From Lacrimispora celerecrescens (GTDB taxonomy: Bacteria; Bacillota; Clostridia; Lachnospirales; Lachnospiraceae): 64,000 nt of DNA. The notes below the pieces were generated by a model. That model saw only the letters and a list, made by a program, of their open reading frames with translations. It had not been told where the DNA came from and ran no database searches. The DNA lies in NCBI RefSeq assembly GCF_000732605.1, contig NZ_JPME01000012.1, forward strand, positions 186,001 through 250,000, in the 5' to 3' direction. Below are positions 1-64,000 of the stretch, piece by piece (the first letter of the stretch is position 1; every line of letters starts with the position of its first letter). Position numbers and translations under genes: made by a program.

Positions 1-83
1 AGATCAACCAGAAAATCGCAGTAATTTCCGATGAGGTGATTGAAGTTGTTGCAGGAATTCCGATTGTAATGAAAAAGGGATGA
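1..83 (+). CDS. 3' end of an unidentified gene (partial)
   Basis: The frame beginning at base 3 is open from the window edge and ends at TGA 81-83, giving 26 residues that finish in IVMKKG. It is followed at once by a terminator-like hairpin, which supports this being the true end of a gene. Too little is present to name a family; most of the gene lies to the left of the window. Confidence 0.5.
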   Translation, partial: INQKIAVISDEVIEVVAGIPIVMKKG

Positions 84-92
84 TTTCCCAAT

Positions 93-139
93 AATCGTTG
101 TGCGATTACTTGCCGCAGCATTCGCATAACGATTTTTTT
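93..139 (+). terminator. Intrinsic terminator after the partial gene
   Basis: A 12-base arm (AATCGTTGTGCG, 93-104) pairs with CGCATAACGATT (123-134) with one mismatch and runs into a T tract at 133-139. It starts ten bases after the stop codon of the partial gene and would isolate it from the response-regulator gene at 243. Confidence 0.75.
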
Positions 140-191
140 GACGATTAAAATCAGCTGGAAATTTTATCCGGCAGACAAACAGAAAAGAAGC

Positions 192-221
192 TTGAGAAAA
201 TGACAGAGTTTGTTATATAAT
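192..221 (+). promoter_or_regulatory. Probable sigma-A promoter of the first YesN/YesM operon
   Basis: TTGAGA (192-197) and TATAAT (216-221) are separated by 18 bases. Transcription would start near 228, just before the GGAGG ribosome binding site and the ATG at 243. Confidence 0.6.
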
Positions 222-242
222 ATGGCGGGATGGAGGTAAGAC

Positions 243-1880
243 ATGTATAAATTACTGGTTGTGGAAGATGAAAAGGCGATTGCATATGGAATCGCAAACA
301 GCATTGAATGGGAAAAATGGGGATTTGTGATCAGCGGCGTCTGCGGCAATGGAATAGAAGCGCTGGAACAAATAGAAAAAGATAAGCCTCATGTAGTACT
401 TTCCGATATCCGGATGCCGGAAATGGATGGGATGGAGCTGATGCAGCACTTAAATCAGCGTTACCCGGAAATTAAGATCATTATCTTAAGCGGATACAAT
501 GATTTTGAATATTTGCAGATGTCCATTAAAAACCGGGTCATGGAATACTTACTGAAGCCCACGGACCTTGATGAATTTGAAGTGACCTTCCGGAAAATAA
601 AAGAACGTCTTGATGAGGAAGGAAAAAAGGAATTAGAAGAAAAAGAATTAAAGTCAGCCTATGAAGAAAGCAAAAATTTAAAGTTAAGAAGGAAATACAA
701 TGCTTTGATCAAAGGGTATGGCTATCATGAAGAAGAGATGGAAGAAGAATTCTTCCGACAGGGAGAAAACTGGTATGGTGTAATCCTGATCCATCTGGAT
801 GTGCCGAATACGGAAGATAAGAACGCATTCTATCAAGATCAGATAAAGATAGAGAAGATCTTAAATGAAAAGATATTAAATGAGGGGATTGCTGGAACCT
901 ATATCTGGAATTTTGAGGAGAAGATAACCGGGATCTTAAGCTCCGGAGAGGAGCCTAAGGAAGAGGAACTCTATACTTATGTGAGGAACTTGGCAGAAGT
1001 GGTCTTAAAGGAGAGCGGCATTCCCATATATGCCGGCATCAGCAACTTTTATACGGATTTTCAGATGCTTCCCCAGTGCTATGAACAGGCCAAATGCTGT
1101 GCCAGCCAAAAGATCTACAATGAGGAAAAGAATCTGGTCATGACCTATAAGGAAATCCAGGAAGCAGATTTTGATTACTATGCGATTTCCTTTGATACGG
1201 GCCTGATTTTAAAGGAAATCATGGAGCAGGAGGAAAATAAGGCAGAGGACATTTTGAATGGGATTTATTCAGAATTCAAGGGAAAAGTGATTCGGGATTA
1301 TGATTACATTAACCGTCTAAGCCTTGAGATGCTGTTTAACCTATCCCGGGCCTTACTGCGTTATGGCGTTCGTTTAGAAAAGGTGATGAAAAAGCTGGAT
1401 TGCACCTATACGGACATCTATCCCTTAAAAAGTCTCCAGGAGAAAAAGGAATTTGTATCCCGGATCCTTCGGGAGGTTTCCAGGGAAATGGCCGGCATGA
1501 AGGGAGAGTGGAAGAGCCAGAGCAGCCTTGCCCAAAAGATCCGGGAGATCGTGGATGAGGAGTATGATTCCAATCAGATATCCTTAGAATACGTGGGGGC
1601 AAAGGTGCATAAAAACTCTGCTTACATTTCTAAAATATTTAAAAATGAATTTGGTTGCAATTTCAGCGATTATATCATTACAAAGAGGCTGGAAAAAAGC
1701 AAGAAGCTTCTTGCGGATCCAGGGAGGAAAATCTATGAAATTTCCGAGGAAATGGGCTGGGCAGACGTATCCAACTACATTAAACTGTTTAAGAAAAAGT
1801 ATGGGATAAGTCCGAAAGAATACCGGAACATTCTCCAGCCGGAGGGAGGAAATGCAGAGAAAAATCATGAAGATGAATAA
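243..1880 (+). CDS. YesN-type AraC-family response regulator
   Basis: This is a 545-residue two-component response regulator. Residues 1 to about 120 form a receiver domain with the acidic DE pair near the N-terminus, the phospho-acceptor Asp55 in the LSDIRMPEMDG motif and the KPTD lysine. A long middle region of about 300 residues follows, and the C-terminal 100 residues form an AraC-type double helix-turn-helix ending in the typical GISPKEYR. A GGAGG site precedes the ATG. The 3' end overlaps the sensor kinase gene by 29 bases, so the two are co-translated. By analogy with other YesN proteins beside sugar transporters it probably activates the downstream ABC transporter and glycosidase operon; that target is inferred from position only. 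Confidence 0.93.
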   Translation: MYKLLVVEDEKAIAYGIANSIEWEKWGFVISGVCGNGIEALEQIEKDKPHVVLSDIRMPEMDGMELMQHLNQRYPEIKIIILSGYNDFEYLQMSIKNRVMEYLLKPTDLDEFEVTFRKIKERLDEEGKKELEEKELKSAYEESKNLKLRRKYNALIKGYGYHEEEMEEEFFRQGENWYGVILIHLDVPNTEDKNAFYQDQIKIEKILNEKILNEGIAGTYIWNFEEKITGILSSGEEPKEEELYTYVRNLAEVVLKESGIPIYAGISNFYTDFQMLPQCYEQAKCCASQKIYNEEKNLVMTYKEIQEADFDYYAISFDTGLILKEIMEQEENKAEDILNGIYSEFKGKVIRDYDYINRLSLEMLFNLSRALLRYGVRLEKVMKKLDCTYTDIYPLKSLQEKKEFVSRILREVSREMAGMKGEWKSQSSLAQKIREIVDEEYDSNQISLEYVGAKVHKNSAYISKIFKNEFGCNFSDYIITKRLEKSKKLLADPGRKIYEISEEMGWADVSNYIKLFKKKYGISPKEYRNILQPEGGNAEKNHEDE

Positions 1881-3744
1881 GGGAAAGGGGCAGGCAAAGA
1901 AACGGAATATCGGTTTAAAGCGCAGGATGCTCTATGGCATTCTCCAGGTGCTGATTCCGGTTGTGGTTATTATCACAATACTGTTCTGGCATACGCGCAA
2001 GGTAATGAAACAGGAGTATATGCGAACGACTCAGAGCCGGGTCACGGATATTACCAATAAGATTGATGCAAAGATTCAGGACATTTACAGTGTTTCCGAC
2101 AATTTTGCGGCCAATGACCAGTTGAATAAATATATTGAAAAAGAATATTCTCCCACGGAGCCGATGTATAAGAAGCTTGACATTGTGAGGATTTACACCA
2201 ACATATTCGGCGCTTATGATATGTTGAACCAGCGGGCAAGGATCAGCGCCATGTACACATACAAGGGAGAGTTATTTAATTTTCTGGACCCTAATAATGA
2301 TACAGAGGAAGTGATCAAGAAGCTTCAGGCTATGAACATTGAGGATCCTGATCTTCTGATGAAATTCCGCTGGTATCCCCTTCAGGACAATTTCCTCCTC
2401 AGTGATCAGCCGGGGGAGGTCAGGGATAGAAAGGCTGTTATGGGCATCCGAAGGATCTATTCCTGGGAAAAAGGAAGATATGAATGTGTGCAGGTATTTG
2501 CCATAAAAGAGCGGGAAGTCTATGAGCAATACAAGGAACTAGCAGAATCCATACCAGGTGATATCTATGTAATCACAGGAGACGGCAGACTGATTTCCTC
2601 CAGCAATGAAAAGGCCGTGGAGGCAGGAACCATATCTGAGAAACTGAAAAATGAATTACTGGAACAGACAGGTGATTTAAAAGATGGGTGGGCTGCTTTG
2701 GGAAATCAAATGATCCAGGTAAAGACTTCCGATGTAAATGACTGGAAGATCGTTATGGTGGTTCCTGTAAAAGCTGTCACAAAGGAAGTGGATGTGCTGT
2801 ACTACAGGATTTTCCTGGTTATGGTGGCATGTGTGGGCTTTTGTGCCATGATGATCTTATATTTATACAAGAGCTTTATGGATCCCATCGGAAAGCTTAA
2901 CATCTCTATGAAAGAGGTGTATGGCGGAAATTTAAACGCCTATGTTGACGTGAAACAGAAAAATGAAGTGGGAGACATGATCCGCTATTACAATTCCATG
3001 CTGGAACGGATCAATACCAATATTATTGAAAAACTGCAGTCTGACCGGAAGAAAAAGGAGTTGGAGCTGGAAGTGCTCATGAGCCAGATCAATCCCCATT
3101 TTCTCTATAACACCCTGGAGAATATCGTATGGATGTCCACTGAGGCGGGAAGGCCGGACATTGGGCGTACGGCAGCTTCTCTTGGCCGGATGTACCGCTT
3201 ATCCATAAACGGAGGGCAGGTGATCGTCCCAATGGAGCATGAGATCGAGCATCTTATGGCCTATGTAAAGATTCAGAAAAACCGCTATAAGGATGAATTT
3301 GAATTCGACCTTCGGACGGACATGCGGCAGATCCATGAACTGTTTTCCCTGAAAATAATATTGCAGCCGGTGGTGGAAAATTCCTTCCTGTACGGAATGA
3401 CAGGCCTAAAGCATCCCATGATCATCCATCTTACGGTCAAAGAAAAAGGCCAATGGGTTATGATAAAAGTTATGGATAATGGCCGTGGAATGGACCGGGA
3501 GAAATTAGGGGAAATACGGGATCAGATCCGTTTTGGAAGAACAGGAAAAGAAGAGGAAGAGCAAAACCGGCGCAGCAGCGGAATCGGTCTTCACAGCGTA
3601 GAATCACGGATCAAGCTGTATTTTGGGGTGGACCGGGCTGTTTCCATCTACAGCAAAAAGGATGTAGGAACCCTCACCGTCATACGGATCCCAAGAATTA
3701 CCGTTGAGGATATTGATGAGCATGGCAATTTAAAGGAAAAATAA
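1852..3744 (+). CDS. YesM-type sensor histidine kinase
   Basis: A 630-residue membrane sensor kinase and partner of the overlapping response regulator. A transmembrane segment lies near residues 28-47, an extracellular sensing region of about 260 residues follows, and a second transmembrane segment near 314-335 leads into a HAMP linker. The His_kinase motif SQINPHFLYN contains the phospho-acceptor His416, and an ATPase domain follows with the N box LQPVVENS and the glycine motif DNGRGM. A GGGAGG site just before ATG 1852 supports this start, although in-frame ATGs at 1867 and 1873 are also possible. It should sense an extracellular sugar, directly or through a binding protein. The ligand cannot be read from the sequence. 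Confidence 0.92.
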   Translation: MQRKIMKMNKGKGQAKKRNIGLKRRMLYGILQVLIPVVVIITILFWHTRKVMKQEYMRTTQSRVTDITNKIDAKIQDIYSVSDNFAANDQLNKYIEKEYSPTEPMYKKLDIVRIYTNIFGAYDMLNQRARISAMYTYKGELFNFLDPNNDTEEVIKKLQAMNIEDPDLLMKFRWYPLQDNFLLSDQPGEVRDRKAVMGIRRIYSWEKGRYECVQVFAIKEREVYEQYKELAESIPGDIYVITGDGRLISSSNEKAVEAGTISEKLKNELLEQTGDLKDGWAALGNQMIQVKTSDVNDWKIVMVVPVKAVTKEVDVLYYRIFLVMVACVGFCAMMILYLYKSFMDPIGKLNISMKEVYGGNLNAYVDVKQKNEVGDMIRYYNSMLERINTNIIEKLQSDRKKKELELEVLMSQINPHFLYNTLENIVWMSTEAGRPDIGRTAASLGRMYRLSINGGQVIVPMEHEIEHLMAYVKIQKNRYKDEFEFDLRTDMRQIHELFSLKIILQPVVENSFLYGMTGLKHPMIIHLTVKEKGQWVMIKVMDNGRGMDREKLGEIRDQIRFGRTGKEEEEQNRRSSGIGLHSVESRIKLYFGVDRAVSIYSKKDVGTLTVIRIPRITVEDIDEHGNLKEK

Positions 3745-3889
3745 ATAAAACAAGGTAAAAAGCGAAAATAACCAACAAATACAAAAATCGCCCTATGTTT
3801 ATTAGGAAAAAATCCGTTAGAATAGAAGTAGGAGAAAGGTTATATCCCATAAGACTTTCTCCTTAAAATAAAAAGCGAGAGGCAGGCCT

Positions 3890-4813
3890 ATGAACAAGGA
3901 AAAAAAACCAATATCCAAAACGAAAGAAAAGACATCAATAGCCCAGAAAAAAGAAGACAGGTATGGGTGGTTGTTTATTTCTCCCTACCTGATTTTTTTC
4001 ACTGTTTTTACCGGCATTCCTTTTGTTATTGCAATTGTGATGTCGTTCTTAAACGTGAAATATATTACCAGGTTGGATAACCTTAAATTTGTGGGGTTAC
4101 AAAATTTCATAAAAATATTCACTAACAAGGAGATCTTAAATTCCCTGTTAAGAACCTTTCAATACTCCCTGGTTTATGTACCGGTCATTATGATCCTTGG
4201 GTTTGTGCTGGCATTTATGTTAAACAACGGGATCTATATGAAGAAAGCAATGCGTTCCTTGGTATTTATGCCTTATGTATCCAACATGGTGGCTGTAGCC
4301 GTAATTTTTAAGGTTTTGCTTGGGAATAACAGTCCCATGATCATTGCGTTAAGAAATATGGGATTTAACCCACCCCTTCTTTTACAGAGCTTAAAGCTGG
4401 CGCTTCCTACAGTTGCCATGATCTCCGTATGGAAGAGTGTGGGCCTTAATATGGTGGTTTATCTTGGTGCTTTGCAGGAGGTGCCCTCTGAGCTCTTAGA
4501 AGCGGCACAAATCGACGGAGCAACAAAATGGCAGAGGGTTCGCAACATTATCATTCCGATGATTTCTCCTACCACCTTTTTCCTCTTAATTAGCTCCATT
4601 ATTGGTTCCTTCCAGAACTTTACCTGCATACAGGCCCTTACCGAGGGAGGTCCGGGACAGGCGACCACGGTTATGGCCGTAAACATTGTCCGTACTGCAT
4701 TTACGAAATATGAGACCAGTCTGGCAAGCGCAATGGCTTTTGTCATGTTTGTGATTGTTATGATCGTAACTCTTATTCAGTGGCGCGGACAGAAAAAATG
4801 GGTTAATTATTAA
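3890..4813 (+). CDS. Sugar ABC transporter permease, UgpA/LacF type
   Basis: A 307-residue inner-membrane permease of the carbohydrate CUT1 family. A basic cytoplasmic N-terminus precedes about six hydrophobic helices. The ATPase-contact EAA loop is visible from about residue 204 (EAAQIDGATKWQR). It is followed after 13 bases by a second permease. The matching binding protein is probably the lipoprotein at 10715. No ATPase is encoded in this locus, so a shared MsmK/UgpC-type ATPase elsewhere is likely, as is common for clostridial sugar importers. The neighbouring GH112, GH88 and GH29 enzymes suggest an oligosaccharide substrate. Confidence 0.92.
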   Translation: MNKEKKPISKTKEKTSIAQKKEDRYGWLFISPYLIFFTVFTGIPFVIAIVMSFLNVKYITRLDNLKFVGLQNFIKIFTNKEILNSLLRTFQYSLVYVPVIMILGFVLAFMLNNGIYMKKAMRSLVFMPYVSNMVAVAVIFKVLLGNNSPMIIALRNMGFNPPLLLQSLKLALPTVAMISVWKSVGLNMVVYLGALQEVPSELLEAAQIDGATKWQRVRNIIIPMISPTTFFLLISSIIGSFQNFTCIQALTEGGPGQATTVMAVNIVRTAFTKYETSLASAMAFVMFVIVMIVTLIQWRGQKKWVNY

Positions 4814-4826
4814 GGGAGGAAATTCA

Positions 4827-5660
4827 ATGAAAAGCAAAAAGAAAAGTATAAAGATAGCACTTACAGTTTTTATCCTGTTAATCGGGCTGGCATCAAATTT
4901 TCCGTTTCTGTTCATGATCTCCTCTTCCTTTAAGGTCAGCGGAGAGGTCATGAAGTTTCCATGGCATTTGATTCCGGATAACCCCACCATGATGAACTTT
5001 AAAGCATTGTTTACAAACGGCATTTATAACTTCCAGAAATGGTATTTTAATACGGTGGTCATGACGGCTCTTACCATTGCAATCAAGATATTCTTCGTAA
5101 GCTTTACGGCATATGGATTTGCAAGAATTAAATTTAGGGGAAAAGACGCAATCTTTCTCGTACTCTTATCAGCTATGATGATCCCCGGCGACATCATGAT
5201 CATACCAAGATACATGATCTTTAAAAATCTACATATTCTGGATAGCATGTGGGCACTGATCCTGCCAAGCTGTGTGGATGTGTATTTTGTATTCCTTCTG
5301 CGCCAGTCCTTTATTTCGATTCCGGATTCCATCAGTGAAGCGGCAAAAATTGACGGCTGCAGCCATTTAAAAATTTATTGGAAAATTATTTTCCCATTGG
5401 CAAAACCGGCCATTGCGACCATGGCTCTGTTTTCCTTTACCTGGTCCTGGAATGACTATATGGGACCGTATCTGTACATTTCAACTATGGATAAGCAGAT
5501 GCTGTCCGTTGGAGTGAAGCTGTTTTCCTCCGGACTGATCCAGGATTACGGAGCTCAGATGGCAGCAGCAACAGTAGTTCTGTTACCGATTTTGGTTGCC
5601 TTCCTGTTCTGCCAGAAATTTTTCATCGAAGGCGTTGCTTCCTCCGGTGTAAAGGGATAA
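4827..5660 (+). CDS. Sugar ABC transporter permease, UgpE/LacG type
   Basis: A 277-residue second permease of the same CUT1 importer. The N-terminal hydrophobic helix LTVFILLIGLASNFPF is followed by five more, with the EAA loop EAAKIDGCSHLKIYWK from about residue 171. The C-terminus FIEGVASSGVKG is typical of this subfamily. An AGGGAGG site lies shortly before the ATG. It should pair with the preceding permease to form the membrane channel, powered by an ATPase encoded elsewhere. Confidence 0.93.
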   Translation: MKSKKKSIKIALTVFILLIGLASNFPFLFMISSSFKVSGEVMKFPWHLIPDNPTMMNFKALFTNGIYNFQKWYFNTVVMTALTIAIKIFFVSFTAYGFARIKFRGKDAIFLVLLSAMMIPGDIMIIPRYMIFKNLHILDSMWALILPSCVDVYFVFLLRQSFISIPDSISEAAKIDGCSHLKIYWKIIFPLAKPAIATMALFSFTWSWNDYMGPYLYISTMDKQMLSVGVKLFSSGLIQDYGAQMAAATVVLLPILVAFLFCQKFFIEGVASSGVKG

Positions 5661-5726
5661 TAAGAATATCGGGTGCGAAAAAACAACCTGAAAATTAAAA
5701 AGGAATGAAAAGAAAGGGGATATAAA

Positions 5727-7892
5727 ATGGAAAAAAAACTTACCGGAAGAGTGACTGTTCCCACTGATGTGGATATGATTCAGGAGACAAAAGAGATTGC
5801 AAAACGATGGGGAGCCGACGCTCTGCGGGATTGTGACGGGACAAATATGCCGGATGAGCTTAAGAAGATGCCCGTAAAGATCTACTCCACCTATTACACC
5901 ACCAGAAAGGACAACGAATGGGCAAATGCGAACCCGGATGAAGTCCAGCAGGTATATTTGATGACGGAATTCTATACGGCTATGGAGGAGGGAGAGCTTC
6001 GCATCCCAATAATGAAGCATCTGTATAAAGATCAGTTAAAGCCCAACACCCTTCACGACATCAAACGCTGGTGGGAGGTCGTAGACCGTACAACAGGTGA
6101 GCCCTTAGCTGCCGATGCATGGGGATATGATGAAAATACCCGGGAAGTTATGATCTTCAATCCGGAGCGGTATCACGATTATACGGTAAGTTTCCTGGCG
6201 TTTATCATCTGGGATCCTGTTCATATGTATAATTTCATTACCAATGACTGGCAGGATGTGGAGCATCAGATCACCTTTGACGTGCGCCAGCCAAAGACCC
6301 AGAGCCACGTGATCGATAAATTAACCCGCTGGATGGAGGAAAATCCGGACAGCAATGTGGTGCGTTTTACAACGTTTTTCCATCAGTTCACCCTTGTATT
6401 TAATGAATATGCAAAAGAAAAATTCGTTGACTGGTTTGGCTACAGCGCCAGTGTCAGCCCTTATATTTTAGAGCAGTTTGAAAAAGAAGTGGGTTACCCC
6501 TTCCGTCCGGAATATATCATTGACCAGGGATATCATAACAATACCAACCGGGTGCCCTCTAAGGAATTCCGCGATTTCCAGGAGTTCCAGCAGAGAGAGG
6601 TATCAAAGCTCATGAAGGTTCTTGTGGATATCTGCCACGATCACGGCAAGGAAGCCATGATGTTTTTGGGAGATCACTGGATCGGAACAGAACCATTTGG
6701 AGAGTATTTTAAAAACGTAGGAGTGGATGCAGTTGTTGGAAGTGTGGGTAACGGCACCACCCTTCGCCTGATTTCCGATATTCCGGGAGTAAACTATACA
6801 GAAGGACGCTTTTTACCTTATTTCTTCCCTGATGTATTCTGTGAAGGCGGAGATCCGATCAAGGAGGCAAAGGTAAACTGGGTGACAGCAAGGCGAGCCA
6901 TCTTAAGGAAACCGGTGGATCGGATCGGATATGGCGGTTACTTAAAGCTGGCATTGGAATTCCCTGATTTTATCCAGTACATTGAAGAAGTATGCGATGA
7001 GTTCCGTCTTCTTTATGAAAATGTGGGAGGTCAAAGCCCATACAGCCACTTTAAAGTAGGAGTGCTGAATTCCTGGGGAAAGATCCGTTCCTGGGGAACT
7101 CATATGGTAGCTCATGCCATTGATTATAAGCAGACTTATTCTTATGCCGGAGTGCTGGAAGCCTTAAGCGGAATGCCATTTGACGTAGAATTCATAAGTT
7201 TTGAGGATGTGATCGCAGATCCGGATGTGTTAAAGAAATGCAAGGTAGTCATCAATGTTGGCGATGCCTATACAGCTCCAAGCGGCGGGGCCTACTGGAC
7301 CAATCCGAAAGTCAGCAGCGCTGTAAAAGCTTTTGTAGCCCAGGGCGGCGGATTGATCGGAGTGGGAGAGCCTACTGCCTGTGAATATCAGGGCCGGTAT
7401 TTTACCCTGGCAAATGTGCTGGGCGTAAATAAAGAAGTGGGCTTTTCTATGTCAACAGATAAATATAACTGGGAAGAACACAGCCATTTTATTACAGAGG
7501 AATCCCCTGAAACCATTGATTTTGGGGAAGGGATGAAGAACATCTATGCACTTTCCGAAGCGGAGATCTTAAAAAAGGACGGGGAAGATGTGCAGATGGC
7601 TGTCAACAGCTTCGGAGACGGAAGAAGCGTATATATCAGCGGAATCCCTTATTCTTTTGAGAATTCCAGAATGCTTTACCGGGCGATCTTCTGGGCCGCA
7701 GGCATGGAGCAGGAGATGAAGAAATGGTATAGCAGCAACTACAATGTAGAAGTCAATTATTATCCGGCTACAGGAAAATATTGTATTGTTAACAACACGT
7801 ATGAGCCTCAGGAAACCGTGATTTATGATGGAAAAGGCCAGGCCCGCTCCATGCAGTTAAAGGCAAATGATATTTTGTGGTTTTCATTTTAA
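5727..7892 (+). CDS. GH112 1,3-beta-galactosyl-N-acetylhexosamine phosphorylase
   Basis: A 721-residue cytoplasmic phosphorylase of family GH112. These enzymes split galacto-N-biose or lacto-N-biose with phosphate into galactose-1-phosphate and N-acetylhexosamine; some relatives instead act on galactosyl-1,4-rhamnose. Recognisable stretches are WGADALRDCDGT, EVVDRTTGEPL, IIWDPVHMYNFITNDW, VVRFTTFFHQFTLVFNEY and MFLGDHWIGTEP. The last carries the predicted acid catalyst Asp316, matching Asp313 of the Bifidobacterium longum enzyme as I remember it. Length matches the family. It follows the permeases, so the imported disaccharide would be phosphorolysed inside the cell, saving ATP. I favour galacto-N-biose/lacto-N-biose over galactosyl-rhamnose from overall resemblance, but substrate assignment needs assay. 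Confidence 0.88.
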   Translation: MEKKLTGRVTVPTDVDMIQETKEIAKRWGADALRDCDGTNMPDELKKMPVKIYSTYYTTRKDNEWANANPDEVQQVYLMTEFYTAMEEGELRIPIMKHLYKDQLKPNTLHDIKRWWEVVDRTTGEPLAADAWGYDENTREVMIFNPERYHDYTVSFLAFIIWDPVHMYNFITNDWQDVEHQITFDVRQPKTQSHVIDKLTRWMEENPDSNVVRFTTFFHQFTLVFNEYAKEKFVDWFGYSASVSPYILEQFEKEVGYPFRPEYIIDQGYHNNTNRVPSKEFRDFQEFQQREVSKLMKVLVDICHDHGKEAMMFLGDHWIGTEPFGEYFKNVGVDAVVGSVGNGTTLRLISDIPGVNYTEGRFLPYFFPDVFCEGGDPIKEAKVNWVTARRAILRKPVDRIGYGGYLKLALEFPDFIQYIEEVCDEFRLLYENVGGQSPYSHFKVGVLNSWGKIRSWGTHMVAHAIDYKQTYSYAGVLEALSGMPFDVEFISFEDVIADPDVLKKCKVVINVGDAYTAPSGGAYWTNPKVSSAVKAFVAQGGGLIGVGEPTACEYQGRYFTLANVLGVNKEVGFSMSTDKYNWEEHSHFITEESPETIDFGEGMKNIYALSEAEILKKDGEDVQMAVNSFGDGRSVYISGIPYSFENSRMLYRAIFWAAGMEQEMKKWYSSNYNVEVNYYPATGKYCIVNNTYEPQETVIYDGKGQARSMQLKANDILWFSF

Positions 7893-7984
7893 CCTCATCA
7901 AGCAGCGAAGCGGATTGCAAGTATCCGATTGACATCCGAATGAATCAAGCGGATATGCAAGATTAGAAAGGGCCCGTTATTATT

Positions 7985-9172
7985 ATGCAGACAAAGGAAA
8001 CACTTGAAACATATGAGGCGATCACCATAGAGGAAGCGCACCATGCGCTGGATCATGTGGTTGCCCGGATTAGAAATAACATTTCGAAATTTCATGACAG
8101 TTTCCCGGGGGCAAGCAGTATAAACCAGATATATCCTGCCATAGAAAACAATGACTGGACCAATGGATTTTGGACTGGACAGCTGTGGCTTGCATATGAA
8201 CAGACAAAGGAGGCGGCTTTTAAGGAAGCCGCCCTTTATAAAGTCCCAAGCTTCCGGGAACGACTGATCGAAAGAATTGTGGTAGACCATCATGATATGG
8301 GATTTTTATATACCCCCTCTTGTGTGGCTGCTTATAAACTTACCGGTGACAATCTGGCAAGGGAAACTGCTCTGATGGCAGCTGATAACCTGATGGGACG
8401 GTTTCAGGATAAGGGAGAATTCTTTCAGGCCTGGGGAAAGCTGGGGGATCCGAAAGAATACCGGTTAATTATTGACTGTCTATTAAATATGCCCCTGTTA
8501 TTTTGGGCGTCAGAGGAAACAAAGGATTCAAAATACAGGGAAACTGCACTTCGCCATATTCGGACCAGCATGAACTATGTAGTCCGCGAAGATTCTTCCA
8601 CATACCACACCTACTATTTTGATCCGGAGACAGGAAATCCGGTCCGGGGAGTAACGGCTCAAGGATATAGAGACGGTTCCATATGGGCCAGAGGCCAGGC
8701 ATGGGGAATCTATGGTTCGGCAATCGCTTATAAATATTGTCCTGATCCAATGTACATAGATAGCTTTCGTAAGATTACCGCATGCTTTCTGGAGCATTTA
8801 CCAAAGGATCTGGTACCTTACTGGGATTTTGACTTTACCGATGGCAGTACGGAACCAAGAGATTCATCTTCCGCAGCAATCGCAGCCTGCGGAATGCTTG
8901 AAATGGCAAAATATTTAGAACCGAATGAAGCAAAGGAACTGCTGCAAAACGCAAAACGTTTAATAAAGGCACTGACAAAGCACTGTTTGTACCATTCCGG
9001 TGAAGATACCAACGGAATTCTGCTTCATTCCACCTATGCCAAATGTTCTCCATACAACACGGTAAAGGATAGCGGCGTTGATGAATGTACTATGGGGGGA
9101 TTATTTTTATACAGAAGCACTTGTTCGGATCATAGGACAGTGGAAGGTCTACTGGTAGGAAAGAGAGTATAA
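7985..9172 (+). CDS. GH88 unsaturated glucuronyl hydrolase-like enzyme
   Basis: A 395-residue predicted (alpha/alpha)6-barrel enzyme without a signal peptide, so cytoplasmic. The family removes the unsaturated uronic acid left at the non-reducing end by polysaccharide lyases, for example from glycosaminoglycan disaccharides. Typical motifs are NDWTNGFWTGQLWLAYE, HHDMGFLYTPS with Asp104, RLIIDCLLNMPLLFWAS with Asp164, and YRDGSIWARGQAWGIYG. Asp104 and Asp164 correspond to the two aspartates important for hydration-type catalysis in Bacillus UGL. The stop codon abuts the ATG of the next gene, so the two are translated together. No lyase is encoded nearby, so the product would have to arrive already cut. 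GH105 was considered, but the motifs fit GH88 better. Confidence 0.85.
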   Translation: MQTKETLETYEAITIEEAHHALDHVVARIRNNISKFHDSFPGASSINQIYPAIENNDWTNGFWTGQLWLAYEQTKEAAFKEAALYKVPSFRERLIERIVVDHHDMGFLYTPSCVAAYKLTGDNLARETALMAADNLMGRFQDKGEFFQAWGKLGDPKEYRLIIDCLLNMPLLFWASEETKDSKYRETALRHIRTSMNYVVREDSSTYHTYYFDPETGNPVRGVTAQGYRDGSIWARGQAWGIYGSAIAYKYCPDPMYIDSFRKITACFLEHLPKDLVPYWDFDFTDGSTEPRDSSSAAIAACGMLEMAKYLEPNEAKELLQNAKRLIKALTKHCLYHSGEDTNGILLHSTYAKCSPYNTVKDSGVDECTMGGLFLYRSTCSDHRTVEGLLVGKRV

Positions 9173-10585
9173 ATGAAACAATTAGATGAAAGACTTATAA
9201 ACATTGTTCCGTCTGAGCGGCAGGTCATGCTGCAGAAAACAGAATTTTATGCATTCTTTCATTTTACGGTAAATACGTTTACCGGAACTGAATGGGGATA
9301 TGGAACAGAATCACCGGAAATATTTAATCCTGATCAAATGGATGCGGAACAATGGATTCAAGCGATTAAGGCGGCAGGAATGAAAGGCGCAATCCTTACC
9401 TGTAAGCATCATGACGGATTTTGCTTATGGCCCAGTAAATACACCAACCATTCAGTGAAGTACAGTCCTTATGGAAATGGGAATGGAGACATTGTTAAAG
9501 AAGTATCAGATGCTTGTAAAAAGGCCGGTTTAAAATTTGGTATTTACCTTTCCCCATGGGATCGGAATCAGGAAACCTATGGACAGGGACAGGCATATGA
9601 TGATTATTTCGTGGCACAGCTTACGGAACTGCTTACCGGATATGGAGATATTTTTAGTGTATGGTTTGACGGTGCCTGCGGAGAAGGTTCGAATGGCAAA
9701 AAACAGGTCTATGACTGGCAGCGATATTATGATACCGTAAGAAACCATATGCCGGACGCCTGCATATCCGTAAGCGGACCTGATGTCCGATGGTGCGGCA
9801 ATGAAGCAGGTGACACCCGCCCCAGTGAATGGAGTGTTGTACCGGCAGATTTATCTGTTGCAGAGCGGATAGCGGCTTTAAGCCAACATGCGGATGATCC
9901 GTCTTTCCGGCAGAGAGTCATAAGCAGTATGGAAGAGGATTTAGGAAGCAGGGAACGTTTGGCACAAGAACAGCACCTAATCTGGTATCCGGCAGAAGTG
10001 GATGTATCCATAAGGCCAGGCTGGTTTTATCATCCGCAAGAGGATAATAAAGTCCGGTCTCTGGAAAACTTAATGGATATTTATGAAAAATCCGTTGGAG
10101 GAAATACAACACTTCTTTTAAATATTCCACCGATGCCAAACGGACTTCTTCATGAGGAAGATGTAAAAAGGCTGCAGGAGCTAGGCGGGGAAATACAAAA
10201 AAGATATGGAAAAAACCTGACAGAAGGAGCTGAAATTCTGGTCAAAGGACAAAATGAATGGAATGCTGTGAGAAGTGTATATCAGGATGATTATGAAACC
10301 TGCTGCCATGGAAATGGTCCAAAGGCAGAATTTAAGATTTCATGGAAGACTCCCCAAAAGATTTCGGCAGTTATCTTAAAAGAGAACATATTAAAAAGCC
10401 AGAGAATCGAGGCTTTTGAAATTTTATCAATGAGGAATGGAAGTCCTGTAAGCATTTATAAAGGAACTACCGTCGGATATAAAAAAATTGCCCGTTTTCC
10501 TCAGATAGAATCGGATATACTGATTATACAAATTTTAGATTCCAGGATTGAACCCGTCCTTTCGTTTATTGGTATATATGAATAA
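9173..10585 (+). CDS. GH29 alpha-L-fucosidase
   Basis: A 470-residue alpha-L-fucosidase, apparently cytoplasmic because no signal peptide is present. The N-terminal barrel carries the family signatures FYAFFHFTVNTFTGTEWG, AILTCKHHDGFCLWPS and FGIYLSPWDRN, and the nucleophile motif VWFDGACG with Asp166. The last 120 residues look like a beta-sandwich accessory domain. The layout resembles the GH29-B (alpha-1,3/1,4) group, which is only an impression. The ATG immediately follows the stop of the GH88 gene. Together with the GH112 phosphorylase it would remove fucose from imported fucosylated galactosyl-hexosamine units before phosphorolysis. Confidence 0.9.
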   Translation: MKQLDERLINIVPSERQVMLQKTEFYAFFHFTVNTFTGTEWGYGTESPEIFNPDQMDAEQWIQAIKAAGMKGAILTCKHHDGFCLWPSKYTNHSVKYSPYGNGNGDIVKEVSDACKKAGLKFGIYLSPWDRNQETYGQGQAYDDYFVAQLTELLTGYGDIFSVWFDGACGEGSNGKKQVYDWQRYYDTVRNHMPDACISVSGPDVRWCGNEAGDTRPSEWSVVPADLSVAERIAALSQHADDPSFRQRVISSMEEDLGSRERLAQEQHLIWYPAEVDVSIRPGWFYHPQEDNKVRSLENLMDIYEKSVGGNTTLLLNIPPMPNGLLHEEDVKRLQELGGEIQKRYGKNLTEGAEILVKGQNEWNAVRSVYQDDYETCCHGNGPKAEFKISWKTPQKISAVILKENILKSQRIEAFEILSMRNGSPVSIYKGTTVGYKKIARFPQIESDILIIQILDSRIEPVLSFIGIYE

Positions 10586-10589
10586 AAAA

Positions 10590-10615
10590 ATCGGTTTTCT
10601 TTTGAAAATACCGAT
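10590..10615 (+). other. Hairpin after the fucosidase gene
   Basis: ATCGGT (10590-10595) pairs with ACCGAT (10610-10615), extended by TTTTC/GAAAA. No T run follows on the plus strand, while an A run precedes it, so it would act as an intrinsic terminator only on the minus strand. On the plus strand it may limit read-through or protect the mRNA end before the solute-binding protein gene. Confidence 0.4.
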
Positions 10616-10678
10616 AGAATGATAAAAATAACATATAAAGTTAAAATACAACCTATATAAACCAGATAAAATGTTAGC

Positions 10679-10684
10679 TATAAT
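10679..10684 (+). promoter_or_regulatory. Likely -10 element for the solute-binding protein gene
   Basis: TATAAT lies 30 bases upstream of the binding-protein ATG, in a 129-base gap. No good -35 box is visible 16-18 bases upstream, so a promoter here would need an activator such as the YesN protein, or it is a chance match. Confidence 0.35.
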
Positions 10685-10714
10685 AGGGTTATAAACAAAA
10701 GGAGGGTAACAGAT

Positions 10715-12097
10715 ATGAAATTAAGAAGTTCATTAAGACGTGGCGTTGCTTTCAGCCTGGCTGCAACGATGGTTTTAAGTGCTGCCGGATGTGGAAAGTC
10801 CGATAATACGAAGGCTAGTGCCGACAGTAATACCGCAGCAGATACCACTCAGAAAACAGACAGCGACAAGCCATTCGATGGTGTTACAGTAAAATGGGCA
10901 CTGACAGATAATGCTGCAACTGGCGCTGAAACAAAAGAAATGGTAGACTTAATTAAAGAAAAAACAGGTATTAATGTAGAGTTTTTCATTACCCCTACAT
11001 CAAAAGCAGGAGAAATGGACAAAGTACTTGTCAGCTTAATGGCTGGTGAAGGAATTGACATTGTAAACAGAACTCCGCTTCAATTAGAGGAATTCTACAA
11101 AGCTGCTGTTTTAGAGCCAATGGATGAGTTTGCAAAAACAGATAATTATGATATGGACACGGTATATGGCGGTCAAACGGTAAAATTTGATGATCAGACC
11201 TATGCAATTCCAGCAGAAAAAGATATCTGGCTTACTTATTATAACAAGAAAATTTTTGATGAAGCAAACGTTCCTTATCCTACCGCAGAAGGCTGGACAT
11301 GGGAAAAATATGTAGAGACAGCTCAAAAGCTAAACAATCCTGATAAAAATGTCTGGGGCTCCTTTATGAGCGATGACGTTGCATGCAACTATTTACAGGC
11401 GAACCAGAAGGGCGTATCCCCTTATAAGGCAGATGGAACTGCCAACTTCGATGATCCGGCTTATGCAGATGCAATGAAGTGGTTCTATAGCCTTGGCAAC
11501 GAATTAAAGATTCAGCCAAACTGCCTGGATCTGGCTTCCGGTACATATCCATATAACTCCTTTATGGTAAACGGAAACATCGGTATGTACGTATACGGCG
11601 GCTGGGTAGCAAGTGCATTATCTGATAAAGAAAAATATCCGAGAGACTGGGAACTTGGAATTCTTCCGATGCCTTATCCGGAAGGCTCCGAACCATCTTC
11701 TCTGACAATTACAAACTGCTATGCGATTCCTAAGACCTCTAAGAACAAAGCTGCAGCATTTGAAGCAATCAAAACAATTTGCGAAAACAAATATACCTTA
11801 GGTTATGGACGTGTTCCAGCTAAGATCTTAACAGAGGACGAAGCAAAAACCTATATTGAAAGCAGCCTGCTTCCTAAATTTAAAGATGACAGCTTAACAG
11901 TAGAAGATTTTATGGCAGGTTGGTTTGACAACAGCAGATTGTATTTAAATGAAAAGATCATGGGTACGGCTGATACAACCATCGGACAGATCTACACCGA
12001 AGAGGGCCAGTTATACGGACAGGGACAAAAGTCACTGGAAGATACCATGAAATCCATTCAGGAAAGAGCGAACGAAGCGATAAAAGAAGCAGAGTAA
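10715..12097 (+). CDS. Sugar ABC transporter substrate-binding lipoprotein
   Basis: A 460-residue extracellular solute-binding protein of the CUT1 family. The signal peptide ends in a lipobox (LSAAGC, Cys about residue 26), followed by a Ser/Thr/Asp-rich linker. The mature part has the usual features: a lower hinge region near YAIPAEKDIWLTYYNKKIFDEA and a late region GILPMPYPEG. An AGGAGG site precedes the ATG. It is the only binding protein in the glycan locus, and a strong terminator follows it. It is therefore the probable partner of the two permeases at 3890-5660. Confidence 0.92.
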   Translation: MKLRSSLRRGVAFSLAATMVLSAAGCGKSDNTKASADSNTAADTTQKTDSDKPFDGVTVKWALTDNAATGAETKEMVDLIKEKTGINVEFFITPTSKAGEMDKVLVSLMAGEGIDIVNRTPLQLEEFYKAAVLEPMDEFAKTDNYDMDTVYGGQTVKFDDQTYAIPAEKDIWLTYYNKKIFDEANVPYPTAEGWTWEKYVETAQKLNNPDKNVWGSFMSDDVACNYLQANQKGVSPYKADGTANFDDPAYADAMKWFYSLGNELKIQPNCLDLASGTYPYNSFMVNGNIGMYVYGGWVASALSDKEKYPRDWELGILPMPYPEGSEPSSLTITNCYAIPKTSKNKAAAFEAIKTICENKYTLGYGRVPAKILTEDEAKTYIESSLLPKFKDDSLTVEDFMAGWFDNSRLYLNEKIMGTADTTIGQIYTEEGQLYGQGQKSLEDTMKSIQERANEAIKEAE

Positions 12098-12102
12098 TCA
12101 TA

Positions 12103-12142
12103 AGAAAGTGCTGCCAAATTTTTTGGCAGTGCTTTCTTTCAA
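12103..12142 (+). terminator. Intrinsic terminator of the glycan locus
   Basis: AGAAAG...TGCCAAA pairs with TTTGGCA...CTTTCT, leaving two mismatches in the stem, and is followed by TTTC. It sits five bases after the binding-protein stop codon and separates this locus from the PHP/MFS genes. Confidence 0.8.
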
Positions 12143-12174
12143 ATATAGGAAGAATGGCAGGAAAGGGAAGTGTT

Positions 12175-13146
12175 ATGGAAGAACGGATTTATCTTCTCCC
12201 CAAGGAGGGGAATTTTTATAAAGCGAATATGCACTGCCATACAACGGTTTCCGATGGAAAGCTGACACCCGAGCAGGTGAAAGAGGAGTATCAGAAAAAG
12301 GGATACCAGATCGTAGCCTATACGGATCACGGGAAATATTGCCCTCATCCGGAACTAAATTCAAAGGATTTTCTGGCACTGGCAGGCTTTGGAACCGATA
12401 GAAAGGAAGAAGGAACGTTTCATTTTAATTTCTATGACGGCAGTCCGGATGAGAGGAAGGAAGAGAAGGCAGAAGTTTGCAGTCCGGAGGCCTTAAATGA
12501 TGGCACTTCTGGCATCAATGCTTACATAAAGAAGATGAAGCAGCTGGGCTTTCTGGCAACTGCCTGCCATCCATACCGGTCCATGCAGAATTATAACGAT
12601 TATACAGGACTTTTAGGACTGTTTGCCATGGAAATTTATCATTACCGCAGCGACCTTGAAGGGTTGAACGGTTATAATCCCCAGGCCTACGATGAGATGC
12701 TGCGCTGCCATAAGGAAATTTACTGCCTGGCATCAGATGGCAATAAGAATGACTATCCTATGGAAGATCCGTTCAGTGATTCTTTTGGGGGTTTTATAAA
12801 GATCAAGGCAAGGGAGCTTACTTATCCAGCAGTGATGCAGGCCCTAAAAAAAGGTGATTTCTACAGCTCCATGGGTCCTGATATTCATTCCCTCTATATC
12901 GAAGGCAAGGACCTGGTTGTAAAGACTAGCCCTGTAGAGAAGATTTATATGAAAATGGAAGGCAAAAACTGCCGCATGAAAATTGCGCCGCAAGGGGAAT
13001 TATTGGAGGAGGCAAGGTTTCCTTTAACGGGGAGGGAAGGCTACATCCGTGTAGTCTGCCGCAGTGAAAACGGACTGTATGCTAACACGAATGCATATTT
13101 TCTGAAGGATCTGCCTTTAAAATCTATTACAGAGCAGGAGACATAA
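12175..13146 (+). CDS. PHP-domain protein with degenerate metal site
   Basis: A 323-residue PHP-superfamily protein (metal-dependent phosphoesterases). His20, His22 (NMHCHT) and Asp27 form the first metal motif, and YTDHGK the second. ATG 12175 is preferred over the in-frame ATG 12154 because MEERIYLLP then aligns with MNNRTYLLP of the second PHP protein and both become 323 residues. Against that paralogue (14437-15408), two presumed ligands are changed: the Glu after the TDH motif (AAVEVD there) is replaced here (AGFGTD), and the His in TDDNHN is replaced in SDGNKN. This copy may thus be impaired or regulatory. It lies three bases before the MFS gene. Confidence 0.82.
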   Translation: MEERIYLLPKEGNFYKANMHCHTTVSDGKLTPEQVKEEYQKKGYQIVAYTDHGKYCPHPELNSKDFLALAGFGTDRKEEGTFHFNFYDGSPDERKEEKAEVCSPEALNDGTSGINAYIKKMKQLGFLATACHPYRSMQNYNDYTGLLGLFAMEIYHYRSDLEGLNGYNPQAYDEMLRCHKEIYCLASDGNKNDYPMEDPFSDSFGGFIKIKARELTYPAVMQALKKGDFYSSMGPDIHSLYIEGKDLVVKTSPVEKIYMKMEGKNCRMKIAPQGELLEEARFPLTGREGYIRVVCRSENGLYANTNAYFLKDLPLKSITEQET

Positions 13147-13148
13147 GT

Positions 13149-14417
13149 TTGGACACAATGATACAACAGAAAAAGATCGGGTCAAAAAAAATGCAGTCCA
13201 TGCTGTTCTGGTTATGCTGGGCAGCTTATTTTTCTACATATCTTGGGAGGTTGAATTACTCGGCCTGCTTAACGGAAATCATCAGGGCAGAAGGCTATGA
13301 AAAGGGAGCGGCAGGTTTTATTGGAACTGCATTCTTTTTTTCTTATGGCGTTGGACAGCTTTTCAGCGGAATATTGGGAGATAAGAAAAAACCTTATAAG
13401 ATGATCTTTGCAGGGGTTCTGGGTTCAGGAATCTGCAATGGGGTAATGGGTCTGTCAGGATCCGTCTGGCAGATGGCGGTGGTATGGTGTGTCAATGGTC
13501 TGTTTCAGTCGCTGATCTGGTCACCGATCATTAAACTGTTTTCCGACTGGATTCCCACAAGCAGCCAGAAAAAATTCTGCGTCAACATTAATAGCAGCGT
13601 CCCCATCGGAACGTTTGCAGCATACGGACTGACGGCACTTATTGTATGGAAATTCCATTGGAGAACAGTATTTTTCTTCTCTTCCCTGTGTCTGGCAGCC
13701 ATCAGCCTGATTTGGTTCTTAGGCAGCCGCAAGATAAGAAAGGATTTGGAAGAAAATGGGGTTATAGAAGACCAGGTCCTTGTTTCACAGGATAAAAAAC
13801 AGGCAGATGCATCCATATGGGAATTAGTTCTGGTTTCCGGAATGATTTTCTTTTGCATTGGACTGATGTTTCAGGGAGTTTTAAAGGATGGAGTGACCAC
13901 CTGGATTCCAACCTATATCCGGGAAGAATATCATATGGAATCCGTAATTTCTATTATCAGCACCACGGTTATACCGATTTTTAACTTAAGCGGTGTTTAT
14001 CTGGCATCTATTGCTAACAGGAAGATTTTTAAAAGTGAGACAGCCACATCCGCTTCCTTTTTTGTCCTGTGCGCGGGTGCGCTGATTCTGTTACGGCTCT
14101 ATCATGGAGGATCCGTGGTAACCGTGCTGATCTTATTTGGCCTGGCAACCACGGCGATGATGGCGGTGAATACCATGCTGGTCAGCATGGTGCCCATCTA
14201 TTTCGCTCCTTACGGAAAATCATCCACTGCTTCCGGGATTTTAAATTCCTCCGCATATGCGGGAGGAGCGATCTCTGCCTATGGAATCGGAGTATTGTCT
14301 GAAAGGGCGGGCTGGGATACCACCATTATGATCTGGATTTTCATTGCCCTTTTGGGAGCAGTGGCATGCACGGCCGGTAAACCCCGGTGGAAGCGTTTTT
14401 TGCATAACGGTATATAA
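13149..14417 (+). CDS. MFS transporter, organophosphate:phosphate antiporter type
   Basis: A 422-residue, about 12-helix major facilitator. The N-terminal region (YFSTYLGRLNYSACLTEI, FFSYGVGQLFSGILGD) and the segment LFQSLIWSPIIKLFSDW resemble the GlpT/UhpT family, which exchanges phosphate for phosphorylated metabolites. The start is most likely TTG 13149, eight bases after AGGAG; ATG 13158 is badly spaced. It sits between two PHP-domain phosphoesterase-like genes with gaps of 2 and 19 bases. A natural reading is uptake of a phosphorylated compound that a PHP enzyme then dephosphorylates. The substrate is unknown. Confidence 0.82.
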   Translation: MDTMIQQKKIGSKKMQSMLFWLCWAAYFSTYLGRLNYSACLTEIIRAEGYEKGAAGFIGTAFFFSYGVGQLFSGILGDKKKPYKMIFAGVLGSGICNGVMGLSGSVWQMAVVWCVNGLFQSLIWSPIIKLFSDWIPTSSQKKFCVNINSSVPIGTFAAYGLTALIVWKFHWRTVFFFSSLCLAAISLIWFLGSRKIRKDLEENGVIEDQVLVSQDKKQADASIWELVLVSGMIFFCIGLMFQGVLKDGVTTWIPTYIREEYHMESVISIISTTVIPIFNLSGVYLASIANRKIFKSETATSASFFVLCAGALILLRLYHGGSVVTVLILFGLATTAMMAVNTMLVSMVPIYFAPYGKSSTASGILNSSAYAGGAISAYGIGVLSERAGWDTTIMIWIFIALLGAVACTAGKPRWKRFLHNGI

Positions 14418-14436
14418 GGGATGGGAGGAAAACAGG

Positions 14437-15408
14437 TTGAATAACAGAACTTATTTATTACCAGAGGCCGGAAGGTTTTATAAAGCGAACCTTCACAGCC
14501 ATACAGTCGTATCAGATGGAAGAATGACGCCGGAAGAGGCTAAGGAACACTATAAGAAGCACGGGTATCAGATTATGGCGTTTACGGATCACAGGATCTA
14601 CCGGAACCATGAAGAGTTAAACGATGAGGAATTCCTGGCACTTGCTGCGGTAGAGGTGGATATCAACGAGGTAAGTTCAGACAGGCTGCGCCCGGAGGAT
14701 AAGACATACCACATTAATTTGTATGATACCGCCCCCGGTTATGAGCGGGCCAGAAAAGAGCAGGGGATCTGTCCGGAACGCAGGTACGGAGACTTTGATT
14801 ATATTAACAGGTATTTAGAGGAGATGAAGGAACTGGGATTTCTTTCCTGCTATAACCATCCATACTGGTCCTTGCAGAACTACAACGATTACAAAGGCTT
14901 AAATGGGCTTTTTGCCATGGAAATCTACAATCACGGATGCGAGCTTGACGGATTGTACGGTTATAATCCCCAGTCTTATGATGAAATGCTTCGCTTGGGC
15001 AAGCGGTTATGGTGCCTGGCAACGGACGATAATCACAACAGTCATCCATTTGGTCATCCCCTGTGTGATTCTTTCGGAGGCTTTACCATGATAAAAGCGG
15101 AACGTCTAAGCTATGACGCAGTTATAAACGGGCTGGTAAACGGCCATTTCTACAGCTCCATGGGGCCTGAGATAAAGGAATTATATATAGAGGGCAGGGA
15201 GCTGGTAGTAAAGACCGGGCCGGTTAAAGCCATCTGCGGGATTACGGACAGTGGAAGATTCTGCCACAGAGCGGCTGTGAAGGGAGAACCCCTTACAGAA
15301 GCAAGGTTCCTTCTTAAAGGGAACGAAACCTATATCCGGGTGGAATGCAAGGATGAAAAGGGGCTTTTTGCTAACAGCAATGCCTATTTTCTCTCCGGCT
15401 TGGAGTGA
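14437..15408 (+). CDS. PHP-domain phosphoesterase-like protein (intact metal site)
   Basis: A 323-residue PHP protein, a close paralogue of the one at 12175. The start is TTG 14437, eight bases after GGGAGG; a longer in-frame ATG at 14344 would overlap the MFS gene by 74 bases and lacks a good site. It has all visible ligands: HSH and Asp near residues 20-27 (NLHSHTVVSDG), FTDHR, the Glu in AAVEVD, NHPYWS, and the DNH of TDDNHN. It should therefore be an active metal-dependent hydrolase, probably a phosphoesterase, acting in the cytoplasm. It closes the PHP-MFS-PHP operon and a terminator follows at 15461. Its substrate cannot be predicted. Confidence 0.85.
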   Translation: MNNRTYLLPEAGRFYKANLHSHTVVSDGRMTPEEAKEHYKKHGYQIMAFTDHRIYRNHEELNDEEFLALAAVEVDINEVSSDRLRPEDKTYHINLYDTAPGYERARKEQGICPERRYGDFDYINRYLEEMKELGFLSCYNHPYWSLQNYNDYKGLNGLFAMEIYNHGCELDGLYGYNPQSYDEMLRLGKRLWCLATDDNHNSHPFGHPLCDSFGGFTMIKAERLSYDAVINGLVNGHFYSSMGPEIKELYIEGRELVVKTGPVKAICGITDSGRFCHRAAVKGEPLTEARFLLKGNETYIRVECKDEKGLFANSNAYFLSGLE

Positions 15409-15460
15409 ATCCGGATCCCACAAAGACAGCCTGGCTGACCATGTACCATTGTCATATTAT

Positions 15461-15500
15461 AAAGTTCTTTTCTGATATTTATCGGAAAGGAACTTTTTTT
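15461..15500 (+). terminator. Intrinsic terminator after the PHP/MFS operon
   Basis: AAAGTTCTTTTC (15461-15472) pairs with GAAAGGAACTTT, with one G-T pair, around an 11-12-base loop, followed by seven T residues. It closes the plus-strand operon 52 bases after the PHP stop codon. Confidence 0.88.
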
Positions 15501-15570
15501 ATTTATCAGTCTTAATCCGACCTATTACGGCGAAAAAAGCATAGAAGTAAAAAAAGATTAAAATATATGC

Positions 15571-15610
15571 TTAGCTAACTATTGATTTTTCTTTTGGTAT
15601 GTGTTATATT
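15571..15610 (+). promoter_or_regulatory. osmC promoter with adjacent palindrome
   Basis: TTGATT (15582-15587) and TATATT (15605-15610) have a 17-base spacer. The perfect palindrome TTAGCTAA (15571-15578) lies just upstream of the -35 box, where a regulator such as the MarR protein encoded at 18847 could bind. That link is only a guess from position. Confidence 0.65.
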
Positions 15611-15650
15611 ATTAACAAGAAAAATAAACACTAAAAAAGGAGATGGTATT

Positions 15651-16091
15651 ATGTTGACTACATTTAAAGCAACAGCGAAAACACTGCCTGAGGGGTTACA
15701 GGTAGAAACAAATTCAAGAGGTTTTAAAATCCTTCTTGACGAGCCGGAAGATTTAGGTGGTACGGATACAGCTATGAACCCTGTGGAGGCCCTGTTATGT
15801 GCTCTGGGCGCATGCCAGTCCATCGTAGCGAAAGCATTTGCAGCTGCTCATGATATTACTTTTGAAGAATTCCATGTTGAATTGGAAGGTGACCTTGATC
15901 CGGACGGATTTATGGGACTGGCAGATGTAAGAAACGGTTTTCAGGAAATTCGTTTTGTAATGCATTTTAAAACAAACGAACCAAAAGAAAAAATTGAAGC
16001 GTTTGCAAAGTTTATCGAGAATACCTGCCCGGTTGGTGATTGTTTAACGAACGGTGTAAAACTAGTTTTATCCGGTGTTGCAATTGATTAA
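15651..16091 (+). CDS. OsmC/Ohr-family peroxidase-like protein
   Basis: A 146-residue OsmC-family protein. These proteins reduce organic hydroperoxides with a two-cysteine mechanism. The first cysteine is in ALGACQSIVA and the second in ENTCPVGDCL, a variant of the usual HxxCP motif, with an extra cysteine three residues later. ATG 15651 follows an AAGGAG site ten bases upstream; an upstream in-frame start lies inside the promoter. The gene has its own promoter and is separated from the lpd gene by a terminator hairpin. Ohr/OsmC enzymes are known to be re-reduced by dihydrolipoyl groups, which makes the downstream lipoyl dehydrogenase and lipoate ligase telling neighbours. Confidence 0.9.
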   Translation: MLTTFKATAKTLPEGLQVETNSRGFKILLDEPEDLGGTDTAMNPVEALLCALGACQSIVAKAFAAAHDITFEEFHVELEGDLDPDGFMGLADVRNGFQEIRFVMHFKTNEPKEKIEAFAKFIENTCPVGDCLTNGVKLVLSGVAID

Positions 16092-16104
16092 TAGTATAAA
16101 AAGC

Positions 16105-16138
16105 AAAAAGAGCCTATATTATAAAATTGGCTCTTTTT
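16105..16138 (+). terminator. Terminator between osmC and the lipoyl dehydrogenase gene
   Basis: AAAAAGAGCC (16105-16114) pairs perfectly with GGCTCTTTTT (16129-16138) around a 14-base loop. It lies between co-oriented genes with no clear promoter after it. It may work as a partial terminator that gives more osmC than lpd/lplA transcript. A similar signal is produced on the minus strand. Confidence 0.75.
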
Positions 16139-16159
16139 CTATAGAAAAGGAGAAAATTT

Positions 16160-17842
16160 ATGCTTATTAAAATGTCAATAATTCCTGGGGGGAAGATGGG
16201 CAAGGTAGGTAAAATAAATGTAAAAACAGGAGATAAGGTCACTGCCGGCGATATCCTTGTGCAAGTAGAAACAGCGAAGGGAAACCGCCAGATTAAAGCT
16301 ACATCAGATGGAACAGTTTGTAAAATATTATGTGAAGAGGGCATGGAGATTGCTTCGAATGCTGATATGTTTGAAATCTCCGAGGATTCTGTAGTCAAAG
16401 AGGCTGGAATATCAGATTGCGATTGTGCCTCACAGGGAACCGCTAAGGAAACCACTGCCGATTTACTTATCATAGGAGCTGGCCCCGGCGGATATGTAGC
16501 CGCTATTTATGCCGCAAAAAGCGGCCTGAAAGTCACTCTCGTTGAGCAATCAGCATTAGGCGGTACCTGCCTTAATGTGGGGTGCATTCCTACAAAGGCA
16601 CTTGTTAAATCAGCGGAAGTCTGCCACAATGTAATGAATGCATCAGTCTTTGGGATTGAATCCGGCAGTCCGGTTACAGTAAATATGAAACAAGTAATCG
16701 ACCGTAAAGATAAGATCAAGGACAGACTCGTTTCCGGAATTGATTTTCTTATGAAAAAGAATGAAATCAATGTAATTTCCGGCCAGGCATCATTTATGGA
16801 TAAAAATACGGTAACAGTAAAAGGCGAAGAAAATTATATCATAAAGGCAAAAAATATTATCGTTGCAACAGGCTCTAAAATCTCTAATATAGCCATTCCA
16901 GGCATAGATCTTCCGTTTGTGTTAAACAGCACAAAAGCGCTGTCTGATCAAGACCTTCCAAAATCCATAACCATTATTGGCGGTGGTGTAATCGGAATGG
17001 AATTTGCATTTATCTATAAAAACTTCGGCGTTGATGTCCATGTGATTGAATTTATGGATCGTTTGCTGACCATGGTAGACAGCGATATCTCAAAAGAAAT
17101 ACAGGATATAGCAGAAGAGAATAACATTCATATTCACACCGGTTCAAAGGTTAAGAAAATTCAGAGTTCCGTAGATGGTATGGCAGTTATTACCTATGAA
17201 AACAATGGTGGGGAACACCTAGTGGTAAGTGAAAAAGTATTGGTAGCTATTGGCAGGGAGCCGAATCTGGAAGGGTTGTCCATTGAAAAGAGCGGTGTCT
17301 TGTTAAACAGCAATGGGAAAGGGATTCAAGCAGATCATTCCATGCGTACAAACGTAGACAACATCTATGCTATTGGCGATGTGACAAATATCATTCAACT
17401 GGCCCACGTGGCTTCCCATCAGGGGATTGTTGCCGTAGAAAATATATTAGGAAAGCATAAAGAAATGAATTACTCAGCAGTCCCTAATGTAATATTTACT
17501 TCACCGGAAATCGCAAGTGTCGGGATCGGCGAAGACGAAGCAAAAAGCAAAGATATTGACATTGAAGTAAGTAAATTTTCCTTTGCCGGAAACGGAAAGG
17601 CTTTGACGATGAATGAGCCGAGAGGCTTTTTAAAACTGATTAAAAATATAAAAACAGGAAAAATAATAGGCGGGTCAGTCATAGGTGCTGATGCATCTTC
17701 ATTAATCAGCTCATTAACCTTAGCAATTGCCAATGGATTTACGGAGAAAGAAATCACTGAAACCATATTCCCACACCCTACTACCAGTGAAACGATTCAT
17801 GAAGCCGCACTGGATTTTGGAATTGGAGCCTTGCATCAATAA
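16160..17842 (+). CDS. lpdA: Dihydrolipoyl dehydrogenase with N-terminal lipoyl domain
   Basis: A 560-residue FAD enzyme that oxidises dihydrolipoyl groups with NAD+, or runs in reverse. Residues 1-75 form a biotinyl/lipoyl domain with the attachment lysine Lys40 in VETAKG. A short linker leads to the dehydrogenase with the FAD motif IIGAGPGGYVAA, the redox disulfide GGTCLNVGCIPTK, the second nucleotide-binding motif IIGGGVIGMEFA, AIGDV and the C-terminal HPTTSE with the catalytic His. No E1 or E2 dehydrogenase subunits are nearby. The stop overlaps the start of lplA by one base, so the enzyme that would lipoylate Lys40 is co-translated. Base composition is AT-rich relative to the hyd and cob genes. 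Confidence 0.93.
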   Translation: MLIKMSIIPGGKMGKVGKINVKTGDKVTAGDILVQVETAKGNRQIKATSDGTVCKILCEEGMEIASNADMFEISEDSVVKEAGISDCDCASQGTAKETTADLLIIGAGPGGYVAAIYAAKSGLKVTLVEQSALGGTCLNVGCIPTKALVKSAEVCHNVMNASVFGIESGSPVTVNMKQVIDRKDKIKDRLVSGIDFLMKKNEINVISGQASFMDKNTVTVKGEENYIIKAKNIIVATGSKISNIAIPGIDLPFVLNSTKALSDQDLPKSITIIGGGVIGMEFAFIYKNFGVDVHVIEFMDRLLTMVDSDISKEIQDIAEENNIHIHTGSKVKKIQSSVDGMAVITYENNGGEHLVVSEKVLVAIGREPNLEGLSIEKSGVLLNSNGKGIQADHSMRTNVDNIYAIGDVTNIIQLAHVASHQGIVAVENILGKHKEMNYSAVPNVIFTSPEIASVGIGEDEAKSKDIDIEVSKFSFAGNGKALTMNEPRGFLKLIKNIKTGKIIGGSVIGADASSLISSLTLAIANGFTEKEITETIFPHPTTSETIHEAALDFGIGALHQ

Positions 17843-18762
17843 TGAAAAAAATAGTAATATCCGAAGAATTTGATCCCTATTTTAATATCGCAGCAGAGCA
17901 TCAGCTATTTTTATCCTCTGAGGAAGATATTCATTTATTTCTATGGCAAAACGATTCTTCTGTGATTATAGGAAGAAACCAGAACCTATACGCAGAATGT
18001 GATTTGACTTACTTAAAGGAACATGGCATAAAAGCAGTCCGCAGGTTTTCCGGGGGCGGGGCAGTGTATCATGACAAAGGCAATGTTAATTTTACCTTTA
18101 TTACAAAAGAGGCATCAGCCAACCAGGACCATTTTATCAGGCTCATACAATCTGCCATGCAACGGCTTGGGATCGACTGTGAATTTAGCGGCAGAAATGA
18201 CTTATTATACAAAAACCGAAAATTTTCCGGTCATGCTTATTATACGGACGGCGATCATTTCATGTATCATGGTACGGTACTGGTCAATGTAAACTTTGAA
18301 CAGTTGGAACATGCCCTTACACCGTCCAAAATGAAGTTAAAGTCCAAAGGAGTCGAATCAGTAAGGAGCCGAGTCATAAATCTATCGGAAATAAACAGTG
18401 AAATCACTGCACAGTCAGTGATCCGGGCTTTTATGGAAGCCTTTGAATGCAACCATATGGAAATCATTAATAAAAAGAATTTTCAGCCGCCGTTAGAGAA
18501 TGTTCTTTCATCTGACAATTGGATGTTTGCCCAATCGCCTAAATTTGATGCCCAATTGGAACGCAACTATCCATTTGGAAATATGTCCGTATCTATCTCT
18601 ATCGCTGATGACCTGATTCAAAATGTGAAAATAAACACGGATAGCTTGAAGCTTTATGATTTTAAAACCTGTGAAAAAGGACTGCAGAATACCCACTTTA
18701 ACGAACAGGCGGTATGGGGTTATATCGAGCAGTACCTCTCAAATCATCTTGAATTTTCATAA
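17842..18762 (+). CDS. lplA: Lipoate-protein ligase
   Basis: A 306-residue lipoate-protein ligase A-type enzyme, which adenylates lipoate and attaches it to a lysine of a carrier domain. The family motif RRFSGGGAVYHDKGNVNFTF is intact, as are GRNQN near residue 50, the GRNDLLYKNRKFSGHAYY stretch and the HGTVLVN motif. It is a little shorter than E. coli LplA at the C-terminus. The ATG shares its first base with the TAA of the lpd gene. The most economical reading is that it lipoylates the lipoyl domain of the preceding protein, using scavenged lipoate. Confidence 0.93.
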   Translation: MKKIVISEEFDPYFNIAAEHQLFLSSEEDIHLFLWQNDSSVIIGRNQNLYAECDLTYLKEHGIKAVRRFSGGGAVYHDKGNVNFTFITKEASANQDHFIRLIQSAMQRLGIDCEFSGRNDLLYKNRKFSGHAYYTDGDHFMYHGTVLVNVNFEQLEHALTPSKMKLKSKGVESVRSRVINLSEINSEITAQSVIRAFMEAFECNHMEIINKKNFQPPLENVLSSDNWMFAQSPKFDAQLERNYPFGNMSVSISIADDLIQNVKINTDSLKLYDFKTCEKGLQNTHFNEQAVWGYIEQYLSNHLEFS

Positions 18763-18787
18763 TATCTGGAAAAGACTATGAAAAATA

Positions 18788-18816
18788 TTGTGCACTGGAT
18801 GGTTTTATGTTAATAT
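18788..18816 (+). promoter_or_regulatory. Promoter of the marR gene
   Basis: TTGTGC (18788-18793) and TAATAT (18811-18816) have a 17-base spacer, placing a start near 18823, about 24 bases before the chosen ATG. It gives the regulator a transcript separate from lpd-lplA. Confidence 0.5.
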
Positions 18817-18846
18817 ATGAAATAAAAAAATCAGATGGTGAATACT

Positions 18847-19281
18847 ATGTTTAATTTAGATGATTGCATCGCCTTTGTTACTTGTAAAGGGGCAAAAGAT
18901 TTAGCGGATTCCTTGGAAAAGAGACTGAATCATTATAATATAACAAGAAGTCAATGGATTGCATTGTATTATATTAAAAATAATAATATGATCACTCAAA
19001 AGCAGTTAGCCGATAAGATGTCTTTAAAAGAGCCTAGTGTTGTCAGGTTATTAGATAAAATGGAACTATATGGCTGGGTTAACCGCATCAGCAGCAATGA
19101 TGACAAAAGAATGAAGTTTTTAGCATTAACCGATAGCGGCAAAGAGATTGAAACAGCTATGCTGGATGTTGCAGAAAAATTTAAATCTGATGTACTTAAC
19201 GGCATATCACCGGAAGATTTGGATGTATTTAAAGCAACGCTTAACAAAATGCTTATAAACATTGAGGATGGTAACAAATAA
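18847..19281 (+). CDS. MarR-family transcriptional regulator
   Basis: A 144-residue winged-helix regulator of the MarR family. The recognition helix region is QLADKMSLKEPSVVRLLDKME, followed by the wing NRISSNDDKRMKFLALTDSG. I chose ATG 18847 because GGTGA lies six bases upstream; the in-frame ATG 18835 has no ribosome binding site. With this start, Cys7 and Cys13 lie in the first helix, close to where the redox-sensing cysteine of OhrR sits, although the alignment is not exact. OhrR-type MarR proteins repress ohr/osmC genes, so this one probably controls the upstream peroxidase module. That link is inferred from position and family. Confidence 0.88.
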   Translation: MFNLDDCIAFVTCKGAKDLADSLEKRLNHYNITRSQWIALYYIKNNNMITQKQLADKMSLKEPSVVRLLDKMELYGWVNRISSNDDKRMKFLALTDSGKEIETAMLDVAEKFKSDVLNGISPEDLDVFKATLNKMLINIEDGNK

Positions 19282-19302
19282 GCATTATAATATAAAACAA
19301 AA

Positions 19303-19331
19303 TTGAAAAAATTTCTCATCTATGTTATGAT
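19303..19331 (+). promoter_or_regulatory. Promoter of the hydrogenase-maturation operon
   Basis: TTGAAA (19303-19308), a 17-base spacer and TATGAT (19326-19331). Transcription would begin near 19338, leaving a leader of about 145 bases that contains a terminator before the first gene. Confidence 0.7.
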
Positions 19332-19406
19332 ACAAACATAGCAGCATCCTGACACGAAAAACACTGTTTGAAGTAGAAGGTTCGGCATATGAGGAGTCTT
19401 TGATTT

Positions 19407-19433
19407 GCCGCGCCTTTATGGTGCGGCTTTTTT
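19407..19433 (+). terminator. Terminator hairpin inside the hyd leader
   Basis: GCCGCGCC (19407-19414) pairs with GGTGCGGC (19420-19427) through one G-T pair around a five-base loop and is followed by six T residues. It lies downstream of the promoter and 49 bases before the first start codon. It could be an attenuator, or the end of a small leader RNA. Confidence 0.72.
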
Positions 19434-19481
19434 GCTTTTATAAAGCATTTATTGCCTGGATAAAAGAACGGAGGAAGAAGC

Positions 19482-19733
19482 ATGGAGACGAGAATCGCCG
19501 TGATCGGCATCGTTGTGGAAGAGGAAGAATCTGTGGAACTGCTGAATGAGATCCTGCATGAATACCGCAAGTATATCATTGGCCGCATGGGGATCCCCTA
19601 TCCGAAAAAGCAGGTAAGCATCATAAGCATAGCTGTGGATGCACCTCAAAGCATCATATCCGCAATGACCGGTAAGATCGGGAAATTAAAGGGAGTCAGC
19701 TCCAAGACGGCCTATCAGGGCGTGAAGATTTAA
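19482..19733 (+). CDS. TM1266-type regulator linked to [FeFe] hydrogenase maturation
   Basis: An 83-residue ferredoxin-like-fold protein of the TM1266 family, annotated in many anaerobes as an iron-only hydrogenase system regulator. The start METRIAVIGIVVEE, the central HEYRKYIIGRMGIPY and SIISIAVDAPQSIISAMTGKIGKL are typical. GGAGG lies before the ATG. It resembles NikR C-terminal-like or ACT-type regulatory folds and has no DNA-binding domain of its own. It precedes hydG by 104 bases and should be co-transcribed. Its biochemical role is not established. Confidence 0.85.
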   Translation: METRIAVIGIVVEEEESVELLNEILHEYRKYIIGRMGIPYPKKQVSIISIAVDAPQSIISAMTGKIGKLKGVSSKTAYQGVKI

Positions 19734-19837
19734 GAAGGATAAGAAAAGAAACAGCTGTTTCAAGGGCAATTGCCTGTGAAATTAATAAACCACTGACGGA
19801 AAAGCAAATGCTGACCCTAAAGAAAGGAAGAATTACT

Positions 19838-21253
19838 ATGTATGATCCAAAATCGCTGAAAGCGGAAGAATTCATTTCCCACGAAGAAATTCTTGAAACT
19901 CTTGATTATGCGAAAAAAAACAAAGACAATGTAGAACTGATTGACCAGATTATTGCAAAGGCTAGGCTGGCAAAAGGTCTGACTCACCGGGAGGCATCTG
20001 TCCTCCTTGCCTGTGATATTCCGGAAAAAATTCAGGAAATCTATGATCTGGCAGAGCAGATTAAAAAGGATTTCTACGGAAGCCGCATCGTCATGTTTGC
20101 CCCTCTTTATCTTTCTAACTACTGCGTAAATGGCTGTACCTACTGTCCATACCACTTAAAAAACAAGCACATTGCCAGGAAAAAACTCTCCCTGGAAGAA
20201 GTGGAGAAGGAAGTCATCGCCCTTCAGGATATGGGACATAAACGGCTTGCCATTGAAGCAGGTGAGGATCCTGTAAATAATCCCATCGAATACATTCTGG
20301 ATTGCGTCAAAACCATATATTCCATCAAACACAAAAACGGCGCCATCCGCCGGGTCAATATAAACATAGCTGCAACCACGGTAGAGAATTACCGGAAGCT
20401 GAAAGAGGCGGAGATTGGAACCTATATTCTCTTTCAGGAAACCTATCATAAGGAAAGCTACGAAAAGCTTCATCCAACAGGCCCCAAGCACGACTATTCC
20501 TACCATACCGAGGCCATGGACCGAGCCATGGAGGGCGGAATTGATGACGTAGGCCTTGGCGTACTTTTTGGTCTGGAGCTGTACCAGTATGAATTTGCAG
20601 GACTTTTGATGCATGCGGAGCATCTGGAGGCAGTTCATGGTGTAGGACCTCATACCATTAGCGTTCCCCGTATCAAAAAAGCCGATGACATTGATCCCGA
20701 TGCCTTTGACAATGGGATTGATGACGAAATCTTTGCAAAGCTTTGTGCACTAATCCGGATTTCGGTTCCTTATACGGGAATGATCGTTTCCACCAGGGAA
20801 AGTCAGAAGGTAAGAGAACAGGTGATCCGCCTGGGGGTATCCCAGATCAGCGGCGGTTCCAGAACCAGCGTGGGCGGCTACCAGGAAGATATCCGTCCTA
20901 CGGATACAGAGCAGTTTGACGTATCGGATCAGCGTTCCCTGGATGAGGTGGTCCACTGGCTCATGGATATGGGCTATATTCCTTCCTTCTGCACAGCGTG
21001 CTACCGGGAAGGGCGTACGGGAGACCGATTTATGAGTCTTTGCAAAAGCGGTCAGATCCAGAACTGCTGTCAGCCCAATGCCTTAATGACATTAAAAGAA
21101 TATTTGATGGATTACGCTTCCGAAGATACGAGAAAAGTCGGTGAGGCATTGATCGCAGCGGAGCTAAACCATATTCCAAAGGAAAAGGTACGTCTGATCT
21201 GTGAAGACCATTTGCAAAAAATAGAAAATGGAATCAGGGATTTCCGTTTCTGA
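19838..21253 (+). CDS. hydG: [FeFe] hydrogenase H-cluster radical SAM maturase HydG
   Basis: A 471-residue tyrosine lyase. HydG cleaves tyrosine to p-cresol and supplies CO and cyanide as an iron synthon for the H-cluster. The radical SAM cluster motif CVNGCTYC places Cys96, Cys100 and Cys103, the same numbering as in well-studied HydG. The auxiliary cluster motif CX2CX22C is seen near the C-terminus (FCTACYREG...QNCC). AAGGAAG precedes ATG 19838; a longer frame from 19808 has no better start. hydF follows; hydE is not in the window. Confidence 0.96.
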   Translation: MYDPKSLKAEEFISHEEILETLDYAKKNKDNVELIDQIIAKARLAKGLTHREASVLLACDIPEKIQEIYDLAEQIKKDFYGSRIVMFAPLYLSNYCVNGCTYCPYHLKNKHIARKKLSLEEVEKEVIALQDMGHKRLAIEAGEDPVNNPIEYILDCVKTIYSIKHKNGAIRRVNINIAATTVENYRKLKEAEIGTYILFQETYHKESYEKLHPTGPKHDYSYHTEAMDRAMEGGIDDVGLGVLFGLELYQYEFAGLLMHAEHLEAVHGVGPHTISVPRIKKADDIDPDAFDNGIDDEIFAKLCALIRISVPYTGMIVSTRESQKVREQVIRLGVSQISGGSRTSVGGYQEDIRPTDTEQFDVSDQRSLDEVVHWLMDMGYIPSFCTACYREGRTGDRFMSLCKSGQIQNCCQPNALMTLKEYLMDYASEDTRKVGEALIAAELNHIPKEKVRLICEDHLQKIENGIRDFRF

Positions 21254-21266
21254 TCCAGCTGCAGAT

Positions 21267-21300
21267 GCCAAAGTCAGGCTGGCTTGACTTTGGCTCTTTG
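21267..21300 (+). terminator. Hairpin between hydG and hydF
   Basis: GCCAAAGTCA (21267-21276) pairs perfectly with TGACTTTGGC (21285-21294) around an eight-base loop, followed by TCTTTG. The T tract is weak, so partial termination or mRNA processing between the two maturase genes is likely. Confidence 0.6.
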
Positions 21301-21337
21301 CCATTGCGTAAAGAAATAGTAGGAAGAGGTGACAGAC

Positions 21338-22534
21338 ATGGGACTTAATGATACACCATCCTCTGAGCGGGTGCACATTGGCTTTTTCGGCCGCCGCAAT
21401 GCAGGAAAATCAAGTGTTGTCAATGCAGTGACAGGGCAGGAACTGTCCGTTGTATCGGAAGTAAAAGGTACTACCACAGATCCTGTTTATAAATCCATGG
21501 AGCTTCTCCCCATGGGACCGGTGGTTATTATTGATACGCCGGGCTTTGACGATGAAGGCGCTCTGGGAGAGATGCGGGTAAGGAAGACAAAGCAGATATT
21601 AAACCGGGCCGATTGTGCGGTCTTAGTTGTGGATGGGGCCGTTGGAAAGACAAAAACGGATGAAGAATTGATCCTTCTGTTTAAGGAAAAGAAGATCCCC
21701 TATGTGGTTGCTTATAATAAATGTGATTTAACCGGGCCACTAAACTATGACGACGGACTTTCTGTCAGCGCATCAGAAGGTCTGTTCATCCATGAATTAA
21801 AAGAACGGATCGGCAGTCTTGTAAACACCGGGGATACAAAAATGAGGATTGTAGGAGATTTGCTGAATCCGTACGACCTGGTGGTCCTGGTGATCCCCAT
21901 TGATGAGGCAGCACCAAAGGGCCGCCTCATCCTGCCCCAGCAGCAGGTGATCCGGGATATTCTGGAGGCCGGTGCCATATCAGTGGCAGTGCGTGATACG
22001 GAGTTAAAGGAGACCCTGGAACGGTTGGGGACCAGACCGGCCCTTGTCATTACGGACAGCCAGGCCTTTGAGCAGGTAAGTAGGGATACGCCGGAAGAGA
22101 TTCTTCTCACATCCTTTTCCATCCTGCTGGCCAGGTATAAGGGCTTTTTAGAGGAGGCCGTGAAAGGAGTGGCTGCCATCGGGGATTTAGAAGATGGGGA
22201 TAAAATCCTGATCTCCGAGGGGTGTACCCATCACAGGCAGTGCGATGACATTGGAACCGTAAAGCTTCCCCGCTGGCTTCGGCAGCATACGGGGAAAGAG
22301 CTCCTCATAGAGACTTCCTCCGGACGGGAATTTCCGGAAGACTTGTCAGCCTATAAGCTGATCATCCACTGCGGCGGCTGTATGTTAAATGAAAGGGAAA
22401 TGGAATACCGGGGAAAGTGTGCGGCGGATGCGAAGGTACCATTTACCAATTATGGAATTGCGATTGCTTATATGAAGGGGATTTTAAAAAGGAGCATAAA
22501 ACCGCTTCCTGATTTGGAAGAGCTGCTGCCTTAA
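21338..22534 (+). CDS. hydF: [FeFe] hydrogenase maturation GTPase HydF
   Basis: A 398-residue scaffold GTPase that assembles the diiron subcluster and delivers it to hydrogenase. The N-terminal G domain has the P loop GRRNAGKSS, switch TTTDPV, DTPGF and NKCD. The C-terminal domain has the [4Fe-4S] ligands: CTHHRQC early and HCGGC late, matching the family pattern CxH...HCxxC. ATG 21338 has AGAGGTG six bases upstream; the in-frame GTG at 21329 would overlap that site. It ends the hyd cluster before the riboswitch-like leader at 22613. Confidence 0.95.
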   Translation: MGLNDTPSSERVHIGFFGRRNAGKSSVVNAVTGQELSVVSEVKGTTTDPVYKSMELLPMGPVVIIDTPGFDDEGALGEMRVRKTKQILNRADCAVLVVDGAVGKTKTDEELILLFKEKKIPYVVAYNKCDLTGPLNYDDGLSVSASEGLFIHELKERIGSLVNTGDTKMRIVGDLLNPYDLVVLVIPIDEAAPKGRLILPQQQVIRDILEAGAISVAVRDTELKETLERLGTRPALVITDSQAFEQVSRDTPEEILLTSFSILLARYKGFLEEAVKGVAAIGDLEDGDKILISEGCTHHRQCDDIGTVKLPRWLRQHTGKELLIETSSGREFPEDLSAYKLIIHCGGCMLNEREMEYRGKCAADAKVPFTNYGIAIAYMKGILKRSIKPLPDLEELLP

Positions 22535-22575
22535 CGGAAGTTGGTGTTAAGAGATCATAAAAATAACCGTCAACA

Positions 22576-22604
22576 TTGACTTACGGATTTATTTATGATA
22601 AGGT
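22576..22604 (+). promoter_or_regulatory. Probable promoter for the decarboxylase leader
   Basis: TTGACT (22576-22581), a 17-base spacer and a weak TAAGGT -10 (22599-22604); an alternative -10 is TATGAT at 22594. The -35 overlaps a short inverted repeat GTCAA-CA-TTGAC that could be an operator. Confidence 0.4.
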
Positions 22605-22612
22605 AAAGACAA

Positions 22613-22765
22613 TCAGATATGGGGGAGTAGTCAGCATGCGCCGGCTAAAGATGGCCTTCTAATTTATCAGCATGCAGTTAAATCAACATCCTGAACAGCA
22701 ATGTTCTGGTTTAATTTGAAAAGACAAGACCTGTGTCCTAATTTAGGGCCGGTGCTTGTCTTTTT
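22613..22765 (+). promoter_or_regulatory. Riboswitch-like leader (yybP-ykoY resemblance) with terminator
   Basis: The leader contains GGGGGAGTAG (22621-22630) and, about 95 bases later, ACAAGACC (22724-22731), the two conserved core strings of yybP-ykoY Mn2+ riboswitches. The bases before the first string (GATATGGG) can pair with those after the second (CCTGTGTC) in eight steps including wobbles, closing the aptamer. Between them are a GCATGC/GCATGC stem and a TTAAA...TTTAA stem. AAAAGACAAG (22719-22728) also pairs with CTTGTCTTTT at 22755-22764 to make an intrinsic terminator, so aptamer and terminator are mutually exclusive. The class assignment is from memory of the consensus; another ion-sensing class is possible. 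Confidence 0.6.
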
Positions 22766-22823
22766 GGTTGTATAGGATGACTTCGCCGATACAAAAGAGT
22801 ACTAGTACGAAGGGAGATTGAAT

Positions 22824-23960
22824 ATGAACTTTTTGCTTTCAGGTATTACCTCTGTCACCGTTCCACAGTTAATCATGTATCTCGTTGGTTTTTTGCTGAT
22901 TTATCTTGCTGTCAAAAAAGGGTACGAGCCATCGCTTCTTCTACCTATGGGATTTGGGGCCATACTGGTCAACTTACCCATGTCCGGCGTGATCGATCAG
23001 ACGCTTCCCGGTATAGGAAATACTCACGGTATTATCCAGTGGTTGTTTGAATCAGGGATCGAAGCTTCGGAGGCACTGCCTCTTCTCCTGTTTATCGGGA
23101 TCGGGGCCATGATTGATTTTGGGCCTCTGTTATCAAACCCTATTATGATGCTGTTTGGTGCAGCAGCCCAGTTTGGTATCTTTTTAACGATTTCCGTAGC
23201 TGTTCTGCTTGGTTTTAACCTTTCTGACGCGGCCTCCATAGGGATCATCGGTGCTGCCGACGGCCCGACCTCTATCCTGGTATCCCAGATCCTTAAATCG
23301 AATTACATCGGACCAATCGCAGTAGCGGCTTATTCCTACATGGCCCTGGTTCCCTTAGTCCAGCCCTTTGCCATTAAGCTGGTTACCACCAAAAAAGAGC
23401 GTATGATCCGTATGCCTTATAATCCGATATCCGTATCCAAAAGGATCAGGATCCTTTTCCCCATTGCAGTTACCATGATTGCCGGATTTGTTGCACCCCA
23501 GTCTGTTTCCCTGGTGGGCTTTCTGATGTTCGGAAACCTGTTAAGAGAATGCGGCGTTTTACACAGCTTATCGGATGCGGCACAGAATATTCTTGCCAAT
23601 CTGATTACCCTGCTCCTTGGAATCACCGTTTCCTTCAGCATGAGGGCGGAAGCCTTTGTAACCTGGCAGACTCTTATTATTCTCGTCCTTGGTCTTGTTG
23701 CCTTTGTATTTGACACCATAGGAGGAGTGCTGTTTGCCAAGTTCATTAATCTATTCCGTAAAAACAAGATCAATCCCATGATAGGCGCAGCCGGTATTTC
23801 AGCTTTCCCTATGTCAGCCCGCGTCGTTCAGAAGATGTCCATTAAAGAAGATCCTACCAATCATTTGTTGATGCATGCCATTGGGGCAAATGTTTCCGGG
23901 CAGATTGCCTCTGTCTTGGCAGGCGGAATTGTATTAAATCTTTTGACCACCTTATTATGA
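22824..23960 (+). CDS. Na+-translocating decarboxylase beta subunit (OadB/GcdB/MmdB family)
   Basis: A 378-residue polytopic membrane protein with about nine to eleven helices. The beta subunit couples decarboxylation of a carboxybiotin carrier to Na+ export. Family signatures include PLLLFIGIGAMIDFGPLL, the region GIIGAADGPTSI containing the functionally important Asp, and MSARVVQKM followed by HLLMHAIGANVSGQI. ATG 22824 has AGGGAG seven bases upstream; the in-frame TTG 22818 is less likely. Neither an alpha (carboxyltransferase) subunit nor a biotin carrier is nearby, only a tiny downstream membrane protein. Substrate (oxaloacetate, glutaconyl-CoA or methylmalonyl-CoA) cannot be decided. 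Confidence 0.9.
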   Translation: MNFLLSGITSVTVPQLIMYLVGFLLIYLAVKKGYEPSLLLPMGFGAILVNLPMSGVIDQTLPGIGNTHGIIQWLFESGIEASEALPLLLFIGIGAMIDFGPLLSNPIMMLFGAAAQFGIFLTISVAVLLGFNLSDAASIGIIGAADGPTSILVSQILKSNYIGPIAVAAYSYMALVPLVQPFAIKLVTTKKERMIRMPYNPISVSKRIRILFPIAVTMIAGFVAPQSVSLVGFLMFGNLLRECGVLHSLSDAAQNILANLITLLLGITVSFSMRAEAFVTWQTLIILVLGLVAFVFDTIGGVLFAKFINLFRKNKINPMIGAAGISAFPMSARVVQKMSIKEDPTNHLLMHAIGANVSGQIASVLAGGIVLNLLTTLL

Positions 23961-24009
23961 CCAGTATCCGCGGGGGGTATCTCTGCTGCCGGATAGAAAG
24001 GAGCCAGCT

Positions 24010-24150
24010 ATGCTAGATAAATTTCTTTTGTCCCTGGGAATTATGTGGAAGGGAATGTTCAGTATATTTTTAGTTATTATCGTTATCACACTTCTTATCA
24101 TGGGCTTTCAGTGGCTTGAAAAAAACTTTTTGGATAAGAAGGAAGAGTGA
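24010..24150 (+). CDS. 46-residue membrane protein, probable small decarboxylase subunit
   Basis: A short frame of 46 residues with AAAGGAG eight bases before the ATG. It has one hydrophobic helix (about residues 15-34, FSIFLVIIVITLLIMGF) followed by a charged tail ending KKEE. Size, topology and position 49 bases after the beta-subunit gene fit the small gamma-like (OadG) subunits that anchor Na+-pumping decarboxylases. It is shorter than classic OadG and lacks a visible metal-binding tail, so the assignment is tentative. Confidence 0.6.
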   Translation: MLDKFLLSLGIMWKGMFSIFLVIIVITLLIMGFQWLEKNFLDKKEE

Positions 24151-24179
24151 TTGACAAATAATCAAACCTGTATTATGAT
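24151..24179 (+). promoter_or_regulatory. Strong promoter for the MATE transporter leader
   Basis: TTGACA (24151-24156), exactly 17 bases, then TATGAT (24174-24179). The -35 box begins at the first base after the stop codon of the small membrane gene. Transcription should start near 24186, giving a leader of about 125 bases. Confidence 0.85.
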
Positions 24180-24205
24180 AGCTCTGGATTTAAATAAATA
24201 ACCTG

Positions 24206-24290
24206 TTCTTTGCCACCGGGTAAAGAATTTTAAGGTGTTCTGAAATATTCCGTTAGGTCGTGGAAGGAATATTTTAAGAACACCTTTTTT
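24206..24290 (+). promoter_or_regulatory. Two-hairpin leader with terminator ahead of the MATE gene
   Basis: The first hairpin has TTCTTTGCC (24206-24214) pairing with GGTAAAGAA (24219-24227) around ACCG. The second has AGGTGTTCT plus AAATATTCC pairing with GGAATATTT plus AGAACACCT (24233-24285), with a 14-base loop (GTTAGGTCGTGGAA) and a run of six T. It ends 21 bases before the MATE start. Being downstream of the TTGACA promoter, it must be bypassed for expression, so it is a probable attenuator or riboswitch expression platform. I do not recognise the class. Confidence 0.65.
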
Positions 24291-24311
24291 ATGTTGAAAG
24301 GAGGAGGTAAG

Positions 24312-25631
24312 ATGGAACAATCTGCCTTAAAAAACTACACCAAATATGTGAGCCTTAATATTCTGGGAATGATGGGGCTTTCCTGCTATATACTGGCAGA
24401 TACCTTTTTTGTATCAATGGCACTGGGGGCCGCAGGACTGGCGGCACTGAATTTTTCAATTGGGATTTACAGTTTAGTTCACGGTACCGGATTGATGATC
24501 GGGATAGGAGGTGCTACCCGCTACAGCATTTTAAAATCCCAGAATGAGGGAAAACAGATCAATGCCATATTTACCACCAGTTTAAAGCTTGGAATTCTGC
24601 TGGGAGTGTTGTTTGCAATCACGGGAGTCCTTGGCTCAGGGTCACTGGCTGTATTATTGGGAGCGGATGCAGCTACATTGCCACTGACAAAGGAATATTT
24701 GAGCACTATACTCTACTTTGCTCCGTTTTTTATTCTGAACAATATCATGCTTGCATTTGTGAGAAATGACAATAATCCTAAGTTATCGATGATTGCAATG
24801 CTGACAGGCAGCCTATCCAATATAGTTTTGGACTATATATTTATGTTTCCGCTGGGGATGGGGATGTTTGGTGCAGCTTTTGCCACCGGTCTGGCACCCG
24901 TCATCAGTCTTGTGGTTTTATCCGCCCACTTTATACAGGGGAAAAGCGGCCTCCGGTGGTTGCGTAGCAGAGTTCAGTGGAAGGCTGTCCGTGATATTCT
25001 TGGACTTGGTCTGGCCGCATTTATTACAGAGGTGTCCTCGGCGATTGTTTTGATTACCTTTAATCTGGTCATTCTGGGGCTGGAGGGAAACTTAGGGGTC
25101 GCCTCCTACGGGATTGTAGCCAATATAGCACTGGTAGGAATCTCGGTTTTTACCGGAATTGCACAGGGAATACAGCCGCTGATCAGCAAGGCCTATGGCT
25201 CAGGGGAGGGTATTACAATAAAAAAACTGCTCCGATATGCGGTGATCACCTCCCTGGCATTGGCGTCAGCAATTTATACCCTGGTATTTTTCTGTTCGGA
25301 TCAAATGATCAATGTGTTCAACAGTGAGCAGAATCCGGCAATTGCACTTCTTGCAAGGGATGGGCTTAGGATCTATTTCGCCGGTTTTTTCTTTGCGGGT
25401 ATCAATATTATTGTGTGCATGTATTTAAGCGCTGCCGAACGTGGGCTGAATGCGTTTATTGTTTCGGTGGCGCGGGGCTGTGTGGTTCTTGTTCCCATGG
25501 TGCTCATGCTGAGCCGGATTTTAGGAATGACGGGAGTATGGCTGGCGTTTGTTGTGACAGAAGGACTGGTGAGTGTTCTTGGTTTGATATTAGTATTTTG
25601 GAAAAAAAGGACTGAGTTTCTTCATTGGTAA
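24312..25631 (+). CDS. MATE-family efflux transporter
   Basis: A 439-residue, 12-helix multidrug and toxin extrusion protein that exports organic cations or similar compounds with Na+ or H+ exchange. The first helix region (LSCYILADTFFVSMALGAAGLAALNFS) and the internal repeat, with IAQGIQPLISKAYG in the second half, are typical. GGAGGAGG sits before ATG 24312; an in-frame ATG at 24291 lies against the terminator and is rejected. The gene is alone behind its own promoter and terminator-containing leader, so its expression is likely to respond to a small molecule or translation signal. Confidence 0.92.
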   Translation: MEQSALKNYTKYVSLNILGMMGLSCYILADTFFVSMALGAAGLAALNFSIGIYSLVHGTGLMIGIGGATRYSILKSQNEGKQINAIFTTSLKLGILLGVLFAITGVLGSGSLAVLLGADAATLPLTKEYLSTILYFAPFFILNNIMLAFVRNDNNPKLSMIAMLTGSLSNIVLDYIFMFPLGMGMFGAAFATGLAPVISLVVLSAHFIQGKSGLRWLRSRVQWKAVRDILGLGLAAFITEVSSAIVLITFNLVILGLEGNLGVASYGIVANIALVGISVFTGIAQGIQPLISKAYGSGEGITIKKLLRYAVITSLALASAIYTLVFFCSDQMINVFNSEQNPAIALLARDGLRIYFAGFFFAGINIIVCMYLSAAERGLNAFIVSVARGCVVLVPMVLMLSRILGMTGVWLAFVVTEGLVSVLGLILVFWKKRTEFLHW

Positions 25632-25673
25632 TACGGAAGTTTGATCGGGGGCTGAAAGAAGCGTTGCCTTCTC

Positions 25674-25702
25674 TTGACACTGATAAGACAAAGTGCTATA
25701 AT
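25674..25702 (+). promoter_or_regulatory. Consensus promoter of the rpiR-type gene
   Basis: A perfect TTGACA (25674-25679), a 17-base spacer and a perfect TATAAT (25697-25702), 80 bases before the regulator ATG. No obvious inverted repeat overlaps it. Confidence 0.9.
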
Positions 25703-25781
25703 CCTTTCCTCGGTAACATTGAATCTTTAAGAATAATCATAGGTTAGATATTGGTATCGGAGCAACCCGAATGGAGGCACC

Positions 25782-26540
25782 ATGGTTTTAGATGACTTAG
25801 TTGTAAAGCACTACAATGAGTTAAGTGAAAATGATTACCATATTTGGAATTATATTTCAGCGAATCGTGAGGAAGTAGCAAATTTGCCAATTAACGTTGT
25901 GGCTGAACGAGTTAATGTGTCTCGGACAACCTTGATGAGATTCTCTCAGAAGCTTGGTTTGCATGGCTATAGCGAACTGAAAACCCATTTACGGTGGGAG
26001 AATATTGCACCCCGAAAAAGTTACGAAAGTATTACCGAGAAGGTAATCAATAACAACATCAATATCATCAATCGTTATAAAGAAATAGATTTTGGTGAGA
26101 TGGTTCGGGCTATTTATGAGGCGCATAATATCTTTATCTATGGGACCGGAAGCTTGCAGCGTGAAGTTGCCATAGAATTAAGAAGGATGTTTCTATCCGT
26201 TAATATGATTGCCATTGATCTTCCTGGTGAAGGAGAGTTATTGAAAAGCACAAATATGCTGGGCAAGAATGACATCATTTTTATTATATCAAAAAGCGGA
26301 GAATCTGCCTTTGTTGATAATCAACTTAATAAGTTTAAAGCCAAAGGAGTCAAGATTATTTCCTTAACCAAAAGCGGACACAATAGAATTGCGATAAAAA
26401 GTGATTTTAATTTGTTTACAAATATTGAGAAGTTTGAGTTGGGGCCTGATACCGTTTTTGAAACTATGGTCCATATGTTTTTAATAATTGAAATACTTTT
26501 TGCCCGTTTTATTGATTATTACTTTACGCATGAAAGTTAA
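25782..26540 (+). CDS. MurR/RpiR-family regulator
   Basis: A 252-residue sugar-phosphate-responsive regulator. The N-terminal 75 residues form an RpiR helix-turn-helix (VVAERVNVSRTTLMRFSQKLG), and the C-terminal half is a SIS domain (NIFIYGTGSLQREVAIELRRM, DIIFIISKSGES) that would bind a phosphosugar. ATGGAGG lies just before the ATG. It is transcribed from a consensus promoter and followed by a terminator, then by the alpha-glucoside PTS and GH4 genes, which it most likely regulates. The gene is visibly AT-rich compared with the cob and hyd genes. Confidence 0.92.
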   Translation: MVLDDLVVKHYNELSENDYHIWNYISANREEVANLPINVVAERVNVSRTTLMRFSQKLGLHGYSELKTHLRWENIAPRKSYESITEKVINNNINIINRYKEIDFGEMVRAIYEAHNIFIYGTGSLQREVAIELRRMFLSVNMIAIDLPGEGELLKSTNMLGKNDIIFIISKSGESAFVDNQLNKFKAKGVKIISLTKSGHNRIAIKSDFNLFTNIEKFELGPDTVFETMVHMFLIIEILFARFIDYYFTHES

Positions 26541-26579
26541 TCTAAAACAACGAAGCAAGGGTTATTATTGTGTTCTGTG

Positions 26580-26608
26580 AAAAATCACATTATATGTGAT
26601 TTTTTTTT
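26580..26608 (+). terminator. Terminator after the rpiR-type gene
   Basis: AAAAATCACAT (26580-26590) pairs with ATGTGATTTTT (26594-26604) around TAT, then more T residues. It separates the regulator from the PTS operon. Confidence 0.9.
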
Positions 26609-26644
26609 ATTGTCTGTGAATAGGACCTTAATGAGGAAATCCTA

Positions 26645-26673
26645 TTGTGTTAATATAGGAAAACGTTTATGAT
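26645..26673 (+). promoter_or_regulatory. PTS operon promoter with a cre-like site
   Basis: TTGTGT (26645-26650), a 17-base spacer and TATGAT (26668-26673). GGAAAACGTTTATG (26658-26671) overlaps the spacer and -10 and resembles a CcpA catabolite-repression site with the AAACGTTT core. Glucose repression of the operon is therefore likely. Confidence 0.6.
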
Positions 26674-26744
26674 ACAACCTACATAGGCAAGATACACTAT
26701 TAACAAACAAAATGAAAAAACCAAAAGAGAGAAGGAGTACCGTT

Positions 26745-28352
26745 TTGAAGAAACAAAAAATTCAACAATCTATTCAAAGATTTGGTGGTGCTATGTTCAC
26801 CCCAGTATTATTTTTTGCAGTATTCGGTATTATCGTAGGTCTAACTGCATTATTGAAAAATCCTCTTGTTGTTGGTGAAATTGCTAACACAGACACCACA
26901 TTTTTTAAAGTTATGGATGTGATCAATGTTGGTGCCAATGCAGTATTTAAGCAAATGCCTTTATTATTCTGTATCGGTCTTCCCGTTGCATTGGCAAAAA
27001 AACAACAAGCACGTGCTGTCCTTGAAGCTTTTGTTATATATATCATCTTTATATATTTCGTATCTACTATGTTGATGTACTGGGGTCCATCGTTTGGCGT
27101 TGATTTTGATTCTGTAGCCCGGACATCTGGATTAGCTACCATCGCCGGTATTCGTACCCTTGATATGGGGATTGTGGGTGCACTTATTATCTCCGGCATT
27201 TCTGTTTGGTTACACAATAAGCTTTTCGACAAAGAACTACCAAAATATGTTGAAACCTTTAGAGGTTCTCCTTTTGTAGTATTAGTTGGTTACTTTTTGA
27301 TGATTCCGGCTGCGCTTTTGGCTTGTTTGATTTGGCCGCGAGTACAATCCTTAATTGGTAATATGCAGACTTTCTTAATTGGTTCCGGTACCTTTGGTGT
27401 GTTTCTTTATACTATGCTTGAGAGAATGTTGATTCCATTGGGTTTACATCATTTCATTTATGCGCCGTTTTTATACGATTCAGCAGTTGTGGCTGGTGGA
27501 ATCAAAGCATATTGGGTAGAACATTTACCTGAATATGCGACAATGACTGGGTCTTTAAGATCATTTTTCCCGGAAGGTGGCTTTGCCCTTACTGGTATGG
27601 GTAAAATGTTTGCTCCATTTGGTATTTCTTTGGCATTTTACTCAACAGCAAGACCTGAACGTAGAAAGAAAATCTTAGCAATTTTGGTGCCGGTTTTAAT
27701 TACAGCTGTGTTTACTGGTATTACCGAGCCACTTGAATTTACCTTCCTGTTTGTCGCACCGTTATTGTTTGTGGTTCATGCGTTTTTATCTGCTGCTATG
27801 GCAGCAATCACATTTATGTTTGGCATTACAGGAGATTTCTCCTTGGGATTGATTCAAAATGCCACCTTGAACTGGCTTCCCCTTGGTGCTACCCAATGGG
27901 CAAGTTACTTGATTCAAATAGCAATCGGTATTGTGTTTGTAGGTATCTATTTTGTATTGTTCCGTTTCTTGATTTTAAAATTTAACCTTAAAACACCTGG
28001 ACGGGAAGACGGAGATGCAGAAACGAAACTATATACGAAAGCGGATTATCGTGAGAAAACCGGTCAAATTACCGGGGCAAATGTTGAATCCGGTTTGTCC
28101 ATTCATGCCCAACAGGCAGCAGCATACCTTGAAGGATTAGGAGGGCAAGAGAACATTGAAGATGTAACCAATTGTGCCACCCGTCTTCGTGTTACTGTAA
28201 AAGACCCTGGCAAGGTATTAGCAAGGGAATACTTTACTGAAAAAGGAGCTTATGGACTTGTAGCAAAAGATCATTCTTATCAGGTAATTGTTGGCTTAAC
28301 AGTCCCAACAGTGCGGGAAGAATTTGAGAAAATTATTCATATTAAGGAATAG
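26745..28352 (+). CDS. Alpha-glucoside PTS transporter, fused IIC-IIB
   Basis: A 535-residue phosphotransferase permease. About ten hydrophobic helices form the IIC domain (residues 1-430), including the glucose-family motifs LERMLIPLGLHHFIYAPFLY and GITEPLEFTFLF. A linker leads to the IIB domain with the phospho-accepting Cys477 in VTNCATRLRV. No IIA domain is present, so a shared IIA must act in trans. The start is taken as TTG 26745, eight bases after AAGGAG; the in-frame ATG 26712 has no ribosome binding site. The neighbouring GH4 gene suggests maltose, sucrose isomers or similar alpha-glucosides, delivered as 6-phosphates. Confidence 0.93.
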   Translation: MKKQKIQQSIQRFGGAMFTPVLFFAVFGIIVGLTALLKNPLVVGEIANTDTTFFKVMDVINVGANAVFKQMPLLFCIGLPVALAKKQQARAVLEAFVIYIIFIYFVSTMLMYWGPSFGVDFDSVARTSGLATIAGIRTLDMGIVGALIISGISVWLHNKLFDKELPKYVETFRGSPFVVLVGYFLMIPAALLACLIWPRVQSLIGNMQTFLIGSGTFGVFLYTMLERMLIPLGLHHFIYAPFLYDSAVVAGGIKAYWVEHLPEYATMTGSLRSFFPEGGFALTGMGKMFAPFGISLAFYSTARPERRKKILAILVPVLITAVFTGITEPLEFTFLFVAPLLFVVHAFLSAAMAAITFMFGITGDFSLGLIQNATLNWLPLGATQWASYLIQIAIGIVFVGIYFVLFRFLILKFNLKTPGREDGDAETKLYTKADYREKTGQITGANVESGLSIHAQQAAAYLEGLGGQENIEDVTNCATRLRVTVKDPGKVLAREYFTEKGAYGLVAKDHSYQVIVGLTVPTVREEFEKIIHIKE

Positions 28353-28382
28353 CATGAATTATTGTTAGAAGAGAAAGATTAA

Positions 28383-29720
<1,338 letters not shown>

Positions 29721-29755
29721 TCAAAAGATTATAGGCACCCAACAAGGGACAGCAA

Positions 29756-29793
29756 AGCGGATACTTCATGTAGCGAAGTATCCGCTTTTTTTC
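29756..29793 (+). terminator. Terminator of the alpha-glucoside operon
   Basis: AGCGGATACTTC (29756-29767) pairs perfectly with GAAGTATCCGCT (29775-29786) around seven bases and is followed by seven T residues. Confidence 0.93.
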
Positions 29794-29861
29794 TATGCAG
29801 TATGCTTATGATGAAAACGGCGAGATTATTATGAAAACAAAGACAGTACTTTTGAATAGAA

Positions 29862-29891
29862 ATGACTTTTTTTTTTATTCTGTGATATGAT
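29862..29891 (+). promoter_or_regulatory. Possible promoter of the cobalamin operon
   Basis: ATGACT (29862-29867), an 18-base spacer with a long T run, and TATGAT (29886-29891). The ATG of cobS is 53 bases downstream. No cobalamin riboswitch motif is visible between promoter and gene, and the leader would be too short to hold one. Confidence 0.5.
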
Positions 29892-29944
29892 AATTTTATG
29901 TGCCGGGTGTACAGTCTGGCTTAAGTATTATGAGGAGAAAGAAT

Positions 29945-30712
29945 ATGAATCTTTTTGGCAGCTTAGTTATTGCGTTTTCTATGTATTCCCGTATCCCAAT
30001 GCCCCAACTGGAGTGGACAAAGGAGCGGATGAAATATGCCATGTGCTTTTTTCCTCTCATTGGAGCAGTCATCGGCCTGCTGGAATTTGCTGTCTATCTT
30101 GGCTGCAATGCTCTTGGATTCCGTAATCTCGGGCAAATACTTCCGATAGTAATTCCCATCCTGGTTACGGGAGGCATACATATGGATGGATTTCTGGATG
30201 TGGTCGATGCAAGATCGTCATACGGAGACAGAAAGAAAAAGCTCGAGATATTAAAGGATCCCCATACAGGTGCTTTTGCTATCATCGGCTGCGGTGTTTA
30301 CCTGGTTCTTTATCTGGCTGTCTTTTTGGAAATGCGTCCGGCTGTAATACCTGTTTATTGCCTGTCATTTGTAGTTACCAGGGCCTTAAGCGGCCTGTCC
30401 GTGGTTACATTTCCCATGGCAAAGGAAAGCGGGCTGGCAGCCTCTTTTTCCGGGGCAGCCCAGAAGCGGGCAGTGGCAGTTGTTATGGCTTTGTACTTAG
30501 CAGCGGCAGTATGGGGAATCTGGTATCTGGGAGGAGCGGCAATTGTAGCAGTGGTTCTTGTTGTTTGTCTTCTTATTTATTGGTATTATTATACTATGGC
30601 CAAGCGGGAATTTGGAGGCATTACCGGAGATCTTGCAGGGTATTTTCTACAGATATGCGAACTGGCCCTTGTAGCCGGCCTGGCTGTGATTTCTCATGTA
30701 ATATCACTATAA
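29945..30712 (+). CDS. cobS: Adenosylcobinamide-GDP ribazoletransferase (cobalamin synthase)
   Basis: A 255-residue membrane enzyme that joins adenosylcobinamide-GDP with alpha-ribazole to complete the lower-ligand loop of cobalamin. The N-terminal SRIPMP, the conserved GGIHMDGFLDVVDARSS and KLEILKDPHTGAFAI are all family signatures; about six hydrophobic helices follow. Start ATG 29945 has GAGGAG upstream; a longer frame from 29900 lacks this. It leads a six-gene run of late cobalamin genes. Confidence 0.94.
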   Translation: MNLFGSLVIAFSMYSRIPMPQLEWTKERMKYAMCFFPLIGAVIGLLEFAVYLGCNALGFRNLGQILPIVIPILVTGGIHMDGFLDVVDARSSYGDRKKKLEILKDPHTGAFAIIGCGVYLVLYLAVFLEMRPAVIPVYCLSFVVTRALSGLSVVTFPMAKESGLAASFSGAAQKRAVAVVMALYLAAAVWGIWYLGGAAIVAVVLVVCLLIYWYYYTMAKREFGGITGDLAGYFLQICELALVAGLAVISHVISL

Positions 30713-30757
30713 AGCGTGGCGAGTTTTTCCCAAAGCATGAGAAGAAAAGAGGAAATT

Positions 30758-31210
30758 ATGATATTAATTATAGGCGGTGCATGGCAGGGAAAGCTGGTCT
30801 TTGCCATGGAACTGGCAAATAGTGCCGGAAAAATGAAGAAAGACGACGGGAAAACGCATTTTACCCCCTTGTTTGAGAACAGCGCGACCCACTTTACCGG
30901 GCATCAAATCGCAGAAGGCAGCAGGGACAGCTTCGAAGCCGCCATGACACGCCCGATTATCCACGGTCTTCATGAGTATATAAGAAGGCTTCTAAAAGAA
31001 GGGAAAAGCGTTGATGCCTTTCTCGAGGCGGTTTGGCGTCAGAATCCCGATGTTATTATTACCTCCGATGAACTGGGCTGCGGCATTGTGCCCTTTGATC
31101 CGGCAGACAGGGAATGGAGAGAAGTGTCAGGAAGGGCCTCCGTAAGACTAGCCCGGATTTCCAGGGAAGTTTACCGTATGGTATGCGGAATTGCAACTCA
31201 GATTAAATAG
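30758..31210 (+). CDS. cobU: Adenosylcobinamide kinase/guanylyltransferase-like CobU
   Basis: A 150-residue CobU-type protein, which phosphorylates adenosylcobinamide and transfers GMP to it. The P loop is GGAWQGK rather than the classic GGxRSGKS, and the C-terminal half (PDVIITSDELGCGIVPFDPADREWREVSGRA, VYRMVCGIATQIK) fits the family. It is shorter than the 180-residue enterobacterial enzyme, as I recall for the clostridial branch. ATG 30758 follows AGAGG. It lies 45 bases after cobS, in the order cobS-cobU-cbiB expected for lower-ligand assembly. Confidence 0.85.
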   Translation: MILIIGGAWQGKLVFAMELANSAGKMKKDDGKTHFTPLFENSATHFTGHQIAEGSRDSFEAAMTRPIIHGLHEYIRRLLKEGKSVDAFLEAVWRQNPDVIITSDELGCGIVPFDPADREWREVSGRASVRLARISREVYRMVCGIATQIK

Positions 31211-31233
31211 ACAAAAGGTCAGGAAACAAAACG

Positions 31234-32228
31234 ATGATGAGACTACATTTAGCAGCGGTGTTTACCGGATGCTTTCTGGATTTATGTTTTGGAGATCCCC
31301 GCTGGCTTTGGCATCCGGTTTGCGGCATAGGATCCTTAATAAGCTGGTTGGAGAAAAAGCTTAAGAACATGTTCCCCAAGGGAGAAAAAGGGGAAAGGAG
31401 AGCCGGCCTTTGGCTGGTGTTCCTTGTGCTTTTGGTCACGGGTGCAGCATCCGGGGCAATTCTCTGGACAGCCTATTTCCTTTCCCCCTATGCGGGATTT
31501 CTTATAGAAAGTATCATGTGCGGTCAGATGATGGCATGGCGTTCCCTGCGGGAAGAGAGTATGAAGGTCTATAAGGCCTTTTCAAACGGTGATGTGGAAG
31601 GAGCCAGGCATGCCGTATCAATGATCGTAGGCCGGGATACGAAAGAATTGTCGGAAGAAGGAATCACAAAGGCTGCGGTGGAAACCGTGGCGGAAAACAC
31701 TTCGGATGGAATTATCGCTCCCCTGCTCTTCATGGCTCTTTTTGGAGGAGTGGGAGTGTTTTTATATAAGGCGGTAAATACCATGGATTCCATGGTGGGC
31801 TATAAAAATGAACGGTATCTCTGGTTCGGACGCGCTGCGGCCAGGCTTGATGATATCTGCAATTTCATACCGGCCCGGTTATCCGCAGCCTGATGATAGG
31901 GGCAGGATATGTGTGCCAGCTATTTTATGGAATCAGGAAAAAAGGAAACCCATACAGCGGCAGGAACGGCTTAAATATATTTAAGAGGGACCGATTTAAT
32001 CACAAAAGTCCCAATTCAGCCCAGACAGAGGCGGTCTGTGCTGGGGCGCTGCAGATTCAGTTAGCTGGAAATGCTTACTATTTTGGAAAGCTATATGAAA
32101 AGCCTACCATTGGAGATCCGGTGAGACCGGTGGAATACGAGGATATCCCCAGAGCTAATTGCCTTATGACGGTTACCTATGCGTTAGCCCTGATCCCTGT
32201 ATTCCTTCTGTTCCTTATCATTATTTAG
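31234..32228 (+). pseudogene. cbiB: Adenosylcobinamide-phosphate synthase, split by a frameshift
   Basis: CbiB is a membrane enzyme that attaches aminopropanol phosphate to adenosylcobyric acid. Here the first 219 residues (DLCFGDPRWLWHPVCGIG, ENTSDGIIAPLLF, MDSMVGYKNERY, IPARLSA) end at TGA 31891-31893. The remaining 111 residues (GLNIFKRDRFNHKSPNSAQTEA and onward) continue in the -1-deletion frame from ATG 31893. Adding one C near 31888 (CC to CCC) restores a single frame of about 330 codons, the usual length. Either this is a one-base error, or the halves are made separately with translational coupling through TGATG. All expected motifs survive, so recent change or sequencing error is likely. 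Confidence 0.85.
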
Positions 32229-32260
32229 CACATTCAAACATTTGACCAGGAGAAAATAAT

Positions 32261-33349
32261 ATGGAATACCAGCATGGCGGAGATATATACACCAACAATG
32301 TGACAATAGACTATTCAGCTAACATAAATCCCCTGGGGCTTCCTCAAGGGGTAAAAGAGGCTCTATATAAAGCAGCAGATAATTGTTCCTGCTATCCTGA
32401 CAGCCAATCCATGAGCCTTCGGATGGCACTGGCAGGATTTCACGGGGTTTCGGCCGAGCATATCATCTGCGGAAACGGAGCTGCAGATCTGATCTTTCAG
32501 GCCGTACAGGCATTAAAACCGAACAAAGCCCTGCTGATCGCCCCTTCTTTTTTAGAATACGAACAGGCTCTTAAGGCTTCTTCCTGCAGCATCGTGCACT
32601 ATTGCTTAAAAGAGGAAAACGGATTTCGGCTATCTGAAATGGAGCTGATCGACTGGCTGAAAAAAAGCAAGCTTGATATTCAGATGCTGTTTTTATGCAA
32701 TCCCAACAATCCCACCGGATATGCCGTAGAGAAGGAAGCGATGGAGAGAATTCTGGAATATTCCAGAAGACACGGGATTTTTTGCGTGGTAGATGAATGT
32801 TTTAATGAATTTTTACAGGAGCCTGAGAGATATTCAGTCCTTGATCTCATAAGAGGCGGCGGCTATGAGAACGTCTTTCTGTTAAAGGCATTTACAAAGC
32901 TGTATGCCATGGCAGGTCTGCGCCTGGGCTATGGGATATGTACAGGAAAAGAAGTTTTGGACCAGATGAACCTCATACGCCAGCCCTGGAGCGTTTCAAG
33001 CCTTGCCCAGGCGGCAGGAGAGGCAGCCCTTTTGGAGACGGAATACGTAAAGAGAACAAGGCAGGAGATCACTTCTGAAAGGGAGCATTTAAAATCAGCC
33101 CTTTCTTCCCTTGGCTTTCATGTTTTTGATTCCATGGCTAATTATATTTTTTTCCGGGATCTAAGGCCAGAGGCTTTTGCTCAAGAGAGACTTCTGTATA
33201 AACAGCTACTGGAGCGGAAAGTTCTGATACGTTCCTGTTCCAATTACAAAGGACTTGACGATACTTATTATCGGATCTGTGTAAAGCAGCGGAAGGAAAA
33301 TGAAGAGTTTCTTTCTATATTGAAATCCATAGTGATAGAAGGGAAGTAA
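32261..33349 (+). CDS. cobD: Threonine-phosphate decarboxylase
   Basis: A 362-residue PLP enzyme of the aminotransferase class I/II fold. In the Salmonella naming, CobD makes (R)-1-amino-2-propanol phosphate for the nucleotide loop. Start HGGDIYTNN and [12 protein letters not shown] are typical of this enzyme, [10 protein letters not shown] holds the phosphate loop, [10 protein letters not shown] the PLP-ring Asp, and [18 protein letters not shown] the Schiff-base lysine. AGGAG precedes the ATG. It belongs to the cob operon; histidinol-phosphate aminotransferase is the main alternative, but the operon and N-terminus favour CobD. Confidence 0.92.
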
Positions 33350-33353
33350 CCGA

Positions 33354-34892
33354 ATGGCAAAGACGATCATGATACAGGGAACCATGTCCAATGCAGGGAA
33401 AAGTTTAATTGCAGCCGGCTTATGCCGAATCTTTAAACAGGATGGATATCGGGTGGCTCCTTTTAAATCCCAGAACATGGCCTTAAATTCCTATATTACG
33501 GAGGAGGGACTGGAAATGGGAAGGGCCCAGGCGGTTCAGGCGGAAGCAGCAGGAGTAAAGCCAGAGGCAGCCATGAATCCCATTCTATTAAAGCCCACCA
33601 ATGATATTGGGTCCCAGGTAATTGTAAACGGCATATCCATTGGAAATATGCCTGCCAGGGAGTATTTTGCATACAAAAAGAATCTAGTGCCGGAGGTCAA
33701 ACGGGCATTCCAAAAGCTGTCAGAGGAATACGATATCATTGTCATAGAAGGCGCCGGAAGCCCGGCGGAGATTAATTTAAAGCAGGATGACATCGTAAAT
33801 ATGGGAATGGCAAAGATGGCCGATGCGCCGGTGCTTCTGGTAGGAGATATCGACCGAGGAGGTGTGTTCGCACAGCTTTACGGAACGGTAATGCTTTTGG
33901 AACCAGATGAAAAAGCTATGATCAAAGGGCTGATCGTCAATAAATTTCGCGGAGACAAGACGATTCTGGACCCGGGCTTAGAAATGATTGAAAAACAGCT
34001 TTCCATCCCAATTGCCGGTGTGGTTCCATATATGGATGTGGACATAGAAGAAGAGGACAGCCTTGGTAATCATCTGGCTGGAACGGTTAGAACGGAACGG
34101 ACCGCAATGGAAATTGTGGTGATCCGAATGCCCAGAATCTCTAATTTTACGGATTTTCAGGTCTTTTCTACGATACCATGGGTAAGCCTGCGCTACGTGG
34201 ACCGTGTTTCTGATCTGGGGAACCCGGACTTCGTCATATTGCCTGGCAGTAAAAGTACCGTCCAGGATCTGCTCTGGATGAGGGAGAACGGCCTGGAGGC
34301 TGCAATCCTTAAGCTTCAGGCCAAAGACGTTCCGGTATTTGGCATATGCGGCGGCTTTCAAATGCTTGGAGAAAGCATATCCGATCCATTCCAGATGGAA
34401 ACGGATGGGGCGGTCCTGCCGGTACGAGGCATGGGACTTCTGCCGGTCCGCACCGTATTTGGAAAGGAAAAGACCAGAACAAGAGTGGCAGGATCCTGCA
34501 CGAGCGTAGGAGGGATATTTGAGGATCTGTCAGGTTTGGATGTGGAAGGCTATGAAATCCACATGGGAGAAACCACCAGATCCGTACCGCCCCTTACCTA
34601 TGTCATGGAATGCCAGTCCGGCTCCCATTTAGCGAAAATGGACGGCTGCCAGAGGGGAAATGTATATGGCACCTATATCCATGGTTTCTTTGATAAGGAA
34701 GGGATTGCAATGACCATTGTAGAAGCTCTTGCAAAAAAGAAGGGCATTACTCTGGATCTAGATGTCGAGTTTAATTACCAGGAATATAAAGAAGAGCAAT
34801 ATAACCGTCTGGCCGCCCAATTAAGAGCCAGCCTTGACATGGAAGGGATCTATGAGATAATGTTCACGAAAGCAATGAGCAGTGTGAAATAG
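33354..34892 (+). CDS. cbiP: Cobyric acid synthase
   Basis: A 512-residue glutamine amidotransferase (also called CobQ) that amidates four carboxyl groups of adenosylcobyrinic acid diamide. The N-terminal dethiobiotin synthetase-like ATPase domain has [23 protein letters not shown] and [13 protein letters not shown]. The C-terminal class I amidotransferase domain has the nucleophile in [11 protein letters not shown] and the His in [10 protein letters not shown]. It starts four bases after cobD. Its stop codon lies within the first arm of a long hairpin (34885-34951). Confidence 0.96.
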
Positions 34893-34998
34893 GACAGGAG
34901 AAGATTTTCGTTGTGCTTGCACATAAGAAAATCTTCTCATGGCCTATTTCAAAGGGCGAACGCCCGTGAGCTGGCAAAACCACAGGTTTTGCCAGCTC
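34885..34998 (+). repeat. Three stacked hairpins between cbiP and cbiC
   Basis: TGAAATAGG (34885-34893) pairs with CCTATTTCA (34943-34951), enclosing a perfect 12-base stem GAGAAGATTTTC/GAAAATCTTCTC (34898-34938). GGGCG-AA-CGCCC (34954-34965) follows, then a perfect 14-base stem GAGCTGGCAAAACC/GGTTTTGCCAGCTC (34968-34998) with a three-base loop. No T run follows, so it is not a standard terminator. It looks like a mobile intergenic element or a cis-acting RNA. Confidence 0.75.
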
Positions 34999-35024
34999 CA
35001 CTGCGGACCAATGAGGAGGAACAA

Positions 35025-35657
35025 ATGGAGCTAAAAGAACTAGACCGGGTACTCCCCGAGGAAATAGAAAAAAGAAGTTTTGAACTGATCACCAAGGAGC
35101 TTGGAGAAAAAGTCCTTGATCCGGAATATGAATTAGTCATCAAACGGGTGATTCATACCACCGCTGATTTTGACTATGCAGATAATCTGGTATTTTCTCC
35201 CCACGCCGTATCAAAAGGAATCAGGGCGCTAAAAGAAGGCGCACATATCATTACAGATACAAACATGGGAATGGCCGGCATTAACAAGGGTGCCCTAAAA
35301 CGCAATGCCTGCAGCGTCAGCTGCTTTATGGCGGATGAGGATGTAGCAGAGTATGCAAAGCTCCACCATACCACCCGGGCCTGCGCCAGCATGGATAAAG
35401 CGGCAGGACTTTCCGAGGACTGTATTTTTGCAGTAGGAAATGCCCCCACAGCCTTAGTGCGCCTTTATGAATTAATCAAAGAAGAAAAAATCCATCCCAA
35501 GCTGATCATCGGCGTTCCGGTAGGTTTTGTCAATGTGGTCCAGTCAAAAGAAATGATCATGTCCCTTCCTGACATCCCCTATATTGTGGCAAGGGGAAGA
35601 AAAGGCGGAAGCAATGTGGCAGCGGCAATCGTTAACGCCCTGCTTTATCAGATATAA
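35025..35657 (+). CDS. cbiC: Precorrin-8X / cobalt-precorrin-8 methylmutase
   Basis: A 210-residue enzyme that moves a methyl group from C-11 to C-12 to form (cobalt-)hydrogenobyrinate. Family signatures are RVIHTTADFDYADNL with the catalytic His, GAHIITDTNMGMAGINK and GVPVGFVNVVQSKE. AGGAGGA sits directly before ATG 35025; the frame stays open upstream through the hairpin element but has no suitable start. In an anaerobe this is expected to be the CbiC form. It is the last gene of the cob cluster in this window; earlier cbi genes must lie elsewhere. Confidence 0.94.
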   Translation: MELKELDRVLPEEIEKRSFELITKELGEKVLDPEYELVIKRVIHTTADFDYADNLVFSPHAVSKGIRALKEGAHIITDTNMGMAGINKGALKRNACSVSCFMADEDVAEYAKLHHTTRACASMDKAAGLSEDCIFAVGNAPTALVRLYELIKEEKIHPKLIIGVPVGFVNVVQSKEMIMSLPDIPYIVARGRKGGSNVAAAIVNALLYQI

Positions 35658-35668
35658 CAGCAATGACA

Positions 35669-35687
35669 GCAATAACCTGGTTATTGC
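35669..35687 (+). terminator. Hairpin after cbiC
   Basis: GCAATAACC (35669-35677) and GGTTATTGC (35679-35687) form a compact inverted repeat 12 bases after the stop codon. Only a weak AT-rich tract follows, so it may be a poor terminator or a 3'-end stabiliser. Confidence 0.4.
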
Positions 35688-35741
35688 CAATAATTTGGGT
35701 TTAAGGTATACCCGCCAAGATTTTCAGAGGGGAAGAACAGC

Positions 35742-37357
35742 ATGGACTTATACAGCATAATTTTAGTAGATGACGAAGAAGAAGTACGTAAAAGCATTAT
35801 AAAAAAAATAGAATGGCAGGCAGCCGGGTTCCGGGTGGTAGGTGATGCGGAAAACGGGGAAGATGCCATGGAAAAGATCGAGATTCTGGAACCTGATGTG
35901 GTATTAACGGATATCCGTATGCCATACATGGACGGCTTGGCACTTGCAGAAAAGGTACGGCAGCGGTACCCTTCCATGAAGGTGGTGATCTTTTCCGGCT
36001 ATGATGATTTTGAATATGCCCAAAGAGCAATCAAACTGAATGTAACAGAGTACATTTTAAAACCAGTCAACGTAGAAGAACTGACTTCCATACTAAAAAG
36101 GATCAAGGCGAATCTGGATCAGGAAATAGAAGAAAAAAGGAATTTAAGCCGCCTTCGGGAAAATTACCGGAAAAGCCTTCCAATCATCAGGGAGCAGTTT
36201 TTCAATGATCTGGTGCACAAAAATCTTCCGGAAGAGCTGGTGGAACAGAAGCTTAGGGAGTATGGCGTACCTGTTATGGGGGCGAGAAAATGGATCATCG
36301 TTGCCATTGACGTGGAAAAAGGGGAGGTCAGGGAAACCCTGTCCCTTCACAATGAGGAGGAACTGATCCCCATATCCGTCATGCAGATTGTCAGGGAAAA
36401 ATTAGAGGGATATTGCCGGTTTTCACTTTTTCAGTCCGTTTCAGAGGCAGAAATGGTGGTGATCGTTGCTCTTGATGATGATAACTCCACCACAGGTTTA
36501 ATCGATGTTCTGGGAGATATCTGTAAGGAAACAAAGAGGATCCTGGAGGTTCCGGTTACCATGGGAATCGGCAAAAGCTTCCGGGAGCTGTCCGGTTTCC
36601 GTGAAGCCTACCAATCTTCCATTGATGCCCTGGCTATAAAGCCATAGCCGGAAGAGGGACTACCATTTACATCAATGATATGGAGCCTGTGGGAGTAGGA
36701 AAGCTGGAATTTGACAGTGTTACTGAAGCGGACTTAATCTCAGCCATAAAATTCGGCCCCGACGAAAAGATCGAAGCAGCGGTAACCAGGATTATCGAAA
36801 AGATGGAATACGCAAAAGTCCATTACCGCCAGCAGCAGGTCTATATGTTTGGCGTATTAAACAGCGTCCTCCAGATGATGCAGCAGTATGACTTAGCTCT
36901 TGAAGATATTATGGGCGGGGAACTTAAGGACATGGAAATCTTTGATAAGATAAAAAAGAAAGAAGAATTTGGCCAGTGGCTTTTTAAAATTGCAGGGAAA
37001 ATGAACCAGTTCATTAACCAGGAGCGTGATATGACTACGCGCCAGGTAATCCAGGAAGCAAAGCAGTATATTATGGACCACTACCAGAATCCCGATTTGT
37101 CTGTGGAAATGATTTGCCGCCACCTTCATATGAGCCCGGCCTATTTTTCCACCATGTTTAAAAAAGAAACCGGACAAGCTTATATCGCCTACTTAACCGA
37201 TGTCCGTCTGAATAAGGCGGTAGAACTGCTTAACAAAACCGATGATAAGACCTATGTGGTAGCAGCGAAGGTAGGATATCAGGAACAAAACTATTTCAGC
37301 TACGTATTCAAGAAAAAATTCGGAGTATCACCGACTAAATTCCGCGGAGCCAGGTAA
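35742..37357 (+). pseudogene. YesN-type AraC response regulator, frameshifted
   Basis: The first frame (301 residues) has a receiver domain with Asp57 in VVLTDIRMPYMDG, then stops at TAG after ALAIKP. From just before that point the -1-deletion frame reads YKAIAGRGTTIYINDMEPVG and continues to an AraC helix-turn-helix (VEMICRHLHMSPAYFSTMFKKETG, FGVSPTKFR). One extra T near 36634 (GCTAT to GCTTAT) would rejoin the halves into about 538 residues, the normal YesN length. If the break is real, the receiver is cut off from its DNA-binding domain. The stop overlaps the kinase ATG by one base. Confidence 0.87.
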
Positions 37358-39153
37358 TGGAAAGAAAGAATATCAGCATTCGTTATACAATTTTTGTATA
37401 TTTTACCGTGACTGCTTTGGCAGCCAGTCTTTTGATTACGTTTTCCTTATACCAGCGCCTTTCTACCCAGGTGGGGGAAATGGTGCAGGAGGAAAACCAG
37501 AGCCTGATTCATCAGGTGGCCAGGTCTGTGGAATCTTATTTGCTTACAGTCATGAAGCTGTCGGATTCCCTGTATTACGGAGCCGTAAAAAATGCCGATC
37601 TATCTTCGGAATCCATTAATAACGAGATCACGCTCTTATATGATAACAACAAGGATAATGTGGACAACATCGCTCTCTTTTCCCAATCAGGAACCATGGT
37701 GGAAGCGGTTCCTGCCGCAAGGCTTAAAAGCGGCCTTGACGTGACCAGGGAAAATTGGTTTTTAAATGCTTTGGAAAAGACAGAAAACCAACATTTTTCT
37801 TATCCCCATGTCCAGTATATTTTTGACAGCAATGAAAACCAGTACCGGTGGGTGATATCTTTATCAAGGGCCGTGGAGCTGACGGAGGGAACCTCTACCA
37901 CCCAGGGCGTGCTTTTAGTGGATTTAAGCTATTCCAGCCTGGAACATCTTTTTGACGGGGTGACAACAGGAAAGGGCGGCTACGTATATTTAATCAGCAA
38001 TGACGGGCAGATCCTGTACCATCCAAAGATCCAGCTCATCGACTCCGGCCGGATGCAGGAGAACAATCTTGTGGCAGCCGGCTATAAGGATGGCAACCAC
38101 CGGGAGGAATTTCAGGGGGAGACCCGGAACATTACGGTTAAATCCATTGGTTATACGGGTTGGAAGATCATTGGAGTCACACCTAAAAATGTGGTTTCCT
38201 TAAATTCCATAAAGACCAGGCTTTTTATCGTGTTCCTCATAACCTTAATCCTGTTCATCCTTGCCCTGATTAACTCCTATATCTCATCCCGTATTACCAA
38301 CCCCATCCAGGAGCTGGAAAAATCCGTAGGAATCCTGGAAGAGGGAAATTTGCAGGCGCCAATTTCCATTGGAGGGTCCTATGAAATCCAGCATCTGGGA
38401 AATTCCATTAAAAATATGGCAAAGCAGATCCGGGTCCTTATGGATGACATCGTAGCGGAGCATGAGGCCAAGAGAAAACAGGAATTTGATACCTTGCAGT
38501 CGCAGATCAATCCTCATTTCCTTTATAATACCCTTGACATCATTGTCTGGATGATTGAAAACGAACAAAAAGCAGAGGCTGTCAAAGCAGTAACGGCACT
38601 GGCTCGTTTTTTCCGGATCAGCTTAAGCAAAGGGAAGAGCATTATCACGGTCAGGGATGAATTGGAGCACGTGCGCAATTATCTGATGATCCAGCACATG
38701 CGTTTTAAGAATAAATTCTCCTATGAGATTGATGCGTCCGAGGAATGCATGGAACTTTCAAGTTTAAAGCTGGTTTTGCAGCCGCTTGTGGAAAATGCCA
38801 TTTATCATGGAATGGAGTTCATGGATGGGGATGGAGAAATTATTTTAAAGGTCTGGAAAGATGAAGAAGACTTATGCTTTATGGTGAAGGACAATGGCCT
38901 GGGAATGACCGAAGATCAGGTGGCGGGCTTATTTTCCGATCAGGTCCAAGTCACTTCCAAAAAGGGTTCAGGAATTGGTGTAAAAAATGTCAATGAGAGG
39001 ATCAAGCTGTATTTTGGGGAAAAGTACGGCCTGACCATTGAGTCAGAGCCTGACGAAGGAACGGTGATTACCATCCGCCTTCCTGCGGTTCCCTATGGCA
39101 CGGCCATTGCACCCGAAGAAAAAATGGGCGGTGAAGAGGAAAGCAAATCATGA
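37357..39153 (+). CDS. YesM-type sensor histidine kinase with Cache-like sensor
   Basis: A 598-residue membrane kinase. A transmembrane helix at about 12-30 is followed by an extracellular region of about 250 residues with a dCache-like pattern (GTSTTQGVLLVDLSYSSLE, GKGGYVYLISNDGQILYHP). A second helix lies near 289-309, then HAMP, then the His_kinase motif SQINPHFLYNTL with His387 and an ATPase domain (LQPLVENAIYHGM, DNGLGM, GSGIGVKNV). It overlaps the response regulator and the next binding-protein gene (ATGA), so a three-gene sensory unit is translated together. A nearby galactose importer suggests a sugar cue. Confidence 0.93.
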   Translation: MERKNISIRYTIFVYFTVTALAASLLITFSLYQRLSTQVGEMVQEENQSLIHQVARSVESYLLTVMKLSDSLYYGAVKNADLSSESINNEITLLYDNNKDNVDNIALFSQSGTMVEAVPAARLKSGLDVTRENWFLNALEKTENQHFSYPHVQYIFDSNENQYRWVISLSRAVELTEGTSTTQGVLLVDLSYSSLEHLFDGVTTGKGGYVYLISNDGQILYHPKIQLIDSGRMQENNLVAAGYKDGNHREEFQGETRNITVKSIGYTGWKIIGVTPKNVVSLNSIKTRLFIVFLITLILFILALINSYISSRITNPIQELEKSVGILEEGNLQAPISIGGSYEIQHLGNSIKNMAKQIRVLMDDIVAEHEAKRKQEFDTLQSQINPHFLYNTLDIIVWMIENEQKAEAVKAVTALARFFRISLSKGKSIITVRDELEHVRNYLMIQHMRFKNKFSYEIDASEECMELSSLKLVLQPLVENAIYHGMEFMDGDGEIILKVWKDEEDLCFMVKDNGLGMTEDQVAGLFSDQVQVTSKKGSGIGVKNVNERIKLYFGEKYGLTIESEPDEGTVITIRLPAVPYGTAIAPEEKMGGEEESKS

Positions 39154-40121
39154 CAAAACAGGAAAAGTTATTGTGGACACTGCTGGCGGGAGTGCTTGTG
39201 ATCCTGTTTCTTTTATCCTCCACTGATTTAATCATCAAGGAGAAGAAAACAGAAATTTATCCGGTTTCCGTCATTATCGGTGATACTTCCGATGATTATT
39301 ACGTAAATTTCAGAAAGGGTGCTGATAAGGCGGCTGTGGAGTACAACGTAGATGTCAGCTTTATTACACTCTATGAGAAGGGGGATGCCAATCAGCAGAT
39401 AGAACTGGTTCAAAGGGAAATAGGCGACGGCGCATCAGCAGTGGTCCTGATTCCCGTCAAGTCGGTGGAATGTGTAAAAAGGTTGGATGACATGGTTCTA
39501 AACAGTCCGGCTGTTATGCTGGGAAGCTTGCCTCCCAATGACCAGGTAGGAAGCGGCATATCCCCGGATTATGAAGAAGAGGGAAGAATGCTTGGACAGG
39601 CGATTGCTGCAGAGAACTCCCCGGATATTCCTGTATGGATATTTACAGAAGGGCTTGAGTTTGGGTATAACCGGGAGTCATATGACGGACTTGTATCCGC
39701 TCTTTCAGAAGCCGGATTTTCCATGAATCTCTATGAGAAGAAGGCAGAAGGTACCTTTCGGGAGGCCATTGAGGGCATGGTTTATCCCGGCAGCAAAAAA
39801 GCGGTTGTTGCGGCTATCGATGTCAGGAGCCTTGATGAGACCGCGGATATCATTTCTGGGAGTCCGGTTTACGGCAATGTCATTGAAGGCCTTTACGGGA
39901 TCGGCAGCACAACCAAACTTTTAAAGGAACTGGATAATGAAATCATTAAAGGACTGGTTGTAAGCGACCAGTTTGATGCCGGTTATATGAGCATCCAAAA
40001 GGCAGTGGAAGCGGTTCATGGGGGACTTCAAAGAACACAGATTATTTTGGATTCTTATTATATTCGGAAAGCCAATCTGCGGGAAAGCAAATTTGAAAGG
40101 ATTTTGTATCCAATTGATTGA
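39150..40121 (+). CDS. Periplasmic-binding-protein-like sensor component
   Basis: A 323-residue type I periplasmic binding protein of the ribose/galactose family. An uncleaved-looking signal anchor (residues about 8-28, with no lipobox Cys) tethers it outside the membrane. The body begins VSVIIGDTSDDYYVNFRKGADKAA and has the usual two lobes. It overlaps the kinase gene by four bases (ATGA), and no transporter genes are directly attached, so it most likely presents a ligand to the YesM kinase, as in other three-component systems. The ligand is unknown; it lacks the EF-hand-like calcium loop of galactose-binding proteins. Confidence 0.82.
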   Translation: MTKQEKLLWTLLAGVLVILFLLSSTDLIIKEKKTEIYPVSVIIGDTSDDYYVNFRKGADKAAVEYNVDVSFITLYEKGDANQQIELVQREIGDGASAVVLIPVKSVECVKRLDDMVLNSPAVMLGSLPPNDQVGSGISPDYEEEGRMLGQAIAAENSPDIPVWIFTEGLEFGYNRESYDGLVSALSEAGFSMNLYEKKAEGTFREAIEGMVYPGSKKAVVAAIDVRSLDETADIISGSPVYGNVIEGLYGIGSTTKLLKELDNEIIKGLVVSDQFDAGYMSIQKAVEAVHGGLQRTQIILDSYYIRKANLRESKFERILYPID

Positions 40122-40137
40122 GATGGGGGAATAGAAT

Positions 40138-41160
40138 ATGAAGAAACGATATGGTATTCTGGCAGTGGTGGTCATCCTGCTGCTGACACTTTGGGGAGTG
40201 TTTTATCAGAGTCGGAGAGAAGGCGGCAAGGAAGAAAAAAAGTCTATACGCATTGGAGTGACCTTGTACCGGGGGGATGATTCCTTTATCAATACCCTCA
40301 GGGGAAATATTGAGGAGCAGGCTAAAGAGTATGAAAAGGAAACAGGTATTAAGGTGGTCATGGAAATTGTGGATGCCAAGGGGAACCAGAATACCCAGAA
40401 CAGTCAGGTAGACCGCTTTATTTCCCTGGGCTATGATGCCATCTGCGTGAATATTGTAGACCGTTCCGTGGCTTCCAACATCATCAGCAGAGCCATGGAT
40501 GCCAGCCTGCCGGTGGTGTTCTTTAACCGGGAACCAGTGGAAGAGGATATGCGGCGCTGGGAAAAGCTTTATTATGTGGGAGAAAATGCAAAAGAGTCTG
40601 CAATTTTGCAGGGAAACATTCTGGTAGATGCCTATAAAAAAGATCCGTCTTCCCTTGACCTAAACGGAGACGGAAAGGTCAGCTATGTGCTTTTGGAAGG
40701 AGAAAACAGCCATCAGGACTCCTTAATCCGTACAGAATGGTCCATTCAAACCCTAAAGGATGGCGGAGTGCCACTGGAAAAGATCACCGGAGGAATTGCC
40801 AACTGGGATAGAAGCCAGGCATCCGCCTGGATGGAGCAGTGGCTTTTGGAGTACCCGGATGAGGTGGAAGTGGTAATCTGCAATAATGATGACATGGCTT
40901 TGGGAGCGGCCGATGCCCTGGAACGGAAAGGGAACTTGAGTCCGGTTAAGATTGTAGGAATTGACGGCACGCCTCAGGGGCTTGAGGGGCTTCGAACGGG
41001 AAAACTGTTTGGAACGGTTCAATGTGACAGCCAGGAGTATGCCAATGTTATTTTTAAAATCGCTGCCGCAGAGTCTCTTGGTCAAAATGTACAGGAAATT
41101 GTAAAATTGGACCGTGATAAGTATTATGAATGCAGGCAGAAAGCCCTGACCGCCCAGTAA
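40138..41160 (+). CDS. Galactose/glucose-binding-protein paralogue, signal-anchored
   Basis: A 340-residue MglB-like protein. It starts with a hydrophobic segment (residues 5-23) and no lipobox, so it is either secreted or membrane-tethered. IRIGVTLYRGDDSFINTLRGN, VFFNREPVE, the calcium-binding loop LDLNGDGKVSY, ICNNDDMALGAADAL and VGIDGTPQGLE match galactose/glucose-binding proteins. It lies 16 bases after the sensor-type binding protein and 190 bases before the lipid-anchored MglB. It may act as a second sensory receptor or as an accessory binding protein for MglAC. Confidence 0.85.
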   Translation: MKKRYGILAVVVILLLTLWGVFYQSRREGGKEEKKSIRIGVTLYRGDDSFINTLRGNIEEQAKEYEKETGIKVVMEIVDAKGNQNTQNSQVDRFISLGYDAICVNIVDRSVASNIISRAMDASLPVVFFNREPVEEDMRRWEKLYYVGENAKESAILQGNILVDAYKKDPSSLDLNGDGKVSYVLLEGENSHQDSLIRTEWSIQTLKDGGVPLEKITGGIANWDRSQASAWMEQWLLEYPDEVEVVICNNDDMALGAADALERKGNLSPVKIVGIDGTPQGLEGLRTGKLFGTVQCDSQEYANVIFKIAAAESLGQNVQEIVKLDRDKYYECRQKALTAQ

Positions 41161-41259
41161 TGGGCGGATTTGTTGTGCATAGTGAGTAATAATATCGAAA
41201 TTATTTGATGGAAACAGGAGAAATCTAAAAAAATCGATACATATCCCAAAAAAATTATA

Positions 41260-41294
41260 TGGAAAAATGCACAAAAGAAAGCTATAATGTGCAT
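41260..41294 (+). promoter_or_regulatory. mgl operon promoter with overlapping inverted repeat
   Basis: TGGAAA (41260-41265), a 17-base spacer and TATAAT (41283-41288). The inverted repeat ATGCAC (41267-41272) / GTGCAT (41289-41294) brackets the spacer and -10 box and is a plausible operator. The mglB ATG is 63 bases downstream of the -10. Confidence 0.6.
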
Positions 41295-41350
41295 GTCGGT
41301 AAGGTAAAAACACCAATCGATAACAATATAATGATAAGGGAGGATTTATC

Positions 41351-42469
41351 ATGAGATTACTCAAAAAAGCATTAGCAGTAGGCCTTGCTTCCGCAATGGT
41401 ATTTTCCATGGCAGGATGTGGAGCAGGTTCCAAGGGAACAACGGCTGCACCAGAGGCTACTACGGCAGCAGAGACCAAGAAAGAGGAAACAAGCGCAGAG
41501 ACCACCGCAGAAGCAGTGAAAGATGCTGTTGGCGGAGATGTAGCGGACAAGAAAGTCGGTATCTCAATTTACAAATTTGATGATAACTTTATGACTCTTT
41601 ACCGTACAGAGCTTCAGCGCTATCTGACAGAGGACTTAGGCTTTAAGAAAGAAAATGTTGTAATCCAGGATGGTAAGGGTGATCAGGCTGAACAGACCAA
41701 CCAGATCCAGAACTTCATTACCCAGAAATATGATGTATTGATTTTAAACCTTGTGCAGGCTTCTTCTGCTCCTGAAATCACAGATATGTGTAAGGCAGCA
41801 GGAATCCCGGTTGTTTACATAAACCGTGAGCCAGATACTCAGGAAGAGCAGAGATGGAGCGATGACAAGATTAACGCTACTTATGTAGGTTGTGACGCTA
41901 GACAGTCCGGTACCTATCAGGGAGAAGAAATTTTTGAAACTTCCAACAAGGGCGATATTAACGGTGACGGCGTTGTTTCTTATATTATGATCCAGGGTGA
42001 CCCGGAGAACGTAGATGCTCAGTACAGAACAGAATTCTCTGTTAAGGCTCTTACAGATTCAGGCATGCAGGTAAAAGAACTGTTAAAGATGCGTGGTGAC
42101 TGGGATCAGGCAAAAGCTCAGCAGATCGCTCAGGATGCTTTAACACAGTATGGTGATCAGATTGAAGTTATCTTCTGCAACAACGATGCTATGGCACTTG
42201 GTGCTCTTCAGGCAATCGAGGCAGCAGGACGTACCGTAAACAAAGACATCTATTTAGTAGGTGTTGATGCTCTGACAGAAGCTGTTCAGAACGTTATCGA
42301 TGGCAAGCAGACAGGTACCGTATTCAATGACCACTTCTCACAGGCTCGTACAGCAGGCGATATGGCTGTTAAATTTATCAAGGGTGAATCCGTTGATAAT
42401 GTAAACATGGTAGACTATATCAAGGTTACCAAGGATAATGCTCAGGAAATTCTTGACAAATTAAAATAA
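41351..42469 (+). CDS. mglB: Galactose/methyl-galactoside-binding lipoprotein
   Basis: A 372-residue binding protein of the Mgl importer. The signal peptide ends in a lipobox (FSMAGC), followed by an Ala/Thr/Glu-rich linker of about 40 residues. The mature part has KVGISIYKFDDNFMTLYRTEL, VVYINREPDTQEEQRW, the calcium loop GDINGDGVVSY, FCNNDAMALGALQAIE and YLVGVDALTEAV, close to E. coli MglB. It has its own promoter and a terminator before mglA, consistent with higher expression of the binding protein than of the membrane parts. Confidence 0.95.
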   Translation: MRLLKKALAVGLASAMVFSMAGCGAGSKGTTAAPEATTAAETKKEETSAETTAEAVKDAVGGDVADKKVGISIYKFDDNFMTLYRTELQRYLTEDLGFKKENVVIQDGKGDQAEQTNQIQNFITQKYDVLILNLVQASSAPEITDMCKAAGIPVVYINREPDTQEEQRWSDDKINATYVGCDARQSGTYQGEEIFETSNKGDINGDGVVSYIMIQGDPENVDAQYRTEFSVKALTDSGMQVKELLKMRGDWDQAKAQQIAQDALTQYGDQIEVIFCNNDAMALGALQAIEAAGRTVNKDIYLVGVDALTEAVQNVIDGKQTGTVFNDHFSQARTAGDMAVKFIKGESVDNVNMVDYIKVTKDNAQEILDKLK

Positions 42470-42492
42470 TTTCCAGCAGCCGGTAAAAGAAA

Positions 42493-42523
42493 CGGGTGTG
42501 TCGGTAAGGCACACCCGATTTTT
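42493..42523 (+). terminator. Partial terminator between mglB and mglA
   Basis: CGGGTGTG (42493-42500) pairs perfectly with CACACCCG (42510-42517) around nine bases, followed by ATTTTT. Read-through would be needed to express mglAC. Confidence 0.85.
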
Positions 42524-42540
42524 AAAGGTATCCGAAGTCA

Positions 42541-42635
42541 CAGGTATACCTTAATGCCTAGAAAACATGGGCAATAAATAGGAAACACCAACAGGTGTAC
42601 CTTAATGCCCAAAGAACACGGGCAATAAATAGGAA
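42541..42635 (+). repeat. Two tandem copies of the double-hairpin intergenic repeat
   Basis: Two copies with a 51-base period: CAGGTATACCTTAATGCC at 42541 and CAGGTGTACCTTAATGCC at 42592. In the second, TGCCC pairs with GGGCA; in the first one base differs (TGCCT/GGGCA). Each ends in AATAAATAGGAAA. The second copy supplies AGGAAAGGAG, the ribosome binding region of mglA. The same unit occurs at 53571, 54263, 58041, 58074 and, inverted, at 63260. Confidence 0.85.
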
Positions 42636-42647
42636 AGGAGAAACGGG

Positions 42648-44204
42648 ATGGCAGAGGAATACAGACTGGAAATGATAGGGGTCAGCAAATCCTTCCCTGG
42701 TGTTAAAGCGCTTGATAAAATCAACTTAAAAGTACGTCCCGGTACCGTTCACGCCTTAATGGGTGAGAATGGAGCAGGTAAATCGACCCTTATGAAATGC
42801 CTTTTCGGCATTTATAAAATGGATGAAGGAAATGTTCTTATTGACGGGAAGGATGTGAGCATCGCAAATCCCGATGAAGCCCTTGGCAAAGGTCTTGCCA
42901 TGGTGCATCAGGAGCTGCAGCCGGTTCCGGCGCGTTCCATTGCGGAAAATATGTACCTTGGAAGGTATCCTTTAATAAAAATAGGTCCGTTAAAGATCGT
43001 TGACCATAAGACCATGAACCAGGAAGCGGAGAAGTGGTTAAAAGATGTAAAAATGAGTTTTAATCCCAGGGCAAAACTTGGGACACTATCAATCGGACAA
43101 ATGCAGTCAGTGGAAATTGCAAAGGCAGTGAGCCAGAATGCAAGGCTGGTAATTTTGGATGAACCGACCTCATCACTGACTGATAATGAAGTGGAAGCGC
43201 TGTTTCGAATTATCAGGGAATTAAAATCCCGCGGTGTTTCTATGATATATATCAGCCATAAGATGGCAGAGATCCGGCAGATTGCCGATGACATCACAAT
43301 CATGCGCGATGGTACATACGTAGGCTCCTGGAAAGTAAAGGACATTTCGGATGACGAAATCGTAAAGCAGATGGTCGGTCGGGAATTAAGCAACGTCTAT
43401 CCGCCCAAGGAAGATTATCGGACAGATGAGACTGTTTTAAAAGTAAGCCATGTAAGCAGCATCCACGCTCGCTCTTTCCGGGATTGTTCTTTTGAATTAA
43501 AGAAAGGTGAGATTCTGGGATTTGGAGGCCTGGTTGGTGCTCAGAGAACAGAATTGATGGAAGCGATTTTTGGAATGCGTCATATTGCAAGCGGTGAAAT
43601 TGAAATCCTGGGCAAAAAAGTGACGATCAAGCGTCCTCAGGATGCCATAAACGATTCCGTGGGAATGATCACGGAGGACAGACGTGGAACCGGTATTATT
43701 GGATGCTTAAGCATTGCGGATAACACGGCTATTGCTTCTTACCGGAATTATACCAAAGCCGGAACCATTAACAGCAAAAAGGTGGGGCAGGTAGTAAAGG
43801 ATAGCATCGCAAAGCTGAGTATTAAGACACCCAATGACAGGACCCTGATTCAATCTTTATCAGGAGGAAACCAGCAAAAGGTAATCATCGCCAGATGGCT
43901 GGCGAATAACCCGGATATTCTGATCATGGATGAACCCACCAGAGGAATTGACGTTGGTGCAAAATATGAGATTTATCAGATCATGATAGATCTGGTAAAG
44001 CAGGGAAAATCGATTATCATGATTTCTTCCGAAATGCCGGAGCTGATTGGCATGTCAAACCGGATTATCGTTATGTGCAATGGCCATATTACCGGAGAAC
44101 TGGAAGATGATGAAGCAACTCAGGAGAAGATTATGGCTTTTGCCACTAAATTTGATTTAAACGATAAAGTAACAGAAAATTTCACACAGGAGGTTAAATC
44201 ATGA
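42648..44204 (+). CDS. mglA: Galactose/methyl-galactoside ABC transporter ATPase
   Basis: A 518-residue duplicated ATPase of the CUT2 (Mgl/Rbs/Ara) type. The first half has Walker A GENGAGKST, signature LSIGQMQS and Walker B LVILDEPTSSL. The second half has a degenerate A loop (GGLVGAQRTE), signature LSGGNQQK and ILIMDEPTRGIDVGAK, as is usual for the family. A repeat element supplies the AGGAAAGGAG upstream of the ATG. The end overlaps mglC by four bases. It powers galactose uptake with MglB and MglC. Confidence 0.96.
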   Translation: MAEEYRLEMIGVSKSFPGVKALDKINLKVRPGTVHALMGENGAGKSTLMKCLFGIYKMDEGNVLIDGKDVSIANPDEALGKGLAMVHQELQPVPARSIAENMYLGRYPLIKIGPLKIVDHKTMNQEAEKWLKDVKMSFNPRAKLGTLSIGQMQSVEIAKAVSQNARLVILDEPTSSLTDNEVEALFRIIRELKSRGVSMIYISHKMAEIRQIADDITIMRDGTYVGSWKVKDISDDEIVKQMVGRELSNVYPPKEDYRTDETVLKVSHVSSIHARSFRDCSFELKKGEILGFGGLVGAQRTELMEAIFGMRHIASGEIEILGKKVTIKRPQDAINDSVGMITEDRRGTGIIGCLSIADNTAIASYRNYTKAGTINSKKVGQVVKDSIAKLSIKTPNDRTLIQSLSGGNQQKVIIARWLANNPDILIMDEPTRGIDVGAKYEIYQIMIDLVKQGKSIIMISSEMPELIGMSNRIIVMCNGHITGELEDDEATQEKIMAFATKFDLNDKVTENFTQEVKS

Positions 44205-45235
44205 CATCGAAGAAGGTTGACGCGAAAGATTTACCTATGCAAACAAATAAAGTTAATGTAAAGGACTTTCTTATTAATAATGGAATCATCGTCGTACTTA
44301 TCATGCTGGCAATCTTTACTGCAATTAAGCAGCCGTCCTTTGGTTCCTTTGACAACTTAAAAAACATTGCTCTGAACGTAGCGCCACGTTTTATCATTGC
44401 CTGCGGCGTATCCGGATGTCTGATTACCAGAGGTACAGACCTTTCCGCCGGACGTATGGTAGGGCTATCCGCCTGTATTGCAGGTACTTTGCTTCAGAAG
44501 CCAGGATATAGCGGAAAGTTTTTCCCGAATCTTCCTGATTTTGGAATCTGGTGGGTATTCGCAGTCCTGTTAATCTGTATCGCTGTTTGTGCGATTTTCG
44601 GTCTGATCAATGGTATGGTTGTTTCCTTTCTGCAGGTTCCGGCTTTTATCGGAACGTTAGGTATGCAGCTGATCGTTTACGGTGTCTGCCTTGTTTATAC
44701 CAATGCAACTCCCATCGGCGGCTACCGCCCTGCGTATACAGAGGTAGCAAAGGGCAGACTTTTTGGAGTAATCCCTTACTTGTTCTTAATTGCTCTTGCA
44801 ATCGGGCTTGTAATCTGGTTTGTATATAATAAAACGCCTCACGGCAAATATATGTACGCAATCGGCGGAAACGAGCAGGCAGCAGAAGTTTCCGGTGTTA
44901 ATACAAAGAAAACGAAAATCATCATTTATGTAACAGCAGCAGCCCTTTATGCACTTGGCGGTTTCCTTGTAGGCGCAAAGTCCGGCGGTTCCTCTGTTAA
45001 CATGGGAATGGGCTGGGAGCTGGAAGCCATTGCAGCATGTACCATCGGCGGCGTATCTGTTAACGGCGGTATTGGTAAAGTATCCGGTGTATTAATCGGA
45101 GTACTGGTATTTGAAATCTTGAAGACCTGTCTGCAGTATCTGGGTGTTGACACCAACTATCAGTATATTGCACAGGGAATCGTTATCGTAGTAGCGATTG
45201 CTCTGGACATCAGAAAGTATATTGCAAAGAAGTAA
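44201..45235 (+). CDS. mglC: Galactose/methyl-galactoside ABC transporter permease
   Basis: A 344-residue CUT2 permease with about nine to ten hydrophobic helices. The family stretches CLITRGTDLSAGRMVGLSA, VVSFLQVPAFIGTLGM, YAIGGNEQAAEVSGVNTKKTK and AIAACTIGGVSVNGGIGKVSG are clear. It overlaps mglA (ATGA), so the two are co-translated. Two terminator-like hairpins follow. Confidence 0.96.
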   Translation: MTSKKVDAKDLPMQTNKVNVKDFLINNGIIVVLIMLAIFTAIKQPSFGSFDNLKNIALNVAPRFIIACGVSGCLITRGTDLSAGRMVGLSACIAGTLLQKPGYSGKFFPNLPDFGIWWVFAVLLICIAVCAIFGLINGMVVSFLQVPAFIGTLGMQLIVYGVCLVYTNATPIGGYRPAYTEVAKGRLFGVIPYLFLIALAIGLVIWFVYNKTPHGKYMYAIGGNEQAAEVSGVNTKKTKIIIYVTAAALYALGGFLVGAKSGGSSVNMGMGWELEAIAACTIGGVSVNGGIGKVSGVLIGVLVFEILKTCLQYLGVDTNYQYIAQGIVIVVAIALDIRKYIAKK

Positions 45236-45255
45236 TTCCTTTGAGAAGTTTATAG

Positions 45256-45320
45256 AAAAAGGAATCGGAGCAGGGGCAGCGGACTCTTTAGAGAAATCCG
45301 CCTTTGTTCCGGTTCCTTTT
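45256..45320 (+). terminator. Long imperfect terminator after mglC
   Basis: AAAAGGAA plus CGGA on the left pair with TTCCG plus TTCCTTTT on the right, enclosing a smaller CGGA/TCCG stem. It lies 21 bases after the stop codon and ends in CCTTTTCT. Confidence 0.65.
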
Positions 45321-45345
45321 CTGAATGATATTTTAATGAAAACGT

Positions 45346-45397
45346 GAGCCGTAAGAGTCTGTATAAGGGGTATCCTTGGACTCCTGCGGCTCGTTTT
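45346..45397. terminator. Second hairpin between the convergent mglC and CYTH genes
   Basis: GAGCCG (45346-45351) pairs with CGGCTC (45387-45392) and GAGTC with GACTC inside; GTTTTATT follows on the plus strand. It lies between convergent genes and may end transcripts from both sides. Confidence 0.6.
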
Positions 45398-45409
45398 ATT
45401 CATAAGCTA

Positions 45410-45862
45410 TTATAGAAGCTGGCTCAGCCTGCTGTTTTGATATTCTCCTGAAAACGTTACGTCTTCTCCAAACCAGGAGGGAGGGCTGAATCTTTCTGCT
45501 TCTTCTCTTTCCGGAAATTCCACTTCGGCCAATATTAACCCTTTAAAACGTCCATCAAAGACATCCAGTTCGATGGTCAGATGATCGGAACCTTCCAGGG
45601 GGATTAAATATCTCTTTTTTGTAAGAATATGGCCATCCGCTTTTTTAATCAGATGTTCATAAGACTCTCTTGTCAGGGGGAGATTGTATTCCTCCCGTTC
45701 CAAAAGTCCCTTTGATTTGTAGGTAAGGTAAAAGGAATCATCCTCCCTGCGGATCCGGACAACAGGTTCGGTGGACAGATATCCCTGTTCTATGAAGTGG
45801 TAAGGGTAGGCGGTGTAATCTGCCGGCGGGTGGGATATGAGATATTTACGTTCTATTTCCAT
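45410..45862 (-). CDS. CYTH-domain protein
   Basis: A 150-residue CYTH (CyaB/thiamine triphosphatase-like) protein. The N-terminal ExExK signature is seen as MEIERKYL, followed by basic and acidic strands of the triphosphate tunnel: RIRREDDSFYLTYKSKG, LTKKRYLIPL, LTIELDVFDGRF and ILAEVEFP. The start at 45862 follows AGGAGG; the frame extends upstream only through the promoter. These enzymes hydrolyse inorganic or organic triphosphates; the exact substrate is open. It stands alone on the minus strand between mglC and an MglB paralogue. Confidence 0.88.
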   Translation of the reverse strand: MEIERKYLISHPPADYTAYPYHFIEQGYLSTEPVVRIRREDDSFYLTYKSKGLLEREEYNLPLTRESYEHLIKKADGHILTKKRYLIPLEGSDHLTIELDVFDGRFKGLILAEVEFPEREEAERFSPPSWFGEDVTFSGEYQNSRLSQLL

Positions 45863-45944
45863 TGGAAAATCCTCCTGCTTTTTATACTGATGCGCCGCAA
45901 AGCGGTATTTGGCGAATGCGGCAAGATAATCGACACTTGCGTCA

Positions 45945-46007
45945 TTATACCACATGAGAACAAAAAGTAGAAGGTGGTGGCAAAAAAAGAAAAAACGTGG
46001 TAATATG
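45945..46007. promoter_or_regulatory. Divergent extended -10 promoters
   Basis: On the minus strand TGG-TATAAT (-10 at 45945-45950) serves the CYTH gene; on the plus strand TGG-TAATAT (-10 at 46002-46007) serves the MglB-like gene. Neither has a good -35 box, but both carry the extended TGN motif. Confidence 0.5.
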
Positions 46008-46039
46008 GGAAAAACAGTGGAATTCAGGAGATTCAGGAC

Positions 46040-47103
46040 ATGAAACGTTTAAGTAAACGGATTTTTGTGGTTTTTCTGATTGTTTGGGCTGCTTCTCTGC
46101 TTCATGGCTGTGCTCCGCAGGAGCAGGAGAAGAATACCAAAGCAAGTTCAGCATCAGAAGCAGGCACGGAAGGGGTCCGTGAGGAGACAGGCCCTAAGAT
46201 TGGGGTGAGTATATACCGGTATGACGATACATTCATGAAGCTGTATCGCTCGGAGCTAAAGCAATATCTGGAGGAAACCTACCATGCGGAGGTGATCATG
46301 CGCAATGCCGGCGGAGATCAGGAAGAACAGAACCGGCAGATCGGCCAGTTTATTTCGGATGGGTGTGCCGGGATCATTGTAAATCCAGTGGAGGTGTCCG
46401 CTGCGGTGGGGCTTGCAGATGCCTGCAGCCAGGCAGGGATCCCTTTGGTTTTTATTAACAGGGAGCCAAGCGAGGAGGAACAGAAGCGGTGGCAGGACAA
46501 CCACATGGTCGTCTCCTGCGTTGGAACGGATTCCAGACAGGCAGGAACCTATCAGGGTGAGATCATCCGGGAAATGCCTGATAAAGGGGATATAAACGGT
46601 GATGGGGTAGTGTCTTATGCTATGATTATGGGTGAGGACGGCAACGAGGACAGCCTTTACCGGACGGAATATTCCATAAAAGCACTGGAAGAAGGGGGAA
46701 TGAAGACGGATAAACTGTTTTCCGGCAATGGAGACTGGAACAAGGATCAAGGAAGAAGCTTGCCCAGGAGGTGCTAAATACCTACGGAAGCAGGATAGAG
46801 GTGATCTTCTGCAACAATGATGCCATGGCGAATGGAGCTTTGGAAGCTGTAGAAGAGGCAGGCCGTGTGCCTGGAAAGGATATTTACCTGGTAGGGGTGG
46901 ACGCCCTTCAGGATACAGTAAAATATATAAAAGAGGGTAAGATAACCGGGACTGTTTTAAACGATCACGAGGGACAATCCCAGACAGCTGCCGATACTTT
47001 GATAAAGATGATTGACGGGGAAGATGTGGACACAAGGTATCAGGTGGATTATATCAAGGTCACTGCAATCAGTACCTTTCATACGTTAAAAGGAGAGGAT
47101 TAA
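46040..47103 (+). pseudogene. Third MglB-like binding lipoprotein, frameshifted
   Basis: The first 245 residues include a signal peptide with lipobox (LHGC), IGVSIYRYDDTFMKLYRSEL, FINREPSEEEQKRW and the calcium loop GDINGDGVVSY. They run off-frame after NKDQG and stop at TAA 46775-46777. The -1-deletion frame reads KLAQEVLNTYGSRIEVIFCNNDAMANGALEAVE and YLVGVDALQDTV through to 47103. One extra A near 46755 (AAGAAG to AAGAAAG) restores an MglB-length protein that aligns with mglB throughout. It is followed one base later by a DJ-1-type gene. It may be a real pseudogene or a base-call error. Confidence 0.87.
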
Positions 47104-47104
47104 A

Positions 47105-47665
47105 ATGGGTAAAGTATTTGCGTTTTTAGCTGATGGATCAGAGGAAGTGGAGTTATTGGCAGTTGTGGATATTTTAAAGAGGGGTGGCCAGGAGGTGACC
47201 CTTGTTTCTGTTACGGGGAAACGGGATGTGGTAAGTGCCCATCAGATAAAAATCCAGGCGGATTATGAGTTTTCAGAAGTAGACTGTAAACATGCCGATG
47301 TTCTGTTTCTTCCCGGTGGAATGCCGGGGACCAGGAATTTAGGTGCCCACGAGGAACTATTAAATTCTTTAAAGGAAGCCCATAAAGAGAACCGGAGAAT
47401 CGCGGCGATCTGTGCAGCTCCAAGTATTTTAGGAAAGCTTGGTATCCTGGAAGGGAAAAAGGCAACCTGCTATCCAGGCTTTGAACCGGAGCTTAAGGGA
47501 GCCTTATATACAAGACAGGGAGTTGTTACGGATGGGAATATAACGACCGCCAGAGGGCTTGGCTATGCGCTGGACATGGGAATTGAACTTCTGGGACTTC
47601 TGACAGATAAAGATCATGCCCTCCAGGTAAAGGAGGCCATCCAATACGACCATAGTACCATGTGA
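47105..47665 (+). CDS. DJ-1/PfpI-family protein
   Basis: A 186-residue DJ-1 superfamily protein. The conserved Glu of the nucleophile-elbow site is in DGSEEVELLA, and the reactive cysteine is in RIAAICAAPSILG, with GGMPGTRNL before it. Relatives act as glyoxalase-like enzymes, deglycase-type repair proteins or stress chaperones. AGGAGAGG precedes the ATG, and it begins one base after the MglB-like gene. Its placement among sugar-binding genes would fit handling of reactive sugar-derived aldehydes, but that is a guess. Confidence 0.9.
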   Translation: MGKVFAFLADGSEEVELLAVVDILKRGGQEVTLVSVTGKRDVVSAHQIKIQADYEFSEVDCKHADVLFLPGGMPGTRNLGAHEELLNSLKEAHKENRRIAAICAAPSILGKLGILEGKKATCYPGFEPELKGALYTRQGVVTDGNITTARGLGYALDMGIELLGLLTDKDHALQVKEAIQYDHSTM

Positions 47666-47681
47666 TGGGGTAGGTGAGCGT

Positions 47682-49127
47682 ATGAAAAAAAGATGGGTAT
47701 TGCCGGTTATGGCTGCTGTTTTCATCAGCCTTCTTACCGGATGTGAAAAGAAAGATCCATACGGATTATCGGAAAAAGATCCGGTCACCATTACCATCTG
47801 GCATTATTACAACGGCGTCCAGAAGGAAGAATTTGACCGTCTGGTGCAGGAGTTTAATGAAAACGAAGGAAGAGAAAAAGGGATCATTGTCAAGGCGTTT
47901 AACAAGGGAAGCATTGACGAACTGAGCAATCTGATCAATGAAAGCATTGAAAAGAAGATTGGATCCGATCCGCTGCCTGATGTTTTTTCCGCTTATGTGG
48001 ATAAAGTATATGAAGTGGATCAGATGGGACTGGCAGCAGATTTAAGCAGTTATTTGACTTCGGACGAAATTGGGGAATATGTGGATGCCTATATGGAAGA
48101 AGGCAAGTTTGACAGCACAGGGGCGATTAAGGTATTTCCTATCGCCAAATCTACGGAGATTCTTACTGTGAACAAGACGGATTGGGACAAGTTTGCAGAG
48201 GCAACAGGAGAGACAGAAGAAGCTCTTTCCACCTGGGAAGGGATCACCCGTGTGGCTGAGTCCTATTATAAATGGACGGACAGCTTAACGGAAGAACCGG
48301 ACGATGGAAAGGCTTTTTTTGGACGGGATGCGTTTGCTAATTATATGATTATCGGCAGCCTTCAGCTGGGCCATGAAATTTTTAAGGTAAAAGACGGAAA
48401 AACCGTCCTGGATTTTGATGAGCAGACCATGCGGAAGCTGTGGGACAATTATTATGTTCCCTATGTAAATGGGTATTTTGGCTCCTACGGGAAATTCCGG
48501 AGCGATGATGTAAAGACAGGCCAGCTTGTCGCCTTTGTTGGGGCAACCAGTGGTATCGCTTATTTTCCAACCTCAGTGACCCTTGAGGATGGAACCAATT
48601 ATGCCATAGAAAGCAAGCTTTACCCTCTTCCGAATTTTCAGGGAACCGTTCCTTGTGCAGTACAGCAGGGGGCCGGTATGATGGTGTTTAAATCTGAAGA
48701 AAAAAGAGAGTATGCAGCAACACTATTCCTAAAATGGTTTACATGCGTGGGACAAAATATGAAGTTTGCCATTGGCTCCGGTTACCTTCCGGTAAAGAAG
48801 GCTGCCGGTAATGAGGAACTATTAAAACCCTTCCTGGCGGAAGCCGGCGAGGACAGCGGGGTATCACAGAACCTTCTGATCGGCCTCAACACGGCAAATC
48901 AATACCGGCTTTACACTTCTAAACCTTTTGAAGGCGGCGACCGCGCCAGAAACGTGCTGAATTCCGCAATGGTTTTAAAGGCAAAAGAAGATTACGAAAA
49001 AATATGCAGCCTTATGGAACAGGGAGTGAAACGGGAAAGCGCAGTTGCAGAATTTGTGACAGAAGAAAATTTTGATCAATGGTACAGGGACACAATGGAG
49101 CAGTTGGAAGCGATTATTGGAGAGTAA
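47682..49127 (+). CDS. Extracellular solute-binding lipoprotein (CUT1-type, orphan)
   Basis: A 481-residue family 1 solute-binding lipoprotein with signal peptide and lipobox (LLTGC). The mature start PVTITIWHYYNGVQKEEFDRLVQEFNEN is typical of sugar-binding proteins. No permease genes adjoin it. Instead it is three bases upstream of a membrane GGDEF-EAL gene, whose ribosome binding site (GGAGAG) lies within this gene's end. The two proteins are probably produced together, with the lipoprotein acting as an extracellular sensor rather than a transporter part. Confidence 0.9.
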   Translation: MKKRWVLPVMAAVFISLLTGCEKKDPYGLSEKDPVTITIWHYYNGVQKEEFDRLVQEFNENEGREKGIIVKAFNKGSIDELSNLINESIEKKIGSDPLPDVFSAYVDKVYEVDQMGLAADLSSYLTSDEIGEYVDAYMEEGKFDSTGAIKVFPIAKSTEILTVNKTDWDKFAEATGETEEALSTWEGITRVAESYYKWTDSLTEEPDDGKAFFGRDAFANYMIIGSLQLGHEIFKVKDGKTVLDFDEQTMRKLWDNYYVPYVNGYFGSYGKFRSDDVKTGQLVAFVGATSGIAYFPTSVTLEDGTNYAIESKLYPLPNFQGTVPCAVQQGAGMMVFKSEEKREYAATLFLKWFTCVGQNMKFAIGSGYLPVKKAAGNEELLKPFLAEAGEDSGVSQNLLIGLNTANQYRLYTSKPFEGGDRARNVLNSAMVLKAKEDYEKICSLMEQGVKRESAVAEFVTEENFDQWYRDTMEQLEAIIGE

Positions 49128-49130
49128 TTT

Positions 49131-52106
49131 ATGAAGAACAAGAGAAGTGAATCCATTCGCACCCAGCTGCTGGGACCATTGCTGATCCTGCTGGTTTTGC
49201 AGGCTGCGGTTATTGCAGGGCTGGTACTGTTTGGCGGAGTTTCCATCAAATTAAAGAACAATGAAATCCACATATTAAGTGAAAATACAGAAAGCACAAA
49301 GCTGGGCCTTGAGAAGGAGACCTTACATCATTGGGTCGTTATGTTTAATAATTCTGAATTCATAACTGCCGGAATCCAGCAGGTTCTGGACAGTGAGGGA
49401 CGTAAGTCAAAGGATATCTTTACGGATTATGAACTGAATCGGAAGATCGTTGATAAGGTTATGGAAAAATCCATAGAAATGCTCCATTTAAGCCATGCGA
49501 CGGGAGTTTTTATGGTCTTAAACGGCCCAGCGGCCATGAACAGTCCGGTTGAAGTGAAAGCAGGCTTTTATATGCGAAATTCCAATTCAGGAGGCTATTT
49601 AAAGGATAATTCGTCCCTGCTGATGGAAAGGGGGCTGCCATCCATAGCGGAGAAATACGACATTCCTCTGGATTCTTTCTGGGAACTTGGTTTTCAGGAA
49701 GATGAGAATAATAAAGCCGCTTGCTTCTATAAGAAGCCTTATCTTATGGCAGTTCAGAATATGGCTGCCCAGGATGATGCCATGAAATTTGCTTACTTAA
49801 GTCCCCCTTTCCGTTTAAGTCCTAAGGATATGCAGGTAATAACCTATTCCATCCCAATCATTCTTAATGACGGCACCGTTGTGGGAGTATGCGGACTGGA
49901 AATTACTTTAAACCAGCTTGAACAGATTCTGGGAGAAGATCAGACAAGCGGAAACTTTGAGGAATGCTGGCTTTTAGGTATCCGGGACAAGAAGACAAAA
50001 ACCATTGTTCCTGTCGCTTATTCCGGTTATTTATACAATCAGTATTTTAACGAGAGCCAAAGGATTGATTATGAGGACAATGAGGAAGAGAGCATCAGTG
50101 AGCTGACGTCTTCGGAAGGAACCAAATGGTATGCCAGCATAAAAAGCCTTGATGTCTATGGAAACAACGGGCCCTTTGAGGAGGAAGAGTGGGTATTAGC
50201 CGGTATCGCACGCCAAAAGGATCTGTTGTCTTTTTATAATGCAATCCGGCGCATGCTTCTTGGTTCCATGGCAGTACCCCTTGTATTCAGCCTGTTGGGG
50301 GCGTTTGTCATAGGAAAGATCGTGACGGAACCTATCCGCAGACTGATTGTGGAATTAAGAGGAAAGTCGGGGAGCAGAGGGCTTTCCCTTAAACGGGTAT
50401 ATATCAGAGAAATCGATGAGCTGACAGAAACCATCGAACAATTAAATCAGGATGTGGAAAGAGCATCGTCAAAGATTTCAAGTATCCTGGAACATGCCAA
50501 CATCCTGATCGGCGTATTTGAATTCGAGGAAGAGGCAGACCGTGTATTTTGCAGCCGCTCTTTGTTTCATATGCTGGACTGGGGCAGCATAGAAGAGCCA
50601 TACTGTTACATAAAAACAGCGAAATTCAAGAAATACATGGAGAGGACCTTTACCGGAATTAAGATAAAAGGGGACCGTATTTTGCAGTGCCTGGAGGGCC
50701 CGGAAGGGACGCGCTGGGTGGAATTTATTCTGGACGGATCAAAGAAAGGGACAATTCTTGGCGTGTGTTCGGATGTGACTGCCGATGTAGAGGAAAAGGA
50801 AAAGCTGGAGCGGGAGAGAAATTATGACCTTCTGACGGAAATTTACAATCGAAGGGCATTCCGGGAACAGGTTGCGGCTGCGATGAAGAAGCAGAAAAAG
50901 AACGTCTCTGCACTGATCATGTGGGATCTGGATAATTTAAAATATATTAACGATACATATGGGCATGATGAAGGAGACCGGTACATTGTCCTCTTTGCCA
51001 ACTGCTTAAAGATATTCTCGGAAAAGGGAGGGATCGTAGCCAGATATTCCGGAGATGAATTTGTTACCTTTATGGAAGCTGACGAAAAGGAAGAAGTCAG
51101 AGAGAAAATCCGGGAATTCATGAAGCATATTCAAAAATTCTCACTGAATACGGGAGGGGGATACCAGTTTCCCATCCGTGTTTCGGGAGGGCTTTCCTGG
51201 TATCCGGATGATGCGGCAGATTTTGAGACCTTGTTCAGTTATGCGGATTTTGCCATGTATATGGTGAAGCACAGTGTAAAAGGTGTGGTAAAGGAGTTTG
51301 ATTTAAACGAATATACCCATAATTCCTACATGCTTGCCGGCAGTGAAGAACTTAACCGGATGCTGGACAAAAAAGAGGTTCGTTTTGCTTTTCAGCCAAT
51401 TGCAACGAGGGAAGGTACGATTTACGGATATGAGTTGCTGATGCGTCCGAAATTTGCTAATATGAAAGGGATCAGTGAAGTGTTAAATCTGGCAAGAGCG
51501 CAGGCAAAGCTTTCCCAGATGGAGGCTCTCACCTGGTTTTCAGGACTTAAGGCTGTTATGGCGGAGGCTATGGCCGGGCAGCTGGGAACTGACGAGAAGC
51601 TGTTTATCAATTCCATTGCAAGCGTATGCTTAACGGAAGAAGAGCAGATGGAGCTGGAAGAAACCTACGGAGAACTGCTTCACCGGATTGTTATTGAAAT
51701 GACAGAAGGTGAACCGGTAAGCCACGATTTCATGCATCGCAAAATCGACATGGCGAGGCGGTGGAAGGGGCAGGTGGCTGTTGATGATTTCGGGACAGGA
51801 TATAACAGCGAAGCCATTCTCCTGCGTATGAGGCCGGATATCATTAAGGTGGATATCAACCTGGTAAAACGGATCAACGAAGACCAGAACCGTCAGATCA
51901 TTTTAAGGAACCTTTTGGATTTTGCAAAGCAAAACAACATAACAGTTCTTGCCGAGGGAGTAGAAACGCCGGAAGAGCTGGAATTCCTTATGAAATGCGG
52001 GGTTTCTCTGTTCCAGGGGTATTATATTTCAAGGCCGCAGATGGAGATCAGGCCCCTCGACCCCTACATCGTGAGGCGCATGCAGGAGTTTTCAGGAAAA
52101 ACCTGA
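49131..52106 (+). CDS. Membrane GGDEF-EAL cyclic-di-GMP protein with extracellular sensor
   Basis: A 991-residue protein. A transmembrane helix at about 14-36, an extracellular region of about 330 residues with a Cache-like end (NDGTVVGVCGLEITLNQLEQIL) and a second helix near 380-400 precede a HAMP-like linker and a PAS-like segment. The GGDEF domain has SGDEF (residues 640-644) in place of GGDEF. The EAL domain starts YGYELLMRP (ELL at 768-770) and keeps the catalytic set: FINS, EMTEGE, DDFGTGYNS (from residue 885), KVDINLV and EGVET. It is likely an active phosphodiesterase; diguanylate cyclase activity is less certain. It is coupled to the preceding binding lipoprotein. Confidence 0.92.
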   Translation: MKNKRSESIRTQLLGPLLILLVLQAAVIAGLVLFGGVSIKLKNNEIHILSENTESTKLGLEKETLHHWVVMFNNSEFITAGIQQVLDSEGRKSKDIFTDYELNRKIVDKVMEKSIEMLHLSHATGVFMVLNGPAAMNSPVEVKAGFYMRNSNSGGYLKDNSSLLMERGLPSIAEKYDIPLDSFWELGFQEDENNKAACFYKKPYLMAVQNMAAQDDAMKFAYLSPPFRLSPKDMQVITYSIPIILNDGTVVGVCGLEITLNQLEQILGEDQTSGNFEECWLLGIRDKKTKTIVPVAYSGYLYNQYFNESQRIDYEDNEEESISELTSSEGTKWYASIKSLDVYGNNGPFEEEEWVLAGIARQKDLLSFYNAIRRMLLGSMAVPLVFSLLGAFVIGKIVTEPIRRLIVELRGKSGSRGLSLKRVYIREIDELTETIEQLNQDVERASSKISSILEHANILIGVFEFEEEADRVFCSRSLFHMLDWGSIEEPYCYIKTAKFKKYMERTFTGIKIKGDRILQCLEGPEGTRWVEFILDGSKKGTILGVCSDVTADVEEKEKLERERNYDLLTEIYNRRAFREQVAAAMKKQKKNVSALIMWDLDNLKYINDTYGHDEGDRYIVLFANCLKIFSEKGGIVARYSGDEFVTFMEADEKEEVREKIREFMKHIQKFSLNTGGGYQFPIRVSGGLSWYPDDAADFETLFSYADFAMYMVKHSVKGVVKEFDLNEYTHNSYMLAGSEELNRMLDKKEVRFAFQPIATREGTIYGYELLMRPKFANMKGISEVLNLARAQAKLSQMEALTWFSGLKAVMAEAMAGQLGTDEKLFINSIASVCLTEEEQMELEETYGELLHRIVIEMTEGEPVSHDFMHRKIDMARRWKGQVAVDDFGTGYNSEAILLRMRPDIIKVDINLVKRINEDQNRQIILRNLLDFAKQNNITVLAEGVETPEELEFLMKCGVSLFQGYYISRPQMEIRPLDPYIVRRMQEFSGKT

Positions 52107-52124
52107 TTTAATCGTAAATAATGC

Positions 52125-52153
52125 TGGAATTTACGGGACGAGTATGGTATAAT
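52125..52153 (+). promoter_or_regulatory. tig promoter
   Basis: TGGAAT (52125-52130), a 17-base spacer and TATAAT (52148-52153) with an extended TGG. A GC-rich hairpin (GTGTAACGCC with GGCGGTTCAC) follows in the 5' leader, before AAGGAGG. Confidence 0.65.
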
Positions 52154-52219
52154 GTTAAATTGAAGTGTAACGCCCTGTTGATTTGGCGGTTCACATATAT
52201 TTCAAGGAGGAACCCTTTA

Positions 52220-53506
52220 ATGAGTTTACAAGTAGAAAAATTAGAAAAGAACATGGCAAAATTAACGGTAGAAGTGTCGGCGGAGGAGTTTGATAAGGCT
52301 CTTACTGCGGCTTACAATAAGAATAAGGGCAGATTCAATATCCCTGGTTTCAGGAAAGGGAAAGCTCCTCAGGCCATGGTTGAGAAGATGTATGGAGCAG
52401 GCATTTTATATGAAGATGCAGTAAACGAGGCTCTTGACGCAACCTATGGTGATGCAGCGGAAGAAAGCGGATTGGACATTGTATCCAGACCTGAGATTGA
52501 CATTGTACAGGTAGAAAAGGGTAAGACCCTGATCTATACGGCAACAGTAGCTGTTAAGCCGGAAGTAACACTTGGCGAGTATAAGGGAATCGAAGTGACC
52601 AAGGCATCTGCTGAAGTGACCGAGGAAGATATTGATTCCGAATTAAAGAGAGTTCAGGAACAGAACTCCAGACTTGTCTCTGTAGAGGACAGAGCCGTAG
52701 AGAACGGTGATCAGACGGTTATCGACTTTGAAGGCTTTGTAGATGGAAAGACATTTGAAGGCGGAAAAGGTGAGGATTATCCTCTTACCATTGGATCCCA
52801 TTCCTTCATTGATACGTTTGAAGATCAGCTGATCGGCAAGAATATTGGAGAAGCGTGTGATGTTAACGTAACCTTCCCAAATGAGTATCATGCAACGGAA
52901 CTGGCAGGAAAGCCTGCATTATTTAAGGTGACCGTTAAGGAAATCAAGAAAAAAGAACTTCCTGAGTTAAACGACGAGTTTGCAAGCGAAGTTTCTGAAT
53001 TTGAAACATTGGAAGAATACAAGAACGACATCAGGGAAAAAGTTGCTTCAAGAAAAGAGAAAGAGGCAGCAACAGAGAATGAAGATCATGTGGTAGAGAA
53101 GATTGTTGAAAATGCTACCATGGAGATTCCTGAGCCGATGATCGACAGCCAGGTGAACAACATGGTTAACGATTATGCAAGAAGAATGCAGAGCCAGGGC
53201 CTGTCTCTTGACCAGTATATGAAATTTACAGGCATGACTCTTCAGTCCTTAAAAGAGCAGATGAAGCCACAGGCTCTTAAGAGAATCCAGACAAGACTGG
53301 TACTGGAAGCTGTTGTGAAAGCAGAGAACATCACTGCATCTGACGAAGCGGTTGAGAAAGAAATTGCCAGCATGGCAGAAGCTTATAAGATGGAAGTGTC
53401 TCTGGTAAAAGAATCTCTTGGAGAGATCGGTATCCAGCAGATGAAGGAAGATCTTGCAGTTCAGGAAGCAGTAGATTTTCTTGTTGCAGAAGCAAAATTA
53501 GTTTAA
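52220..53506 (+). CDS. tig: Trigger factor
   Basis: A 428-residue ribosome-associated chaperone and peptidyl-prolyl isomerase. The N-terminal ribosome-binding domain carries the signature FNIPGFRKGKAP, the middle FKBP-like domain DQTVIDFEGFVDGKTFEGGKGEDYPLTIGS, and the rest is the helical C-terminal domain. AAGGAGG precedes ATG 52220; the frame upstream is not coding. It leads the tig-clpP-clpX-lon-ysxC run that is common in Firmicutes. Confidence 0.97.
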   Translation: MSLQVEKLEKNMAKLTVEVSAEEFDKALTAAYNKNKGRFNIPGFRKGKAPQAMVEKMYGAGILYEDAVNEALDATYGDAAEESGLDIVSRPEIDIVQVEKGKTLIYTATVAVKPEVTLGEYKGIEVTKASAEVTEEDIDSELKRVQEQNSRLVSVEDRAVENGDQTVIDFEGFVDGKTFEGGKGEDYPLTIGSHSFIDTFEDQLIGKNIGEACDVNVTFPNEYHATELAGKPALFKVTVKEIKKKELPELNDEFASEVSEFETLEEYKNDIREKVASRKEKEAATENEDHVVEKIVENATMEIPEPMIDSQVNNMVNDYARRMQSQGLSLDQYMKFTGMTLQSLKEQMKPQALKRIQTRLVLEAVVKAENITASDEAVEKEIASMAEAYKMEVSLVKESLGEIGIQQMKEDLAVQEAVDFLVAEAKLV

Positions 53507-53570
53507 GAAGTATCCCTTGAATAGATTCCTGGCATTTTGTCCGGAGTCTATTCGACTTTGATAAGAGATA

Positions 53571-53618
53571 TCCTGCGGGTATCCCTTTACGCCCGGAAAG
53601 CGCGGGCAAAATATAGGA
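53571..53618 (+). repeat. Double-hairpin intergenic repeat upstream of clpP
   Basis: TATCC-TGC-GGGTA forms the first hairpin (with one mismatch), and GCCCGGAAAGCGCGGGC the second, followed by AAAATATAGGAAAA. It lies 20 bases before the clpP start and belongs to the same family as the copies at 42541 and 58041. A separate hairpin (GAATAGA/TCTATTC, about 53518-53553) precedes it. Confidence 0.85.
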
Positions 53619-53640
53619 AAATCAGACAGGAGGAAGACAG

Positions 53641-54228
53641 ATGAGTTTAGTACCTTATGTCATTGAATCAACCAGCAAGGGCGAACGCTCTTACGATATT
53701 TATTCCAGACTTCTTAAGGAGAGAATCATTTTCCTTGGAGAAGAGGTATCCGATGTATCAGCAAGCCTTGTTGTGGCTCAGCTGTTATTTTTAGAGGCAG
53801 AGGACCCGGGTAAGGACATCAACCTCTATATCAACAGCCCAGGCGGTTCTGTTACCGCAGGCATGGCAATTTATGATACCATGAACTTTATTAAATGTGA
53901 TGTTTCTACTGTTTGTATGGGCATGGCAGCCAGCATGGGAGCATTTTTGCTGGCAGGCGGAGCAAAGGGAAAACGGTTCGCTCTTCCAAATGCGGAGGTT
54001 ATGATTCATCAGCCATCCGGCGGAGCAAAGGGCCAGGCCACTGAGATCCGGATCGTAGCTGAGAATATACTGAAGATAAAGAAGCGTTTAAATGAAATCC
54101 TGTCAGCTAACACTGGCCAGCCTTATGAAGTGATTGAACGTGATACAGAGCGTGACAATTACATGAATGCGGAAGAGGCGAAAGCATATGGCTTGATTGA
54201 TGATATCATCTACAACCATGACCGCTAA
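53641..54228 (+). CDS. clpP: ATP-dependent Clp protease proteolytic subunit
   Basis: A 195-residue serine protease subunit that forms the tetradecameric ClpP barrel. The catalytic Ser98 is in GMAASMGAF, His123 in VMIHQPSGG, and the Asp lies in the [10 protein letters not shown] region. The start [10 protein letters not shown] is typical and follows AGGAGG. It works with ClpX encoded next. Confidence 0.98.
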
Positions 54229-54315
54229 GCCTTAGGCCCAGGCAGCCAGGACGATTAATAGGAAACACCCTGCGGGTATCCCTTTATGCCCAGAAAGCAG
54301 GGCAATGTATTAGGA
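54229..54315 (+). repeat. Double-hairpin intergenic repeat upstream of clpX
   Basis: A complete copy from about 54263 (ACCC-TGC-GGGTATCCC, then ATGCCCAGAAAGCAGGGCA and TATTAGGAAAG) is preceded by a degenerate partial copy that also ends in TTAATAGGAAAC. It ends just before the GAGGTG site of clpX. Confidence 0.8.
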
Positions 54316-54332
54316 AAGAATGAGGTGTGTAT

Positions 54333-55634
54333 ATGCCGGTCAGAACAGACGACAAGATCCGATGCTCTTTTTGCGGGAAAACCCAGGACCAGGTAAAGAA
54401 ACTCATTGCCGGTTCCAATAATGTCTACATCTGTGACGAATGCATTGATTTGTGCGCAGAGATATTAGAGGAAGAATTTGACAGCCATGAGGATGACGTA
54501 CCTGATTTTGGTGATATCAACCTGATGAAGCCAAAGGAAATCAAGGCTTTTTTAGATGAGTATGTCATTGGTCAGGATAACGCAAAAAAAGTATTGTCTG
54601 TAGCAGTCTATAACCACTACAAAAGAATTACTTCCAGAAAAAAAATGGATGTGGATGTGCAAAAGAGTAATATTCTGATGTTAGGTCCTACCGGCTCTGG
54701 TAAAACCTATCTTGCGCAGACGTTGGCAAAGGTCTTAAATGTTCCGTTTGCCATCGCAGATGCCACCGCCCTTACAGAAGCCGGTTATGTGGGCGAGGAT
54801 GTTGAGAACATCCTTTTAAAGCTCATCCAGGCGGCTGATTATGACATCAGCAGGGCAGAGTATGGAATTATCTATATTGATGAGATTGATAAAATAACAA
54901 AGAAGTCGGAAAATGTGTCCATTACCAGAGATGTTTCCGGCGAAGGCGTACAGCAGGCCCTTTTAAAGATCCTGGAAGGTACGGTTGCAAGCGTTCCGCC
55001 TCAGGGAGGAAGAAAGCATCCTCACCAGGAACTTTTACAGATCAATACGACCAATATTCTGTTTATTTGCGGCGGCGCCTTTGATGGATTGGAAAAAATC
55101 ATTGAACGCAGGTTAAGTGCCGGTTCCATCGGCTTTAATGCGGAAATCGTAGATAAGAACAAGACAGATATTGATGATCTTCTGAAAAAGACCCTTCCTC
55201 AGGATCTTGTGAAGTTCGGATTGATACCGGAGTTTATCGGCCGAGTACCGGTTACCGTATCTTTAGAGCTTCTGGACCGGGAAGCGCTTGTGAAGATTTT
55301 AACAGAACCGAAGAATGCTCTGGTTAAGCAGTATCAAAAGTTGTTCGAACTGGATGATGTGAAGCTTGAGCTGACCAAAGAAGCAGTTGAGCGGATCGCA
55401 GAGCTGGCAGTGGAGAGAAAAACAGGTGCCAGAGGTTTGCGTTCCATTATGGAAAGCGTAATGATGGAAATGATGTACGAGATTCCATCTGACAGCAGCA
55501 TCGGAATCTGCACGATTACCAGGGATGTTGTAGATAAAAAGGGTGAGCCGGAGCTGATTTACAGGGACACGGCAGTCCCGAGAAAATCACTGGCTCAGAA
55601 GTTAAGAAAAGATAAGACAGGCGAGATCGCATAG
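54333..55634 (+). CDS. clpX: ATP-dependent Clp protease ATP-binding subunit ClpX
   Basis: A 433-residue AAA+ unfoldase. The N-terminal zinc-binding domain has CSFCGK and CDECIDLC, followed by Walker A GPTGSGKT, Walker [10 protein letters not shown], the pore loop GYVGEDVE, the [10 protein letters not shown] segment and the ClpP-binding loop [10 protein letters not shown] nearby. ATG 54333 ([14 protein letters not shown]) matches the family start; GTG 54327 is in frame but poorly placed. It delivers substrates to ClpP. Confidence 0.98.
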
Positions 55635-55652
55635 GTCCCTGCATGAGTCGGG

Positions 55653-55691
55653 AAGGTGTTACAGCGAGAAAATCTGCTGGAACACCTTTTT
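55653..55691 (+). terminator. Terminator between clpX and lon
   Basis: AAGGTGTT (55653-55660) pairs with AACACCTT (55681-55688) with an inner CAGC/GCTG stem, followed by five T residues. It suggests lon is transcribed at least partly apart from clpX. Confidence 0.8.
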
Positions 55692-55712
55692 GAATGCAAA
55701 GGAGAGAACACA

Positions 55713-58031
55713 ATGGTGGATAAGACAATCACAATGCCAGTTATCGCCCTGCGAGGCATGACTGTTCTTCCCAAAATGATGCTGCATTTTGATATCAGCC
55801 GGACAAAATCCATTGCGGCTGTGGAGAAGGCGATGGTAGGAGATCAGAAAGTATGTCTGGTTACTCAGAAGAATTCTGAGGAAACCGACCCTGGAATCGA
55901 GGATTTGTATCAGGTCGGTACCGTGGCTCTCATCAAGCAGCTGGTAAAGCTGCCGAATAATGTGATCCGCGTTATGGTAGAAGGTATGGAGCGGGTAGAG
56001 CTTTTGACTCTTGACAGCGAGGAGCCCATGCTCATCGGTGAAGTTGAAAAGACTTTGGAAGCAGATGATTCCATTGATTATATTGCAAGAGAAGCTATGA
56101 TCCAGATCATAAAAGAAAAGCTGGAGGAGTACGGCAAGGAGAATCCAAAGATTGCAAAGGAAGTACTTCCGGGTCTTATGGTGCTTGCAGAACTTGGTGA
56201 ACTTTTGGACCAGACTGCCGTACAGCTTTCCTGGGATTACCGTGTACGCCAGCAGGTGCTTGAAAGCGCACTTTTAGAGGATCGGTATGCGCTGGTTGTA
56301 AGGCAGCTGATGACGGAGATCGAGGTCACAAAGGTAAAACGGGAATTACAGTCCCACGTTAAGGAACGGATCGATAAGAACCAAAAGGATTATATCTTAA
56401 GGGAGCAGCTAAAGGTGATCCGGGAGGAGCTTGGAGAGGATAACCCTCTGTCCGATGCAGATGAGTACTTAAAGAAGCTGAAAGCGTTAAAGGCTAATAA
56501 AGAGACCAAGGATAAGATTCAAAAGGAGATTGATCGATTTAAGGCGATGCCCGGTGGAAGTCAGGAAGCCAATGTGGTTCGTATGTACCTTGAGACAGTC
56601 CTGGAGCTTCCGTGGAAGAAGCTTTCAAAGGATGATAACAGCATCGCCCATGCAGAGGGGATCTTAAATGAGGATCACTACGGCCTTGAGAAGGTAAAGG
56701 AGCGGATTTTAGAATATCTGGCAGTCCGTGTGCTGACCAAAAAAGGATCCAGTCCCATTATCTGCCTGGTAGGACCTCCTGGAACAGGAAAGACTTCCAT
56801 TGCCAGATCAGTAGCAAAGGCGTTAAATAAGGAGTATGTAAGGATCAGCCTTGGAGGAATCCGGGATGAAGCGGAGATCCGCGGACACCGGAAAACTTAT
56901 GTGGGCGCCATGCCCGGCAGGATTGTAGAGGCTATAAGGCAGGCAGGAGTTAGCAATCCCTTAATGCTCCTTGATGAAATTGACAAGGTCAGCAGTGATT
57001 ATAAGGGTGATACTTCTTCCGCCCTTTTGGAGGTGCTGGACAGCGAGCAGAACGTAAAATTCAGGGATCATTATGTTGAGATTCCCATTGATTTATCGAA
57101 TGTGCTGTTTCTGGCAACGGCCAATACCACGACAACCATTCCGGGGCCGCTTCTTGACCGTATGGAAGTAATTGAAGTAAATAGCTATACGGAGAATGAA
57201 AAATTCCATATTGCAAAGAATTACTTAGTAAGAAAGCAGCGGGAAAAGAATGGGCTTAAGCCAAATCAGGTGTCTATATCAGACGAGGCTCTTGAAAAGA
57301 TCATTCACCACTACACCAGAGAGGCCGGAGTCAGGAATTTAGAAAGGCGGATCGGAGCTGTTTTCAGAAAAGCTGCAAGAGAATTCCTGGAAGATGGAAA
57401 AAAGGCGATTGAGATAAATTCAAACGACTTAGAGAAATATTTAGGCAAGGAAAAGGTTCTCTTTGAGGATGTAAATGAGGAAGACCAGGTGGGAATCGTA
57501 AGAGGTCTTGCATGGACCAGCGTCGGCGGCAACACCCTTCAAATTGAAGTCAATGTTATGCCGGGAAAGGGAAGCCTTCAGATGACCGGACAAATGGGAG
57601 ATGTCATGAAAGAATCCGCCCAGACTGCTTTAAGCTATATCAGGTCTGTATGCCCGGAATATAAGGTAAAGGATGATTACTTTGAAAAACATGATATCCA
57701 CCTTCACATTCCGGAAGGTGCCGTACCAAAGGATGGCCCGTCGGCAGGAATCACCATGGCAACGGCTATGCTGTCTGCAGTTACAAACCGGAAGGTAAAC
57801 GCCAAGGTGGCCATGACAGGGGAGATTACTCTTCGCGGCCGTGTCCTGCCCATTGGAGGCCTTAAGGAAAAAATTCTGGCTGCACGTATGGCTCATGTGG
57901 AGAAGGTTCTGGTTCCCGACAGGAACCGCCCGGATATTGCAGAACTGTCAGAGGAAATCATCGGAGATCTGGAAATCATATATGTGAAGAACATGCCGGA
58001 GGTTTTAAAAGAAGCTTTCATCCAGGAATAG
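55713..58031 (+). CDS. lon: ATP-dependent protease La (LonA)
   Basis: A 772-residue AAA+ serine protease. The N-terminal substrate-binding domain begins [20 protein letters not shown]. The ATPase module has Walker [10 protein letters not shown], Walker [10 protein letters not shown] and the sensor ATANT. The protease domain has the catalytic Ser677 in KDGPSAG and the Lys in GGLKEK. AGGAG lies nine bases before ATG 55713; an upstream in-frame ATG at 55656 is inside the terminator and is rejected. Followed by two copies of the intergenic repeat. Confidence 0.97.
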
Positions 58032-58040
58032 AAGCATAAG

Positions 58041-58123
58041 TATGCCCAAAAAGCATGGGCAGGAAAGAGGAAATACCCTTCGGGTATACCTTTATGCCCA
58101 GAGAACATGGGCAGGAAAGAGGA
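58041..58123 (+). repeat. Two copies of the double-hairpin repeat between lon and ysxC
   Basis: The first, partial copy has TGCCCAAAAAGCATGGGCA (58052-58070) and GGAAAGAGGAAA. The second is complete: TACCC-TTC-GGGTA, then ATGCCCAGAGAACATGGGC, then AGGAAAGAGGAAA ending seven bases before the ysxC ATG. The repeat supplies the ribosome binding site of ysxC. Confidence 0.9.
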
Positions 58124-58129
58124 AACCAT

Positions 58130-58729
58130 ATGATCATTAAATCAGTTGAGCTGGAGACTGTGTGTGGAATAACCAGTAAGCTTCCGGAGAATACAAAGCC
58201 GGAGTTTGCCTTTGCGGGCAAATCCAATGTGGGAAAATCTTCTCTCATAAATGCCCTGATGAACCGCAAATCCTTTGCCAGAACCTCGTCCCAGCCGGGG
58301 AAGACTCAAACCATTAACTTTTATAACATCAATGATGCTTTATACTATGTGGATCTTCCTGGTTACGGATATGCCAAGGTATCATTGGAAGTGAAAGCAA
58401 AGTGGGGGAAAATGATAGAAAACTATCTTCATAAGTCCTCCATGCTCCGTTGCGTGTTTTTGCTGATCGATATCCGCCACGAACCATCGGAAAATGATAA
58501 GACCATGTACGATTGGATCGTACACAATGGCTACCAGCCAATCATCATTGCAACCAAACTGGACAAGCTCAAGAGAAGCCAGGTGCAGAAAGCGTTAAAA
58601 GTTCTTCGCACAGGGCTTGGGATCGGAAGTGATGTAACAGTGATTCCTTTTTCTGCAGAGACCAAGCAGGGCAGGGAAGAAATATGGGACTTAATTTCAG
58701 AATCCGTAAATAGTCTTGACAAGGAGTAA
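58130..58729 (+). CDS. ysxC: Ribosome biogenesis GTPase YsxC/EngB
   Basis: A 199-residue small GTPase needed for large-subunit assembly. The G motifs are AGKSNVGKSS, the switch SQPGKTQTINFY, DLPGYGYA, ATKLDKLK and PFSAET. The start MIIKSVELE at 58130 follows AGAGGAAA from the repeat; an in-frame ATG at 58055 lies in the repeat itself and is rejected. The 3' end contains the promoter of the following ABC operon. Confidence 0.96.
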   Translation: MIIKSVELETVCGITSKLPENTKPEFAFAGKSNVGKSSLINALMNRKSFARTSSQPGKTQTINFYNINDALYYVDLPGYGYAKVSLEVKAKWGKMIENYLHKSSMLRCVFLLIDIRHEPSENDKTMYDWIVHNGYQPIIIATKLDKLKRSQVQKALKVLRTGLGIGSDVTVIPFSAETKQGREEIWDLISESVNSLDKE

Positions 58730-58744
58730 AAATCTTTTTATAAT
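58716..58744 (+). promoter_or_regulatory. Consensus promoter overlapping the end of ysxC
   Basis: A perfect TTGACA (58716-58721), a 17-base spacer and a perfect TATAAT (58739-58744). The -35 box lies in the last codons of ysxC. GAAC...GTTC can form a small hairpin in the leader before the AGAGGAG site. Confidence 0.9.
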
Positions 58745-58796
58745 GAACCTATTTATTACATAGAGTTCATCTAGGTAGGAAGAGGAGAAAACAGTT

Positions 58797-59666
58797 ATGA
58801 AAAAGATAATAAGAAAAATCGTATCAACTCTTATGGCAGCAACCCTGGCAGCAGCCTTTCTGACTGCCTGCGGAGGCGGTAATTCCGCCACAGGCACTGG
58901 TAAGGAAACAGGAGATAAGAAGGTATTAAAGGTTGCCATGGAGTGCAGTTACGCACCATATAACTGGACCCAGCCGACAGATGCAGGCGGAGCCGTTCCT
59001 ATTTCCGGAAGCTCTGATTTTGCTTATGGCTATGATGTCATGATGGCTAAAAAGATTGCAGATGAACTGGGCTATGGACTGGAGATTGTTAAGCTGGACT
59101 GGGATTCCCTTGTTCCTGCTGTTCAGTCCGGAAAAGTTGACTGTGTCATTGCCGGTCAGTCCATTACCGCAGAACGTATGCAGTCCGTTGATTTTACAGA
59201 TCCTTACTACTATGCGACCATAGTAACCCTGGTAAAAGCAGGAGGCAAGTATGAGAATGCAAAGAGTGTTGCTGATTTTGCCGGAGCAACTGCTACTTCA
59301 CAGTTAAATACCATCTGGTATGATAACTGTCTGCCTCAGATTCCAAGCGCAGATATTCAGCCTGCCCAGGAATCCGCACCGGCTATGCTGGTATCTTTAA
59401 GCTCCGGAAGATGCGACCTGGTAGTAACAGACAAGCCTACCGGACAGGCAGCGTTAGTTGCTTATCCTGACTTCAAGCTCCTTGATTTCACCGGAACAGA
59501 GGGTGAGTTTAAGGTGTCTGATGAGGATGTGAACATCGGGATATCATTAAAGAAGGGCAATACGGAATTAAAGGATGCCATAAACGGAATACTTGCCAAA
59601 ATGAGCAAGGATGATTTTAACAAGATGATGGAAGAAGCGATTTCCGTTCAGCCATTATCAAAGTAA
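58797..59666 (+). CDS. Amino-acid ABC transporter substrate-binding lipoprotein
   Basis: A 289-residue polar-amino-acid-binding protein (family 3). The signal peptide ends in a lipobox (LTAC), followed by a Gly/Ser/Thr linker. VLKVAMECSYAPYNW, FAYGYDVMMAKKIADELG, VDCVIAGQSITAERMQSVDFTDPYYY and the late IGISLKKGN are typical. Tryptophan and Asp-rich insertions (NWTQPTDAGGAVPISG) occur near the ligand site. It leads an operon with a permease and an ATPase. The substrate could be a basic or polar amino acid; the sequence does not decide. Confidence 0.93.
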   Translation: MKKIIRKIVSTLMAATLAAAFLTACGGGNSATGTGKETGDKKVLKVAMECSYAPYNWTQPTDAGGAVPISGSSDFAYGYDVMMAKKIADELGYGLEIVKLDWDSLVPAVQSGKVDCVIAGQSITAERMQSVDFTDPYYYATIVTLVKAGGKYENAKSVADFAGATATSQLNTIWYDNCLPQIPSADIQPAQESAPAMLVSLSSGRCDLVVTDKPTGQAALVAYPDFKLLDFTGTEGEFKVSDEDVNIGISLKKGNTELKDAINGILAKMSKDDFNKMMEEAISVQPLSK

Positions 59667-59679
59667 TCCAGTTGAGAAA

Positions 59680-59802
59680 ACCCCGCACGTTTGTCGGATG
59701 CAGGAATGCAAACAGTCCTGCGCCTGGCTCATTGCATGCGGGAATAAAAATAGAATCAGGTCTTGCTGGCACGGAACAAGAGTGTTCTTCTTTCGTGCCG
59801 CT
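59680..59802 (+). other. Structured spacer between binding-protein and permease genes
   Basis: The 176-base gap holds no gene. CCCGCA near 59681 can pair with TGCGGG near 59736, enclosing GCAGGA/TCCTGC (59700-59721), and GGCACGGAA/TTTCGTGCC (59768-59799) forms a second stem. No T run follows. Such a spacer may stabilise the upstream transcript or reduce permease expression. Confidence 0.55.
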
Positions 59803-59842
59803 TGTTCTGTTTCGAGGAAGTACGAGAAGGAGAAGGTAGAAC

Positions 59843-60643
59843 ATGTCTTTGCCATCAGATTTTTTTGGAAGAATTGTATTTATACTGCAGCTTTATGGCC
59901 CTTCCTTTTTAAGCGGGGCAGGAAAGACTATGGCAATTGCCATTGTCGGCACATTCATCGGTTGCATCATCGGTTTTGCCGTGGGAATTATCCAGACAAT
60001 TCCGGTTATAAAAAGTGATAATCCGATAAAAAGGTTTTTATTAAAGTTACTAAAATTCATTTTAAATGTTTATGTGGAGGTATTCCGCGGAACTCCTATG
60101 ATGGTTCAGGCCATGTTTATATTTTACGGTTCTTCCGTACTGTTTGGCATTAACATGTCCACCGTTTTTGCTGCCTATTTCATTGTATCCATTAATACAG
60201 GGGCATATATGGCTGAAACCGTGAGAGGAGGAATCCTTTCCATTGATCAGGGACAGACCGAGGGTGCCAAGGCGATTGGCATGACCCATTTTCAGACTAT
60301 GGTCAATGTTATCATGCCTCAGGCGCTGCGCAATATCATGCCTCAGATCGGCAATAACTTAATCATCAATATTAAGGATACCTGCGTGCTTTCTGTTATC
60401 GGCGTAGTGGAGTTGTTTTATGCCACAAAGGGCGTTGCAGGCGCGTATTATACCTATTTCGAAGCGTTTGGCATCACCATGGTTATTTATTTCATCCTGA
60501 CCTTTACCTGTTCCAGAATCCTTCGTTACTGGGAGAAGAAGATGGATGGTCCGGACAGCTACGATCTGGCTACCACGGATACGCTGGCTTATACCAGCGG
60601 TATGGTTAAATTCCCAGATCCTAAAGAGAAGGAGGATAAATAA
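59843..60643 (+). CDS. Amino-acid ABC transporter permease
   Basis: A 266-residue His/Glu/Gln-type permease with about five helices. The N-terminal FLSGAGKTMAIAIVGTFIGCIIGF, the segment VEVFRGTPMMVQAMFIFYG and the EAA-like loop GQTEGAKAIGMTHFQTMVNVIMPQALRN are family hallmarks. GAAGGAGAAGG precedes the ATG. Its stop immediately precedes the ATPase ATG. Confidence 0.95.
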   Translation: MSLPSDFFGRIVFILQLYGPSFLSGAGKTMAIAIVGTFIGCIIGFAVGIIQTIPVIKSDNPIKRFLLKLLKFILNVYVEVFRGTPMMVQAMFIFYGSSVLFGINMSTVFAAYFIVSINTGAYMAETVRGGILSIDQGQTEGAKAIGMTHFQTMVNVIMPQALRNIMPQIGNNLIINIKDTCVLSVIGVVELFYATKGVAGAYYTYFEAFGITMVIYFILTFTCSRILRYWEKKMDGPDSYDLATTDTLAYTSGMVKFPDPKEKEDK

Positions 60644-61387
60644 ATGACAGGCGAAAAAGTTTTAGAGATCCATCATTTGAGTAAAACCTTTGGAACGAAT
60701 GTGGTGCTGCGGGACATTGATTTCTCTGTCAATGCCGGCGATGTGACCTGTATTATCGGAGCCTCCGGCTCCGGAAAGTCAACACTGCTGCGCTGTATCA
60801 ATCTGCTGGAAACTCCTACTACCGGTGAAATCCTGTACCATGATGTAGACATTACAGACCGGAAGATGAACGTTCCTTCCTATCGTACGAAAGTAGGTAT
60901 GGTGTTCCAGAGCTTTAATTTATTTAATAACATGACTGTTTTGGAAAACTGTTTGGTAGGCCAGATAAAGGTGCTGAAAAAAGATAAGGAAGAAGCCAGA
61001 AAGAAAGCGATGATGTATTTAGAGAAGGTAGGCATGGCTCCTTACATCAATGCAAAGCCAAAGCAGCTTTCCGGCGGGCAGAAGCAGAGGGTGGCCATTG
61101 CAAGAGCCTTGGCCATGGAACCGGAGATTCTGCTGTTTGACGAGCCAACTTCCGCACTGGATCCCCAGATGGTAGGGGAAGTGCTTGCGGTTATGAGAAC
61201 TCTGGCAAAGGAAGGCCTTACCATGATCATCGTAACTCATGAAATGGCATTTGCCAGGGATGTGTCCAGCCGTGTGGTCTATATGGCAGGCGGCGTAATT
61301 GAAGAAGAGGGTGCTCCGGCTGATATTTTCGGGAATCCAAAGAAAAACTCAACAAAAGAATTTTTAAACCGGTTTATGCAGGGATAA
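60644..61387 (+). CDS. Amino-acid ABC transporter ATPase (GlnQ type)
   Basis: A 247-residue ATPase. Walker A is GASGSGKST, the Q loop VFQSFNLF, the signature LSGGQKQR, Walker [12 protein letters not shown], and the switch His lies in VTHEM. It starts directly after the permease stop and completes the importer. A bidirectional terminator follows two bases after its stop. Confidence 0.96.
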
Positions 61388-61388
61388 G

Positions 61389-61430
61389 AAAAAGCTGATT
61401 CAGGATGATAATACTGAATCAGCTTTTTTT
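61389..61430. terminator. Bidirectional terminator
   Basis: AAAAGCTGATTCAG pairs perfectly with CTGAATCAGCTTTT around a 10-base loop, flanked by an A run and a T run. It ends the ABC operon on the plus strand and overlaps the end of the GNAT gene on the minus strand. Confidence 0.93.
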
Positions 61431-62388
61431 AATTAAAAGAATTCTCTGACAAAATCCTTTCATCAATACGCCGTACAACGCCATGGGTATAAGGTACAAA
61501 ATATTTGGACCAGAAACCATATGCGGCTGGATTGATGCTCTCAAAGTCTACACCGAGGTGAGTGTAACCCTCAGCTTTCAAGGTTTTTATCACATGATCC
61601 AGCAGACCTTGATATACTCCTTTGCCTCGATGCTCCTCCAGACAGAATGCACTGTTAATATGGCGGTAATTTGGATATTCAGTTATAAAGGTTTCGCCAG
61701 ATTCTGAAATTTTTAAATAAGCACAAGCTTTGCCCTGGTATAGAGACACAAAGCATCGTTCATGATTTTTTGTGCACGTATCACAAAAGGCTTCCAATGT
61801 TTCTTTTTCACGGTTCATAAAAGTTGGACTATTGTTAAAATGTTTGTTTAACATTGATTCAAGTGGGTATGCCAAAGCGTACTCGCTTGATGAAAGTTCT
61901 AAGAACTCATATTCTTCACAAGTCCTGCAGCCAAATGGCTCCATAGGGCGGATTGAATCAATGCAGCGTAGACCAAAACCGTATTTGAAAAATTGATTCT
62001 GAGCGATTTCGTCATGTGCATATAAGCAAATACCATGACTGACAGCACCTGCACGTACCCACTTGCGGGCAGCATCCTGATACATGGCTGCATAAATATT
62101 CGCTCTGTTCTTAAGCGTTGCCGCATTGGCCCACATAGGGGAAAAAACGCCCGTAACGTCAGTAGAGTGAAATGCATTGTTAAAAGGCATGACACTGCAC
62201 AGGAACCCAACCATTTCATCATCTTCAAACGCTGCGACACCCAGACCGTTATCGGCAAAGCAGGTTAAGTCAGGGAATTCATCAACACATGGCAGAGCCG
62301 GTACCTGACAATGCTCTTCTTTGTAGCAGGTTAGTGCCAGTGCGTTTGCCATGCTAATATGTTCCCTGGCAAAATCAACGATTATCAT
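61429..62388 (-). CDS. GNAT-family N-acetyltransferase
   Basis: A 319-residue protein with an acetyl-CoA binding GNAT domain in the C-terminal half: the A motif is EEHRGKGVYQGLLDHVI, then YTHLGVDFESINPAAYGFWSKY. The N-terminal half looks like a second, diverged GNAT-like unit (GVAAFEDDEMVGFLCSVMPF, GICLYAHDEIAQNQFFKYGF). The acetylated substrate is unknown. Its ATG overlaps the stop of the small membrane gene upstream (ATGA), so the two are coupled. The gene ends inside the bidirectional terminator. Confidence 0.88.
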   Translation of the reverse strand: MIIVDFAREHISMANALALTCYKEEHCQVPALPCVDEFPDLTCFADNGLGVAAFEDDEMVGFLCSVMPFNNAFHSTDVTGVFSPMWANAATLKNRANIYAAMYQDAARKWVRAGAVSHGICLYAHDEIAQNQFFKYGFGLRCIDSIRPMEPFGCRTCEEYEFLELSSSEYALAYPLESMLNKHFNNSPTFMNREKETLEAFCDTCTKNHERCFVSLYQGKACAYLKISESGETFITEYPNYRHINSAFCLEEHRGKGVYQGLLDHVIKTLKAEGYTHLGVDFESINPAAYGFWSKYFVPYTHGVVRRIDERILSENSFN

Positions 62389-62694
62389 ATTTCATTACAC
62401 CCCTTTTTGTCATGGGCAATGGACAAATTTTGCTCTCCCTTAACGGTGACCGGAATTCCCTGCTTCTTAAGCTTACTGTCATGAACCGGTTTTGTAAAAA
62501 GATCTCGTACTTTGATTCTGATAAAGGTTTTTGCTGCTTTGATGAAAACAACAAAAATAAATATGGGAAGGATGACGGTTAAAACCAACCTTACCTTGAA
62601 ACGGAACTTTTTTTTTCTTTAACTGTTTCAAATATAGCTGATATTGGTCATTTATCTTCGGAAACAATGTTTTCTTTGTCTGAATTTTACTCAA
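62385..62694 (-). pseudogene. Small one-helix membrane protein, frameshifted at an A9 run
   Basis: Reading leftward, a TTG start at 62694 follows AAGGGGGA and gives a lysine-rich N-terminus. It meets nine A residues (62608-62616), after which its frame loses sense. With eight A residues the frame becomes KKKFRFKVRLVLTVILPIFIFVVF, a plausible membrane helix, and continues to TGA 62385-62387, which overlaps the GNAT start. The joined product is about 102 residues: basic cytoplasmic head, one helix, charged tail. I do not recognise the family. The extra A may be a sequencing error, a phase-variable tract or a slippage site. Confidence 0.6.
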
Positions 62695-62729
62695 AATAAT
62701 TCCCCCTTGTGTTTCTGCTAGATGATATG

Positions 62730-63254
62730 TTAAGAACCGCTCATCAGTGACTTCATGGCAAATGCATAAATTTCCTGACTTTTTGATTTCCAGTGATCAC
62801 ACATGATCTCTGCCTGGTCTTTGTCCGGAACAGATAGTTCCAGGTTTATCAGGCAGTTTTTTCCTTCCCGGACCTGGCAGTGAACGATGTAGTCATGGCT
62901 GGTAGATTTATAGAAATCAGCAGTTACGCCTACCTCGTTGCGAAGCCGGAATTTGTTCTCTTTTAAATATTCATCCATATCATTGATGATGGCGGGTGAG
63001 ATTTTGCTACCGAAAAAGGAAAGGGTCTCTTCCCCTTCCCTGGTGATCTCGTACCGGCTGCTGTTATGGTTGGTTTCCACATGAAGCAGTCTGGCCTCCA
63101 GCAGTTCATTCAATGCCTGATTGAGCGTAAAATATGTGGTATATTCATGCTCCAGAAAAAAGTTTGACAGTTGTGCGCTTGTCAGGGGGAAATTAACCTG
63201 TTTAAGCATGTATAAAATCATCAGTTTGTACAGGGTCATAGGTTCTGACAGCAT
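62730..63254 (-). CDS. DUF4364-family winged-helix protein
   Basis: A 174-residue protein of the DUF4364 family found in clostridia. The N-terminal 75 residues look like a winged helix (LYKLMILYMLKQVNFPLTSAQLSNFFLEH, LNELLEARLLHVE), suggesting a PadR/MarR-like DNA-binding role. The C-terminal part begins SPAIINDMDEYLKENKFRLRNEVGVTADFYKS. An inverted copy of the intergenic repeat lies immediately upstream and supplies GGAAAGAGG before the ATG. Its target is unknown. Confidence 0.85.
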   Translation of the reverse strand: MLSEPMTLYKLMILYMLKQVNFPLTSAQLSNFFLEHEYTTYFTLNQALNELLEARLLHVETNHNSSRYEITREGEETLSFFGSKISPAIINDMDEYLKENKFRLRNEVGVTADFYKSTSHDYIVHCQVREGKNCLINLELSVPDKDQAEIMCDHWKSKSQEIYAFAMKSLMSGS

Positions 63255-63259
63255 AGTTA

Positions 63260-63313
63260 CCTCTTTCCTGCCCGCGCTTTTTGGGCATTTTGGTATCCCT
63301 GTAAGGGGTTACC
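63260..63313 (-). repeat. Double-hairpin intergenic repeat upstream of the DUF4364 gene
   Basis: Read on the minus strand: TAACCCC-TTACAG-GGATACC, then ATGCCCAAAAAGCGCGGGCA, then GGAAAGAGG and the ATG six bases on. It is the same unit as upstream of mglA, clpP, clpX and ysxC, in the same orientation relative to the gene. Confidence 0.85.
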
Positions 63314-63385
63314 TCCAGTGTTGCGCTTGCTGCGCCGTAAATTCAAAGATAGTGAAAGCAGCTTAAACCGTATCATCCATGTTTT

Positions 63386-64000
63386 CTACTGCCGGATAAG
63401 TTTTTTGACTGCTTGGCTTACGACAGATGCAACACGAGGATCAAAAGCTTCAGGCAGGATATTGTTTTCGTTCAATTCTGAGGGAGATACAAGGTCAGCG
63501 ATAGCAGATGCGGCAGCAAGCTTCATGTCTTCTGTAATCGCAGATGCTCTTCCCTCCAATGCACCTTTAAAGATGCCGGGGAACACAACTACATTATTGA
63601 CCTGGTTAGGGAAATCAGACCTGCCGGTTCCGACTACTTTTGCGCCGGCCGCTTTGGCAAGATCAGGCATGATTTCGGGTACCGGGTTAGCCATAGCAAA
63701 CAGGATGGCATCAGGATTCATGGAAGCGACCATTTCTTCCGTTACGATTCCGGGAGCAGACACTCCTACGAAAATATCGCTGCCTTTCATAGCATCTGCC
63801 AAGGAACCATGAGTCTCTTCCAGATTCGTCACGTCCATCATCTTTTCCTGCATCCAGTTTAAGCCTTCCATGCCCTTTGCAAGGATTCCGGCACGGTCAC
63901 ACATGGTGATATGAAGAAAACCATAGGACAGAAGAAGTTTTGTAATGGCAATACCTGCGGAGCCGGCACCGTTTACAACAATTCTGCATTCCTCTTTTGT
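63386..64000 (-). CDS. Malic enzyme (C-terminal part, cut by window edge)
   Basis: The frame is open from the right edge to the stop at 63386, giving about 204 residues of the C-terminal NAD(P)-binding domain of malic enzyme, which converts malate to pyruvate and CO2. Visible motifs are the dinucleotide loop VVNGAGSAGIAITKLL, FVGVSAPGIVTEEM, ILFAMANPVPEIMPDLA and VFPGIFKGALEGRA. The N-terminal catalytic part and start lie beyond base 64000. An in-frame ATG at 63904 is internal, not the start. Confidence 0.95.
   Translation of the reverse strand, partial: TKEECRIVVNGAGSAGIAITKLLLSYGFLHITMCDRAGILAKGMEGLNWMQEKMMDVTNLEETHGSLADAMKGSDIFVGVSAPGIVTEEMVASMNPDAILFAMANPVPEIMPDLAKAAGAKVVGTGRSDFPNQVNNVVVFPGIFKGALEGRASAITEDMKLAAASAIADLVSPSELNENNILPEAFDPRVASVVSQAVKKLIRQ

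Follow-up and report, generated by a model that had tools for sequence, protein, structure and literature searches.

A predicted lipoyl-dependent redox cassette joins an OsmC-fold protein to a dihydrolipoyl dehydrogenase carrying its own lipoyl domain

Genes and control elements at the locus

The window, that is the whole stretch of 64,000 nucleotides analysed here, lies on contig 12 of a Lacrimispora celerecrescens genome (5.0 Mb, 99% complete). An earlier note, made from the sequence alone, had placed four genes in a row in this window, encoding an OsmC-family protein, a dihydrolipoyl dehydrogenase (Lpd), a lipoate-protein ligase (LplA) and a MarR protein. Open reading frames and Pfam/NCBIfam models agree with that placement and order, and the reported overlap of the lplA start with the lpd stop is found as TAATG at 17840-17844, in which the stop and the ATG have one base in common. 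The row had also been described as free of 2-oxoacid dehydrogenase genes, and a Pfam scan of the cassette neighbours found none. The genes and associated elements are as follows:

15568-15585, + strand: predicted MarR operator TGCTTAGCTAACTATTGA, with the palindrome TACTTAGCTAAsTA as its core, extending into the -35 box (by conservation)
15582-15610, + strand: sigma-70-like promoter TTGATT-17-TATATT for osmC (consensus match 9/12)
15651-16091, + strand: OsmC-fold protein, 146 aa (Pfam PF02566; alignment; model)
16102-16140, + strand: terminator-like hairpin in the osmC-lpd gap, possible attenuator (-13.3 kcal/mol, z -3.69)
16160-17842, + strand: Lpd with N-terminal lipoyl domain, 560 aa (TIGR01350, PF00364)
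17842-18762, + strand: lipoate-protein ligase LplA with C-terminal accessory domain, 306 aa (TIGR00545, PF10437)
18835-19281, + strand: MarR-family regulator, 148 aa, with conserved Cys11 (PF01047)

The OsmC protein, whose start is the ATG at 15651, scores 77.8 bits against PF02566 (cut-off 27.5) and is the only match to this model in its own genome. Its structural model reaches a pLDDT of 95.9, and Foldseek and VIA-align matches confirm the OsmC fold. For comparison, we aligned 89 OsmC proteins, comprising 80 of the 102 loci found in named species genomes, the window and eight further stretches (L113 was dropped, being the same place as L028). The two cysteines pointed out in the earlier note, Cys55 and Cys126, are invariant (89/89). 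That note had also taken the protein for a peroxidase of the Ohr/OsmC type; fold and cysteines agree with such an assignment, but the positions of the catalytic Glu and Arg do not. Taking the catalytic Glu as the residue ten before the peroxidatic Cys (XfOhr Glu51/Cys61), the window protein has Val45 at this place, as do 86 of the 89 relatives with Val; outside this set, three plasmid Ohr proteins and E. coli OsmC have Glu at this position. No catalytic Arg aligns at either the Ohr loop or the OsmC Gly-rich loop place, and Arg23, conserved in 87/89, lies away from both. Since both residues that complete the Ohr/OsmC triad are missing, peroxidase activity is something that we infer for this protein. 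Subfamily motifs are D30-E31-P32 and NPVE, and the best NCBIfam family is NF041052, the OsmC-related (seleno)protein family, which the window protein matches at 70.2 bits, below the curated cut-off of 95, and which matches all 57 of the 57 members scanned.

Lpd scores 535 bits against TIGR01350 (cut-off 408.8). As had been claimed, it carries a lipoyl domain of its own with Lys40: PF00364 matches residues 14-73 at 40.9 bits (cut-off 22.1), and Lys40 is invariant in 35/35 sequences, within ETAKGN in the window and an ETxKGN-like motif in most. The lipoyl domain (about residues 1-76) is followed by a flexible linker (77-93) and the FAD/NAD core (about 98-553), and the redox pair Cys137/Cys142 is invariant (27/27). 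In a model built on a 27-sequence alignment (mean pLDDT 88.2), the lipoyl domain has pLDDT values in the eighties and the linker falls under 50 before the core begins; a folded lipoyl domain on a low-confidence linker is, as modelled, the layout that a swinging arm would need. LplA scores 307.7 against TIGR00545 (cut-off 280), and its C-terminal accessory domain 41.5 against PF10437 (cut-off 24).

Two cysteines near the N-terminus of the MarR protein, Cys11 and Cys17, had been singled out in the earlier note. Both are present, but conservation is confined to Cys11, found in 32 of 33 aligned proteins with a late-starting row as the lone exception, the Cys17 place being Cys, Ser or Asn in other rows. 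By the end coordinates of its alignment to 1z91, Cys11 falls about two residues before Cys15, the N-terminal sensing cysteine of B. subtilis OhrR. The identification of this regulator as OhrR does not follow from the curated OhrR model NF052638 (49.6 against a cut-off of 200), a model named for Vibrio, so that the miss weighs little for other OhrR proteins. SlyA is the best NCBIfam model, at 71.7 bits and below its cut-off of 120.

Directly next to the -35 box, in the region upstream of osmC, lies a 14-base palindrome, TACTTAGCTAAsTA; the operator core TTAGCTAA starts at position 15571. The palindrome recurs with at least 11 of 14 positions in 33/35 MarR-linked loci (the exceptions are L062 and L071), against a Markov-shuffled background with a mean of 2.0 and a highest count of 7 in 50 rounds. 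It is also present in 3 of 54 loci in which MarR was not detected (L031, L056 and L059), the contigs of L031 and L056 stopping short of the marR place. When up to two mismatches are allowed, the osmC operator is the only site in its own genome. Across 25 genomes of the genus, a site with zero or one mismatch occurs once per cassette genome (8/8, at osmC) and in 0/17 others; two-mismatch sites number seven, not commoner than a reversed control pattern. The operator core resembles half-sites of the SlyA consensus TTAGCAAGCTAA.

Promoter-like matches in the region are not commoner than in shuffles, and the upstream regions of relatives have, by eye, a similar promoter layout. A second and weaker dyad, GTTATATTATTAAC, overlaps the -10 box. 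Control by MarR, as proposed in the earlier note, gains support from the predicted operator shared at the osmC promoter. Between osmC and lpd, a hairpin with a T-rich tail is present in 25 of 38 Lpd-linked loci, compared to a mean of 1.1 in 10 Markov rounds; this count uses a home-made pattern, and a consensus scan with loops of up to 8 did not list the window hairpin. Its position suggests that more OsmC than reductase would be made.

Recurrence of the cassette and its lipoyl clients

The cassette recurs in distant genomes with its gene order kept, in Lachnospiraceae, Bacilli, Spirochaetes and other groups, with differing flanks. A search with the window OsmC matched 3 of 200 evenly drawn genomes of the family, namely its own and two at 36-42% identity. 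Within the genus, 9 of 25 genomes matched, eight of them at 89-100% identity; the ninth (G215, 28% identity and three stops) was dropped. Flanking CehA-like and TM1266/HydG genes are common to five genus members (the window, G204, G216, G218 and G219) and were not found within 19 kb of the cassette in G206, G207 and G217. We read the cassette as mobile and as probably spread horizontally. The earlier note had framed its use as that of an anaerobe. The distribution is wider than this, since the cassette is also carried by Bacilli, Paenibacillus and Virgibacillus among them, mostly without LplA.

Adjacency is conserved in relatives. With the cassette label given to same-strand tblastn hits of more than 30% identity within 3.5 kb, OsmC stands beside Lpd at 38 of the 89 loci, of which 23 have the lipoyl domain, LplA and MarR, 9 have no LplA and 6 are partial. 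At L031 the contig edge falls inside lpd; L038 and L064 have no hit to the window lipoyl domain, although Pfam detects a lipoyl domain in L064. In the OsmC tree, one clade with support 99/94 has 50 members, 37 of which are Lpd-linked, against 1 of 39 outside it (L064); the bootstrap of this tree is not fully settled, and beyond the main clade long branches come together. Counting against a dedicated module, 51 of the 89 relatives, 13 of them inside the 50-member clade, have no adjacent Lpd. When open reading frames were clustered, the four families with the most members were OsmC, Lpd, MarR and LplA, which recur beside each other; the next family, ABC-type ATPases by eye, occurs at 14 loci, including 4 with the cassette, and does not adjoin it.

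The four genes also diverge together. Correlation of pairwise distances was highest for Lpd-LplA (r 0.94, 20 loci), followed by Lpd-MarR (25 loci) and LplA-MarR (17 loci), both at r 0.90, MarR-OsmC (r 0.82, 28 loci), and Lpd-OsmC (29 loci) and LplA-OsmC (21 loci), both at r 0.79, with a Mantel p of 0.001 for each of the six pairs; this comparison excluded L037, L064 and four genus rows that were nearly identical. Shared descent of whole cassettes suffices for this pattern, which therefore means that the genes travel together and does not imply that their products interact. Recurrence, clade linkage and co-divergence reject chance adjacency.

Outside the main clade, Thermoanaerobacter locus L064 has the arrangement LplA-lipoylLpd-OsmC, with a different lipoyl-Lpd and in another order. 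Its near relative in Caldanaerobacter (L063), also outside the clade, has LplA-CMD/AhpD-like-OsmC. Lipoyl-side proteins have thus come together with a neighbouring OsmC line in two further arrangements.

A dedicated role for the cassette would be called into question if its Lpd served a dehydrogenase or glycine-cleavage complex encoded elsewhere, as the earlier note had recognised. PF00364 finds three domains in the genome, and the two besides that of Lpd are biotin-type (MKM or MKL), so that no lipoyl E2 was found by this search. One GcvH scores over its cut-off, in a gcvT-gcvH-gcvPA-gcvPB-lplA-lpd run on contig 44 (gcvT, gcvPA and gcvPB were named from their sequences by eye). As this run carries its own lplA and lpd, the cassette Lpd and LplA were rejected as glycine-cleavage parts. 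A third Lpd over the cut-off, on contig 10, has no recognisable adjoining lipoyl gene.

We extended the search with PF00364 and PF01597 to 53 genomes, among the matches listed, with the full list for 9 of these. In six of them (G217, G225, G235, G240, G251 and G255), no lipoyl-type domain was found other than that of the cassette Lpd: the GcvH model has either no match or matches to biotin-type proteins alone, and the other PF00364 matches are, by eye, biotin-type or HlyD-like adaptors. G235 has a single PF00364 match in total, the cassette Lpd. Completeness is given as 100% for G217, and the other five have no stated value; the sole-client argument is carried by G235 and G217. In these six genomes the linked LplA appears to have no other client visible to the models, which supports the earlier proposals that LplA would load the cassette lipoyl domain and that this domain may be a dedicated carrier. 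Peptostreptococcus genome G250 combines the cassette with a separate 109-residue E2-type domain that has a lysine near the expected place and acetoin dehydrogenase E2 as its best NCBIfam match, and because of this domain it was not counted with the six. Within the genus, GcvH scores over its cut-off in 7 of 8 cassette genomes versus 0 of 12 cassette-less genomes tested. Lipoate use and the cassette co-occur here, confounded by descent, and this counts against a dedicated module.

Lipoyl synthase (LipA, model TIGR00510) scores over its cut-off in 2 of 21 genomes with an LplA-bearing cassette and 5 of 9 with an LplA-less one, counted without descent correction, and has no match in the window's own genome. 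The pattern leans toward LplA being kept where lipoate is scavenged; against it count the 4 of 9 LplA-less cassette genomes that have no LipA either.

Proposed electron route and rival explanations

Taken together, we consider it probable, with some reserve, that the locus encodes a self-regulated, horizontally spread redox cassette in which electrons pass from NADH through Lpd and its lipoyl domain to OsmC under MarR control, most likely against organic hydroperoxides. The route from NADH to OsmC is itself well supported at the level of sequence. More specifically, LplA would load the N-terminal domain of Lpd with scavenged lipoate at Lys40. NADH would reduce the FAD and the Cys137-Cys142 pair, and Lpd would then reduce the lipoyl arm on its own polypeptide. 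On its flexible linker, this arm could reduce the Cys55-Cys126 disulfide of OsmC, which in turn would reduce an oxidant; organic hydroperoxides are the most likely candidates, in what is the least certain step. MarR is predicted to repress osmC, and probably the cassette, from the conserved TACTTAGCTAAsTA element at the -35 box, and an oxidant or electrophile may release it through Cys11. Because of the hairpin that follows osmC, OsmC would be more abundant than its reductase.

The substrate is where this explanation meets its nearest rival. The same electron route may serve an OsmC whose substrate is not a hydroperoxide but sulfane sulfur or a persulfide, an electrophile, or a disulfide in a protein or small molecule, and MarR would sense that compound. 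Many of the carriers belong to anaerobic groups, the window OsmC has neither of the triad partners of Ohr/OsmC, and its MarR scores below the cut-off of the curated OhrR model; moreover, sulfane sulfur can be sensed by MarR proteins, OhrR among them, according to the accessible part of PMC11211675. The Ohr/OsmC fold with both cysteines, together with weak matches to Ohr or peroxiredoxin NCBIfam models in up to 44 of the 57 members scanned, speaks for hydroperoxides instead, and we regard a different substrate as unlikely, if with an appreciable chance of being right.

Two further readings carry far less weight. In one, Lpd and LplA form a unit that salvages lipoate, or provides a spare E3, for a 2-oxoacid dehydrogenase or for glycine cleavage, and OsmC is adjacent by accident. 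In its favour are lipoyl-fused Lpds elsewhere that serve such complexes (among them 5u25, by its title), the joint presence of cassette and GcvH in the genus and the E2-type domain of G250. This reading is very improbable given a glycine-cleavage run equipped with its own lplA and lpd, six cassette genomes in which neither GcvH nor an E2-type domain was found, and the placement of osmC ahead of lpd in cassettes of many taxa. We give equally little credence to the idea of a standard ohrR-ohr pair that has acquired two lipoate genes: loci L049 and L053, which are OsmC-MarR pairs without Lpd and have the same operator, would fit it, but the OsmC is not Ohr by its residues and the MarR falls far under the OhrR cut-off. 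On these two grounds a canonical ohr-ohrR pair was rejected.

The redox cassette may also be given a broader reading, which we hold tentatively and rate as somewhat short of probable: a mobile defence module in which lipoic acid has no task other than that of redox arm in a stress reductase, where an OsmC subfamily of rebuilt active site is reduced by an Lpd with a lipoyl domain of its own, and for which alone some organisms still scavenge lipoate. If true, lipoate would have a dedicated job outside carbon metabolism, and lipoate scavenging in bacteria with no detected lipoylated dehydrogenase would be explained. As a small protein system, the cassette would allow direct tests of what an uncharacterised OsmC subfamily acts on, how it receives electrons and how it is regulated, and the predicted operator makes the inducer easy to find by reporter.

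Comparison with known systems

One likeness to the window Lpd is 5u25, a Neisseria protein, which also joins an N-terminal lipoyl domain to an Lpd core. It is titled as the E3 of pyruvate and 2-oxoglutarate dehydrogenase, whereas no such complex was found in the window genome. Among OsmC-like proteins, Geobacter GSU2788 (PDB 2opl, an entry that states no function) has 28% identity to the window OsmC. The YhfA subfamily has two cysteines without the Arg and Glu, the same two residues missing from the window OsmC, and its activity is not established according to the available parts of PMC8945050, PMC5962072 and PMC4069020.

Ohr and OsmC can be re-reduced by lipoylated proteins plus Lpd, as stated in the accessible text of PMC8945050. 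The lipoyl-dependent peroxidases described there (Cussiol et al., 2010, J Biol Chem, via PMC8945050) have in common with the cassette the OsmC fold, two cysteines and an Lpd/lipoyl source of electrons. They differ in that they have the catalytic Arg and Glu, both missing from the cassette OsmC, and in that the lipoyl proteins named in this text are subunits of 2-oxoacid dehydrogenases, whereas in the cassette the domain is part of Lpd itself, with genes for a ligase and a regulator alongside. In the Trichomonas hydrogenosome, a eukaryotic case, OsmC is served by proteins of an incomplete glycine decarboxylase (Nyvltova et al., 2016, going by the title in PMC10332631). Corynebacterium OsmC is reduced through AhpD, a lipoyl-linked reductase (PMC8945050, in the same accessible text); the AhpD-like CMD of Caldanaerobacter L063 is a likeness to this route, and the window cassette has no AhpD. 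Among open-licence papers, no published description of the cassette was found among the matches listed. Lipoyl-dependent reduction of Ohr/OsmC is already known, and the new element, among open-licence literature, is the fused, self-supplied and self-regulated cassette.

Genes flanking the window cassette

The cassette is directly followed on its 3' side by genes for a hydrogenase regulator of the TM1266 type and for the [FeFe] hydrogenase maturation proteins HydG and HydF (window 19482-22534). At window 12154-15408, a membrane protein is encoded between two similar PHP/CehA-McbA-like metallohydrolases, a family assignment made by searching one of the two against libraries. Judged by eye, this membrane protein looks like an MFS transporter. 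The metallohydrolase pair is retained in four relatives from the same genus.

Duplicated and variant cassettes

Paenibacillus oralis carries two copies of the cassette approximately 0.7 Mb apart on one record (loci L034 and L037; L numbers denote stretches from relatives, with coordinates counted within each stretch), and the OsmC proteins of the two copies are identical. Two further loci, L049 and L053, are composed of an OsmC-MarR pair and the predicted operator, with neither Lpd nor LplA adjacent.

Lipoyl-domain matches are doubled in tandem at the start of Lpd in Paenibacillus maysiensis (L054 1796-2296) and in an Erysipelotrichaceae metagenome-assembled genome (L062 781-1242). The Lpd frame is broken in L032 and L038; in L040 it is a single open frame of 662 codons, in which an insertion of about 100 codons separates two matched stretches. 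Another lipoyl-like domain, free-standing, of E2 type and 109 residues long, is found in the cassette-bearing genome of Peptostreptococcus russellii (G250, L147 912-1241).

An operator-like site in genus members lacking the cassette

An identical site, TAATTAGCTAACTATTAA, with two mismatches to the predicted operator TACTTAGCTAAsTA, is present in five genus members without the cassette:

Loci L159, L162, L163, L168 and L169 (genomes G205, G211, G213, G220 and G223): TAATTAGCTAACTATTAA

Its occurrence in these genomes may be due to chance, or the site may belong to a different MarR protein.

CMD/AhpD-like proteins near OsmC

Immediately 5' of the cassette, Paenibacillus terrae and Paenibacillus albidus (L044 2161-8712 and L047) encode a second OsmC, 34% identical, and slightly farther upstream a CMD-family protein. 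Pfam scanning, applied to the L044 protein alone, identified two CMD stretches in it. In Caldanaerobacter (L063 5569-6435), a CMD/AhpD-like gene lies between lplA and osmC, in place of Lpd; this order, lplA-CMD/AhpD-like-osmC, is an alternative, predicted lipoyl-linked reductase arrangement.
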